Position numbers and translations under genes: made by a program
Assembly: GCF_030704535.1 (NCBI RefSeq)
Contig: NC_081818.1
Span: forward strand, 28,786,001 to 28,850,000
DNA: 64,000 nucleotides
Direction of reading: 5' to 3'
Origin: Vitis vinifera
Lineage: Eukaryota > Streptophyta > Magnoliopsida > Vitales > Vitaceae
Notes under the pieces: model-generated
What the model saw: the letters and a program-made list of their open reading frames with translations, nothing else
Databases searched by the model: none
Told to the model about the DNA's origin: nothing
Shown here: piece after piece, positions 1 through 64,000 of the stretch
How the letters are laid out: every line of letters starts with the position of its first letter
Numbering within the stretch: position 1 is the first letter of the stretch

Positions 1-38
1 TTGGTTGCCAAGAAAAGGGAAGATTGTATTGCCTTGGA

Positions 39-985
39 CTTTTTTTTTTTTTTTGGATGGGCACAAGGAAAAGTGCCTAACAAAGAAAGGTGCTCCCAAT
101 GTACACCAGTGGTATACAAAAGACTTAAAAAAGATAAAAAAAGCTACTGAGCAAGATAGCCCACAAAACAACCTATCCATTCACAATTTAGGCTATCTAA
201 AATATTCAACATTGTGGCCATGTCCATCCCATTGCATCCTGAGATCACTACAACAAGGATTTCAAAAAAGCCTCCTTCAGTCTGATCTGACATCTCTTCC
301 TCATAGAATATCCTTCAATTATGCTCTTTCCAAATGCACCAAAATAAACATTACAGAACCATGCACCAAACCTTCCTTTGCCTTTTCTCCATCCCGTTGG
401 CCTTCCACCCTAGGAGAAGGTTTTTCACTGTGTTTGGAAACACCCATTTCAACCCGAAGATTGCTAAAATAAGATTCCACAACTTTTTAGCCCTGTTAGT
501 GACTTAGAATATGACTTGCTGTTTCTTCACTATTTTGCAAAGGCTACAACTATTTTCCATCTCGAGGATATCAATTGTTAGAAACTTTCTCCAAACTGCT
601 TTCCATGCAAAAAATAGATTCTTAATGGAGCATGAAACCTCCAAATTTCCTTACCTAGGAACATCTCTTTACTCCCACCACATAAATAACTATAGTGGGA
701 CTTAACACAAAATTTCCCTTCCTATCTTCTTTACACTGTAAGTTGTCCATTCCTACTCCTTGCACTCTCACTAAATGAATGAACTTGAAGAAGTGAACCA
801 TCTCATTCATTTCCCAATCTTGCAAGTACCTTTTGAACCAAACAGTCCAATAGCATTCAAACCATTTCTAACTTGGATAGTTGTTTCGATCTTGAAATCA
901 TTCCATCCATAAGCCTACTCCAAAAGGCACTCTCACCTCCAGGGCGCTTCATTCCCCAGCCATTGTCTTCAACTTTAACTAACAT
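39..985 (-). mobile_element. 5'-truncated LINE (L1-type) remnant with zf-RVT end
   Basis: Read on the minus strand, this stretch gives the last part of a plant LINE ORF2. There is a run like GKFCVKSHYSYL, then a cysteine cluster (CSLCKI), then LWNLILAIFGLKWVFP and FWCIWKEHN, the usual order in the zinc-binding tail after the reverse transcriptase (zf-RVT). It resembles the LINE piece at 12673-13243. A 3' UTR follows, with a GTATAC.. ..GTGCCCATCC pattern, and then a poly(A) tail seen as a T-run at about 39-54 on the plus strand. The reading frame has several stops and frame changes, so the copy is dead. The 5' edge is approximate and no target-site duplication could be fixed. It sits downstream of DEL exon 5, probably in an intron of that gene. 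Confidence 0.75.
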
Positions 986-1395
986 TAAAGATTAAAAAAA
1001 ACTTGATTCTATAGTCTAGTTCAGTAGAAGCTTTTTAAGTTTCAATTGGATAAAAGGCAATGAAAAATATCAGACTCTTATTTGGTTTGTCATGCATAAA
1101 ATGGAAGGAAAATAAGATAATGAAAATTATTTTAAAACTTAAATATGTTTAAACATGTTTTATTTTCTTCACCTTTTTTTCCTTTCTTTTTTCTCATTGC
1201 TTTTTCCCTCCGACTTCCCTCCTTACTTTACAAGACTCAAATAAAGACTTACTGTTTCAAATCCCAATTAATAATTTTTTTTTTTTTAAAAAAAATGTAA
1301 CACCCAACTTTTTGTCTTCTATTTCTTCCCACAGTTTCTCCGCAACCAAACACAACATCGTAGAGAAAAAAAATACACGATCCAAAAGAACCTAC

Positions 1396-2069
1396 TTTTG
1401 CAAAGTTGCAGCAGTCTGAGATACTGAAGTTCTCTCTCAAACCCTCCTCCTGTAAACAGATCAAAACACAAAAGACAACAAAATTTCAAAAATTCCTACG
1501 ACTATGCTCATTGAAATGTGAGATAAAACTGACAAATAAAATTTACCTTGAGCTCCTCCAAAGCCCTAGGAATTGCCCCAAAACCCTTCCACGAATACTG
1601 ATTCTTGGCTTTCCTCGCTAAAATCTGATAAAATAAAAACACAGTTAAAATATACAGTGCAACAATCCAAACAGAAACCAACAAGAAAAACAAACAAAAC
1701 TCTTACACCGACACTCTCTAAGATATTGACAATATCATAAATCCTTCGCCGCTCAACTCCTGCAAGCTCAGTCCGATTCAGTAAAAACAATCTAAACCAT
1801 GATACCACATTAAAAAAAAAAAATTAGGGTAAGACCTGACCTAATCGGCTTGCAGCATCGTCGAGTCCGATCGATTCGACGTCCTCCCGGTCGTACAAGC
1901 TCAAAAAGCTGCACGAAAAATCATCATGAGGAAAATATTGACAAGATCTAGAGGCAGAGAGATAAGGGTGGAGAGAGTACTTGGTGCACAAGAGGCCAAG
2001 GGATTTCTCTTTCCGACTGTAGAAGTACTGTGCTTTGGGATCATTTTCCCGAGAAACAAACGACGACAT
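1396..2069 (-). CDS. Atypical E2F, DEL (DP-E2F-like) family; first five exons, gene continues off the left edge
   Basis: DEL proteins (E2Fd/e/f) are DP-independent repressors of cell-cycle and endocycle genes that carry two winged-helix DNA-binding domains. Exons read 2069-1981, 1908-1841, 1759-1707, 1624-1547 and 1449-1396, all with GT-AG borders and matching phases (114 residues). After MSSFVSREND comes RKEKSLGLLCTNFLSLYDR, the helix VERRRIYDIVNILESVG and then ARKAKNQYSWKGF: a full first DNA-binding domain ending in ALEELKEEGLRENF. The second domain and the C-terminus are not in the window. I chose the ATG at 2069 because an upstream in-frame ATG lies in low-complexity leader and would add about 80 unlike-family residues. 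The end of exon 5 (GCAAAA then GTAGGT) is the least certain border. Which DEL paralogue it is cannot be told from this part. Confidence 0.88.
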
Positions 2070-2153
2070 TCCAGTAGCTGGTTCAAGAATCAATCTTTTA
2101 GTGAGATTATTGTAAAAAGATATACCGTTAAAATTGGGAGGAGGGTTATAGAA

Positions 2154-2163
2154 TTTTGGCGGG
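2154..2163 (-). promoter_or_regulatory. E2F-type binding site upstream of the DEL start
   Basis: TTTTGGCGGG on the plus strand (CCCGCCAAAA on the gene strand) fits the E2F consensus WTTSSCSS. It lies 85-94 nt upstream of the chosen DEL ATG, in the 5' UTR or core promoter. Arabidopsis DEL1 is known to be controlled by E2F factors through such sites. Use here is inferred. Confidence 0.55.
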
Positions 2164-2312
2164 TTTGAAAATTCAAAGGAGATTTCCGATCTGAACCTCG
2201 CAGTTTTCGGCGAGAGGGAGAGAGAAAAACAGAGGGCGGCGCGGTAATTCAAATTGGGAAATTGAGGAGCAGTTAGACTTTTTTTTTTTCCTTTTCCAAA
2301 AAAAAAAAGCAC

Positions 2313-3950
2313 TTTTCTAACTCGAAAATGACATTCGACAAACTTCCCCGCTAAAATAGTTTTTCAAGAATTTATTTTGAAATTAGACTTTTTTAATAAC
2401 AAATTTAAGATATTTTTACTTATTTTTCATAGAGTATTAACAGTAATTAAAAATACAAAATTACTTTAAAAAATTTTACATGAAACTATTTTTTTTTTCA
2501 TTTAATTTCTTAAACAAAATTTTATTCTTGAAAATAATTAAAAAGACAATTTTTTTTACAATTTTCATTAAAACTTTTCAAACAAATTGTCTATGCCTTT
2601 TATCTTTACCCATATTACAAACGTATTTAAATGCATTAATTATTTATTAATTTACATTTTATCCTCTTCAAAGCCTTCTTTGTTGCTTATTTACTTAAAT
2701 TATATTTGGCTATATTTGGTTCAAATAAAATATGAAAATAAAAAAGAAAAATAAAATAATTAATTTAATTTAATTTCTTTTTTTTATATGAGAAAATCAT
2801 ATTTTTTAATATTTTTTTCTTTTTCTAATACTTTTTTTGAAACCGAACATAGCATTTATACTTGTAAATAAGTTTAAAGGACTAATATTTATTATTATTA
2901 TTTCCTCAATTATTTCTGTTAATTACATCGAGTTCTATGATTATTGTTTAATCTGCTGCTCTTACTCGGTGGTTAAATCCTAATTGGATTTATTGTTTGG
3001 TATTAGCTCCCTTTTTTTAAGTCTATTGATGGTGCATCTAATGCACCATTTAGGCTACTAACCATACCATTTTTGTGCTTTTCAGAGTTGAGACAAAAAA
3101 CACCATTGAATGGATGTAAATTTCACCCCATTTTCTCTATTGATGGTGCAATAATTGTATGCTCCACGTTTTCCTTCAAATTTTCTCTACTATGTAAATC
3201 CACATACCTGCAAATCATCTTCTAAATTTTGTCCTTAAAATCCTCTATTTGTGTTAGATTTATTCGTGATTTTATTTATTTATTTATATAAATAAATTTA
3301 GATTTTACTTTTAAATATTTATCAATAATTATACTAGAAATGTAAAGGATTAATTGATTAAAAATAACGAAAACATTTCAAATTTATAAAACTAACCGCT
3401 TTCATAATTTGAAGAGTAACCCATTTTTAATATAAATATTCTTCAATATTTTTATTATTTATACGTGTTTTAAAAGAAAATGTTATTTTTATAAAAATAG
3501 GATAAGGGTATTTTTGTCAAAAATGAATATTTTTTAAATTGAAAAAATGTGAAGGGTTAGGTTTCCAAAATGGAAAAGATTTCATATCTTTTTAATTGGT
3601 TATCCTAAGTCTAAAAGACCATAAATTATAAAAAGATAAAAGAGAAAAAATTGGAAAGATAATTATGATAAAATTTCAATTATTAACATATTAAAAATCT
3701 AGATGACTATAAAAACTAGATGCATGTGCAATTTAATTTATATTTTATCCGATATAATTGTAACATTTTTATTATTAAAAAATTTATTTTCAAATATTAA
3801 ATTAATGATATTTTTTTAATCTCTTTTTTAAAGTCATCATTATAAATTTTGATTTAAAGAATTTATTTCAAAAGACACTCATGTTGTTATAACATGTTCC
3901 ATCAAGAGAAAAAGACTCTTTACTCGTTGGTGCAAAAGACACTCAAATGT
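2313..3950. other. AT-rich intergenic spacer
   Basis: No coding exon or RNA gene is seen. Long A/T runs dominate. A small palindrome, GGTGCATCTAATGCACC, lies near 3032-3048, and a similar TTGATGGTGCA motif recurs near 3141. One possible short TIR element is listed separately. Confidence 0.6.
2708..2853. mobile_element. Possible short TIR element (MITE)
   Basis: The left end GGCTATATTTGGTTCAAA faces a right end whose complement reads GCTATGTTCGGTTTCAAA. The same TIR type bounds the clearer element at 25685-26221. The target-site duplication is unclear here. Confidence 0.4.
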
Positions 3951-3959
3951 TTTAGCCAC

Positions 3960-4230
3960 TCGGTCCTTTGGGTACTAGCCTAGTAGGCGACCAGTGTGAT
4001 CTGACCTATTTGTATTTGCCTTTGGTGGGAGTCTCTTATCCAAACCTCGTCGCTGTTGTAAGATTCCCCAGAGAACCAAAATCCCTCGGGCGCCCAAGCT
4101 GTTCCGCAGTTTCCATCTAACAAATGGATGTTTCCAGTCGTTAGCAAAGTAAGGCTGGTCACCTTGGGTTCACGTTTCTCACCCATTTCCCAGCTAGGCT
4201 TGTGAAAACCGCGGCATTGTGCCCATCATA
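3960..4230. other. GC-richer island of unknown origin
   Basis: About 270 bp are clearly richer in G+C than both flanks. On the minus strand there is an open frame of 68 codons (3980-4186) with GNCGTAWAPEGFWFSGES and VWIRDSHQRQIQIGQI. I do not recognise the family and no flanking exons continue it. It could be an organelle-derived insert, a captured exon, or the tail of an unlisted transcript. Confidence 0.3.
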
Positions 4231-5214
4231 GTTACTTGCGGCGATTGATAACAAAAATTGATAGACTGGCATAAAAGCATATATTCCCATCCTAGGTCAT
4301 CGGAGCTCCGTATATGTTTGCAGAAGATGAAAAGCAAAACATCTATAATATAGATTGCTCAGAGGAAACCACAAACTTGATTGTCAGAAAATTTCATTCG
4401 GCATTCTTCATGCCATTGTCAAACTTATTTTCCTGCCTGTATGAATTGAGTCTTATTCTCTGAATTGTGTCACTGGAAACTGATGATGCCTTGCTAAGTC
4501 TCTCAGACATTTGCGCAGATAGCATGTACTACTGGAAGTACATGAACATGAACATGAGCATGAGCATGCTCACTTCTGACCTAGGAAATGGAATTTTTTG
4601 CTAAACTTACAACTGAAATGAAGTGACAAATAAGGTCTCTACCCAAGTGGTGCATGCAAAGGAGAAAGAGGACTTTCTTGGGTGACATCGTTTTGGGATA
4701 AATAAGAATATAAACAATTGGCTATGAAGAGAACAATGCACTCGTCTATCAAGGTTTTTAGAAGCATGCCAAGGAAGATTTTACATACATCAACAGTGGA
4801 GTTAGCAACTTGTTTTCTACCCCTAACAGTGCATGGCCTGCACAAAGATTTAAAACAATTGAAGTAATTCTTGATGCAGAACTGTCAAAAGCTGAATGCA
4901 CTTGACACTCCTGAAAAAGACCACCAAACACATTTTCCAAACCAGGGACAAAAAAAGGATGGAGAAAATCAAAATCATTCAGGTATTTATAATAAACAGA
5001 AATAGTAGAACAAGAGAAAAATGAAAGAAAAAGCATTTAATCAATTCTCACTTCTTTCACCTCTAAGATTTGGGAACCACACTGACTAATACAATAAAAG
5101 TATTCAACATTATACCAAAATAAAATATTGACGAATGCTAACAAACTTAGTTCTTCATCAGGCTAAATGACATGAATTGGAACTAAAAGAACAAAAAACA
5201 AGGAAACCTGGAAT
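4231..5214. other. Region downstream of SEC13; no gene seen
   Basis: Part will be SEC13 3' UTR, since that gene ends at 5215 on the minus strand. A short tandem of GAACAT/GAGCAT units (about 4541-4570) is present. Nothing else is supported. Confidence 0.5.
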
Positions 5215-6120
5215 CTATGGGTCCACTGTAGTAACCTGTTGCCACTCACCATCAACTGCTTCTTTCCATAATGTCACATTATTGTTTCCATCAGCCACAG
5301 CCAATAGGTTTCCAGTCAGCGACCATGAGACCCTCCAAACTGGGGTCTTGAAATCCTTCAAAACTTTACCCTCCCATTGATCACCTTCCTTGGCCACAGT
5401 CCATATTACAACTGTTCCATCCTGTGAAGCACTTGCAATTGTGGACTTTGGAAGCCCCAAATTGGGTGCCCAAGCCACATCCCTTACCCAATCTGTATGC
5501 ATCTGAAGAGCAGGGAAACAGTCCATCTTCCAATTCCCGTTGTATAGCTTCCACACCTTCACAGTATTATCACAGCCACCAGAAACCAGCTTCTGAACAG
5601 GATCCAGCAGACCAGATCCAACCAGAGCACCAGGAGCCATTGATGGGGCCCATGAAACTGAGGTTACTCCAACAGGGTGAGCTTGATCTATCTTTGTGGT
5701 GTCCCAAGTGCCATCAGACCTAGCAGTGAAGACAGAGATATTCCCATCAGAGGACCCACAAGCCAAGCAGAGGCCAAGTTCATGAGGTGCCCAAGCAATG
5801 GAGTTGACAGATGATTTATGATCACTGAAAACATGAGCTTGTGTCCACTCATTTTGATTTCCTTCCTTCCAGATTATCACTCGGCCATCATAGGAACAAG
5901 AAGCAAGGATTGATCCAAACTTGGGGTGTGCCCAAACAACCTGCCAAACAGGGCCTTGATGACCAATCAAAGTAGCAAGGTGTTGTGAAGCATTATTGCT
6001 AACACCGATTATCTTAATGGTGGTATCAGATGAAGCTGTTGCCACTCTCTTTCCATAGTAATCCATGGCAACATCATGGACTGTGTCCTGGTGACCTGTT
6101 TCGATCTTCTGTGAAGGCAT
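5215..6120 (-). CDS. SEC13: SEC13 WD40 protein (COPII outer coat and nuclear pore Y-complex)
   Basis: An intronless frame of 301 residues starts MPSQKIETGHQDTVHDVAMD and ends in WKEAVDGEWQQVTTVDP. It has the SEC13 layout: six WD-type blades (for example HDVAMDYYGKRVATASSD, ASCSYDGRVIIW, VSGGCDNTVKVW and ASASQDGTVVIW) with no extra domain, at the usual length of about 300. SEC13 forms an open propeller that SEC31 closes with its own blade to build COPII cages at ER exit sites; the same protein serves in the NUP84/107 complex of the nuclear pore. The ATG at 6120 directly follows a likely 3' splice site (see the 5' UTR intron). The strong match along the full length makes the call secure; whether it is the A or B paralogue is open. 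Confidence 0.95.
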   Translation of the reverse strand: MPSQKIETGHQDTVHDVAMDYYGKRVATASSDTTIKIIGVSNNASQHLATLIGHQGPVWQVVWAHPKFGSILASCSYDGRVIIWKEGNQNEWTQAHVFSDHKSSVNSIAWAPHELGLCLACGSSDGNISVFTARSDGTWDTTKIDQAHPVGVTSVSWAPSMAPGALVGSGLLDPVQKLVSGGCDNTVKVWKLYNGNWKMDCFPALQMHTDWVRDVAWAPNLGLPKSTIASASQDGTVVIWTVAKEGDQWEGKVLKDFKTPVWRVSWSLTGNLLAVADGNNNVTLWKEAVDGEWQQVTTVDP

Positions 6121-6330
6121 CTTTCCTGATATCCCTTTTGGTTATCACTATAATTCACCTTTGCAACTTCCTTCAGCTCAGCTTCTTGGGTTCCTTCTCT
6201 TGAACTCCTAAGTTTTGTAGGTTGAGAACAAAAAATACCATTACCAATTGATTGGCAACAGGTTGATTTAACTTCCAAACTATTTTAAAACACACAACTT
6301 AGTAAAAGCAAAGCTCAAAAGAACAATTTA

Positions 6331-6622
6331 GGTGGGATTTGGATATGCTTCCTATTTTTTATTTTTAAAAATAGAAATTTCCATACAAGATATAAGAACT
6401 CTCATACAAAAAACAAAACTTTATCTTGTATTCTTGAAAATTCTTTTCAAAATTTTAAAAATTTAAGGAAGTGATTTTACTTCCTTAGATTTAAATTTTT
6501 TTTAGTGTTTTCAAGTACACAAGGTCTCTACCTAGTTTTTGTATAAGAATTCCTACATTTTATATGAGAATTCACATTTTTTAAAAAATAAATAAGTAAA
6601 TAAATGCATCCAAAACATGCAC
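6331..6622. mobile_element. Tourist-like MITE candidate, TTA duplication
   Basis: Left end GGTGGGATTTGGATATGC; complement of the right end GTGCATGTTTTGGATGC. Both flanks are TTA (6328-6330 and 6623-6625), the 3-bp duplication of PIF/Harbinger-type elements. About 292 bp, non-coding. Confidence 0.55.
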
Positions 6623-6642
6623 TTAGTTTTTTCTTTTTTCTC

Positions 6643-6740
6643 TTTTTTTTTTTTTTTTGACAAGTAAATAAAATATGCAGATACCACACAGATATAAACA
6701 AAGTATACACTAAATAAATTGTAAACAAGAGCCATTACAA
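6643..6740 (-). mobile_element. LINE 3' tail, strongly truncated
   Basis: A T-run at 6643-6658 is followed by GACAAGTAAATAAAA and, further on, AAAGTATACAC. On the minus strand this is the GTATACT ... TTTACTTGTC-poly(A) ending also seen in the LINEs at 12673-13243 and 52185-52292. The far edge is approximate. Confidence 0.5.
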
Positions 6741-7156
6741 AAAATTTCTATCTACCACCACCACATATTATAAGAGAGAAAAAAATTGTTAAGACATTCG
6801 CATGTGCTTGAAAATCCTAGATTCTTAACACTGGCCTGCACACTAAGTATTGACTCTTGTGCACCAATAAATTAGTTGCACCAACTAACTAATCTGGCAA
6901 ATGATTATGGTTATTCATTAATAACAGCAGCATACACCATTAAACTTGACTCACTACCCATTTGACTTTACTCAATACTTCAAAGCATAAATTTGGTTGG
7001 ACTTGTAAAAAAAATTATACATTTGGTTGGAAAGAAATTGATTTCTTCAGAAAAAACTGAAAAAATTAAGCGTTCAGACGATTGCCCAAAATCATCCAAA
7101 AGAGACAAATCACAAAAAGGTCATAACATTATCAAAATTAGGAGAATCTAGAATAA

Positions 7157-7367
7157 AGCTGTGTTTGTTTTTGCAGAACTGAATTTGATTTGGAATAGTA
7201 ATATAATTTGTAAATACTACTCTCACTGGGGATTTTATTTGTGGATTCATGGTCTCCACAATCTAACTCCAATTCCAAATCCATTAGCACATAAGAAACA
7301 AAACTTTAATTTGCAGGTCCAGATCAATGCACCCTATTCTTACACATTTTTGCAACCAAACACATTC
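7157..7367. mobile_element. Short TIR element (MITE) candidate
   Basis: Left end AGCTGTGTTTGTTTTTGCAG and complement of right end GAATGTGTTTGGTTGCAAAA are imperfect inverted repeats. Both flanks read TAA (7154-7156 and 7368-7370). 211 bp without coding sequence. Confidence 0.45.
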
Positions 7368-8067
7368 TAATAAAGAGGCTTGAATAAAAAACCATATATC
7401 ACATTCTAATCATCCAAACACGTCTCCTTCAGTTAACATCAACTTTTTTGAACCAAACAAATTAAACTTTAAAAAAAATCAATTCGCCCAAGTAAATGAA
7501 TAGACGCAATGCATTTTAAAGCTGAAAATTTAATTGCACATAGTTATTTGGAATCAAACAATTTCCTATGGACATACAATCACGCAGTTCTTCTATCCTT
7601 CATCTATACCAGAATTTCTAAATGTGTCCTTTCAAAATGAATCCGAATCAAGTGCGAATCGTAAAACGATGCATCTAAGATAGATCTAGACGCCAAACGA
7701 ATAGATCTGGGAAATTTCAATTTGATCCAAAATAATCTCCCCAAATCAAAGGAGGAAAAACTGAGAACAGGTGAGGATGCATCCATATTATGGCGCCATA
7801 CAACCAAGGATCAAATTAAAAACCCTATATAACAATTTTTGTTGGAATTTAAATCATAATATCGACATAGATTGTGAGAACCGTGCCCGCGAATACCTGA
7901 TTGGATCTGAGAGCCTAACTTCAGATGAGAAAGCTCGAACGCTCCCTCTTTCTTTCTCGCCGAGCTTAGCTTTCGTGGTCGGAGGAAAGGTCTTTGGATT
8001 TATTTCTCTTTTCCGCTCTTGGCGGTTGTTTGGATGCAGGCGTTATTGTATCTTGGGTTGGGACGCA

Positions 8068-8073
8068 CACGTG
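8068..8073. promoter_or_regulatory. G-box (CACGTG) upstream of SEC13
   Basis: CACGTG lies within GACGCACACGTGATGGCCC, about 70-170 nt upstream of the predicted SEC13 first exon, next to several TGGGCC/GGCCCA site-II-like motifs (about 8112-8170). ACGT cores are used by bZIP factors, including those of the ER stress response. The role here is inferred. Confidence 0.35.
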
Positions 8074-8299
8074 ATGGCCCTTGCAGGGAGGTGCTCTTGG
8101 GCTTGACCAGTTTTTGGGCCAGAAAAAATTTAAGAACGTGGGGTTAAAGTTCCAATTGAATTGGACTTGGCCCAATGTTCAGCGATGGGATCATATTCAA
8201 AAAAAAAAAAAGACGGAGGAAAAAACAAGGGTTTTATGGGGAAACACAAGAGGAAGAAACATCCTTGTTTTTATTGGTGGTGGGTCATGACAAGTAGAG

Positions 8300-9660
8300 A
8301 AACTATCCAATTAAGAGAAAAAAAAAAAAAAAGATTTTGAGTCACTAATTTAAGGAAATATAAAAAAAAGAATCGGGGATTTCGTAAATCAGTTATTTTT
8401 ATCTATTTAAAAATATTATAAAAAATATATATTTTTATAAGTCAGATAATTATTTTTTGAAATATATTTTTACTTGATAATATTAACTAAATTTACCAAA
8501 AAAATAATTTTCCATTTTAATTTGATAAAAGTACTTTACAATGAATATATTATAAATTTAGAAATAAAATCTTTTTAATTCTTTAATTAATAATGATTTT
8601 ATATTCTGCATTATTTAAATCCACTCATCTTTTCATCTCTTTTTAATAAAATTAAATATTTTTTTTACTTCACATCAACAATAAAATAAAAATTTTAAAA
8701 ATTAAAAATACAATTAAAACTAAAATACTTAAAAATTAAATATAATTAAAATAAAAACTTAAAAAATTTAAAAATAAAATATTGACTCTTATCGTATTTC
8801 CAGCTCTTTTTCGATATTTATATTTTTAACTTTAAAGTTTTTTTTTTAGTTTTAACTATATTTTTAATTTTTTACATTTCTTATTGTAAAAAAAAATATT
8901 AATTGATGTTATTAACATGCCAAATAAAAATATCATTTTATGAAATAATTATCTAATTAATGAAAAAATGAATGTAGTTTTGATTGGAAACCCTCCTTTT
9001 TAGTAGCAATACAAGATAATATCAAGTCTAATTATATAAAAAATAAAAAATAAATTAAAATTATAATTAAACTCCAAAGGATTCTTGACAATCTGAATCT
9101 CAAACATCAGACATTTCTTTAGGTTCCCTCTTTGATGAGGTCTAAGAACGAATGCAACTAAAATAATCATTCACTTATATTTTGTTTGGTTGCTGTTAAG
9201 GGGGCGGTGGTATTGTTCATCAAGAAGTTTCATCAGGTAAGGAAGTTTCATTCCTTGTCATTTGTTCTTCCATTGATTTTGTCATCCACCATTTACTCTG
9301 CATTTCTTAATGATTGGTTTTACCTTTGAAAATTTTCTAAAGATTCTTACAAATCTTCCTGCAAAAGCCAATTTTCATCATTTTGTCTCATCTTGTATGG
9401 TGTATTGTTCGTATTTAGCTGAATCTTTTCCAAAAATATTTCATTATAATTTACAAATTAAAAAGAAAAAAAAAAGAAAAAGAAAATTCTAAATTTCTAG
9501 TATCAGGAAACAGGAAGCATTAGAGTGGACTTTTCATATTCATATCCTGAGAAATTTAATGATGGACACAGATTTAATTTGAAGATTGTTGGAGTGCAGA
9601 AAATGGAAAGGTAAAAGCGGGGTTGGGGGGGTGTTTACCTTGACTTGGAAGAAGCCCTGG
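8300..9660. other. AT-rich spacer between the divergent SEC13 and mannosidase II genes
   Basis: Mostly A/T homopolymers and ATTT/AAAT strings; no exon recognised. The stretch near 9600-9719 is richer in G and is the likely leader of the mannosidase gene. Confidence 0.5.
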
Positions 9661-9719
9661 AAGCAAAGTCGGTCCTTTTTTGGGGTCTGGATCCTGGAGT
9701 GAGGTAGCTGAGTTTTTTA

Positions 9720-12700
9720 ATGGCGTTCTCTTCTCGGCGTGGAGGATGGGCTCACTCTTTGCTTCCCTCTTCCAATTCCAAATCCAAGCTACCCAGAAAG
9801 GCTCGCAAGAGGACCTTCCTCAAGGACTTCTTCTTGGCCAACTTTTTCACAATCGGCCTCTCGCTCTCCCTCATCTTCCTCCTCTTCATCACCTTCCGAT
9901 ACGGGGTCCCCAAGCCCCTGGCCTTCAAATCAAGCAACTCTCGCCTGCCCAAGCTCAGAAAACAGGGTCCCAGGAAGCCCATTTCGCCGGAGGTCGCGGG
10001 TTCGGGGGCTGCGGTTGATATCACCACCAAGGATTTGTATGATAAGATCGAGTTCTTGGATAAGGATGGTGGGCCGTGGAAGCAAGGTTGGGTAGTGAAT
10101 TACAAAGGGAACGAGTGGGATTCGGAGAAATTGAAGATTTTTGTGGTGCCGCATTCGCATAACGATCCGGGTTGGAAGCTCACGGTCGAAGAGTACTACG
10201 ATCGGCAGTCGCGCCACATACTTGATACCATCGTCGAGACGCTTTCCAAGGTGGGTCTTCGGTATAATTTTCTGATCTTACAATTTCTGGGTCTTTGTTG
10301 AGTTGGATTGAAATTAATTGAGCAAATGATGTGTTGCCGGTCTTTAACGAGCTTTCCTGAAACAAGCTTAGTGAAGTGATGATTATGATTGTTTTTTCCT
10401 CTTTGGTTTGGGGTTTACGATGTCTTTGTAACTGAATTTTTATTAGCTTTTACGTTTCTTTCTATGATTTGTTTTAGTTAATTAGCCAACTTGTTGCTGT
10501 TACATAGTGATTTTAAATTAGAATTGGATTGGTTGCTGGGAAAATGTATGGGAAGAAGAGAAATAGAAGGTTAATAAGCATTAAAAAGTCACTAAATTGA
10601 ACTACTTGGATCACTGGAGTTAAGTTTGTCATTTCTCATGTTCTTTCCTTGTTTTTCTGAGTAACCAAACAGAGCACGGAGCAGAAGGGAACATGGATAA
10701 ATCATTTATGTTTTGTATCATTGGTTTGTGGAACATAGGAATAATTAGAGTTTATCTGTTTAAAAAATGGTAGAATTTTTGCTTGTTTATGAGAAAGTTG
10801 TTTGGAGAGTACACAGAGGCCTGATGTTACTCAGGATTGTATTGGGTGGATGTGTAGGATGCTCGCCGCAAGTTTATATGGGAAGAGATGTCTTATCTGG
10901 AGAGATGGTGGAGGGATGCCTCTGATACTAGAAAAGAAGCCTTCACTAATCTGGTCAAGAATGGGCAATTAGAAATTGTTGGAGGTGGATGGGTGATGAA
11001 TGATGAGGTAAATCTTTTTGGCCTTTATAAGCTTATTTTCTGTCAATTGCTACTAAAAAACACTTGATATTCCTGTGCTAGCTGAATTTGTAACTTCGTT
11101 CTGAGTTTTATTTGAACTTCTCCACAATTTTTTCTCCTTCAAGCTTTGTATTTACGTCAGTGAGATGCTTGTTTCTTGGTTCATGATTATCATCAGATCA
11201 TGGGAAAGTTCTATAGATCATAGTATCGTATGGAATGAGTTTGTAATATGCCAAGGCTGGTTTCTGCACTAAATTTGATTCCCAATCTTTTGGTTGGATT
11301 TGGCTAGTTATGGTACCGCTTTGAAGAATTCTAGTTCAAAATTTCACTATATTCTGGTTGAGCAGTCTATTCTCCAGGAAATCATTGTCCCCTCAACTCC
11401 CCTCTAAATTTTAGTTGTTGAGTTTACTAGTTTACTGGTTAGCACTGATTCTAGTCATCAAATTAAGCAAGGAAACAAATGTGTTTATTGACAGAAAACT
11501 TTTGCAGAAAGATAAAAATAGAACTATAAAATAAGACTAGTCTGTTAATCTAATTCCAGGCTATGCTTTCACTGCTCTTGAAATATGAATTAACTGCAAA
11601 AAAATTTCATTCTGAGAAACCTAACTCATCAAGTCTGTGATTCACTTTCTTTTTGCAGGCTAATTCGCATTATTTTGCCATAATTGAGCAGGTATACCAT
11701 ACACTCTATTTCAGCTCTTTTAGTAGTACATATTTCTTGTTTTTTATTGGTTGTTTGTTCTGCATTATTCTTGTGGCTGTGTTAACAGCCAAATCCATCT
11801 ATCAAAAAACTATTAGGCATTGAATTTGAATTTACTTACTGTCCATGTGATTCATTGGCGTTTCTTAAGGTTCCTAAGCTTGATAGTCCCTCAACATATT
11901 GTTGGAATAATTAACTAAATCAGTTGTTCTGCTTGTAAGTTGAAATGTTAATATCATAAGAAGAGTGGAGCAGAATCTGAATTGCGATCCTAGATAAGAA
12001 GATGCATGGGACATTAGGATGGTTATGAATGAATTAGTAAATTTGAGATAGAAAGATATCAATGTAGTTTTGGTGCACTTATGTTTTCTTAGTCATCTTT
12101 GGTGGAGTTCTAGGATTTATTTTGGTTGAGGTCTCTGTTTGTTTCATCTATATGTTGAAAATATGTTAATGATATGCATCCTTGTTCTTTTATATGTTCA
12201 CCCTTTCACTTACCCAAAAAAGAAAAAATTGTTAATGATATTATATAGTGTGTTTTAAGTTAGTCATTTGGATTTGTGCATGATCTAAAGGATGTTAGGC
12301 AATTTTGACTGCATACACACTGATGCATGCACCTACAAACATTCACACATTCACATTTGGGCACAATGGGAACAGACTGCATACAGTTCCGTATGAGCTA
12401 ATTTTCCCCAGTTCAATTCAATGGTCAAGGGAATTGCCCCCTTTTGTTCCTTATAGTCAAATCTCATTTGCTCATCTTCTTTTAAATTCTTTTTGCTTGT
12501 TAGCATTCAATGCTGATAATCTACAAGATTAAGATCTTTTAGTATCTGTTTCCTGGGTAGCTCTGAAAGTTCTTAATTTGTATAGATTCTATCCTATCAC
12601 CCTGTCATTCATGCATCAGGTATGTGGTTAAATGATGCTTTCATGTGCAAATCAGATATCCTCTCTTTTTTTTTGGGGGGGAAGGTGCTCACTCTGGATA

Positions 12701-15700
12701 GGCTCCAGATAAGAGGGGTGCAACTCCCAAATTGCTGTTTTTTGTGTGGTTGTGATGAAGAGAATGTAAATCATATTCTTTTACACTGTATAGTGACTAG
12801 AGCCTTATGGGATATTATTTTTGGGTTGATAGATATTAAGTGGGTCCTCCCAGAAATTGTAAAGGAGACTTTAATCTCCTGGAGGGGCTCATTTGTAGGG
12901 AAGAAAAGGAAAAAGATTTGGAAATCCATTCCGTTGTGTATTTTTTGGATGGTTTGGAAGGAGAGGAATAGGTTAGCGTTTAGGGGGGGTGTGGTGAATA
13001 TCCAGAGGTTAAAGAGTTCTTTTGTTTGTAATTTATGGAATTGGGCCAAAGTGTATTTAGGTGAGAAGTCTTTCTCCCTTATAGGTTTTTTGGAGTGGAT
13101 AGCTTCCACTTGAGGGGAGGTAGTTCTTTTTGGTCCTTTTTCTCTTTTTGAGGCTGTAGCCGTCTTGTATACTCCCTGTATGCTTTGTGGCGATTAGCCT
13201 TTCTAATGCAATTCTTGTTTACTTATCAAAAAAAAAAAAAAAATTGGTTTATTGTATTGAATTCATACAACAATCAATGAGGTTACTAGTCTGTATTATC
13301 TGTTTCCTAGGCAGCTCTCAAATTCTTAATTCATTGGTGATTCCCCCATCTGATCTTTGTCTGATTTATATCTCAGATTACAGAGGGAAATATGTGGTTA
13401 AATGACACCATTGGGGTTGTTCCTAAAAATTCTTGGGCAATAGATCCATTTGGTTACTCTCCGACCATGGCTTATCTTCTTCGTCGCATGGGCTTTGAAA
13501 ACATGCTTATCCAGAGGACCCACTATGAGCTGAAGAAAGAGCTTTCTTGGCACAAGAATTTGGAGTACATATGGCGTCAGAGCTGGGATGCTGAGGAATC
13601 CACAGACATTTTTGTCCATATGATGCCCTTCTATTCATATGATGTTCCACATACTTGTGGACCCGAGCCTGCTATCTGTTGTCAGTTTGACTTTGCTCGA
13701 ATGCGTGGCTTTATGTATGAACTCTGTCCATGGGGGCAACATCCAGTAGAGACCAACCAGGAAAATGTGCAAGAGAGAGCACTGAAACTACTAGATCAAT
13801 ATAAGAAGAAATCAACACTATACCGGACAAATACACTGCTTGTTCCTCTGGGAGATGATTTTCGTTATATCAGCATCGATGAAGCAGAAGCTCAGTTTAG
13901 GAATTACCAGCTGTTATTTGATTATATTAATTCTAATCCCAGTCTAAATGCAGAAGCAAAGTTTGGCACTTTGGAAGACTATTTCCATACACTACGGGAG
14001 GAGGCTGATAGAATAAATTATTCACGTCCTGGTGAGATTGGCTCTGGCCAGGTTGGAGGTTTTCCTTCACTCTCAGGTGACTTCTTTACATATGCTGATA
14101 GACAACATGACTATTGGAGTGGCTATTATGTATCAAGACCTTTCTTCAAGGCTGTTGATCGGGTTCTCGAGCAGACATTACGAGCTACAGAAATGCTGAT
14201 AGCTTTATTGCTAGGACACTGCCATAGAGCTCAATGTGAAAGATTGCCAACTGGCTTTGCCTACAAGTTGACTGCAGCAAGAAGAAACTTAGCTCTTTTC
14301 CAGCATCATGATGGGGTAACTGGCACTGCTAAGGATCATGTGGTTGAGGATTATGGAACTAGGATGCATACATCTTTGCAGGACTTGCAAATTTTCATGT
14401 CTAAAGCTATTGAAGTACTGCTTGGAATCCGTCATGAAAAATCTGATCAGACCACAGCTCAGTTTGAGCCAGCACAGCTAAGATCCAAATATGATATCCA
14501 GCCAACTCACAGAGCAATCAGCCCTCCAGAAGGAAGTGCTCAGTCTGTGGTATTTTTTAATCCATTGGAGCAAACAAGGAATGAGGTTGTGATGGTTGTG
14601 GTTAATCGGCCAGATGTAACTGTTTTGGCTTCCAACTGGACATGTGTTAAAAGCCAAGTTTCCCCTGAGTGGCAACATGATAAAAGCAAGATTTTCACTG
14701 GGAGGCATCGTGTCCATTGGAAAGCTTCTGTTCCTGCCATGGGATTGGAAACATATTACATTGCTGTTGGATATGTTGGATGTGAGAAAGCCAAACAAGC
14801 AAAACTTAAATTTGCCACAAAGTCCAATCATTTGCCTTGCCCTGCACCATATGCTTGCTCAAAGTTAGAAGGTGACACAGCAGAAATCCAAAATCGGCAT
14901 CAAACACTCACCTTTGATGTTAAGCTTGGTTTGTTGCAGAAAATAAGCCACAAGGATGGTTCGCAAAGTGTTGTGGGTGAAGACATAAGCATGTATTCTA
15001 GTTGGGGAAGTGGGGCTTATCTATTCAAGCCCACTGGTGATGCTCAGCCTATTATCAAAAGTGGTGGTCAAATGGTGATTTCTGAGGGCCCTCTGATGCA
15101 GGAAGTTTTTTCTTATCCAAAGACAACGGTAGAAAAGACCCCCATCTCTCACAGCACCCGCATATATAATGGAGAAAAGAATAGCATACAGGAATTTGTA
15201 GTTGAGAAGGAATATCATGTTGAGCTTATTGGTCAGGATTTCAATGACAAGGAATTGATAGTAAGATACAAGACAGACATTGATAACAAAAGGATCTTTT
15301 ACTCTGATCTAAATGGCTTTCAAATGAGCAGGAGGGAAACCTATGATAAGATTCCTCTGCAGGGGAATTACTATCCAATGCCTTCTTTGGCATTCATGCA
15401 AGGATCCAATGGTCAACGGTTTTCTGTACATACCCGACAGTCATTGGGTGCAGCAAGCCTTAAAAATGGTTGGTTGGAGATTATGCTTGACCGCCGTTTA
15501 TTGAGAGATGATGAACGTGGCCTTGGGCAAGGAGTAATGGATAACCGTCCGATGAATGTAGTTTTCCACATCCTAGTGGAATCCAACATTTCCTCCACTT
15601 CAAATCCAGTTTCCAACCCTCTTCCACTAGACCCCTCTCTTCTCTCTCATAGTGTAGGTGCTCATCTGAACTATCCCTTGCACGCATTCATTGCCAAGAA

Positions 15701-16112
15701 ACCACAGGAAACAGCGGTGCAACAGCCATCAAGATCCTTCTCTCCTTTAACTGCTTCCTTACCATGTGACCTGCATGTTGTGACCTTCAAGGTCCCTCGG
15801 CCGTCAAAATACCCTCTGCAGCCCCCTGAAGACCCCAGATTTGTTCTGATGTTGCAAAGGCGAAAGTGGGATTCTTCCTACTGTAGAAAGGGCAGGTCAC
15901 AATGCACACGCATAGCCGACGAGCCTGTAAATCTGTTCTCCATGTTCAAGGGGCTTACGGTGTTGAATGCCAGAGCAACTTCTCTAAACCTCTTGCATGA
16001 GGACACAGAGATGCTTGGGTACAGTGAAAAGGTTGGAGAAGCTGCTCAGGAGGGTCCAGTGCTTATCTCTCCCATGGAAATACAGGCTTACAAATTGGAA
16101 CTGCGTCCCTAA
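9720..16112 (+). CDS. GMII: Golgi alpha-mannosidase II (GH38), N-glycan processing
   Basis: The enzyme removes the alpha-1,3 and alpha-1,6 mannoses from GlcNAcMan5GlcNAc2 in the medial Golgi, giving complex N-glycans. Exons are 9720-10250, 10858-11007, 11659-11691 and 13377-16112, all phase 0, giving 1149 residues (Arabidopsis GMII is about 1170). A short basic tail precedes one membrane anchor at residues about 40-60, as expected for a type II Golgi protein. GH38 motifs are intact: HSHNDPGW at 145-152 (zinc ligands H147 and D149), WAIDPFGYSPTMAYL with nucleophile D261, and FQHHDGVTGT near 547 with the last zinc-binding His. The long last exon holds most of the protein. Intron 3 (11692-13376) carries a duplicated piece of its own 3' border, a LINE and a small retro-insert. 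The frame looks fully functional. Confidence 0.96.
12176..12229 (+). mobile_element. 54-bp retroposed fragment with 12-bp target duplication
   Basis: The same 12 bp, TGTTAATGATAT, flank the insert at 12164-12175 and 12230-12241. The insert ends in CACTTACCCAAAAAAGAAAA, like the TTACTTATC-poly(A) end of the local LINEs. It lies in GMII intron 3 and reads as an extremely truncated LINE insertion. Confidence 0.6.
12528..12660 (+). repeat. Degenerate copy of the GMII intron 3/exon 4 border
   Basis: TCTGTTTCCTGGGTAGCTCT..TTCTTAATT and then ATGTGGTTAAATGATGC here match TCTGTTTCCTAGGCAGCTCT..TTCTTAATT and ATGTGGTTAAATGACAC at about 13297-13410. The second copy is the real acceptor and start of exon 4. 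In this first copy the ITEGN codons and the acceptor have decayed (GCATCAG/GTATGTGG), so it should not be used. Confidence 0.65.
12673..13243 (+). mobile_element. 5'-truncated LINE with zf-RVT domain, in GMII intron 3
   Basis: An open frame to the stop at 13113 reads KVLTLDRLQIRG, then CCFLCGCDEENVNHILLHC (the zf-RVT Cys/His cluster), LWDIIFGLIDIKWVLPE and FWMVWKERNRLAF. A 3' UTR with CTTGTATACTCCCTGTATGC follows and then TTACTTATC plus 16 A (13228-13243). It has the same orientation as GMII. Only the last roughly 150 codons of ORF2 remain. A target duplication was not found. Confidence 0.85.
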
Positions 16113-16908
16113 CAAATGTATACGACAGTCTTATTGTATCACCCTTCCTCATGGTGGCTGAGTGAGCTGGGGTTAGTAGCCAAAAAGACCCTATTTCTTC
16201 AAATCCTCATCAAATAATTGTGGAATTGGCTTACCACCCTCAGGCCAGTGACAATATGTTGAAGCAGCAAGATAATTATCAGTAGAATGTTGTACAAGTT
16301 CTTCAAATAGTTGAGGTTCAGTGACCTTCGCTTTTTCTTTTTGTTTGATATACAACCACTGTCTTTAAATCAAGCGATGGGAAAACCCTTTTTTTGGTGA
16401 GTCATTGTTGGAGTTGGGAGGATTGTAGCATCAGTGTCAGTAATTTCCAGAAAACATTAGAACATCATACCATTATAATGTTTTGAGTATATATTGTCTC
16501 TGCATATGATTTTTAGCTTCAAAAACAAACATTAACAGGCACTATAGGTGCCTAAAGATTTAAGCACGTATCGGCATCATTAATGAAGAGTTGATTTGAT
16601 TCTTGTCCATTTATAATAAGTTGTGGGAGGAAATCCAATCATACTCTCTATTTCATCTTGAATATCAGGTCTGGATCGAAGAAGAAAATATATGTATATA
16701 TATTTTCCTTTTTTTCTTATTCAGAAATTTAATTGATATACCAGCAATTAATCGGCTGGCATTAGGTGCATCTGGCAGCAAAGTTGTTTTCTGCTCTCCT
16801 ACAATACATGATATATAATGTCACAAAACCGGGAAAGGGAAAGAAACAAAAGAACCAATAAACTAAAATTGCCGCTGGGCTGCCTCATGGATTTCAGTAT
16901 CCGTGTCA
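16113..16908. other. Gap between convergent GMII and GMPPA genes
   Basis: Holds the 3' UTRs of the two genes. No separate gene is seen; ATATATGT/ATATATAT strings lie near 16690. Confidence 0.5.
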
Positions 16909-19900
16909 CTACAGAATGATCTCCTCTTGGACGCTGTCATTTAGGGTTTTGTTTGGGAGAACAATGCTGTTGATCACAACCACTTCATCTTCGACAGTTA
17001 CAGACTCTCCTGCATTTTAGAAATGAAACAATTATAAAGAAATGTTGTTCAAGTGCATTAGAGTTTCAGCCTTGGTGAAGAAAAGAGAAATGGGAAGACA
17101 ATGGCAAATACCAATTATGGCAATTCCAAGCTTTGCATTGTAGTCGCCTTCAGCCTGAACCAGACGATCAAAGTTTGATCAGTCCTAGTAAAGGGAAGAG
17201 TGCAGAGAAGCATGGTTTCACAGGTTATGACTTAGGTACATTATGGCCTAGGGTAAGGGAAAAGGGTTTCTTCCAATGTTAAAATTCAAATTGAACAAAA
17301 TAAAAAGGTTTTATTTTGAGCAATGAATTGCATCAGGGTAATCTTTGGGTGATCCTACAGAATGTTAGGGTTAGAACATGAAGAAGCTGCATCACTAGAC
17401 TTGCCTGGACACGTGACCATTTCCCAATAAATGACTTCCATCCAACAATAGCATGCATAACGACAGCATTTTCCTGTTGGGAGAATAAAATGTATTAGCT
17501 TCAGGATGCAGGTATAAATACTTCACAAGTTCTTGATTTCCATACCTTGATTTCAACATCATCTAAAATGATGCAATCTGAAAGTCTTACACCTGCTCCT
17601 ATACGAACGTTTGCTGAAATAGAGACATTGGGACCAATCTGTACAAAAATGGAAACAAACAATTTAGATGAAAACAAGATACAAAAAACAGTAGAAAGAA
17701 GTAAAACTCCAGAAGTCCAGAATTATAGCCTCTTGAAATTTGTTTGTCTAAGTCAAGGCCTTTCTAGAGCTTGATGCTCTGGTTACCTGCAAGTACTTAT
17801 TAGGCCACAGGCTAAGTTACTTATGGTACTTTGATGATTTCTGTAAGTTCTGTTCGAGTATACTTTTTCTAGTATTTTTAAATGCTTTTGTTTAATGACT
17901 ATACAAGAGTATATACAATAGGTTTATAAGAAAATACACCCAAAAAGGGGGTTTTACCATTGGTTCCTAAAACACTTACTAGGATAATATCAATAAATGA
18001 AGTTTCAACAAATCATTAAAATTCATAAGAATGAACTCATGGACTATTGAAGCCTACTAGCTTCAACACTACAAATTTAAATTTCCATGATACTTTCCAG
18101 GTATGAACTTCAGGTACTTTATAATAAGGACATTTATAAATTTATTTCTTTTTAACATTGTATACAATGCTGACAATTGATGATCAAATCTACATTAAAG
18201 TTGTGAAAGCAATACTGCTAACTGTGTGCATGCATACATTGGAAGGAGATGAGGTGGAATTACCTTTGCAGTTGGGTGCACTTTTGCTGATGGATGAATA
18301 TAAACATCACCAACAATTGTAGCACTCTTAGTACCATCTCCGCTGGCCAGAAGATGGGGACTGGTGTATCGAAATTGGGCAAGATATAAAGAAGAACATT
18401 TCAAAGACATCCTGTAAGGTAAACCAAAACTTTAGATGATTACAGATAATGAGGCATAAAAAATGAAATGAGAACATTTGGTAGGATTACTCTACCCTGG
18501 AGTCTTAATCTGTTCCCAGAAGTCCGTGGTCTCATATGTATACAATTGCTTCTTTCCAGCAAGAGGTGACAAGATATCTTGATCTAATCTAACAAAATCT
18601 GTAGGATGGGTCCTGTAGAAAGAAGTTTCATCAGCATGAAAATTGAGGAACTACAGTTTTAAAAAATTGATAGGTCTGCAAAGAACAGTCTCTGCAAATC
18701 TAATGTGACATATGGGTTATTCTTTCAGTGAAGGAAAAAAGGAAGACATGTCATTATAAATATAGCTGAAATCATGCACCACTGGTTAAGAATAAGATGC
18801 CAAAATATTCAATTCAACAAAAATCAATTGAAACAAGCATGTGTCATGAACTCATGGCTTCGGCAATACATGCCTATGTCTAGAAATTAAATAACCTTAT
18901 GGAGCATAAATCTTGCCAAAGAAAAAAACAAAATCTAATTCCAATTAAAGTTCACGCCAGACCAAAATCTTTAACAAATCTAAGACTCTTAAACAAGCAT
19001 TAAATCAATTGCCCTGAGAGATCATGGAATGGTTCAAAAAAGGTGTCGATCACTCATCCAAGTCTTGAACAGAAGTTTACCTTTGTCAGACCAATGTCAT
19101 ACTTAGAAAATGGTATAAATCTCCCATCACTCAGCTGTAGACTATAACAAACTGCTATTGAAGCTACACATTGATGTTAGCAGAAGTAACCCAAATTTTG
19201 GTGACCCTATTCATACTGAGGTTTCAAATTTGGGAGCATGGCCCATAGCACAAGCCATCCTGATATTCTATTTGATGATGCATGCAACACAAGTAGAGAA
19301 ATCTCCAATCATTTGTTGGAATACATTTTAGATTGTTTCCATGCCCGAACAAAAGGAGCATAAAATTGTCAAAGATCCTGCATCCTGTAAATAGGCCGGA
19401 AATCTTGTTCCTCAAAATATGTCATACTGGCACTCAGTGGCGGAGCCAGAATATTGACGAGGGAGGGCAAGGATTAAAACATGCATTATAGTTTATAATC
19501 AAAATACAACCAAATTTTGGATTTAAAAAGAGAATCTAAGAAATATTTCAAAAGAATTAAAAATTAGAAAGAAATCTGACTAGAAACTTTTTAACAATTT
19601 TAACAATTTCTGCAGTTAAAAAATCTCTTTTTTTTTCTTAAAGAATTTATTAATTTTTCTAATAAATTTTGAGATTTTTTTTTTTAAATAACTAAGTATA
19701 AAATCAATTTAAAGTTTTTTTTACTTAAAATTATCTATCATAAATCTGAATGTAAACATAAACTACCATGTGAATAACTAAATAGGATATATGATTTAAT
19801 ATAGTTATATAGTTGAGTTATAAATAAGTTATTATTTAATTAAATATGAAAAATTTAAAATTTAGAAATCTGAAATGGAAAGTGAAGAGAACACACTATA

Positions 19901-22900
19901 AAAAAAATTTGTTTGATTCAAATACGAAATTGAAATTACCAAAAATTTAATTTCATTAAAAAAATTATAATAAAATGAAAATTTTTACATACATGAAAAT
20001 AATGAAAAATAAATTAAGATGATGTATGTGCAAGAAAAAAAAAAAAAAAAACTAAGAATATCAAATAGATTTCATTTTACAAAAGATTTTGTTTGTTTTT
20101 AAATTTTATTTAAAATTTTTATATATTTTTATTTAAATCCTTGGGAACTAGTTTTTTTTTTTTTTTTGTCAATATTTATCTTTTGAAACTGAAAAATTAA
20201 ACTTATATATTTAAGGAGGGGCAAAGTTTCTAATTTTCTTTTTATTTTTTATTTTCTAAATCTTTAATTTCATAAGTTTTTTGAGGGCCGGCATGTGCCC
20301 CCTAGGCCCTTACTGGCTCCACCAGTGTTGGCACTGAATTTGCCAGCAAAATCAACAACTACATAACAGAAAAAAAAAAAAAAATCAAATTATTGGTATG
20401 ATTTATAATTCTGCAATGCATTTGGTGTTCATTTCTTATGCATTCCTGAAAGTTCAGAAGCAAAGCAGTGAAAGAGATTGTTATTTGAAAAGTTTGAAAC
20501 CAGTAATACCTTGTTGCTGATTGGAGAGCTTCAAAGCTAGACACACGGCGTAGACTAGCTGCAAAAGACAAAATAGAGTTCAGCTATCAGCAGGGTTGGA
20601 AATTTATCTGCAAATTGCACATAAAAAAAAAACAATGGACATGTCAAACTTGATGAATGCATTAAGTATACCAACATACAGCTACAATATGTTATGCGAG
20701 AAGAAGGATTTATACTATTCAGTTGATTTTAAGAACATGGATGCTTATTGCAGCATAGCTAATAGTCAGAAGTCCACTAACCATTTTTGTCATATAAAAG
20801 TATTAAAAGTTTATCTAGAACTGAGGACCGCTATGAGGAACAAACCCTTCAAATAACTGAATGATTGAAACATCAACCATGAATATGCTTTCCTTCCTAA
20901 AATCATATAGTTTAACCACAAAAGAGAGAAGCAGAGCCAACTAACTTTCTGACATTTCACGTGAATTTAACCTATTGCCCTATAGATTCCCATGAGTATC
21001 AATCAATCAAATATTCAAACAGAATCAGGAAGTCTTGAGTATAAAAACATTGCATGACAGAAGCTTCTCCTGCTGCCTTACTGATATAATTACTCACTAA
21101 AAACCTCATAAGAAAACTTGTTAAGAGAGGAAGATCACAAGGATAACTATATTCTAACCTTCATGTCATTTCAAATTAGTAGAAGGCAATTAAGACACTG
21201 AATCATATCACCAAGTTAATCTCACACTCCTTACATTCGGTTGAAAAGCAGATGCATGCTAAATTGCAAATGACATAAGTTTGTTAATGAACTTATAGCA
21301 CACCATGTATTCTCTTAGCTTGAAGTGTTCTAGCATTGCTTTATTAAGTATATTCTCTGAGTTTGGAAAAAAGAAGAAAAAAAAACTTTTGCATCGACTT
21401 CTAACATAAGCTCCATGACAAATTTCAACTTTTCCAAAACTCGTGGCACAAATTCATATGGATGTATTTTTGCATAACAATCAATGAAACTTATAGAAGC
21501 CAGGATTCTAATTGAAGGCACATAACTCCCAACCAATCAAGTCATCTATAGAAGAAAACCAACCTCTGTCTTCCCGGTGAGTGGAGACACCCTGGATGGC
21601 AGTAAAAATATCTGGGGTAAAGACATAGACACCACAGTTTATTAAATCACTTACCTGCGGTGGTTGAAAAAGATAAGATTTATGAGGAAAAAAGGGCCCA
21701 ACAACTAAGTGCAAGCACCAATTAACTTGCTAAAAAAAATGAGCCTTTGGTCTTTTACTTACAAAAGTTTCAGGTTTCTCTATGTAATGCAACAATTCAT
21801 TTGTGGTTGGATCAGCAACCAACTCGCCAAACTGGTTGGCTGATTCAGCAGAAACCTGCACATGGAGAAGAGTTTAAGCAAAACATGGAATAATGAGTAT
21901 TTGCAATGGAGACTGTATTCTAAGATGGACAAGCCAAAAAAAAAAAAAAACTGTTAATGTATGTAACTGACCTTGATTACTAACACTGTTCCCATCCCAC
22001 CATTCCTTCTATGTTCCACTGCAAATAAGGAGCCACTATTACAATGCATACCAGCCATACAAAATTAAAAAAATTTTGCAAGGAAAAACCAGTTTTATAA
22101 GCACAGACATGATGGCAAGAGGAAGTATCAAATATGTCCATGAACAGGATTGAGCATTGAGCTGTTTATGGAGAGTATGAAACTTACCTAGCATATCCGG
22201 AAGTGGAAAAGTGCAGCAAACATCACAGTTCAGCAGAAAGATATGTGACTGCCAAATAAAACAAATCATCAACACCAAATTTAATTATATTTAGGGAGTT
22301 GACAATTCAACATTGATTGTATAGAAAAAAAAAAAAAAAAAAAGCATTCAAAATTTTCTTTTCGCCTGTTCTTTTTCCTTTTTTGTTTTAAACAAACCAG
22401 TCGAACACATTAAGTCAATGCAGCAAGGTTTAGAGAAACTAAGCTTCCAATATATACTGATTTGAGGACTCAGTGACGAGTGGCACCATAATTTGGAGGA
22501 CTTGTTGTTAAGTTCAAAAACATAAACTTTATGGTTCAACTATACAATACAAATTAAATAGAATGAGTATCAGATTCAAACCGGGGCATCTTCCATGATT
22601 ACATCTCTGAAGTAATAAAGTCCACCAGCCGAACCATGGGGCTTGTCCTCTTTCAAGTATCTAAAGCAGGCCGTGCAGCAAGGACCAATAGTAAGATACA
22701 ACACAGTAAGTCTTGCGCTTCATATCAACATCAAGAAATATAACAAGAATAAAACCACATATAGAAATGGTGAGCCAATCAATGGGCTCTTCACCTGATT
22801 GGCACTTTGAGCTCATTAGAGACTGAAGAAACATATAATGCCAATTCCCGTTCCTCATAGAACCCAACTAGAAATATTTGTGCCAAATTGGGTATCTACA

Positions 22901-23500
22901 TAACAGAAATCCACAATCAGAATCACTCTGAGAACTCTTTAGTAAGAAATCAGTGTGATATACTCTCAGTAGTCTCTAGAAGGTATGCCTAGTTTCTTTC
23001 AAAATGCAGCAGAATAAAATAAATTAAAAATTTAGATCATAGACTTCTCGTTAAAAACCTTAACCTCAACCCAGTACAATGCTATCACATCACCTTTGTT
23101 TATTTAACTGAGCTATTAACTTCCTAAAGAAAGAACATACTATTAGATATAACGACTCAAAATTCAAAATTGCTTAGATTTTCCATCGTTTTCTCATCAA
23201 CCAAACGGGAATTCTGATAAAAGAAAAAAATAAAAAACAAAAAGAAAAGAAAGAAATACCCTTTTACAAGCGGAAATTGGATGGTGAACCATTGGCTGCC
23301 CAGCCAGCGGAAACAGAGGCTTCAGCGTATTGAAGGAAAGAGGCCTAAATCGAGTCCCTGAAAAAAAATCAAATCCAATTATTCAAAAACAAAACTCCAA
23401 AAAAAAAAAAAAAAAAAAAAGCAATAGAGAAGAAGGAGATACCTTTGGTGGGGCCACCCACCATGATCACAGCGACCACCTTCTCCTCCGAACTCTGCAT
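16909..23500 (-). CDS. KJC1: GDP-mannose pyrophosphorylase alpha-type subunit (GMPPA/KONJAC-like)
   Basis: Fifteen exons on the minus strand: 23500-23443, 23357-23260, 22895-22795, 22660-22582, 22248-22188, 22018-21972, 21855-21763, 21654-21564, 20558-20510, 18612-18496, 18411-18264, 17638-17546, 17473-17405, 17154-17112, 17009-16909. All phases join and give 415 residues, the length I recall for Arabidopsis At1g74910. The N-terminus has a nucleotidyltransferase fold with [14 protein letters not shown]; the inserted residues before GTR mark the GMPPA branch. [15 protein letters not shown] and [13 protein letters not shown] follow. The C-terminus is a left-handed beta-helix of hexapeptides ([20 protein letters not shown]) ending QEEIIL. 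KONJAC proteins are known to stimulate VTC1/CYT1, the catalytic GDP-mannose pyrophosphorylase, and so feed mannan, ascorbate and N-glycan synthesis. The donor of exon 13 is GC rather than GT. KJC1 versus KJC2 is not settled. Confidence 0.94.
17403..17405 (-). other. GC-AG intron donor in the GMPPA gene
   Basis: Exon 13 ends ..CGTGTCCAG followed by GCAAGTCT on the minus strand. Apart from the C at +2 it is a perfect donor (CAG/GCAAGT), the usual form of GC-AG introns. The acceptor at 17156-17155 is normal and the phase fits. Confidence 0.75.
19435..20327. mobile_element. hAT-like non-autonomous element with 8-bp duplication
   Basis: The left end CAGTGGCGGAGCCAG and the complement of the right end CACTGGTGGAGCCAG form 15-bp terminal inverted repeats with two mismatches. 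The flanks CTGGCACT (19427-19434) and TTGGCACT (20328-20335) match at 7 of 8. CAGNGGCGGA-type ends with 8-bp duplications are typical of hAT elements. The 893-bp interior is AT-rich without a transposase frame. It lies in GMPPA intron 9. Confidence 0.7.
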
Positions 23501-23764
23501 CTTCAATCGAAAGCTAGGTCTTCCAACTCACACCCAGTTTCTCGTGGTCTTCGACTCAGACTCTCTGTGTTTGCGATCTGATTGGCCAGCGAAGCGAGTT
23601 CGTGTTTTGTTTGAGTGGGAAAGTCGAAACTCTGGAGTGGAACTGAGTCAGGCCTCAAAACGACGTCGTCTGGAGTTAAGTGGGCCCATATATGAAAATT
23701 GGAAACTTTGATTGGGCTGGGCTGCATTTCTGGGTCACCCATATGAAATACCTTATGAGCATTA

Positions 23765-24924
23765 GGGCATGTTTGGTTGCTGTTTTTGAAAACTGTTCTG
23801 GAAAATAGTTTTTGAGAACAGTTTTTAAGAACAGTTTTTGGTGTTTTTTTAAAAAAAATTATGTTTGGGAACTGAATTTTAAAAAACAGTTTTTGTTCTC
23901 AAAAACAAAAAAACATGTTTGGTTGAGTTAATAAAAAAAAAAATCAGAACAAATAAAACAAAAGACACGTTTGAAAGATGTTTTTTTTTTCTTTTCTAAT
24001 TAATAAAATATTTTCTTCAAGTAATTTTATATTATAAATTTATAAATAATTTTTAGATATATAGTTCATTTAAATTAAAAAAATTATTTATTTTATTAAT
24101 TTAAAAATAAAAATATATTTTATATTTTTTTAAAATAAATCAAACATAATAAAATTATTTTTATTAATATTTTTTTATTTAATCTTTAACTTTATTAAAA
24201 ATTATGTTCTTGTGATTTGTTAATTTATTTTTTATCTCTACTAAAACCAAAAATTAAAAATGCCACCCACTTCTCTCCCTCTCTCGGGCATCAAGAAGCC
24301 CTTTTCTGAAGTTGCCCTCCATCGGGCATCAAGAAGCCCTTTTCTGAAGTTGCCCTCCAGCTGAGAGAATCCCTAAAAGGCCCTATTTTCCTCTGCGACT
24401 CTCAATCCTCGCAGGTACTAATCTAATCATGTTATTATTATTATTATTTTTTTTGCAACCCCCGTTTGATTCCCAAGAAAATCCATCCCCCATTCGATTT
24501 CCGGGAAAATTCATCCTCGTTTGATTTCCGAGAAAATCCAAGCAAAAACCCCAAGGAAAACAAAAAAAAAATGGATTTTCTTGCTCCCTGTGTTTTCTGG
24601 ATCCGTTTTAGGGGTCTCTTTGCTATTGTGCCATTGGATTTAAATTTCACAACCTTGAATCAAGACTGAGATTGTGCTGGAGAAGAGATGAGAACGGGAA
24701 GAAAAAAAAAACACGGAGAACAGATGGTTTTTTTTTGTTTAATTTTGTTCTGTAAACAGTAAAAAAACGGGGAAAACAACATTTTGTTGTTCTCTAAACA
24801 GTGCCATTTTGAGAACACGGGAAACAATAAAAACAAAAACAACCCTCTCAACCAAACGAGTTTTTTGTGTTTTTTGTTTTCAAGAACAGAAAACAGTTCT
24901 TGAAAACACTAAACAAACAGGCCC
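23765..24924. mobile_element. Long PIF/Harbinger-like TIR element, TTA duplication
   Basis: Left end GGGCATGTTTGGTTGCTG.. and complement of right end GGGCCTGTTTGTTTAGTG.. continue into runs like TTTTTGAAAACTGTTCT. Both flanks are TTA (23762-23764 and 24925-24927). The 1160-bp interior has no transposase. It contains a perfect 38-bp tandem duplication (24284-24321/24322-24359) and a decayed 27-bp repeat near 24465-24540. A relative lies at 34099-35336. It begins 265 bp upstream of the GMPPA ATG. Confidence 0.75.
24284..24359. repeat. Perfect 38-bp tandem duplication
   Basis: Two adjoining identical units, each starting TCGGGCATCAAGAAGCCC and ending GTTGCCCTCCA (24284-24321 and 24322-24359), lie inside the TIR element above. 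Perfect identity points to a recent event. Confidence 0.9.
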
Positions 24925-25170
24925 TTACTCTTTTTTTTTTTTCTTTTGTTTTAATTTTTTTTTTCTTTTTCTTTTTCATTTTTCTTTTAATCATATGAGA
25001 ATGAGCTCAACAATTTTTTAATCCCTATCTTATATCGATCCCCTTAGGATAAAAAATTTATGAAAGTTATTTTTTCAAATATGGGTTTGATTTTATCTTT
25101 TTTAATCAAATATTTTGAAATTTTTAATCAAGATAGTACCTTTTGTTTTAAGAGATTTTATCAAGATTAA

Positions 25171-25400
25171 AAGGGTGTTTGTTTTTTAAAATTTTTTCTG
25201 AAAGTAATTTGTTTTCAGAATTTAAGTTATTTGTTTTTATTTTTATTTTTTTATAACTTATTATAAACTTAACATATTGATTTTTCTTTACTTTTTAATA
25301 CTTTATATAAATAAAATATTATAAAAACAAACAACCTAATACTTAAAACTATTAAATATTAAAGTTCTATTTAGAATTAAGTAAAAAATCAAACATCACC
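25171..25400. mobile_element. Tourist-like MITE, first of two local copies
   Basis: GGGTGTTTGTTTTTTAAA at the left faces AAAAATCAAACATCACC at the right. The inner right part (AAAGTTCTATTTAGAATTAAG) is shared with the copy at 25966-26192. The exact duplication is uncertain (TAA on the right). Confidence 0.6.
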
Positions 25401-25684
25401 TAAGTCTTTTTTAAATGTAACTAGAATAAGTAATTAATCAAAATTTCTTTCACGGTATCATCATAAAAACACTTTTAATTTAATTTATAATATTTCACTT
25501 TTGGCAATTCACTTTTATAGGAAGGACTAATTTCTATTGCTTAAAAAGTAATTAAGTAATAACAAGGTGATTTTTAAAATTGATTTTTTTCGGGTTTTAC
25601 CAAAACACTTAATTTTTTTTTTATAGAATTTCCTTTCAAATATTAGAAAACATCTCTAAGGAATTACTCCCAAATAGACTCTTA

Positions 25685-26221
25685 GACTATGTTTGATTCC
25701 TGAAATTTTGAGAGAAATGTGAAGGAAAGAAAATAGTGAGGAAAAATAAAAAATAAAATGTTAAGAAAAAAAAATCAAAATCAATAAATTATTGTTATAT
25801 ATTTCTTCAAACTCATTTAACTTATTTTCCTTTATTATATAAGGATTGAATAATTATAAAATGTATACATTTTTAGTTAATTTTAATTTTATTTTCTTTC
25901 ATATTTTTCATAATAAAATTAATCATGAGAAAAACCATTTTTCTTAATATTTTTTTCTTTACTTAGGTGATGTTTGTTTTTCTATTTTTTCATGATTTAT
26001 TATAAACTTTTTATTAAATAAAAAAACTAAAATATGTAACTTTTTCTAACTAGAAAAAATAACATATTAGTTTTTTTTTTCACTTTTTAATACTTAATAG
26101 AAATAAAATACTACAAAAGCAAACAACCTAATATTTAATACTATTAAACATTAAAGTTCTATTTAGAATTAAGTAAAAAAACAAACGCCGCCTTAATAGT
26201 TTCTCAAAACCAAACATAGCC
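25685..26221. mobile_element. MITE interrupted by a second MITE
   Basis: The outer ends GACTATGTTTGATTCC and, complemented, GGCTATGTTTGGTTTTGAG are flanked by TTA at 25682-25684 and 26222-26224. Inside lies a second element (25966-26192). Without it the outer element is about 310 bp. Confidence 0.65.
25966..26192. mobile_element. Nested Tourist-like MITE, TTA duplication
   Basis: The ends GGTGATGTTTGTTTTTC and, complemented, GGCGGCGTTTGTTTTTT have TTA flanks at 25963-25965 and 26193-26195. Same family and orientation as 25171-25400. Confidence 0.7.
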
Positions 26222-26714
26222 TTACTGGTACATTTCTTGCAATGTCACACCATAAAAGAGTTCCTATCACACGAGCCTAGGTGACAAATTCCTATTAACA
26301 ACAGCCCAGAAACTGAAATATTGAGTTTGGGTTGCCCTGATGTTGGTCCACCACATCCATGTTGTATACAAGTGGGCTTAGTGTTTCCACAGCTCAAATT
26401 TGGGCTGAGAAAACACTGAAAATGACAAGCTTTCTGAATCTTATTACTCATCATTTGCAAAATTTCAAGCCTAAGTATTGATCTCCCATGCCTTTTTGAA
26501 TCATATTTCCAGATGGGTCCAATACCAGATTCCTTATCAGGGCAAGAAAATGAAAATCCTGGAATCTAGTTCTATTGCTTTTTTCAGACTCTGCAAACAG
26601 CTTGAGTACAGTACTACAGCATGTTTATTTATTCAGTAGTTCCAAATTCAGCTTACTTCACACACATCACTTTGATTTTCTGGTACCCATACATGTTTCA
26701 AATTCCTCATTGCA

Positions 26715-29700
26715 TTATGGAGGAGAATACCAACCCCATTGCTTATCAGAGGTGTACTGTGTGACTTGCTTTACAGTCAAGTAGTTTTCAAGGCCCCTGC
26801 AAATCAAGTATTATCGGTAAGTAACCATTGATAATATACTGATTCTAGTGTGAAGCATAGACATAACTGCAAACTTGGAAATTGTCATACCATTCCCCTA
26901 ATTCACGCCCAATACCGCTATGCTTAATGCCTCCCCAAGGAGCTTGATCAAAGCAGGGTTGAGAGCAGTTCACCCATACAACCCCTGCCTGAAGAACCTG
27001 TAAAGAACAATGAAGAACATTTGCGTATGGGGGCAGTAGATATTATGTTGTGTTTGAATGCTGTGTGGAAGTGTTTTAATTGTTTTCAGTAATATGTAAA
27101 CAGGGTAGATGGCAATCTCCCATTCTCTTTACTCTTTATAATGTGGCAGTCCATTGCTGCTTACCCATCTGATGCTGGTGGATCAGATATTATTGGAAAC
27201 AAGTGTTTCAGGCAGATTAAAGTATGGTTTCTGTTAACAGCAATTTTTCTTCAAGAAAACATTTTCTATGATATAATAAATTGACAAATAAATGTAAACA
27301 CAACAACAACTCCCACTAGTTTATTATGAACTTTAGCTCCTCACCATCACTCAGGCCTGTTGGCTGTAGGTAAAACTAAAAACTTGATCTTACCTTGGTC
27401 AAGCGCTCACACCTTTCTAGATCATTGGAAACCACAGCAGCTCCCAACCCGTAACTGTCAAGACCAACAGCAAATGAAGCAACCATGAACTGCCAAGGCA
27501 TAGGCGACACAGATAAACAAGAAAAATTTTGGAAGGAGCAACTTACTGAGTATCATTGGCTAGTTGAGTGGCTTCTTCTTCAGTGGCAAATGTTTTGACA
27601 CATAAAACAGGTCCAAAAACCTCCTCCCTCCAAATTTGCATGGAGGTACTAACATCTGTTATGATGGTCGGTTCAATAAAGAATCCTTTCTTCAAATGCT
27701 GCCATCACAAACACATGTGGATCAGCTACAAATGCAAGGTGATATAACTGTGAAATGGTGATAAGAATAAGCAGGAGGATTTCACCTGAGGGCGGACTCC
27801 TCCATACAGAATGGTAGCACCTTCACTCTTAGCGGTTGAAATAAAATTCAGTATCTTCTCATACTAAAAAATGGGAGAACACCCTTATTATCAAGTCCAG
27901 TGTATTATAATTTCACTGAGAAATTTTGCAAGATTGATGAGAGGACAGTAGTGTTGTAAACTTATTAAGTCACTTCAACAGCCACTTCATGACTGAATTC
28001 ATAACAGTATACTACTATACCAAATAAAATCAGGATGGAGCATAAAAGGAAGAATCTTGAGTATGTTGTAAATGCTTGCTGTTATAGAACAGATATTGTA
28101 GATGTTTAAAAATTTTAAAAAGAAAAGTAAAGAACCGAAAAAGACAGAGCTAACATTAAGCAGCATTTATACCTGTCCTTCACTAACAATAGCGCCAAGC
28201 CTGCAACCTTCTTCCAGTGGATCTGAAATTTTGATGCTTTTACTCCATTGAATGAGTTTTTCCACGAATTTTGCTGCAATATTTTCCTGAAATGATGCCA
28301 GTTAGTTTTATCGATCCAGACATTTGAGAGAGACAACAAACCAAAAAACAAGTAAAGTGGGCATAAATGACAACTCCATTTCAGTATCTACAAGAATCCT
28401 AAGAAGCAATTTTCTCTTTCCACTCAATCTGTGGACTACATGCCTAAAACATTAGAGGATGAACCAATGCTAGAAGGACTTGGAGCTTTCTGTTGGAAGT
28501 ATTGATCCTGCATGAAGCTAGATTCATGAATACAAAAAATTCATTCTTCAGCAAAAGGGCTGGTAAAAGCATGCATAAATAATCAATTATAAAGTCCTGA
28601 TCACAAATTTACTGATGTAACATAGTCAAAATTGCTGTCTTCATATCTTTTTTTTAGCTATTTTGATGTGAGGATGATTGACCACAAGAAAAAGCTAAAT
28701 ATATAATGGAACCTTTTGAGTTCTCTTTACTCACATGAACAAGAAGCCGGGAAGTTGCACTGCAGATTTGACCATTATTTGGAAAGCAACCATAAAGAGT
28801 CCATTCTATGGCTGTTCAGAATCACAAAAAAAGAAAAAAAGAAAAAGAAAAGACTAAATATAGACACCAAGATCAACAAATATGCTGCAAGTTCCATGGT
28901 GAAAGTAGTCAGGTGCCAGACTTTTTTAAGTCTCCAATGGAAAATCAGTAATATTCCATATTGTTTCCTGTGAAGAGCCATCTAGCTTCTTATTGTGAAG
29001 GAGTGATGATCCTGAAATTTTGAGTTGTGTTTCAAATGCGACTTACCGTTATCAAGATCTACATCCTCAAACACAAGAATTGGACTCTTTCCACCAAGCT
29101 CTAGTGAAATAGGCTGCAAGGGCCCATAAAAGATAAATGAGAAGGGGAAAAAATAGCATTAACTTTTCCAGGAAAGATGCAGGTAGATGATAAACTAATA
29201 CCTTGATCGTTTGAGCTGCAGTTGTCATGATTTTGATTCCTGTTGCAGTGCTTCCAGTAAATGCAATCTGAAAGAGAACCAACATAACTGTGGCTATTTT
29301 GGTAGAAGTCCATTCTTATAAAGCTTACCACAAGTCCACAATAAACTACTGGATATACATGATGTGCAATGTTAAGAATTATACATTTTTTAATAGATGA
29401 CAAACTGGAGGACTTCCAAACCTTATCAACATGAGGATGAGATGCCAGAGGAGCACCGGCTTCTGGGCCTAATCCAGTCAAAATGTTTAGCACGCCAGGA
29501 GGAAGAGCCACATCTCTACAAACTTCAGCTAACTCCAAACAAGTCCTGAAATTGGAATCAAGATGAGAGTTGCAAAGAAACAGTCGATACATAAAAAATT
29601 AAAGATGAAAAGAAAGAAGTCTTACACAGATGCCAATTCAGATGGCTTCAGTATAGCAGTACAGCCAGCAGCCAGAGCAGGAGCAACTTTCCATGCAGCC

Positions 29701-31442
29701 ATCAAAAGAGGGTAGTTCCTTCAGTACACACAAAATGCGGATCATAGTTAATGAGGAATTAAGATTGTTATTTACAAGTATCCAGCACCAACACAACTAT
29801 AATCAACACTACTTGGAACTGGCTACACATATGCGACTCAGAGCCTAACCAGAATTAGAAGTACAAACACCAAGATTTAAACACAATCTTATAAGCTAGA
29901 ACCGGTTAAACAACCAAAAAGGAAGTCCTTTTATAACAACCTTGCTGTTTAATAGAACCTAAATAGAAATACAGAAACTAACTGCGTCTTACAGAAATCG
30001 TCCAGGATGATTATGTAACTAAATACATATAAGCAGGTGCATGTGCACACACGCACACAAATTGGGAAATTTTTTCAAATAGCTATTAGTGTGAAATTTG
30101 AATAAAAAGAGCATTTATGCAAGGATATGCATAGACACGAATGCATGTTTAGCAACTGAATCAAACCGAAGTATCATAGTAATTTCCATATTAATCATCT
30201 GTATAGAGTAATCAGATTTCCCTTTACAATTACAAGATGCATATAATGATCCAGAGTACTGACAAGAACAGGCAGCAGAAATTTTATCAGGAATGCATTC
30301 ATGTCGCAACTTTATAACAATTAGCAGATAAGTGAAACATACAAGGATATAGCAAACTTAAAGAGTCCAATACAAGACCTTTGAAAGTGAAACAAACCTT
30401 AGTGAGTTCATTCAATACTGTATGGTTTTAAAGGAATAAAAAACGAATGGGATTCACATGATAACATGATTTTTTTTTTCTGCCTAACATAAAGCTTAAA
30501 TTTAGCATAAATCCAGAAAAAGGAGACTGAATAGATGACCAAAGAAAAGGAAATTAACGAATACCAAGGAGTGATCAGCGCAACAACTCCAATTGGCTCT
30601 TTAAGAACATGAGTCTTAAATGATTCCATAGGAATAGAGATAGGAATCCTTTGCTTTGCATCTAAAGCTTCTGCAAGTTCTGCATAATACTTGAAACACC
30701 CAGCAACAGAAACCTAAATGATATTAAGAAGCCAACAAGTCAATTATCAGCTGTTCAACAATATTAGGTTAAAAAGACTACGTTTTTTTGTACACATACC
30801 ATATCAGATATTGCTTCATCAATTGGCTTTCCACAGTCAACAACTTCTAATTTGGCCAGTTCAATCTTCCTCTCCAATATCTGCATCCGAATTGAAAGGC
30901 CACTTCACAACATCTAAAACAAGGAGGAAAAACTCTGCAGCTTGGTCTTTTCAGGTTCTACATCTAATTGTAAGGATCACCCATGATCCAATCCCCCATC
31001 CCCATTCTTATCTATATGTTCAATAGAAAAAGCAGTCATAAGGGAAGAATAAAAAACCCAACTATGACAGATCGAGAAAAACATCTTATAGAAAGAGAGA
31101 AAATCAAACACCTTATCGGCGATGGCCCGCAAGAACTTGGCACGAAAAGAACCAGAAGTAGAGGCCCAAGAATCAGGCTTAGAGAAAGCTCTGCGGGCAG
31201 CTTCAACTGCAATATCCACATCTTCAGCGGTAGCTGCAGGGATGTCACCTGAAACAGGCCACACCCATGAAACTTTACCAACAGATAGATTCATTATCAC
31301 CACAAAAAAGTTGAACAGGAGTGTTGCTGAAACCAATGATTTCTTGCGTGGCAGGGTTGATGATCGGAATTCTCTTTTTCAAGAGTGGCTCTCTCCACTC
31401 TCCGTCGATGAAGAGTTGACGGGATGGGATTGGGACTGCCAT
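26715..31442 (-). CDS. ALDH10: ALDH10 aminoaldehyde / betaine-aldehyde dehydrogenase
   Basis: NAD-dependent enzyme oxidising omega-aminoaldehydes, and in some species betaine aldehyde. Exons on the minus strand: 31442-31334, 31248-31112, 30880-30800, 30713-30565, 29718-29626, 29545-29422, 29267-29202, 29113-29047, 28811-28735, 28286-28173, 27863-27786, 27698-27547, 27454-27394, 26997-26891, 26796-26715. All phases fit; 498 residues. It starts [19 protein letters not shown] (a second ATG lies three bases upstream). Catalytic residues are present: ITPWNYPLLM, base E258 in LELGGKSP and nucleophile C292 in [12 protein letters not shown]. It ends QWGWYSPP with no SKL peroxisomal signal. Two pocket positions differ from betaine aldehyde dehydrogenases (P286 and V442; see findings), so aminoaldehydes are the more likely substrates. 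No disabling change is seen. Confidence 0.93.
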
Positions 31443-31445
31443 CAT

Positions 31446-32090
31446 CGTCGGTGATCGCTGATGAGCTCACGGGTCTCTGCTTTTCTTCATTCTCAGGCTT
31501 TTTACAGCACTGGGGCCTTTAACGTTGGCTTCTGTTTGTTTGTTTTCAAATTTTGCAATCATCGCCGTTTTCTACCACTATTGCGGTCTTATATTTAAGA
31601 AAAAAGGCATTGGGACCAAGGAAATATCTTAAAAGTTTTAAGCTTGCAGGGTCCAAATTGCGGAGATGGGTGGAAGACCTCCTGTCAAACCAAGTCCTAA
31701 TACCGTATTGAACAACCAATTTTTTTTTTAAATTTAAATTTATGGGATTTGAGCTCTATATGCATGCTACTCGTTAACTAATGTGTATGATTTGGAATTC
31801 ATTGTACCAAACATCGAATACAACTCCTGCATTTAGAAGTATGAGTAATAAAAAAAGTAGGCACAAGTTATATACTAATTTTATTTTATTTTTTTGCCTT
31901 TTGTTCACCATTAAAGTACTGGGTAATGACAAACTCATACATAACATCAAATTTTGTAGAGAAAAAGAAAAAGAAAATCTCTAAAAATGGCTAATGATAA
32001 ACCTATGCTAACAGGTATACCAAAGAAAGGAAAAAGAAACCTATGAGAAAAGCTCAGAAATCAAGCATTACAGAACCAACCACTAGTCAC
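31446..32090. other. Spacer between ALDH10 and the first AAA-ATPase gene
   Basis: The part next to 31445 is the ALDH10 promoter and leader. The rest will include the 3' UTR of the ATPase locus. No other gene is seen. Confidence 0.5.
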
Positions 32091-33528
32091 TCAAACCCTT
32101 CCTTGGCCGATCATTTTCCTCGATGATTTGGCTCCTTTGGCTGATAATTTCTTCTTCAGCCTTGCTTCTGTTTTCCTCTGAATTGCTGAAATCAAGCCCT
32201 CCAAGCAGATTCGCGCATCTTTCATAAGAGTTTTGGTGGTTAGATGCTCAGCAACATCAGCTGGGGTCATATCCACTTCCCTCAACAACTCTCTAATCTT
32301 TGGGAACAGATGATGTGATTCCACATTCAGGTAATTCCTAGCCAGAACTTTGAATGCTTCATAGGTACAGTAGGATAGCTCTATATGCTTATCCATCCGT
32401 CCTTTCCGAATCAAAGCTTGGTCCAGTTTCTCTACATGATTAGTTGTGAACACTATGACTCTTTCTCCCCCACAAGCCGACCACAGCCCATCGATGAAAT
32501 TCAGAAGCCCAGATAATGTGACCTTGCTGGTTTTGGTGCCCTTTTCTTTTCCTTCTTTCTTCTCTTTCTCATCTTCCTCCTCCTCTGAATCCTCGTATGT
32601 TGCTGCTTTCTTCCTTTGACCAGTGAGATCGAGGGAACAATCAATGTCTTCAATCACAATGATAGACTTGCTTGATATCTCCATCAACAGCATCTTCAAC
32701 TCAGTGTTGTTCTCCACCCCAGTAAGTTCCAGATCATAAACGTCATAATTCAAGAGATTAGCCATGACTGCAATCATGGTGGACTTACCAGTCCCTGGAG
32801 GGCCATAAAGGAGATACCCACGCTTCCAAGCTCTACCAATTCTCCTATAATACTCTTCATTCCCACTGAATGCTATGAGATCCTCCATAATTTTCCTCCT
32901 TCTCGGGCTCCAACGCCAGCGTCTCGAACGTTGCAGTGTGCTCAAACGCTACCCAGTTCCACTCGCCCTCCTTATTGGTATAAAGCTTCTTCTGCCTGTT
33001 TCTGTCTTTGAGCGCTTTACCCTCTCTTAGCACATAATTCAGGTAAGGCCCAGAGATAAGATCCCAGTGACGCTGGTGGAAAGTGAGAGTGTAATACCTC
33101 CTATCATCGCTCTGTCCTCGAACTGGGTATATTGAAATTGACTTCCTGTTGAGATTTTGTTTTCCAGATATCCACCATACTTGGACTCCCTGAAACACAT
33201 CTACCACCTCCTCATGATCATCAATGCTCAAAACCAGAGACCTGCTGTTCTTAACTAAACCACCTTTGAGCTTGGAGGCTTGCCTGGTGGACTTGTAGCC
33301 GAGGTAAGTCTGGATGTCCTTGTAAGCTTCGCTCCGTGCTCCCCACTTTCCGGTGAACTCATCGAAAGTGATTTCAATATAAGGATTGAAGAAATTCACC
33401 AGTTTCTGATAGTATCTCCTGATGAAGTCACCAAGGCGCTGAGGGAAGTGGTTCTGAAACATAGCCCACATGAACATTGCACTGCCCACCATGGATCCCA
33501 CATTCCCGAACATATCTCTGCTCTCCAT
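32091..33528 (-). pseudogene. BCS1-like AAA-ATPase (AATP1/ASD type), split by a frameshift
   Basis: One intronless gene is visible in two frames. From the ATG at 33528 come MESRDMFGNVGSMVGSAMFM (signal-anchor-like), the AAA-associated N-terminal domain (PYIEITFDEFTGKWG, YYTLTFHQRHWDLISGPYLN) and TFETLALEPEK. The frame then shifts by one base near 32888-32897, where an extra A follows GAGAAGGAGGAAA. The other frame continues with IMEDLIAF, Walker A GPPGTGKS, Walker B IIVIEDIDCS, SGLLNFIDGLWSACGGERV and a tail to 32091. The neighbour at 35759-37138 reads TLALDPEKKKEIMDDLM through the same site. Everything else is conserved, so this is a recent pseudogene, an allele defect or a sequence error. 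A TATATATA at 33581-33588 may be its promoter. Confidence 0.85.
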
Positions 33529-35758
33529 TCTCACTATTCCCTCTTCTTCTTGCTGGTGCAGCTCGCCTCTCCCACTCCCCTATATATAAGAAAAGTTCTG
33601 TGGACATAGACAAGGATCGGTGATCCTAGTTGGAAGTGTTTCTAAATCCTGTTTTGAGTTGGAATCTTCCTAGTTTAAGGTATGTTAATAAAATAGAACC
33701 TTAATGCAAGAATAACTTAAGACTAGGTAGTGGACCAATTATGGGGATTTAAAGATATGGTTGTTTTAAAACTACTTCAAATCTAGACTTTTTAAAGCAA
33801 CTTTAGATTCTAACTTCAATGACTTTCTAATTGGATTCCTTTCTATTACTATAAATTTAGGTAATATTTATTTTGAAGATTACCATATTTTAAAAATGGT
33901 AATTTTAATTTAATTTAGAAATATTTTATGAATTGTAATAGTTTAAAAAGACAATTTCTATTAATTTTGAAAGAAAAAAAACACAACTTAATTCAAATTG
34001 GATTTTATTGTAAATTTAGAAATACTTTTTAAATTGTTTATCTAAAAAAATTGAGAAAGAAGGTTTTTAAGATTAAAAATAAAATTACCAAAAATTTAGG
34101 ACATATTTGGTTGATGTTTTCAAAAACTATTTTCTGTTCGGAAAAAAAAAACACTGAAAACTAGTTTGGCAAAGGAATATTAACTTGTTTTCTGTGTTCT
34201 CTATGTTTTTAAATACCTTGAACATGTTAAAGATGTTTTTATTGTTTTTTACACTATTTAAAGAACAAGAAAAAATAGGATACTGTTTGTGTTTTCGCCC
34301 TAATCTCTTCTTTTTCATGGCTGGTTTTCGCCTCCACAGATTCTTTCACTCTTCAGTTCAAACGGATGTGCTGCTCTGGTGTGGAGCAACTGTTATCCAT
34401 TGGAGCTTGCATGAACTTTTCCCTTTTTTTTTTGCATTTTACTCTCTCTCCTCTCCATACGCCTCTTTTATTTTTCCTTTTATGGGTATGAAATGGGGAA
34501 GATTATCCCTGTTAAGATTCGAGCGAACACAACAACTCCTCATCATTTCTTTTTCCACACAACCAATAACAGAAACTTCAAAATTCTCCCTCCCTCAATT
34601 TTTTCAACAACCAAACAAGACCATACCTAAAAAAAATATTGAAGAAAAAAACAACCGGAACAAAAAAGAATGACAAAAAAAAAAAAAAAAAAAAGAGTAA
34701 ATCAAACAACCAATTTTTTTGTGTAAGAATTCAGAAATTCTGGAAACTTCACCTATTGATTCCATTTATTTTTGTGTTTTTCTCTTTAGAGTTGAATTTC
34801 TTTCGATTTTAAAGATAAAGAGGTAGTAGTTGTGGGACTGGGAGTACGTGGAGTGTTGGGAGAGAAAGTAGAGAGAGAAGTATTCCCCTTTCATACAATT
34901 TTTATTTATTCATTTATTAAAAAAAAACTTTCAATTAAAAGTTTTTTATTTTATTTATTCTAAAAAATTATTTTTTATAAATTGTGAATGTAAAAATTAT
35001 TTATATATTTACAATATCAATTAGTTAAAGAAAATACTCAATTTTAAAAAACAAAACCAATTATTATTATCTTTTGTTGAATTTTTTTTATTTATATATA
35101 TTTTTATTAATAAAGAGGAGTTACGAAAAAACATTCAATTAAAAAAAAATCAACTTTCAAACATGTTTTTTGTTTTATTTATTCTAAAAAACTTTTTTAT
35201 TAACTCAACCAAACATTTTATTTTTTAGAACAAAAATTGTTTTTCAGAATTCAGTTCCCAAACACAATTTTTTTTTCTAAAAACACAAAAAACTATTTTT
35301 TAGAACAGTTTTCAAAAACAGCAACCAAACAGGCTCTCAATCTTTGGGTTTGGCATATTTGCATGAGATACTTCGAAATTTTTTTTATTATTAATAGTGA
35401 TTCTTAATTATTAACCATGCATTCCCTTGCAACCTTAAGAGAAAAAGACTATTTGAATCGACTTTTGAGACTCTTCTTTAATATCTATTTAGTATACATG
35501 TTTGACAAGTGTTTTTGAAAATTGTTATGAAAAATATCAAATATGTTCTCGGCCAGTAAAATTTATCAAAAGAAAATTTTAAGCATTGTATACTAAATAT
35601 ACTATCAATGTGCATGGCTAATCACAAACTTACAATGAAAATAGAATGGGTAGTTAAAACAAAGGAAACATCCAAAATGCCTAGTAACGAAATAACCAAA
35701 TATATGATATATGATATAGGATCTATACAACACAAATTGAAGTCTTATAGCATCTTCC
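33529..35758. other. Spacer between the two AAA-ATPase copies
   Basis: Holds the promoter of the left copy (TATATATA at 33581-33588), a long TIR element at 34099-35336 and the 3' end region of the right copy. Open frames at 34127-34673 lie inside the element and have no recognisable product. Confidence 0.5.
34099..35336. mobile_element. Long PIF/Harbinger-like TIR element, relative of 23765-24924
   Basis: Left end GGACATATTTGGTTGATG.. and complement of right end GAGCCTGTTTGGTTGCTG.. run into TTTTTGAAAACTGTTCT-like strings as in the other copy. Flanks are TTA (34096-34098) and TCA (35337-35339). 1238 bp, no transposase seen. Confidence 0.7.
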
Positions 35759-37138
35759 TCAACTTCCAACCTTCTCTCTTTCTTTGGCTTTCTCAAGGGC
35801 TTTGATCAGATCCTCCAAACGAAATTCAGCGTCTTCGGAGAGAGTCTTGGGCATTAGATGCTCAGCAACATCCGCAGGGGTCATGTTGACTTGCCCCAAC
35901 AACTCACCGATTTTGGGAAATGCAGGGTGTGATTCTAAACTAAGGTAATTCTTAGCCAGGATTTTGAATGCTTGGAAGCTGCAGTAGGCCAACTCTATAT
36001 GCTTATCCATCCTTCCTTTCCTTATCAGTGCCGGATCGAGCTTCTCCACATGGTTGGTAGTAAAGACTATGAGTCTTTCTCCCCCGCAAGAAGACCAGAT
36101 GCCGTCAATAAAATTCAGAAGCCCCGATAGCGTAACGTTTCTGGTTTCGTTACTCTTGCTTTTTGTTGCTGATTTCTTTACTTTGTCATCTCCTTCACCG
36201 TCTGCAAGCTTATCTGTTGGGGCTTTCTTCCTTGGAGCGGTGAGATCAAGTGAACAGTCAATGTCTTCAATCACAATGATGGACTTGCTGGATATCTCCA
36301 TTAAAAGCTTCTTGAGCTCGGTGTTACTCTTCACCCCAGTGAGTTCAAGATCGTAAACATCATAATTCAAGAGATTAGCCATGGCCGCAATCATGGTGGA
36401 CTTGCCGGTCCCTGGAGGACCGTAAAGGAGATACCCGCGCTTCCAAGCTCTCCCAATTCTGGCATAAAACTGTTCACCCTTACTGAATGCCATCAGATCA
36501 TCCATAATTTCCTTCTTCTTCTCAGGGTCAAGCGCCAGCGTCTCGAATGTCGCAGGGTGCTGGAACACCACCTGGTTCCACTCATTATCCTCATTGGTGT
36601 AAAGCTTCTTCTTCCTGTTTCTACTGTTGAGCGCTCTACCCTCTTTTAACACATAATTCAAGTAAGGCCCAATAATCAGAGCCCGGTGCCGCTTATGGAA
36701 AGTGAGAGTGTAGTACCTCTTCTCATGATTGGTTCCGCTGTAGACTGAAATTGAGTTGGTATTGGGCGCATGTTTTCCAAGAAGCCACCGTACTTGGACA
36801 CCCTGAAACTCATCTGTCACCTCTTCGAAATCGCTCATGCCGAGAACGAGAGTCTTGTTATGGGCCAAACTGCCTATCAGCCGAGACGCCTGAGCGAATG
36901 AAGTCTGGCCGAGGTAAGTCCTAATATCACCGTAAGCTTGACTGGGTGTTGCCCACTTCCCGACGAATTGGTTGAAGGTGATTGAAATTTGGGGATTGAA
37001 GAATTTCACCAGGTTTTGATAGCGCCTCCAGACAGAGAACCGGAGATGCTCAGGGAAGTATTGCCGAAACATGGCACATACAAACATTAAACCAGCCATC
37101 GTGGATCCCACATTAGCAAACAGACCTCTCATGGCCAT
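35759..37138 (-). CDS. BCS1-like AAA-ATPase (AATP1/ASD type), intact
   Basis: A single exon of 459 residues starts MAMRGLFANVGSTMAGLMF. Order: N-terminal hydrophobic anchor (about 1-25), plant AAA-ATP-associated domain (about 25-125, YYTLTFHKRHRALIIGPYLN after it), AAA domain with Walker A GPPGTGKS, Walker B IIVIEDIDCS and sensor segment RLIVFTTNHVEKLDPALIRKGRMD. A lysine-rich loop (KKAPTDKLADGEGDDKVKK) lies between Walker B and the second half, as in this family. Plant members sit in mitochondria, ER or membranes and are often induced by stress or salicylate; the substrate is unknown. The family is plant-expanded and commonly intronless. It is the tandem partner of the split copy at 32091-33528. 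A TATATAA-type box lies at 37225-37219, about 80 nt upstream of the ATG. Confidence 0.93.
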   Translation of the reverse strand: MAMRGLFANVGSTMAGLMFVCAMFRQYFPEHLRFSVWRRYQNLVKFFNPQISITFNQFVGKWATPSQAYGDIRTYLGQTSFAQASRLIGSLAHNKTLVLGMSDFEEVTDEFQGVQVRWLLGKHAPNTNSISVYSGTNHEKRYYTLTFHKRHRALIIGPYLNYVLKEGRALNSRNRKKKLYTNEDNEWNQVVFQHPATFETLALDPEKKKEIMDDLMAFSKGEQFYARIGRAWKRGYLLYGPPGTGKSTMIAAMANLLNYDVYDLELTGVKSNTELKKLLMEISSKSIIVIEDIDCSLDLTAPRKKAPTDKLADGEGDDKVKKSATKSKSNETRNVTLSGLLNFIDGIWSSCGGERLIVFTTNHVEKLDPALIRKGRMDKHIELAYCSFQAFKILAKNYLSLESHPAFPKIGELLGQVNMTPADVAEHLMPKTLSEDAEFRLEDLIKALEKAKEREKVGS

Positions 37139-37218
37139 GGCACTCAGTCTTCTTCTTCTTCTATTTCTTCGTCTGCTGCTTCTTCATAAGCCTCTTGCAT
37201 CCCTTCTATAGACTCTTG

Positions 37219-37225
37219 TTATATA
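37219..37225 (-). promoter_or_regulatory. TATA box of the intact AAA-ATPase gene
   Basis: CTATATAAC on the minus strand lies about 81-87 nt before the ATG at 37138, a usual distance. The paralogue has TATATATA at 33581-33588, 53-60 nt before its ATG. Confidence 0.5.
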
Positions 37226-37534
37226 GAGAGGGAAGGATTGGTGAAGTTGCCTTTCTTGGACACCCCAAATTTGGCAACTTCCTCCGAATCAATTTTAATT
37301 TATTTTATTTTATGAAATAGAATTTTCTAAAACTCCCTATTTATTTATTTCCTTAACTCCACTTTCCTTCAAAAATAGAAATTGGTTTTAGAAATCAACT
37401 TTGAATCCAACTGATTTCTAAAACTAATTTGGGTTTAAAGTTGAAAATGTATTTTAAAATTCTTAATTTAAAATAAAACAAATACATTTAAAAACTAATT
37501 CTATTATTTTAATAAAATTTATGATATGTAGTGA

Positions 37535-40455
37535 TAAATATAAAAAAATTTAAATAATTATAAATTATTATACATACATAAGTTGATTTAATTCATTTGT
37601 TTTATCAATTAGACAAAAGAATGGAAAATCAAATCAATTAAATTAGTTTTCATAAATTGATTCTTCAATTTTTACTTTCACTCTCGATGCTATACCTTAT
37701 GACAACCGAAAATTGGCTTCTTAAATTATTTCCTTCTCCGTCTTCTTCAATAATATTAATTTATTGCTAATCTTTGATTATGGCTAGGTAATTTTTTTAA
37801 GATACAAATGTGTAAGTACCTTGTATTATGATAATAATTTATTACTTCCCCATAGTCCCATGAATTTCACCAAATATCTCAAATAATTATCATGCTGTGG
37901 AAAGCAATAGGAACATGCATGTTTTTTTTTTCTTTTTCTTTTTGGTTTTTTATTTTTTTGTTTGTTTCTATATCAGGTAGTTAGTTGCAATGTCTTTTGG
38001 AACCTGACTTGATTCAATCCAACTCATCTTGATGTTTGGATAAGTTTGAATAAATATTTTTAATATTCAAACTAGATTGGTTTTGGGTCAATGTTTTAAC
38101 AATCCAAACCTAATATGAATCTAATTTAATATTTTAATAATATTTATTATCTTGTATAATAATATTTATTTTCATTTTAGATTTAATAAGATATCAAATT
38201 TGTTGTAAAATTATAAAATGAAAGGAGAAGAAAAAAAGAAAGAGAAATTAGAATCTATGAAGAGAATATAATATAATTTTTATTAGAGGTATTTCTCTTT
38301 TATAGGGAGTCACAAAGAGATATACATCAATAGATGATCATCCACAAGTTCCCATAATCCGATAAATTCTCATATTTTATAACAAAATTATAATTATATT
38401 ATATGGTTTTTCACTTTTTTTTTAAATATAAGTTTATTTTTTGCTATTTTGAATCTTGGTCTTATTTACTATTTAAATTGTGATATAAATAAATAAATTA
38501 AAATTTTAAAAAACACTATTGATTGATTCTAGATAATGCAATTCGGTCCATTTGACTAATTCAAATCTAACTAATAAACTTGAATTTTATTTGAACAACT
38601 CCAATTTAACCCAACTAATTGGGTTGGACTTAGTTTAGTTTTTAATCCAACTAACTTGATTAATCTGTTCAAGTTATAACCCAAGGTACAAGGTTTTTCA
38701 ATTCTTTCTTAGAAGATTGGAAATTTCATAATGAGATTTTTATTAACTTGGACCGATTCTTTGGCTTTAATTTGTTATAAATTTTTCTTTCCATTTTTTG
38801 AATTTCTTCACCTTTCTCACATAAAAAAAGTCTTCACCATTGAATTTTCTTAGCCATAGTTTGCACAATTTGATAATATTCTTTACTTTTCTTTAAATTT
38901 CTTTGTCGGACTTAATAACTTAATTAGACATATCTTAGGTTGGTCAACATTTTTATATTACATTTTCTAGATGTTTGAAATTGACACAAGTATTTACAAC
39001 AAAAACAGTTGAAATAAATTGACATATGGTATTATATTGATTTATTTACCCATCATGACATCATTATTCATCCAAGCTCCAACAAGTGTTATAATAATAT
39101 ATCATTTTCCATCATCAAGGTAATAATAATAAATAAAAAATTTAAATAATTATAAATTATAATATATATGTCGATCTAATTCATTTTTTATCAATTAGAC
39201 AAAAGAAATAAAAAATCAAATCAATTAAATTAGTTTTCATAAATTGATTCTTCAATTTTTACTTACACTCTAGATGCTATAATACCTTATGAGTTATGAA
39301 AACTGAAAATTAGCTTCTTAAATTATTTCCTTCTCCGTCTTCTTCAATAATATTAATTTATTACTAATATTTGATTATGACTAGGTAATTTTTTAAGATA
39401 CAAATGTCGAAGTACAATTTATTACTTCCCCATGGTCCCATGAATTTCACCAAATATCTAAAATAATTATCATGCTGTGGAAAACAATAGGAACATGCAT
39501 GTTTTTTTTTTTGTTTTTTTTTGTTTCTAGGTAGTTAGTTGTAATGTCTTTTGGGAACCTGACTCATTCAACCCGAACCCATCTTGACGTTAGGATAAGT
39601 TTGAATAAATATTTTCAAGAACTAGATTGGTTTTGGGTCAATGTTTTAACAATCCAAACCTAATTTGAATCTAATTTTATATTTTTATAATATTTATTAT
39701 CTTGTATAATAATATTTATTTTCATTTTAGATTTAATAAGACATCAAATTATAATTATATCATATGGTTTTTCAACTTTTTTTTTTAAATATAAGTTTAT
39801 TTTTGCTATTTTGAAACTTGGTCTTATTTATTATTTAAATTTTGATATAAATAAATAAATAAAAATTTTAAAAAACACTATTAATTGATTCTAGATAATA
39901 CAATTCAATTAATTTGACTAACTCAAATCTAACTAATAAACTTGAGTTTTACCTTATCAACTCCAATTTAACCCAACTAATTGGGTTGGACTTAGTTTAG
40001 TTTTTAATCTGACTAACCTGTTCAAGTTATAACTCAATGTACAAGGTTTTTCAATTCTTTCTTAAAAGATCGAAAATTTCATAATGAGACTTTTATTAAC
40101 TTGGACTGATTCTTTGGCTTTAATTTATTATAAATTTTTCTTTCTATTTTTTTGAAATTCTTCACCCTTTCTCACATAAAAATCTTTAAAAATTGACCAT
40201 TGAATTTTCTTAGCCATAGTTTGCACAACTTGATAATATTCTTGACTTTTCTTTAAATTTCTTTGACTTAATAACTTAATTTGACATATCTTAGGTTGGT
40301 CAACATTTTTATATTACATGTTCTAGATGTTTGAAATTGATACAAGTATTTACAACAAAAACAGTTGAAATAAATTGATTTATTTACCCATCATGATATC
40401 ATTATTCATTCAAGCTCCAACAAGTGTTATTATAATATATCATTTTCCATCATCC
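37535..40455. repeat. Large direct tandem duplication in spacer
   Basis: Unit 1 (about 37535-39130) and unit 2 (about 39131-40455) share order and sequence throughout. Examples: TCAATTAGACAAAAGAA at 37608 and 39190; CTTCTCCGTCTTCTTCAATA at 37732 and 39330; GGAACATGCATGTTTTTTTT at 37911 and 39490; CAAGCTCCAACAAGTGTTAT at 39074 and 40411. Unit 1 carries about 190 bp (about 38195-38388) that unit 2 lacks. No coding sequence is seen in either. Confidence 0.85.
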
Positions 40456-40457
40456 AT

Positions 40458-40458
<1 letters not shown>

Positions 40459-40515
<57 letters not shown>
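40459..40515. repeat. (TAA)n microsatellite, about 18 units
   Basis: An uninterrupted AATAAT run sits just after unit 2 of the duplication. The matching place after unit 1 (39121-39132) has only a few units, so the run grew after duplication. Confidence 0.95.
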
Positions 40516-40517
<2 letters not shown>

Positions 40518-40559
40518 CAAATTTTAATTTTTTTATTTAATTTTATAAATGTCCCTTCT

Positions 40560-41430
40560 GTCGAATTTCTAGCTGGACCACTCTGACTCTAGGCCAGGCC
40601 AGACCAGACCAGACCACCCTTGTCAAAACACGTTCTTTCCTTACGAAGAAAGTTAGTCAAAGTCTGATATTTTGGTTAGGAGTTAGGATCACGTTTGCAC
40701 ACAATTTATAAGGTTGCTTTTCCACCTTACTGATCACAAGTCCTATAATAGTATATATTTCATAACTCAATGTTCTAGACCAGATCGCCGCCCCCACCCC
40801 CACCACCACCACCCGACTCAACCCGCCACCAAATAAAGTAGCGTTCACACTGTCCACACGGATGTTCGTTAATCCTCACACATACCCAATTATAGGAGAG
40901 GTGAATCGTGCCTATTGAAGTCTTGTCAATGTTATTTCAAGACATAAAATAATTCAGATAAAAGAATCCGAGGTTTAACGTGGTTGGATGAATTATACTT
41001 ATGTTCATGATTGAAAAAAAATCATTTCTTTTTTTCGTACTTCTTGTATCTACATTTTATCGGCACTTTTTGTATCTATACCTTAAACGCTTAATCAAGT
41101 GTCTAATTTTCCTACTCACATCTCTATTCATCATTTGGAGTCTTTACAAACCATTTCCATTTCATGTTTTTTTTTTTTATGATAATGATCTGAAATATTT
41201 ATAAAGATATTTATAATACTTTTCTTTATTCTACAAGGAAATTCAATATTATAATGAATTATAAATATAGAAAATGTTTTTTATAAAAAATGAATTTATG
41301 TTAATTAAGAATCTGAGATATTTTTTAATAATCTTTATACTGGATCAAATTCCATCGAGTTAGTCTTCTATCTCTACATGATAGACATTTTTTGTATCAT
41401 ATCCTCATAAGAGAATAATCATTCATTTTG
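40560..41430. other. Spacer; diverged repeat, no gene seen
   Basis: CCAGGCCAGACCAGACCAGA is a short tandem near 40592-40615. The part 41160-41350 is similar to 42640-42840, so both belong to an old repeat of unclear class. Nothing codes. Confidence 0.4.
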
Positions 41431-41431
41431 G

Positions 41432-41858
41432 CATCATCTTGTGTGCTTTCTCTTTTAACTTTTTCAAAATTCTTCATATTAAGTTATGATATTTTCAACC
41501 AAAATAATCAATGGTCAATGCTCTGCATTGGTCGAGTCAAAGCTAAAAAATGAGTTGTTGTGTTGCTCATTATCGCTACTACCTTTTGTCATCATCTTGT
41601 GTGCTTTTTCTTTAACTCTTTCAAAATTCTTCATATTAAGTTCTGATATTTTCAAACGAAATATCGACGGTCTGTGTTAGCCGAGTCAAAGCTAAAAAAT
41701 GGGTTGTTGTGCTGCTCATTATTGCTGCTACCTTTTTGTCAACATCTTGTGTGCTTTCTCTTTAATTCTTTCAAAATTCTTCATATTAAGTTCTGATATT
41801 CCACGTTTGTCATCATCTTGCGTGCTTTCTCTTTAACTCTTTCAAAATTCTTCATCAT
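41432..41858. repeat. Tandem repeat, 150-158 bp unit, two full and two partial copies
   Basis: Copies begin at about 41432, 41590, 41740 and 41811 with CATCTTGTGTGCTTTCTCTT and continue TTCAAAATTCTTCATATTAAG. The first two also share GAGTCAAAGCTAAAAAATG and GTTGTTGTG. Copies 3 and 4 are cut short. Confidence 0.85.
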
Positions 41859-41871
41859 CTTTGTGCTACTA

Positions 41872-41941
41872 TTGGGAGTTGAACCCCCAACCAAAAGGTT
41901 AAAGCAAGCATCCACTTACCATTAAGGCAAGTTTGACCTTT
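41872..41941 (-). repeat. tRNA-like (SINE-type) fragment
   Basis: On the minus strand a box-A-like CTTAATGGTAAGTGG is followed about 30 nt later by GGGGGTTCAACTCCC, a box-B sequence (GGTTCRANYCC) in a small stem. A full cloverleaf is not formed, so a tRNA-derived retroposon head or a decayed tRNA is more likely than a working gene. Confidence 0.45.
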
Positions 41942-41958
41942 GTTAATTATCATGCACT

Positions 41959-41994
41959 GCACACACACACAGAGATATATATATATATATATAT
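41959..41994. repeat. (CA)n(TA)n microsatellite
   Basis: CACACACACACA runs through AGAGA into a TA run. Another TA run lies at 42211-42232. Confidence 0.9.
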
Positions 41995-43560
41995 TCATTT
42001 AATTAAGTAGTAAAAAGTTTTTAATATCATTAATATATTAATTAAATATAAGAAAATTATATATTTATTATCATTTAATACAATTAAATAAAATATATCA
42101 TAATTTAAATATTAAATTTATTCTAAAATTAAACATATTATAATTAAATATCACAATATTATTATTAAATAATATTTGATGTAATTTAATAATCAATGTA
42201 CACTTAAATATATATATATATATATATATATATTTCTTCAACAAAACAACTTTAAAATGCCTATTATACTTTTAATTTCATTTATAAGAGCTTTGTTTTA
42301 TATTTTTATAAGTTTTGATCAATTTTCGGCCAATCGATATTTTGTGTTAAAATATCCGTCGATAAATTTTCGATATATCCGATATATTCCTTAAAATCGA
42401 ACTATCGATATATCCGTGATTACCGATATTTTTATCCTTGCCTATATCTATGATGAGAGGGAATCTTTCTACTACCATAAAAAATATTATAGATGACAAA
42501 ACCAAATACAATTATTGAGTTATCGAAATATCCCATATTTATTCACTTCTTATATTTACACTTTGAACCATAAGTCATTTCTCTCCGGTCATTCTCCCTT
42601 GCACCTGTATCCACCACTTATAGTTTTTACATGCTCATCTTCATCTCATAAATTTTTTTCATTATAATTTAGAATATTTATAGAGATATTTCTAACAATT
42701 TTAATTGGAAATTCAATATTACAATGACATACGAATATATGAAATGGTCTACATAATGTTTTTTTTAAACAATAAAATAAAATCTATACTAATTAGGAAT
42801 TGGAGACATTTTCCAATATCTCTATGTATATGGATTTGAACTATCAAATAAGGGTATAAACGAATGAAATCAAAGTACAAGAGTATAAAAAAAATAAGAC
42901 TTAAAAATATGTATATGATACTACTTGATTGATAATATATTTTAATAGGTATCGAAAAAGCATGATCCTGTTTGGTAACTGTTTCAAAAAACAATTTAGA
43001 ATTTTTGATGTTTTGTAAAACAAATGTCAATTTAAGAATTTGAAATATTTTGTTTTTAAATATGTTTTTTTTTAAAAAAAAATTATATGTATTCTTCTAT
43101 TTTTAATTATTCTCTACATTTATTTAATTATTTTTTAAAACAGTTACTAAAAAATGAATGAAAATAAAACACCCTATATTTTATTTGCTAAACATATTTT
43201 CCTTTTTTTTTTTTTTTTCAAAATAGCATAACAAACAAATAATTTATTTCTATTATATAACCAGAACTTTAAAAATATTTGGTATGGTTGGGTTGGTAGC
43301 GTAGTACGTATAATCAACAAATCAAGGCCATCCGCATATTGATTGTCTGCCGAGATTTTGGGGCCGAAAATTACGATGTGAAATGGAGGCAGCTGCAGCA
43401 GCCCACGTTCCACGAAAAACCGCTCCTGTGGGACATGGTTCCTTGGTTTTGACCAGGTGTTCCAATACATGTCTCTCAATTCTGGCACGAGAAAGTTCAG
43501 TTAGGTAGATTGTTCTGGCTTGGTGGGAAAGGATGATTAGCTTTCTAGGGGGACTTTGGA
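41995..43560. other. AT-rich spacer; upstream region of the first microRNA locus
   Basis: Contains TA runs, a cluster of CGATAT-type motifs (42330-42440), an old repeat half (42640-42840) and a possible small TIR element at about 42968-43158 (TTTGGTAACTGTTT ends). The last 250 bp are more mixed in composition and include the presumed promoter. Confidence 0.4.
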
Positions 43561-43563
43561 GTC

Positions 43564-43571
43564 TATAAATA
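43564..43571 (+). promoter_or_regulatory. TATA box upstream of the first microRNA hairpin
   Basis: TATAAATA within GTCTATAAATACGACAGG predicts a start near 43595, about 35 nt before the hairpin base. A CAGG/CAAG tandem (43583-43610) lies at the predicted start. Pol II promoters with a close TATA box are normal for plant MIR genes. Confidence 0.6.
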
Positions 43572-43629
43572 CGACAGGCCATCAGGCAGGCAGGCAGGCA
43601 GGCAAGCAAGAAAGAAGGAAAGAATCACA

Positions 43630-43730
43630 AGAAGTTTGGGGAGTCTTGCCGCACGAGAGATGGCACCTGCTCTTTCATATATGTTGTGGGCAAGTGCCAT
43701 CTTTCTGTGGCAACACACCCTCCAACTTCT
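43630..43730 (+). ncRNA. microRNA precursor, miR4376/miR3627/miR391 group (candidate 1)
   Basis: A 101-nt inverted repeat folds AGAAGTTTGGGGAGTCTTGC.. against the complement AGAAGTTGGAGGGTGTGTTG... The core stem pairs TGCCGCACGAGAGATGGCAC (43647-43666) with GTGCCATCTTTCTGTGGCA (43694-43712), with one bulge and one or two mismatches, and a loop near 43672-43689. The likely 5p product (about 43646-43667, starting TTGCCGCACGAGAGATGGCA) resembles miR3627 as I remember it (TTGTCGCAGGAGAGATGGCA), with C for G in the centre. The group includes miR4376 of tomato, known to guide cutting of ACA10-type Ca2+-ATPase mRNA. The small open frames over it are artefacts. Expression is unproven. Confidence 0.72.
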
Positions 43731-43919
43731 TTTCTTACAACCGACCATCTCTTTTTCTTTTCTCTACCTTCCTCCTCGTTTCATTTTTGGCGACATTCAT
43801 CTTCATTTTGTCTTCCCACATGTGTTGTCTCACACCGTTGTCTTATAGCATATGTTCATTTCTAATATGGAGGCTTGAGGCTCCCCACCCATGGAATCTG
43901 CTGAAATTTTACAATATTT

Positions 43920-44690
43920 TATTAGCAAACTAGCTAGCTAGCTAGCTTGCTTGCTGTAGCCAATGTGTTGATTCTCGTCTTTACTTTCCACCATATTTCA
44001 CATACTGTTTTTCTGAGTACTTCGTCAATGCCTAGGCAATATGCAGTGTGACACACTGTTTTTCACGCATCATAATGACGTTGATGTACATGAGGTAAGT
44101 GGATTAGAGGCTTGAAAATATAGTTTAAGATGCTCTATATATCCAGCTGTGTTAGCCTTGACAACTTTCTTAAACAAACCCTAAAATTGTATTCAGTCTT
44201 GTGAGCAGGAGAAAATAATTAAGATTTAAGATCTATCCTGTCATCATCGTCACTAACCTATTAATTAACAACTAGTATTGATTTTATTACATTATTTCCT
44301 TACCCTTAATCCTAATTAGTTGTTTTATACACCCTGGTCGGTCCTCCCTCCCCCAATACCGCCTGCCTGCATCATCCTTAAACGCCAGTTAAACCTTGCT
44401 TATAGAGAGTTTGTTTTTTTTTTTTTTTGGAGTTTAGGATTGGACTTTTGCAAAAATTATAGTAAAAAAAAGTATATGGTAATACATACTATGCGGCAAA
44501 GTAAGATGTGGGAGTTGACCCAACATGTTATAATTATGGGGAAATTAAGAAGCCGAAGAATCAGCCGTTTACTTTACTTCATGCCATACACATACCTCTC
44601 TCTACCTGTTCTTCTTATATGAGTGATGTATAGTTGCAGGAGAATCTATACGGGAGAACACACAGCTTGGAGGAGCTCAGTGGCAAAAGG
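43920..44690. other. Spacer between the two microRNA hairpins
   Basis: A CTAGCTAGCTAGCTAG / CTTGCTTG run lies near 43928-43955 and a palindrome CAGTGTGACACACTG near 44044. No gene is seen. It could be part of one long primary transcript. Confidence 0.4.
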
Positions 44691-44691
44691 A

Positions 44692-44813
44692 GAGAGGGAT
44701 GTGAAGGGACCTCTGTCGCAGGAGAGATGATGCCCAGTGCAATGGTGTAGAAGCCCAGTACTTGAGCAGTAGGTATCATCTCTCCTAGACTGAGGCCCCT
44801 GCAATTTCTCACA
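44692..44813 (+). ncRNA. microRNA precursor, miR4376/miR5225/miR391 group (candidate 2)
   Basis: The 5' arm GGGACCTCTGTCGCAGGAG.. (44706 on) pairs with the 3' arm ending ..CTCTCCTAGACTGAGGCCCC (44780-44799). Its complement reads GGGGCCTCAGTCTAGGAGAG.., leaving one bulge and a few mismatches over about 34 nt. The likely 5p product at 44712-44733 starts TCTGTCGCAGGAGAGATGAT and looks the same as legume miR5225 as I recall it; 3p is about 44772-44793. Loop about 44740-44765. The known target class is autoinhibited Ca2+-ATPase (ACA10/ACA8). It lies 1 kb after candidate 1 on the same strand. Genuine processing is inferred from the stem and the family match. Confidence 0.82.
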
Positions 44814-45217
44814 AGATCGAGCGCATTCGTTTCATTTTCAGGCCAATTTTTCCTTGGTTGTCGACAAGGAGGTAAGTGCCTGATCCTGCTGTATTTTCTG
44901 GGGCTTATATCGTGTAGATTGATATGTATATGCTTGTTAGTTCCATGGATTGTTGTAGAAATTAGAATCTAGAACAAGAGATTTCAGAGATGGGGTTGTG
45001 ATTAATTTAACCCTAGCTAGTTAATATCAAAGCAGTAGAGCTGATCATAAGTTGATAGCATAAAATACCTCTAAATGCAAGTTGGTTTTCATTTGGTAAG
45101 ATCATCAATTCCATGGTTTATTCAAACAAGTCCCAGCCCAGATGAAAGCTAAGATCAATTAGGGTCTTTGATGAAAAAAATGACTGTTCTCCACTTCTTT
45201 TGTGTTGAATTGATTAA

Positions 45218-47260
45218 TTAAAATGTGGCAAATGTACTAGGAATTATTATAAGCAACTGATGACTCAAGCCAGCTATATTATAACCTTCCATTCTGTTAA
45301 AAATCATATCTATGATGACATGAATATCAATGAACAATGTTATGTGAAGAACCCTCAAGTTTTCCTTCATTGATTGCAGTCCCCACAATACCTTAGAAAA
45401 ATTTTCATCACTTCTTATCTTTTGTCCACTCATAGGGCACAAACAATATAAAACATCTTCTACATATTGCTCTATGGTCCCCTTACCAGATTCAATGATC
45501 CTGTTCGCTTCATACCATAGCGTCCGTACGTGCATGGCTTTGATGAGTTGAGAGGGCACAGCTCTCACCTTTGGGGACAAACAGCTTTAGTCATCTTCCA
45601 ATGTTAAAGAGCTTCAGTACTCAATAATTTGTTAAAAAATTCAACACCTTTGATAAGTGATTCTACGACGCCCCATGTGACCCATTCATCCCCACATATA
45701 ATCATCATGAGATTGTCAGAGTGTTCAAAACCTTACTTTACATCATATTCTAAATTGAAAGAATATGAATCTAGGCCCACCCCATTAACTAGATGTGTGT
45801 GTCTGAAACAATAACAGAAGCCATTGATGCTTTCAGCAGCTTTAGCACGAGGCTGAAGATATAATGGAGCTCCCACAAAATGGGTTTTAATAATCGTTAA
45901 CATTTCTTTATGAATAACTTTGATCATCTCCCAATACTTTTGATGTTTTACATGCATGTTGTACGAAACCAGCTTAGTTTTTTGGTCTAAGTAGGTCAGT
46001 TTTGATGAACCATTGTGCAAATTATGATTGTCTCTTAAAGAGGATAAGGTTTCAGCATTATTTTCATAGTTTTCTTGGGATTATATTGAATATAATTTGA
46101 TTTTTTGGCCATGGAGGATCAAAGCCAAACTTCAACATCATTCTTCTTCTAGATTTACATTACCAAGTGCAATTGAATTTTCAACCTTGTCTTGTTTAAA
46201 GTTTGTCGAACAATTATTTTAGGAAACATTTTTGACTTTAAAAATGTTTTTGAATTAAAAATGAGGTGTTTAATAGAATTTAAAAAATATTTTTAAAATT
46301 TTGAAAAATTACTTATATTAAAAAAAATCATCCATAATGTTTTTTGAAAAAATACTTAACAATGATTTTTTTAAATATATTTTTAGTAAAAATATTTCAA
46401 ATAAAAATACTATCAAATGCATTAATTAATCTTTACGATAAAAAACTTTCATATAAAATCTTCTATAATCAAGAATGAAGTTTTCATTTTGTATATGTCT
46501 ATCATGAATTAGTAATTACACCCAATTTCCAAAATAATCCCGATTGTCTTTATTTTTGAAATGAAATAGTCATAGAATTATCACGAATAGGATCAACCTT
46601 ATTCCATAATATGTACATGAAATTCAAAGAAGATCACCTTCAGATCTGACTTTGACTTTCTAAGAATATAGACATGTGAACATTTTTGTATTGTTTAAGA
46701 AAATTACAAAGATACAATTATGAGGGAGGGGGGTGGGCTGATCAAGAGATAACAACATTTTTAAAAGATTTAAAACGTGGTGGTGGCTCCTTTTTTTTGG
46801 GGTTCATTTGAATTATTAATCCAAATTTTAAATCAGATTGGAAGATTACATGTGAGGGATACTAGGGATTCCATGACCCCAGTTCACAAATAGCTGGTGA
46901 ACCAGGCTGGCTAGTAGCTAGTATACTAGGAGAATCAAACACAAATTTAAAACTGAAAAATACTTATGGGATCAACCCCACCAAACAGGGTCTTAAAATA
47001 AACCCCAGCTCAAAACAAAAAGTCTTGTCCATAAATGAGCAACACCAAAATGGTCTGTTTTCAACAAGGATATTTCTATTAGGGATGACAGATATACCAC
47101 TGACTCTACTGAATGAATGCACATTGAAAGAAGCATAAGAGTTTCTTACTTGTTCAAATCATACAGTCCCCACTCCCCAATGCCCAAAATGTGGTAACTG
47201 AGAATTAGGCACATGGCATTACATATGAAAATTTTTATTCAATTTTAATTTTATTATTAT
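45218..47260. repeat. Duplicated segment, copy 1; no recognised gene
   Basis: Parts 45400-45640 and 46790-47240 recur in order at 48480-48760 and 49240-49710. Shared runs include CAATATAAAACATCTTC, AACACCAAAATGGTCT and GAATGCACATTGAAAGAA. On the minus strand it holds open pieces such as MHVRTLWYEANRIIESGKGT (within 45218-45580) and WEMIKVIHKEMLTI (within 45733-46020). I do not recognise the protein; both copies look like decayed gene fragments. Confidence 0.6.
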
Positions 47261-47488
47261 TTAAATGTTCAAGCAAGGTGAGCAACCCTCAAGTAGTACT
47301 ATTTCAAATTAATTGCTTATAATGATGTTCTGATTGTTTCTTATTACTAGGGTTTGGACCTGTCATGAATTTTATTTTATTTTTTGAGTTCTCAAAACCA
47401 ATTTTTTTTTCCATTAATGGGGTTGTAAGGAGTAATGAGGAAGGAAGGAAAGAAAATAGGATGGAATTCTGTTTAGATAAATAATTAA

Positions 47489-47709
47489 GGTGGTGTTTGT
47501 TTTTTAACTGAATAGAAAAAGTCAAAATATTTGATTTTTTTTATTCAATTAAAAATAGTCTATTAATACCAATTAACATAATTAAAATAAATTTGTTACC
47601 AATATATTTAATTTAGTTATATTGGTTGATATGTTACTTTTATCTATATAGAAAAAAAATTAAATATTTTTTATTTTTTTCTATTTTGTCAAAAAATAAA
47701 CACAACCTT
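47489..47709. mobile_element. Tourist-like MITE
   Basis: Left end GGTGGTGTTTGTTTTTTAAC and complement of right end GGTTGTGTTTATTTTTTGAC are inverted repeats. Internal ATTAACATAATTAAAATAAA and CAATATATTTAATTTAGTTA match the copy at 57680-57957. Confidence 0.65.
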
Positions 47710-48430
47710 AGTAAATTTTTAGCAATTATTTTTCAAAATAGTTTTCTATTCTTTACAACAAAAAAATAAAGAAATATGTTTGATAATAAGAAAATAGGAA
47801 ACAATTTTTTATTTTTAAAAATGAAAAATAGTTTTTTAATCTTAAAAATAAAAAACAAAGTGTTTTCAGATAACTTTTTTAGCTATTTAGAATTATTTTA
47901 AAAAATAATTATATAAATATAAAAAAAAAGATTAAAAATAAAGTTCTACATATAAAAAGTTATTTTTAGAACATATATAAAATTATAAAAAATAGGTTAA
48001 GAATATTTTAGATTTTCAATCAGATATTTGTTTTACAAAATATTATATAACAATCTTAAAAAACTGTTAAAAAAAAACTAACTATTTTTTAAAACCTTAG
48101 CGAATGTTTTGGCAAATATTTTTGAAAATAAAAATATGCTTCTACTTTTGATCCATTTATAAACCTGGAGAAAGAAAATGTTTATAGACATATTGATTAT
48201 ATAGGAGACTCCCAAGTTGGGAACCAAGTTTGGCCTTTGAGTGTAGACTGCAGATGGCTATAGAGTCTTAGATATATTATGATGTCATATATGCTGGATC
48301 TTCTGTGTCATGCTTGAACCCTACCTAAGAAAACCTTGGTGATGTTTAAGGTTATGTAAACATTAGTTTCTGGCAGTCGGTGAAAGAGAATTATTTATCA
48401 TTTTTATTGGTCGGACTTGAGTGCAAAGCA
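47710..48430. other. AT-rich spacer
   Basis: A/T-rich with AAAATAGTTTT-like strings that may be an old MITE. No gene seen. Confidence 0.4.
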
Positions 48431-48437
48431 ATGAGAT

Positions 48438-49720
48438 CTAAAATGTATACATAACGATTTCTGATTGGTCCATTGGTCGATACTCTTCTGTATGTAGGGA
48501 TTTGATAATTATAACTAGAACAATATAAAACATCTTCCATATTTCCATGGTCGCCTTATCAGATTCAAAGATCTTGCTAGCTAGCTTCATACCAGTCCGC
48601 ACGTGCATGGCATTTGATCGCAGTATTTTTTTTTTTTTTTTTAATCCAATCCTTGTTGGAATCTGGTAAGCTGCCAGGTGGTGGAATCTTTGATGAGTTG
48701 GAAGGGCAGAGCTCTCACAAGAAAGAGCTTTAATTGTCTTCCAATCTTGCTTCATTGGCTTATAGAATTTATAATATAGCAAAAAGAAAAAAAAAAAATC
48801 CTGATGAATCTGTGGAGACCCATTCAAGATCAAGAAGATAGGATATATTATTGAACATCATAGGTCCACCCATGGCAAAAAAGCCTTCAATCATTTGCTA
48901 AAAAATTCAACACTTTCGGGTTTCGATAGAAAATTGACAACCCATTTCATTTTCTTTCCAACTTTTCCTCCAAGCCCGTATCTTTGAAACCATATAAACT
49001 CCATTTTCTCATCTCATACCAAGTTTAAGTCTTATGTTTTCTCCTCATCATCTTCTTCCTCCTCCTTATCTTCTTCATCTCAGATAAAATTTATCATACA
49101 GTACAAAAATGTGAATATATTTTAATTTTATAAAAAAAATCACAGAAGTTTCTATCATATTGGTTAGAGCCTTAGGGGTGCCATCCAAAGAAGATTATGA
49201 GAGAGACGGTGGGCTGCTGAGATACGAACAAGATTAAAAGATTTAATTGATGGCTGGTAGGGTCTCCAATTTTTGTGTCCATTTGAATTTTTGAATTTTG
49301 AATTTTGAAAACAGCTTAGAAGATTACACGTGGGGGCTATTGGGAGATCCATAAAATGGTGCCACCCCAGTTCACAGAAAAGCCAGGCTGGCCACTAGTA
49401 CCAGTACTAATGGAATCACATACAAAAGAAAAAACCTGACCACCCCTTGGGATCAAGCCCACCAAACATATGAATAAACCCTCACAAATCACATCAGAAA
49501 GTCATCGTATCAAATGAATAACACCAAAATGGTCTCGTTTCATTTTCAACAAGGATTTGTAATACGAGACATTCCACCAAATGGGATGCAGATGTTTTAC
49601 CAAATGAATGCACATTGAAAGAAACATAAGAATTTCTTATCCGAATGACGGGGTCCCCATACCCAAATGTGGGAAATGAAATAAGTCAGGTACATGGCAT
49701 CACATAAAAAATTTCATTCA
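48438..49720. repeat. Duplicated segment, copy 2
   Basis: Second, shorter copy of 45218-47260 in the same orientation. Around 48613-48690 it carries a T-run followed by AATCCAATCCTTGTTGG that copy 1 lacks, probably a small retro-insert. The middle part of copy 1 (about 45.7-46.6 kb) is mostly missing here. Confidence 0.6.
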
Positions 49721-50083
49721 TTTTTTTTCCCTTTTTTGTAATGTTCATTTGTCAAAGGCTCCACCCGTGGAGAGGGCAGATGAGTGTTGTGGAGTGGAAT
49801 ACAGGAGAAAGCGAAAGGGAAAATTTGGGTTTCATGGATAAAAGAAGGAAGGGCTTGATTGTGTATACCATGTTATTACGACAGGAGATGGTTCCAGCTC
49901 TGTAAATTCACTTCCTCCCACTGAAGTCTTCTCATCCATGCTACTCTACCGAACAGTTGAGATTGTGTATGGTTTCCGCATTTTCTTTCCTAGTTTGAGA
50001 AATGCTAATTACTTATATTGAGATTCCACCATCTGATATAAACTAACCTGATGGCCGCGGAGAGCCTCTAACGTGGGTTCCTG

Positions 50084-51453
50084 TTACTTACACTGCCTTG
50101 GTCGGAAATTCTCCTGTGATAGTAGGGAGCTGATAAGATTTTCCAGCCTTTTTGCACCAGGGCCAGGTCTGAGGATTGTCGAATTACCCACAACAGAGCA
50201 TGGATCAGATCCATTTTTCCTGCTGCCAATGCACCAGCCACCAGGCACAAACATGTCTTGTCCCCGACCCAATAAATTAGCATCTATCTTATCAAGAACA
50301 GGATCATCATGGCGGAATTTTCTTGCAAAAGGGGCATTACTTTCTATCATCCTTGGCATGTCAGCAATGGTAAGGATGTGGGGGTGCTGCTTGGGAGGGT
50401 TGTCCCATGATATGAAATGGAGGTCGTGGTTAACAGTGGTGTTGCGGAACTCTTGAGCATTACACATGACAGTATGGAAGTAGCCTTCTGGGGAGGATAA
50501 GAAGTTTGCATAGTACATGAGGACGGTTCGGGGTAGATTGTCCCATCCCCATATGCAATAATCAACGAAAGGGCGAGAAAGTGCCATCCAGGCGGAACCT
50601 GTAAGAGAAGAAATTTGGTCACAGCAAAACCTATTAATATATTGTTCATTACCTAAGCATTTTAAAGGTTAGTGCAAAATTTTGCATCAAGGTGAAGTTC
50701 TAAACTGTTCAGCTCACTACATAATAGCAACACAGCATCATCCAACAAATCAAGAGCCACTGATAATTAAGAAAATATCCCCAATGTCATTGCATCACTC
50801 AGCAGAGAAATAACTCTCTATCAGAATGACTCTTATCTTTTTTTTATTTTTTATTTAATAAGCAAACAGAGCAAATATAAAAGAGCACCAAAAAAAAGGG
50901 GGCTTGTCTTTTGTAAGCAACATATCTAATGCATAACTAATGATAGCTATCACACCATCTGTTCTCATTTTTCTGGAGTTCAAGTGACAAATTTTCATAG
51001 AGATTAAGCAACTTTATGCAGCTTGCAGAATGTGGCTTTATCATTGTAAAAATGCCCTCTTTTTATGGAGTTTCTTATCTTGTTTTCTGCTTGTCTTGTT
51101 ATCTGTTAGGTTTTTCTGATATACATGAAGGCCAGCTTAATAATTGATTGCTTAATTGGTATCAATTTGTTAAGCATGAAAAGAAAAATCACAAAAACAT
51201 TAATACATTGTGCTTAGTTTGCCTAAGCATCGAATAGAAAAATTAGTATAAATCCAATTGCTTACACAAAGTTTACTTAGCAAATAAGAAGTCAAACCAA
51301 AATCATATCAGAAGAGCAGAACACATAAGCAGTGAACAACACATAGGTCAACTAATTAGTATAAGTGTAAGTAACTGTGAGAATTATAATTAAATTTTTT
51401 TTTTTTAAAAAAAAAAAACATATTCCAAGTGTTTCAGAGGGCGGGTAGAACAT

Positions 51454-51488
<35 letters not shown>

Positions 51489-54400
51489 TAAAGAAATTGT
51501 AATAATAGCATATTTATTATAATACACCACTTCAATTTAGGAGGAACCCATTCAAGTCATATCATGCCCTATCAAGAAGAATGGGCAATGCCATGCAGGG
51601 TCCTAGGATAGTAGAACAAATTTACCTAATGGATTGTTTAGGGGAATATAAACACAGGGAAGTGTAAAAGGAGGTATAGATAACAAAATGCTTATATGAG
51701 AAATAAGTTTCCTAACATATTTCACACTTTAATCAACTCAAACACATTTCAGCAGTGTGGAACCATATGGCAGTTTCTTCCCTTGGTAGCTAGATTATGG
51801 ATTTAATGCCATAGGCAACAATTAATGGTAGGAAGATAAGCATCCATGTGCTTGTGTGTGTGTGTGAAAGAGAGAGAGAGAGAGAGAGAGGTTATGAAAA
51901 AATCACGTAACAGATTGACAATTGGGAGATTTTATGTGACATCAGTGACATGGAAATAGTATGTTTACTACTCTTGGACTATGAGCCTGACAACAAAGGA
52001 TCAACTTATTCTACATACTGTTCAGAAGAAGGGGGGGATCACTTGTGGCATCAAAGGCACCCCAAAGGGAATCCAGTTTGGCATCAAAGATGTACTCAGA
52101 ATACATGCCGGACCCCCCTGGCATTAGTCTTCCCTTGATTGTCATGGTTGGTATGATTATCCCCTGTAAACTCTTTTGATGCAATTTTTTTTTTTTTTTT
52201 TTGATAGATAAGCACTGAATATATTAGAAAGAGGCCAAAGAGCCACAAAGTATACAGGGAGTATACAAACCAGCTAAGCCTCACAACCAACATCTTTTGA
52301 TGCAAATTTTGATTCTTAAAAGCAAAGCAAGGAGGAAGGAGAAGCAATGTGGAACATTTGGTTTATCCCAAACATTTGCATAACACATAAGAGATTATTT
52401 CTCTATATGTTTCTTTCCAAAAAGTCCATTCTGCCTATAAGGGAGCTTTCAATTTCCACTGCTCTACCTACTAAATTGAAAATTATATTACAACCACTCA
52501 CTTGGTAGATGCTATCAAACAAAAACATACATAAACATAGGATCAGGACCACCTAAACAAATTGATCTCTTCAAGAAACACACACAGATAGATATATAGT
52601 CTCTGAAGACTCGATGGACTTCACGAGACCTTGTCGACATTGTGTGTAGTTAGCCTCTTTATATCAAATAATGCAATTTCAATACAAAGCTTACTCCCAA
52701 CCAGAGAACGTGTCCAAAGACTTATACTCAAATCAACATGCAACAACTTTTTAACCTAGATCAGCATGTACCAGTAACAAGCAAATGAAATCATATTCCA
52801 CTGCTAAAAATGATTTCCTCAAGATTTGTTCTTAAAATCAATAATGTTTTAAATCATTCAGTTCCTTGTCCAATTAAACTACAGAAAAATGAAAATGGAA
52901 TTGCCTATCCACTGCAAAGCCAAACTGATATATTATGATGCTAATAGTCTGAGTGCAATAAAGGATCATATGAAAAATAAAGTACCTAACTTCTATCTGG
53001 TTCTTTTTCCCAATCAACAAAGCATGACCATTGATTCAATATAAAAAGAGTCTAAAAGTTCTGAGCTCAAGGTTTTGATTCTGACAAGCTTCTGATTAAG
53101 TTATAAGAATTACAGCTTTCCAACAAGAGCTTCAGTTGCAGTTTTACTAGCATAGCTTAGAAGCCTAGACAAATGAAACATTTACAGGATTCTGGGTCTA
53201 TTTCTATGTGAAGCTTCTTTTAGCACTCTAAATTTACTGACACGAAAGGAGGATAAAGGGGAATTTAGTCTTGATCCTACAGTTTTCAAGTAAAAGTAAG
53301 TTCTAGGTCTACCCAGAATTCATATTATACCATGAATGATTCTCTTACACAACCAGATTTTCTGAAGGATGCAATTCAACTAATTCAGCAACATTAGCAT
53401 GGAAATTGGACTCTGTCTACCACCACCAGTGCATCTGAAGTTTTCTTGTAATTTCTAAGGCATTTTAGTTCACTCAAAACACCTTATCAAAGTGTACAGT
53501 GCAGGAAATACAGCAGAAACTGAAGCAGTCTCTCAAATGGTAATTCAACAAAGAATTGGACAATATGTACAATTTGTATACTACATGTACTAGGAGTGTG
53601 CCTCTCTTTTCATTGGCACTTGTCAATATGCTCTCTGTTTGCCCATAAAAAAAAAGGGATAATATGAAAGTATGGGACTTTTTTTTATCAGAAAAGCATG
53701 AGATACATGGATAACACAGATGATGAAAGTGAGGAAAATTTCTTTTTATAAGAGAGTATATTAGTTCTACAATGTTTCAGTTTCCATATGCATTTTAAAA
53801 GGATATTTTTTTCTTCAGAAATTTATTCCTTTAAATTTCATTCAGTTATCCTATAAAAAATGAAGTGAGATCACTGTGCATAGTACTGAAAGGTGCAAAA
53901 ATCTCCTAAGGCTAAGGAGCACACTTAGTTGAATTGAGACTTAACCTAGGGTGCATGTCAATTTTATAAAATATGATTCAAATCAAGCACAAAAAAAGGT
54001 TAAGATTCCATGCATTTAAAACAAGCATCCAACTAAAAACTAATGCAATTTTATGAAGTTTCAATATTCAATATGAAATTTCAAGAATAAAAATGTTAAA
54101 AAACAAAACAAAAAAAATTAGCCAAGGCAAATGTCTCTAACAATACATATGCCTTGGCAAGTGAGATGCTAAGCCAGGGAGTTGTCATACCTTGGGCCAA
54201 GGCACACTTAAACCATGCCCTTTACAACTATGTTACCATGCATTACACAACTTTGATTGCACAAGTAGGTGTTCAGACACCAATTCCACTATCATTAAAC
54301 ATGAAGATCATCCATGGAATTCTAATGAACAAAAAGGGCCTCCAAAAGGCATGCAAAACAGAATAGAATAATTTCATACCCAAGAGGCATTCAACTGCTC

Positions 54401-55563
54401 CAAATAAAAAAGTCCAGAGTATTCAGCTGATTACCAAAACCAACCGGCCAATTGAGCAGAGAAGAAATTTCCAAATGATAAAAGTAAATAAATAAACTCA
54501 TATGTAAATAAGCAAATCCAAATAGTAAATAAAGAACAAAAAGATTAATTAACAAGTAAGCAAAAATATTACAAAATGGCACCTGTAAAAAGTTTGAACG
54601 CTGTTGGCACACTTCTTCTCTGTGTAACCCAGAAGACATCAGCTTTCTTTGTCATATACAAACCCGGATCTATAATTATCGGCTTTGCCCGCTGATATCT
54701 ACATGTATATAAATTCCGAGTTTAACCGTACAAATCTTCTCACCATAAAAAACAATAACCAGCATAATAGACGTTTCAAATCAAGGAGAATTCGCTTACT
54801 CCTTCCACCCAATGTTACTGGTATGATCAAGGAAATTGAGATCTCGCGGCAAATAGGAAAATGCGTGCAGCAGATCTAATCAATCAAAACCCGTGAACCA
54901 ATCGATCGGATTAATCAACAAAACCAATCAAAGAAAACCTAAACTCCAAATCAATATATCGTATAAACAACAGAAACACCTACCATCCTGAGTCACAAGC
55001 GGATAATCTGAAGCGCTCAGATTGATGAACCAATCCCAATCGCCCCCTTCTCTCAGCAATATAGCCGCCGCGTGAAGCGTATTCGCCACCATTGTCGGTC
55101 CTCGGTATGTAACAAGATTGGCCTTGGTGATCATCCTCACATTCCCGAATTTCGCGAAAAGCGGTTGGCTTTTCACATAATTTTGCAGATCAAGCCGCTC
55201 TTCTGGCGAAGATTCGAGGTCCAAGTGTACGACGTAGGAGTTGCGAGGATGGTAGAGGGCTTGTAAAGTGCGCTTGAGCATGTCGCCGTCGCCGGTAGAG
55301 CCGGAAATGAGGTACGCGAACCGCGGTGGCGGAGGAATAGATGACGTGGAGATTGGATGCAGCTTTGATTCCACAAAAACAGAGGCGCGGGCGGTGGCGG
55401 AGCGGTAGAATGGGAAGAGCGGCACTCCCTCCGGCGATGTTAGGGTTGTGAGAAAGAGGAGAAACAGAGAAACAACAGTCCCAATCGCTAACGGAAAGAT
55501 CCATTTCCTCTTCATAGTTTGTGGCTGCCTCAGATGCAAATAATAGCTCTTCAATCTCTTCAT
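50084..55563 (-). CDS. GLCAT14A: GT14 family glycosyltransferase (beta-glucuronosyltransferase GlcAT14-like, core-2/I-branching domain)
   Basis: A Golgi type II enzyme; Arabidopsis GlcAT14A-C add glucuronic acid to galactans of arabinogalactan proteins. Exons 55563-54984, 54875-54800, 54698-54583 and 50598-50084 join in phase to 428 residues. It starts MKRLKSYYLHLRQPQTMKRK, then has a membrane anchor at about 22-43. The GT14 core follows: RFAYLISGSTGDGDMLKRTL, YVVHLDLESSPEERLDL, WDWFINLSASDYPLVTQDD, NFLDHTSNIGWKE, IIIDPGLYMTKKADVFWVTQ, SAWMALSRPFVDYCIWGWDN and VNHDLHFISWDNPPKQHPH. Length and motif order are normal. The start is the ATG at 55563, whose MKRLKSYY is shared by the family. Intron 3 is 4 kb and holds microsatellites and two LINE tails. 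The gene lies next to the PPR gene, as At5g39990 does to At5g39980. Which GlcAT14 paralogue it is remains an inference. Confidence 0.92.
51456..51485. repeat. (TA)n microsatellite
   Basis: An uninterrupted TA run inside GT14 intron 3. Confidence 0.95.
51852..51891. repeat. (TG)n..(AG)n microsatellite
   Basis: TGTGTGTGTGTGTG runs through AAAG into an AG run, inside GT14 intron 3. Confidence 0.95.
52185..52292 (-). mobile_element. LINE 3' tail (108 bp) with perfect 13-bp target duplication
   Basis: TCTTTTGATGCAA stands at both 52172-52184 and 52293-52305. Between them, on the minus strand, lie GTATACTCCCTGTATACTTTG.., shared with the LINE 3' UTR at 13160-13230, and a poly(A) tail (T-run 52185-52202). 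It is an extreme 5' truncation in GT14 intron 3. Confidence 0.88.
53568..53656 (+). mobile_element. LINE 3' tail candidate
   Basis: TTGTATACTACATGTACTAG, then TTTGCCCAT plus an A-run, has the layout of the LINE 3' UTR seen on the minus strand at 39-130. The flanks GGACAATATG (53558-53567) and GGATAATATG (53657-53666) match at 9 of 10 and may be the target duplication. Confidence 0.5.
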
Positions 55564-55849
55564 TTTATCCAAATCTCCCCCCTCCCTCTCCTATTCCACC
55601 ACTAAATTCAAAAACTGATCTGTTTGGGAGACAGGAAAACGAGAGAGAAAGTGAGAGAAAAACGAAGAAAAAAATATGAGGCCAGTGAAGTTAGTTGCAG
55701 AGGAGCAATGGAGCTTTTGAGTGAAGTTGGGTTCACGGGAGAGCACGAGGGCATTTTTGTAAATACATCAATTAAAAATGTCATTCATTTAATCCCTATT
55801 AAAAATCTACGGTTTAAGAGTAAAGCCTCCGCTTAAGGTCGCGGCCTAT

Positions 55850-57100
55850 TTCACATCAGTGGGGCCAATCCGACACGTGTACGGTTCACACTTGTTGATA
55901 AATAGAATGATTTAATTTCTACGAGCATTAAACATACTACAGTTTTATACTTGTTAAATACAGTTATTTGGTCCGTTGCCTTTGATGAGTTTCAATAACG
56001 TCAAGGAGCAAGTTTACAGTGTGGCATTCATACCCAGAAGAGCGATCTCGACCGTTCAATTCTACACCTAACTTAGTAATAATGTTCCCACCTACCAACC
56101 AACCAGTGAAATGATCTCAGCCGTCCATTGATGAAGCTCATGCGTTTAGAGCCGTTCGATTTGAGTACCATGATTTGGAGAATCCCAAAGTGGCTTTTTA
56201 ACATCAATAATTGCAATTGCTATAAGCAGATGTAAGGGGCCATCAGAGGAAGAGGAAGAAAATAACAAACGACCATGGCAAAAAAAACTTTGATTTTCCA
56301 AAATATTTTTTAAAAATATTTTTTAAAAACAATAAGATAAGAATTTGAGAATCCGATTGATTTTGAAGTCCACGCCTTGGAAAAATTCCAAACGTGTGGG
56401 AAAGGAGTAGTAAGATTCAATTCTCTTTCTCATTTTGTCCATCTTTGACTCGACTTGTATTTTGATGTTGTGGGTCAATTAATACTGCCCAATAGCTTCA
56501 TAGGCATTAATAAAAAAAAGAAAAATATGACCAAAATAAGTAACATTTAGTCATGTGTCGCATTCCATAATAAAATTGTAAAAAAATTCATTATGGTAAA
56601 AGAATGTAATGGCATTTTAGTAATTTTAAGTCTGGGGACGAGATTCTAGAATGGGGACCGCGCATGGAAACTTATATTCCAAGATTGGTGAAATTGATAT
56701 TTGACAAGGAGGATCCAATAATTCCAATTTCATATCAAGTATGTCGTTTCTAAGCAATTGACTTAGCCCACAAGCTGTGCAGGTTGTTGAATATAAAGGC
56801 ACGTGAAACGCACGCGTAGAATTCCATGGAATGGTGTTTCCTATAAGTTTAGGGGTTGAAAGGAGTTCAACCCCTTACTCAACACACTACTTGTGCAAAT
56901 GGGAGTTCCATCCCTTTTGTCATCTTACTCCATACAAACTTATTCATGCTTCAATTTGAATTTTAAGATTTTAAAAGCTTAAAATATAATATTCTATAAA
57001 AGGAAATTTCTTTTTTCACCCCTCGTTTATTCTTTTTACACTCACTCGAGTGAATTTTTTATTATTACAAAAATGCCCCTTCTCCGGTCCTTGGGGTTGA
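55850..57100. other. Spacer; no gene seen
   Basis: Includes the upstream region of GT14. No exon, hairpin or clear repeat was recognised. Confidence 0.45.
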
Positions 57101-57112
57101 CCAACCTTGAGC

Positions 57113-57385
57113 TATTACCTTAATAATCTAAAATTAATTATATTTTATATTTTTTTATATCATAAATCAAATATTATTTATTACATCTCAAAAACAGCCA
57201 TTAAAAGAACGGCTTTAAATAATCTAAAATTAATTACATTTGATTTTTTTTTTTATAAATTAAATATTATTTACTACGTATCCAACATAGCATTAAAAGA
57301 ATGAACCTGAACTTTTTAACGGGTAAGGTTGTTTGACTCTCATTAATTAAGGCTGAACTTTTTAACGGTAAGGTTGTTTATTGCT
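57113..57385. repeat. Two short tandem duplications
   Basis: A roughly 100-bp unit beginning AATAATCTAAAATTAATTA and ending ATTAAAAGAA occurs at about 57120-57210 and 57217-57302. Then CTGAACTTTTTAACGG(G)TAAGG occurs at about 57307 and 57352. Confidence 0.75.
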
Positions 57386-57674
57386 ATATTTGGTTTTTAA
57401 AAATATTAAAAACAGAAATAAAATAGTTATTAAAAAATAATATTTTTTATGTTTTGTTTCATTGTAAAAATACATTAAAAAAATAAAATATAATTAAAAG
57501 TTCATGTAATTTTAAATTATTTAATCTATACATAAAAGAGAGAAATGAGTTTTAAATAATACATAAAAATAATTTATTAACTTTAAATTTATCTTTTATT
57601 TTCCTCCACTTTCTCTTTCTTTTTACTTTTCTTCTTTGTTACTTTCTCTCAAATTTTTCGTGAACTAAACATAG
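57385..57674. mobile_element. MITE candidate, same ends as 25685-26221
   Basis: GCTATATTTGGTTTTTAAA at the left faces GTGAACTAAACATAGAC at the right. The duplication is not clear. Confidence 0.4.
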
Positions 57675-57679
57675 ACTAA

Positions 57680-57957
57680 GCTAATGTTTATTTTTTGACT
57701 GAATAAAAAAACTAAAATATTTGATTTTTTTCATTTAGTTAAAAGCAACCTATTGATATTAACCAACATAATTAAAATAAATATGTTATCAATATATTTA
57801 ATTTAGTTATGTCCGTTAGTATCAAAAGGTTAAGGTTACTTTTACCTGCTTAGAAAGAGTCAAATATTTTGAACAGAAAATGTTATTTTTATCTGCTTAG
57901 AAAGAGTCAAATATTTTGACATTTTCTGTTTAGCAAAAAATAAAACAAACATCACCT
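57680..57957. mobile_element. Tourist-like MITE with an internal tandem duplication
   Basis: Left end ATGTTTATTTTTTGACTG faces AAAACAAACATCACC at the right. It shares its middle with 47489-47709. The run CTGCTTAGAAAGAGTCAAAT occurs twice (about 57847 and 57893), a duplication of about 46 bp absent from the other copy. Confidence 0.65.
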
Positions 57958-57959
57958 AA

Positions 57960-58560
57960 ATATCTTTTAATCAACTTGTTATTTTCCTCCAAATCTTAAG
58001 AAAATAAAAATTACATGCCTCTTCATTTTTATCATTATCAAAGACATCTCCATGATCTATGTGAGTTTTATGAGATCGAAGGGGAAGGAATTTGACTAGG
58101 AGAAAATGATGGGTTTTGAGATGGGGAAGAAGATAGTGTTTGTGAGGGGGTTTTATGGGTATTTCAAAAATTGAAGTTGGGGTGTATTTGGTTGATGACT
58201 TGATGTATGAGTTTGGTAAGGTAGGTAAAGAAGAGGTCTTAAAATTAAAAACAGAGGTACAAGTATACCAACCTTTCAAAATAAGATTCTCCAATGTGAT
58301 TGGATAGAATCAAGTCAAGCATCTGTAAACATTTAGCAGTAGATGTTGAAGAAGACACTTCCCTTTTATGTTACAAGATTCAAAATCATGAAATATCAAG
58401 GTACACAAAGAGAGGAAGTGTCAATTACATCATGGTGTATGAGAAGGGGGAAAGGAACCCTACATTTGAATTGCTATATTTACAGAAAAATCAGCAAGAG
58501 ATGGTGAAATTTACAATCTTCATGGTGAATTTACTTGAACACATGCAGATTCAGGTCGCA
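57960..58560. other. 3' flank of the PPR gene; no separate gene
   Basis: Open frames on both strands here (58000-58570) are low-complexity or antisense to UTR sequence, and no family was recognised. Confidence 0.4.
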
Positions 58561-58567
58561 AAGCCGA

Positions 58568-60595
58568 TCATGATTTAGAAATCCCTCTTTCCCTCATTCT
58601 GTTCATAATTTGAGATGCATCATTGAGTCTATTTGCCCTTTCATAAATGCTTGCAACAACAAGATGCAACTCTTTCTTGTTGATGTTGGGATCAGAATCC
58701 AGCCTTTCAAACAGTGAATCTACCATCTGAAAATCTCCTCTGGCTCCATAGAGACTCAGCATCTGGAAGTGAACTTCATCTGAGAAAACACACCCCTCTT
58801 CCTCCATCTCCTTGTATATTGCATCAGCCTTCTCGAATTCCCTCAACTTCCCACATGCATTCAGGACAAGAGCAATTACATTAGAATCAGGGAAGTATCC
58901 TGCTCCTCTCATCTTGTCGAACACCTCAATGACATTTGTGTGCTTCCTGTTCCTTGAGAAAAGATCAATCATACACCCAAATACAGTTATATCCTTCACC
59001 TCCCCTGCATCAAAGGCCTGACGAAAAACCCATGTTGCCTCTTCTATCCGCCCAGCTCCAGCAAGAATTGTAATGGCGGTCTCCCTGGGGATATTGTCTG
59101 GGCGCTTGAGTTCATGGAGCAAGCGCTTGGCATGGGCAACCAGGCCTGCTCTCTCATAAGCCACAATCATTGTCTGATAAAGAACCTGATCAATCTCAAT
59201 GCCCGAGCTCCTCAGCTTTTGAAACAGCATTGCTGCCCGATCCAGTTTCCCTGCCTTGTCCCATATAGATATAATTGTCGAGTACGTGATGGCATTTGGT
59301 TCTATACCTCTATTCTGCATCTCTTGAACTAGATTTGTAGCTTTTTCATGCTCAAGAGACTTCCCATAGATCTTAATCATGGTGTTGTAAGTAACAACAT
59401 TCTGCTCAATATCCTTCCTCTGCATCAGTCTGAAAAGATGAATGGCTTCCCCGAAAAGCTCAGCCTCACCATAAACCCTCAAAAGGGTATTGTAACTAAC
59501 AATGCCCGGTTCAATTCCCATCTTCCTCATGCTCCAAAACAGTCTGTCAGCTTCCTTAGCCATATCCAGCTGCCCATAAACATCTATCATAACATTGCAA
59601 GTGGTAAGATCAAGTGGGCACCTGACCTCATTCATCTCCGAGAACACAGACAATGCCTCAACATATTTTCCATTCTCAACATACATGCTTAACAGCGTAG
59701 AGTAACTAACTGTATCAGGCATAACACCCCCTGCCCTCATCTCTGGAAGTAGAAGCCGGGCTTCGCGAAAAAGCTTAGCTTTCCCGAACACATTAATCAT
59801 AGAATTGTAAGCAACAAGGTCCGGCGAAATCCCCGACCGCTTCAACCTGGAAAAAATCGATATCGCCTTCGAGTAATCACAGAGCTTGCGCGACAACTCA
59901 ATGAGATTACTATACAAAACAAGGTCACCCGAAACACGGTCTTGCTCCATTTTCTGGAGCCAGGAAAGAGCAGAATCGAACATACCCTCCTTCCCAAAAT
60001 GTGTTATAAGCGTAGAATAAGTGTACCTGTCAGGCGCAAGCGCTCTCTGACGCATTTCTTCGAACAGCCCGTGTGCGAGCTCCCACTGCTTCGCCCGAAG
60101 CACATTTCGGATAACAACATTGTAGGCGAACACAGAAGGCGAATACGAAGCCTCCTCGTTGATCCAATCGAGAAGCGCAAGCGAGCGCTGCCAATCGGGC
60201 TCGCGAGAGAGAAGCGAAACCATGAAACGAATCGAAAGCTGCCTCCCTTTGTAGGGCGACATGAGAGAGTAGAGCTCTTGCTCGTTCGACGTCTGGCTGA
60301 TTGACGCCAATAGCTCGTCCATGTCCACACTGTGGTCCAAATGTACCACACGCTGCTTTCTGGGACGGTGCTGGCGAGAAGACGATAGCAACGACGTCGT
60401 TTCATCTGGTAGTCTTCTCCAGACATCTTTAAACACCGAGACAAGTATGAAACAGGCTCTGTGTTTCTGGGTCTTGTTGAATGGTGAGAAAATGTTGGTT
60501 TTGATATATGAAATGTGAGGAGAAAAGAACGAGGACGAAGAAGATGGAAGTAGGTCCACTGCCATGGAAGTAGCAGATAACGAGAGCGTAGACAT
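58568..60595 (-). CDS. P-class pentatricopeptide repeat protein, At5g39980-like (chloroplast)
   Basis: An intronless frame of 675 residues. The ATG at 60595 (MSTLSLSATSMAVDLLPS) is chosen because the upstream codons begin with a non-ATG start. A Ser/Thr-rich, acid-poor first 60 residues look like a plastid transit peptide. From about residue 150 there are some 13 PPR motifs of 35 residues, for example VFAYNVVIRNVLRAKQWELA, DLVAYNSMINVFGKAKLFRE, IVSYNTLLRVYGEAELFGEA and AITYSTIISIWDKAGKLDRA. There is no E, DYW or SMR tail. P-class PPR proteins bind organelle RNA one base per repeat and guard ends, splicing or translation. Layout and length fit Arabidopsis At5g39980 (EMB3140), whose loss is embryo-lethal; orthology is supported by the neighbouring GT14 gene. 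No RNA target can be read from this alone. Confidence 0.93.
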   Translation of the reverse strand: MSTLSLSATSMAVDLLPSSSSSFFSPHISYIKTNIFSPFNKTQKHRACFILVSVFKDVWRRLPDETTSLLSSSRQHRPRKQRVVHLDHSVDMDELLASISQTSNEQELYSLMSPYKGRQLSIRFMVSLLSREPDWQRSLALLDWINEEASYSPSVFAYNVVIRNVLRAKQWELAHGLFEEMRQRALAPDRYTYSTLITHFGKEGMFDSALSWLQKMEQDRVSGDLVLYSNLIELSRKLCDYSKAISIFSRLKRSGISPDLVAYNSMINVFGKAKLFREARLLLPEMRAGGVMPDTVSYSTLLSMYVENGKYVEALSVFSEMNEVRCPLDLTTCNVMIDVYGQLDMAKEADRLFWSMRKMGIEPGIVSYNTLLRVYGEAELFGEAIHLFRLMQRKDIEQNVVTYNTMIKIYGKSLEHEKATNLVQEMQNRGIEPNAITYSTIISIWDKAGKLDRAAMLFQKLRSSGIEIDQVLYQTMIVAYERAGLVAHAKRLLHELKRPDNIPRETAITILAGAGRIEEATWVFRQAFDAGEVKDITVFGCMIDLFSRNRKHTNVIEVFDKMRGAGYFPDSNVIALVLNACGKLREFEKADAIYKEMEEEGCVFSDEVHFQMLSLYGARGDFQMVDSLFERLDSDPNINKKELHLVVASIYERANRLNDASQIMNRMRERGISKS

Positions 60596-60774
60596 GTTAA
60601 CCCACACTTCCCAACTGTACCAGAAATGGCTTTACTAATACTAACTACTAATTTTTCTACAAATATTATTAGTAATCTTAAGAAAAAATAGAAGATATGA
60701 AGGTTAATGAATTATTTTTATATTGCTTAAAATTTATATTTTAAGCATAATAATAATAAAAATAAATATTATTT

Positions 60775-60803
60775 ATGATTATTATTATTATTATTATTAT
60801 TAT
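60775..60803. repeat. (ATT)n microsatellite
   Basis: ATTATTATT run about 180 bp upstream of the PPR gene start. Confidence 0.9.
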
Positions 60804-60949
60804 TCACCTCCGAAAATAGATTTTACATATTTAGATGGTATAATCCCATGAAAAGAAAAGGAATTTTTTTTTTCTCAATTTCACACTTTCTTTTCCGAGT
60901 TATTTGATTAGATGGGTTGTTCCAGCCCTAAATTTGAAAATCCAACCTC

Positions 60950-63460
60950 CATTTTTTAAAATTCTTTTTAATAGAAATAGTCTCATTTTTACATGTAAAT
61001 AATGAAAATTGTAAAAGATATTTATATTAAAAATAAATTTATTTTCAAATAAAACTGTGGGAGGATTGGATTTAAAAATTTGGATTATTTTATGAAATAT
61101 TTGATTAAAGGGGATAAGATACATATTTCAAAAAGTAACTTCAATATTTTAAAAATTATATATATATATATATATCCTCACTTTCACTTTTTTAACCTTA
61201 AACTTTTTATGTGATATTTTTTTACACTTACAAATTTTTATATTGACATAAGATTGGAATTAATAAATTGTTGAAGGGACTTCTTATCTAAAAGAATGGT
61301 ATATGTTATTTTTTCAAAAGAGAAAAGTACTTTCTTTTTCAAATTGGGGTTTTAAAGTAACGCTTTAATCAAATTACCCTTATCTAATCCCATTTAACAA
61401 ATTAATTCTTCCTTTTTTTCCATCTATTTCACATTGCATTTTTTCTTTGTTTTCCCTCTATTTCACACTGATTGTACTATCACAACAAGAGTTTTTTCTC
61501 GGAAAAGTCCAAAGTCCAAACCTTAACCCTTGAATTGCTAGTTTTTAGTCTCGCCTTGCAAAACCCTAACTCTAGGAAGATGTTTCACACGACAAGTCTT
61601 CTTTTTATCACCAACACCAAGTACCATTGTGTTCAAAATTTAGAGCCTTTCAATTTGTTCTGTAAGTATCTGACCCATTTGATTTTTTATTCAAAGCGCA
61701 ACAATTTGGGATTGATTGTTGAGAAAACCATTTCAAAGAGAATCAATCCAACAATTCAAACTTTTAGACTTCTTGACCATCAAATAAATCGTTGAATTTG
61801 CCCCGTGTATTGGATTGAATTCTTGAACCAATGTTTATGCCATTGAATTCTGTCTTTATTTTATCGTGCTAAGTTTCTGGAAGCATAAAGTAAGACAATT
61901 AGATTTAAATGTGAATGTTATGAATGACATTGAATTATTAAGTATGTCTCTTAATACACAACTTGTATACATGAAGTACATATAAATAATAGTGCATCAT
62001 AGCCAATATTTGTGATCAAACTTAACTTTTTAACAGAAATAGTCTTACTTTTTTCTTGAAAAATTAATGTTTACATGTAAAATAATTGAAATGATGATGA
62101 CTATTTATATAAAAATGGATTATTTTTCAAATAAAAATATGAGAGGGTTGGATTTACAAATTTGGATTATTTTATGAAATATTTGATTAAAAACAATAAG
62201 ATAAATATCTATATTTGAAAAAATAACTTTCAATATTTTAAAAATTACATACATTACCTCCCTTTCACTTTTTAAATCTTAAACTTTTTTGACTTCATAT
62301 TTTTTAAACTTGAACTTTTTATCTTGACGGGATGTAGGGGTTAATAAATTATTGAATGGTATCCTTATTTAAAAGAATGGTAATTTTTATATAATCTCAT
62401 TTAACAAATTAATTCTACCTTTTTTTCCCCTCCATTTCACACTGGATTGTGCTATTACAATAAGAGATTTCTTGGAAAGGTCCAAACCATCAATCTTGAA
62501 TTGCTAGTTTTCAATCTTGTTCGATGGCCTTGCAAAACCTTAACTCCAATATGATGTGTACATTGTAAAGTTTTTTTCCCCTTTGCTTGGATACATTGTG
62601 ACCAGTTCCAATATAAAAGTTCCTTTATTCTCTCTTAATTTTACCTTTTCATCCTATATTCAACATAGTTCCTTTTTGTTTAAGATGGTAGAAATTTGAA
62701 ATTCGATCCTATTTTAGTGGAGATGGGAGAACACCAAAAAATGCAGCAAATACAATGTTTCACATTGATTTCTCTTGAAGTTTGTAATGTCTCAATATCC
62801 AGGGCCTTTCGATTTGTTCTGTAGAGATTTGACTCATTCGATTTTTATTCAAGGTGCAACAATTTGGGATTGGTTGTTGAGAAAACCGTTTTGAAGAGAA
62901 TCGATCCAACAATCTTGTCAGCTTATTGGCCATCAAGTAAACTATTGAATTTGCCCTGTGTATTGGATTGAATTATTGAATCAATATTGTTTATGCCACC
63001 AAATTTTACCTTTGCTTTATAGTGTTGAGTTTTTGGTATAAGAAAGTAAGACCATTAGTTTAAATGTGAATGTCATGAATGCCATTCAATTATTAGGTGT
63101 GTCTTTTAATATAAGGATTATATACATGAAGTACATATAATATCCATAGCCTTTTGATTTGTTTTGTAGAGATTTGACTCCTTCAATTTTTATTCAAGGT
63201 GCAACAATTTGGGTTTGGTTGTTGAGCAAACCATTTTGGAGAGAATCGATCCAACAATCTTGTCGGTTTATTGGTCATCAAGTAAACCGTTGACTTTGCC
63301 TTATGTATTAGATTGAATTATTGAACCAATGTTTATACCACCAAATTTTGCCTTTGTTTTGTGGTGTTGAGTTTTTGGTATAAAAAAGTAAGGCAATTAG
63401 ATTTAAATGTGAATGTTATGAATGACATTGAATTATTAGGTATGTCTCTTAATATAAGGC
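60950..63460. repeat. Non-coding tandem repeat, two long copies and one partial
   Basis: Copy 1 (about 60950-61990) and copy 2 (about 62025-63145) run in the same order: ATTTGGATTATTTTATGAAA at 61078 and 62159, CTTGAATTGCTAGTTTT at 61529 and 62494, GCAACAATTTGGGATTG at 61698 and 62847, ATACATGAAGTACATATAA at 61967 and 63122. A third partial copy (63146-63460) repeats only the last third. No long frame is shared by the copies. Confidence 0.85.
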
Positions 63461-64000
63461 AATGACATGAGTCATGACACGGGTCCTAACATGTATCCAA
63501 CGTCATGTTTTGTGCCACCATAATGTCATGAGGTCTAGTACAACATGTCATGTCACGCATCCTAGTATGAGTCTTATAAATTAGATTGTCATTACATGGG
63601 TTAATTTTTTTTTACAAAAATACAATAATGTTAAAATATATTTTTTAAAATATGAAATTTCTAATTTACAAAAATACTAAAATTATATTTTCAAAGGATA
63701 ACTTTCAAGCAAATTTCTTCTTTAGAAATAGTTTTAAAACAAAGTAAATTATTATCATTTTGTCAAAATCCTCGTATCTAACAGAATGGCTTGATACCCA
63801 GGACTCATAGTTCTAAAAGTAAGGCCATGGTCCAAGGAGGGTCAGCCCCAGCCTAGAGCTTGAAGCAGTTTAGTAAACCACATCTAAGTTAGAGGTAAGT
63901 TGTTAGATCACAGCCCATCATGGGGAGGGTTCATTTTACAAAAATTACCAAAATTACAATTTTAAAGTTATATGACCAGGGGTCTAGCCAATTGACTGGT
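63461..64000. other. Right edge, unassigned spacer
   Basis: A stretch rich in ATGTCATG/GTCATGAC words (63465-63590), then mixed sequence with CCCATCATGGGGAGGG near 63917. No gene recognised. Confidence 0.4.

Follow-up and report, generated by a model that had tools for sequence, protein, structure and literature searches.

The 64,000-nucleotide stretch of Vitis vinifera DNA analysed here (the window) carries two microRNA-type hairpins, which we refer to as A and B (Table 1). Folding of A (43629-43731) gave a stem-loop of 39 base pairs at -55.6 kcal/mol, whose predicted duplex has a single 1-nt bulge and one mismatch at its end. Over the wider span 43625-43742 the minimum free energy was -56.1 kcal/mol (z -7.31), a value equalled by none of 200 shuffled sequences, and among 6,390 segments of 104 nt from both strands of the 64 kb three attained -45 kcal/mol: two over B (one per strand) and one over A. 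The initial annotation had placed a diverged family hairpin with a stem of about 40 pairs at 43630..43730, which these folds bear out; its statement that this stem is longer than that of B holds only just (39 against 37 pairs). It had also described a kept GCACGAGAGATGGCAC, which we located at 43651-43666, and GCACGAG instead of GCAGGAG, and these sequence differences are exact. Within the window, GAGAGATGGCAC alone, with up to 2 mismatches, had 4 matches against 2.5 expected in 64 kb, which is not above chance, and we therefore rely on the hairpin and the 22-mer as evidence. At gathering thresholds, Rfam models matched nothing in the window.

Table 1. Features of the two hairpins in the window and of the related loci elsewhere in the assembly. 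Positions without a prefix are those of the window.
Feature	Position	Strand	Basis or remark
Putative TATA box of pri-miRNA A, TATAAAT	43564..43570	+	82 nt upstream of 5p
Pre-miRNA hairpin A, MIR3627 paralogue	43629..43731	+	39 base pairs; fold and whole-hairpin homology to MIR3627
Mature 22-nt miRNA-5p of A, UUGCCGCACGAGAGAUGGCACC	43646..43667	+	Equals novel_mir_80 (PMC6366190 table 3)
C at miRNA position 9 (the altered central base), predicted to form a 1-nt asymmetric bulge	43654	+	Fold
Predicted miRNA* (3p) of A, 21 nt, UGCCAUCUUUCUGUGGCAACA	43695..43715	+	Pairing with 2-nt 3' overhangs
Hairpin B, first family member	44702..44803	+	37 base pairs
5p of B, TCTGTCGCAGGAGAGATGATGC	44712..44733	+	Equals va-miR041/MirC23 (PMC3353164 table); exact match in window
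MIR3627	C14:28514697	-	Hairpin; 315 kb from A, same chromosome
C17a	C17:6321032		Hairpin, family locus
va-miR046 sequence, two copies (va-miR046 / Vv-miR055 pair)	C17:6323858 and 6324082		Both form hairpins

The 5p 22-mer of A occurs once in the window and, at 0 mismatches, once in the assembly. A text search with pieces of both arms matched one paper, PMC6366190, whose table 3 gives novel_mir_80 as TTGCCGCACGAGAGATGGCACC. This RNA agrees letter for letter with 43646-43667, the interval that the initial annotation had proposed for the 5p, and thus represents a discrete 22-nt RNA from one arm. The 3p ends given in the annotation (43693-43714) lie 1-2 nt away from those predicted by a 2-nt overhang (43695-43715); fragments of the predicted miRNA* were absent from literature text searches. 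Both libraries of that study were made from 'Summer Black' (V. vinifera x V. labrusca) leaves, and the table lists 39 reads of novel_mir_80 in the copper-treated library and 0 in the control, so that read support for A as tabulated is a low count in one of two libraries of a single study. The mature 5' end of A used throughout depends on this paper, and the family is reported in shifted registers. In the same table, novel_mir_22/81 and novel_mir_31/86 are one-base variants with zeros in opposite libraries, so its presence/absence calls seem to result artificially from predicting miRNAs separately in each library. Because of these variants we regard the copper response of novel_mir_80 as doubtful, and we did not accept "Cu-induced" as a description of it. 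Among the RNAs assayed by qRT-PCR in the portions of PMC6366190 available to us is novel_mir_81, and novel_mir_80 was not found there; the main-text passages give no target for novel_mir_80.

The C at 43654 is predicted to be unpaired, and therefore the duplex is predicted to be 22/21 nt. A would thus be modelled as a 22-nt guide with the bulge at position 9, and 22-nt guides from asymmetric duplexes have been linked to phasiRNA triggering (PMC5902766). We rejected the idea that the G-to-C change created the bulge: with G restored in silico the fold is also -55.6 kcal/mol and a 1-nt bulge persists. Since the asymmetry stays in place, the position-9 change is not about processing. A TATAAAT motif lies upstream of the 5p in three of six family loci (A at -82, MIR3627 at -75 and C17a at -55) and is absent from the 200 nt upstream of B and of the two va-miR046 copies (C17b and C17c). 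As a motif, CTATAAATA by itself is no rarer in the window than chance predicts (2 matches, 1.4 expected). A CAGG/CAAG short repeat (window 43583-43608) separates the TATA motif of A from its hairpin, in what is presumably the pri-miRNA 5' leader.

Related loci were sought with family patterns across the whole assembly (495.6 Mb, 21 contigs), and six of them form hairpins: MIR3627, A, B, C17a and the two va-miR046 copies. A further candidate at C17:10569345 was rejected for want of a good hairpin (fold -25.2) and of precursor similarity (z 0.6 to A; -0.5 to 2.8 to the remaining loci). A and MIR3627 grouped together with support 0.934 when the six precursors were placed in an unrooted tree. Their precursors share 95 of 124 aligned bases across the whole hairpin (z 15.0, 100 shuffles), far more than the likeness of A to B (z 3.1, 100 shuffles), and 18 of the 22 bases of the mature sequences are identical, which places A in the miR3627 family. 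Judged by sequence, then, the nearest relative of A is vvi-MIR3627 and not the adjacent B. Only at positions 4 and 9 does A have a base found in none of the five other copies. The window occupies C14:28786001-28850000 of the assembly; MIR3627 (PMC5050227) and va-miR041 (PMC3353164) have both been reported on chr14, which identifies C14 as grapevine chromosome 14. The precursors of the va-miR046 pair are near-identical, lie 224 bases apart and have G+A-rich repeats upstream; the pair is apparently a recent tandem duplication. We take B to be the grape miR4376/5225 locus.

BCS1-like AAA-ATPase genes flank both MIR3627 (C14:28509790 and 28520665) and A (C14:28822239), and a block duplication therefore fits, although the BCS1-like query gave 52 matches assembly-wide and the genes form a long array. 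Genes of this type near MIR3627-type genes extend over 32091-37138 of the window and C14:28509790-28570838. One AAA-ATPase match lies 53 kb from the C17 cluster, which is only suggestive of synteny between C14 and C17.

The miR3627/4376/5225 family is reported to target the Ca2+-ATPase ACA10 in grape, directly upstream of the start codon (PMC6404619). The assembly contains two ACA-type Ca2+-ATPase genes, on C11 and C9. In a search with the exon-2 peptide these were the only places at E up to 10; the exon-3 search returned 34 places, led by C11 and C9 with a wide margin, and most of the remaining strong matches lie within long uninterrupted frames. The two genes have 21 non-overlapping protein blocks in common, collinear except for one short block (20 of 21 keep their order), and the SDKTGTLTLN motif is present; this comparison leaves out 36 of 67 matched rows that fall beyond the part of C11 used as the gene, those inspected being retroelement-like. 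Their best solved relative is Arabidopsis ACA8 (8qmp), against which the C11 fragment scores 335.8 bits and the C9 fragment 312.2. Arabidopsis ACA8, ACA9 and ACA10 form one clade, in which ACA9 is mainly expressed in pollen (PMC6032332). The C11 gene is likely ACA10, the name given to Vitvi11g01176 in PMC11586177. From its N-terminal sequence our guess is that the C9 gene is the ACA9 orthologue, and its lower score against ACA8 fits this identity without proving it. The first intron of the C9 gene is long and contains copia-like retrotransposon frames (C9:21410999-21412462) that run antisense to the gene.

The C11 site, GGTGTCATCTCTCCTGCGACAG, lies 19 nt before the ATG. The C9 site, at C9:21419413 on the strand opposite to the match, lies 7 nt before the ATG that opens MNGSGDMEAASASGGGMVGGDEDEVVYLDPFNIATTKNASVETLKRWR. 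This exon-1 peptide resembles an ACA-type pump N-terminus (PF12515, E 1.9e-4; its 21.3 bits are under the curated cut-off of 25). From an in-frame stop at -114 up to the start codon there is no in-frame ATG, and the site is therefore placed in the predicted leader. Thus, as is typical of the superfamily, A has a predicted site near the ATG in the leader of an ACA-type Ca2+-ATPase. The best local match between the C9 and C11 leaders is the site itself.

With up to 3 mismatches, the 22-mer of A has 10 places in the whole assembly: A itself, C9, seven copies of a dispersed repeat and one other. The C9 site has 2 mismatches. When G:U pairs were allowed, 27 places had up to 2 mismatches and, besides A, only C9 had fewer than 2 (one mismatch). 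Because a reversed control pattern has 61 places against these 27, matches with 2 mismatches do not exceed chance and may fall below it. We scored sites with a penalty of 1 for a mismatch and 0.5 for G:U, doubled at positions 2-13, following an Allen/TargetFinder-type scheme. Among the 30 distinct site sequences in the listed matches, A excluded, C9 has a penalty of 1.5 and the next best has 5. The target prediction with the changed central base called for by the initial annotation thus leads to C9 as the best site in the assembly. The dispersed repeat is probably not a target, given its penalties of 5-6; it is at least 3 kb long, its seven copies are 85-94% identical in alignments over 1 kb, and it contains a 22-mer 3 mismatches from A. 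Within the window, sites with a penalty of up to 6 were confined to the antisense strand of the miRNA loci. No shuffled version of A among 20,000 reached 1.5 against the 220 nt around the C9 site, the minimum being 6.0.

The scores on the two genes are reciprocal. A has 1.5 on C9 and 5.0 on C11, whereas C17a has 6.0 and 1.0, MIR3627 6.0 and 2.5, and B 5.0-5.5 (two registers) and 2.0, respectively. The va-miR046 sequence fits both poorly (7.5 on C9, 5.5 on C11). In a miR4376-like register neither score of B is good (7.5 on C9, 5.0 on C11), and A shifted 3 nt downstream has 3 on C9 and 6.5 on C11. Duplex energies follow the same pattern, with -43.4 on C9 and -31.4 on C11 for A against -28.6 and -42.0 for C17a. 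At guide position 4, A has C where the others have U; opposite it the C9 site carries G and the C11 site A. At position 9, A has C where the others have G, and there the C9 site carries G and the C11 site C. The compensating bases in C9 at the positions unique to the guide, the published 22-nt reads, the grouping with MIR3627 and the near-perfect C9 site together lend good computational support to the suggestion of the initial annotation that A is a new family member whose target choice has shifted.

These scores bear on one alternative, in which A is another miR3627/4376 copy acting on ACA10 and its base changes are tolerated noise. ACA10 is the family's reported target in grape, as cited above, and A does score 5.0 on C11, so it may act weakly there. 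However, A is mismatched to the C11 site at precisely positions 4 and 9, the duplex has only 0.67 of the energy of a perfect one, and a far better site is present in the paralogous C9 gene; we regard mere redundancy as improbable. We consider it at least as improbable that A is a decaying or idle copy, slightly processed and without a target that matters, whose fit to C9 is left over from an ancestral site. The low read count in one library and the absent miRNA* match would suit such a copy, but the arms of A are still well paired, and the two positions unique to A are both changed in the C9 site too. When equal numbers of random substitutions were made in MIR3627 and C17a, 1 and 4 of 200,000, respectively, reached 1.5 or less on C9, under a null that ignores shared history.

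Two further alternatives concern the origin of the hairpin. A and B lie on the same strand, 1.07 kb apart, and belong to the same superfamily, as expected if local duplication had produced a single, co-transcribed tandem MIR cluster, and a shared transcript is possible. Yet A is nearer to MIR3627, 315 kb off, than to its neighbour (z 15.0 against 3.1), and its TATA motif is placed about as in MIR3627 while B is without one. Of the annotation's proposal that A is the second half of a tandem cluster only the position stands, and we think such a cluster unlikely. The long stem of 39 pairs, and the description of vvi-MIR3627 as atypical, phased and unstranded (PMC6404619), could instead point to an inverted repeat yielding siRNAs, or to a young hairpin formed by inverted duplication of its target gene. 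Against the former, there is one defined published 22-mer, and the stem is short and imperfect for such a repeat. Against the latter, the match between hairpin A and the C9 leader ends at 21 nt whereas the likeness to MIR3627 spans the hairpin; an origin by inverted target duplication was rejected on this ground, the likeness being confined to the site. Either form is very improbable.

Most probably, then, A is a MIR3627 paralogue whose guide has shifted from ACA10 (C11) to the second Ca2+-ATPase (C9). It would be a Pol II-transcribed MIR gene, with a presumed transcription start of its own, that arose by duplication of vvi-MIR3627 on the same chromosome, and Dicer-like processing would release the 22-nt guide from the asymmetric 22/21 duplex. 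The guide changes U4 to C and G9 to C would move its preference off ACA10 and onto the ACA8/9/10-type gene on C9, whose 5' leader has the matching changes. AGO1 loaded with the 22-mer of A would slice this leader within the site GGCGCCATCTCTCGTGCGGCAG, at the bond facing guide positions 10 and 11, and a guide of this length could trigger phasiRNAs reaching into the C9 coding region. The first intron of the C9 gene, about 19 kb long with copia-like insertions, weighs against this explanation. We give an even chance to the reading that positions 4 and 9 changed jointly in A and the C9 gene, to form an orthogonal pair insulated from the MIR3627/4376-ACA10 module; in that reading the position-9 change is a double transversion without a wobble intermediate.

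Comparison with known systems places A close to vvi-MIR3627, with which it has in common the 5' register, the 22-nt length, whole-hairpin homology, the upstream TATA motif and the AAA-ATPase neighbours. It differs in having C at positions 4 and 9, U at 16 and C at 22, in the bulge at position 9, and in its predicted target, the C9 gene rather than ACA10. miR4376 and miR5225, the ACA10-targeting 22-nt miRNAs of the miR390-derived superfamily, likewise have the core GAGAGATG, the 22-nt length and a Ca2+-ATPase start-codon site (PMC6404619, PMC5902766). B, taken as their grape counterpart, differs from A in that it keeps GCAGGAG and fits C11 rather than C9. The va-miR046 / Vv-miR055 sequences have GAGAGATGGCACCTGC in common with A; unlike A, they have a shifted register, keep CAGG and fit neither Ca2+-ATPase site well.

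Other targets have been put forward for the family: in apple, a degradome target called ACA8 and an AT-hook protein (PMC4523022) and, in an earlier study, an amino acid transporter (PMC3446319), and in grape PAL/Grip22. In cassava, one 22-mer, mes-miR3627, is listed as the trigger at two Ca2+-ATPase phasiRNA loci, although one of the two rows is labelled miR393 (PMC4730657). Action on more than one pump is thus not new, and cassava is a possible precedent; there a single sequence is listed for both pumps, whereas in grape two sequences appear to divide the work. We found neither miR4376 together with ACA9 nor, in the excerpts retrieved, a split of targets between two diverged miR3627-family guides in the literature searched, and a wider literature search gave no paper on ACA9 with any of the three miRNA family names among the matches listed.

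A is a new and so far unnamed member of a known family, probably with a private target, and the published read novel_mir_80 can now be assigned to a locus and a family and given a target that can be tested. If the two modules are insulated from each other, two plasma-membrane calcium pumps, perhaps one of them with an ACA9-like reproductive role, would be under separate control. The proposed shift would also add a second Ca2+-ATPase to the circuit described for ACA10 in the grape literature. Pairs of miRNAs and targets are usually kept fixed through selection on both partners. Matching changes in a paralogous guide and a paralogous target, including one that adjoins the slicing position and has no wobble pair as an intermediate, would let one ask how such pairs separate.
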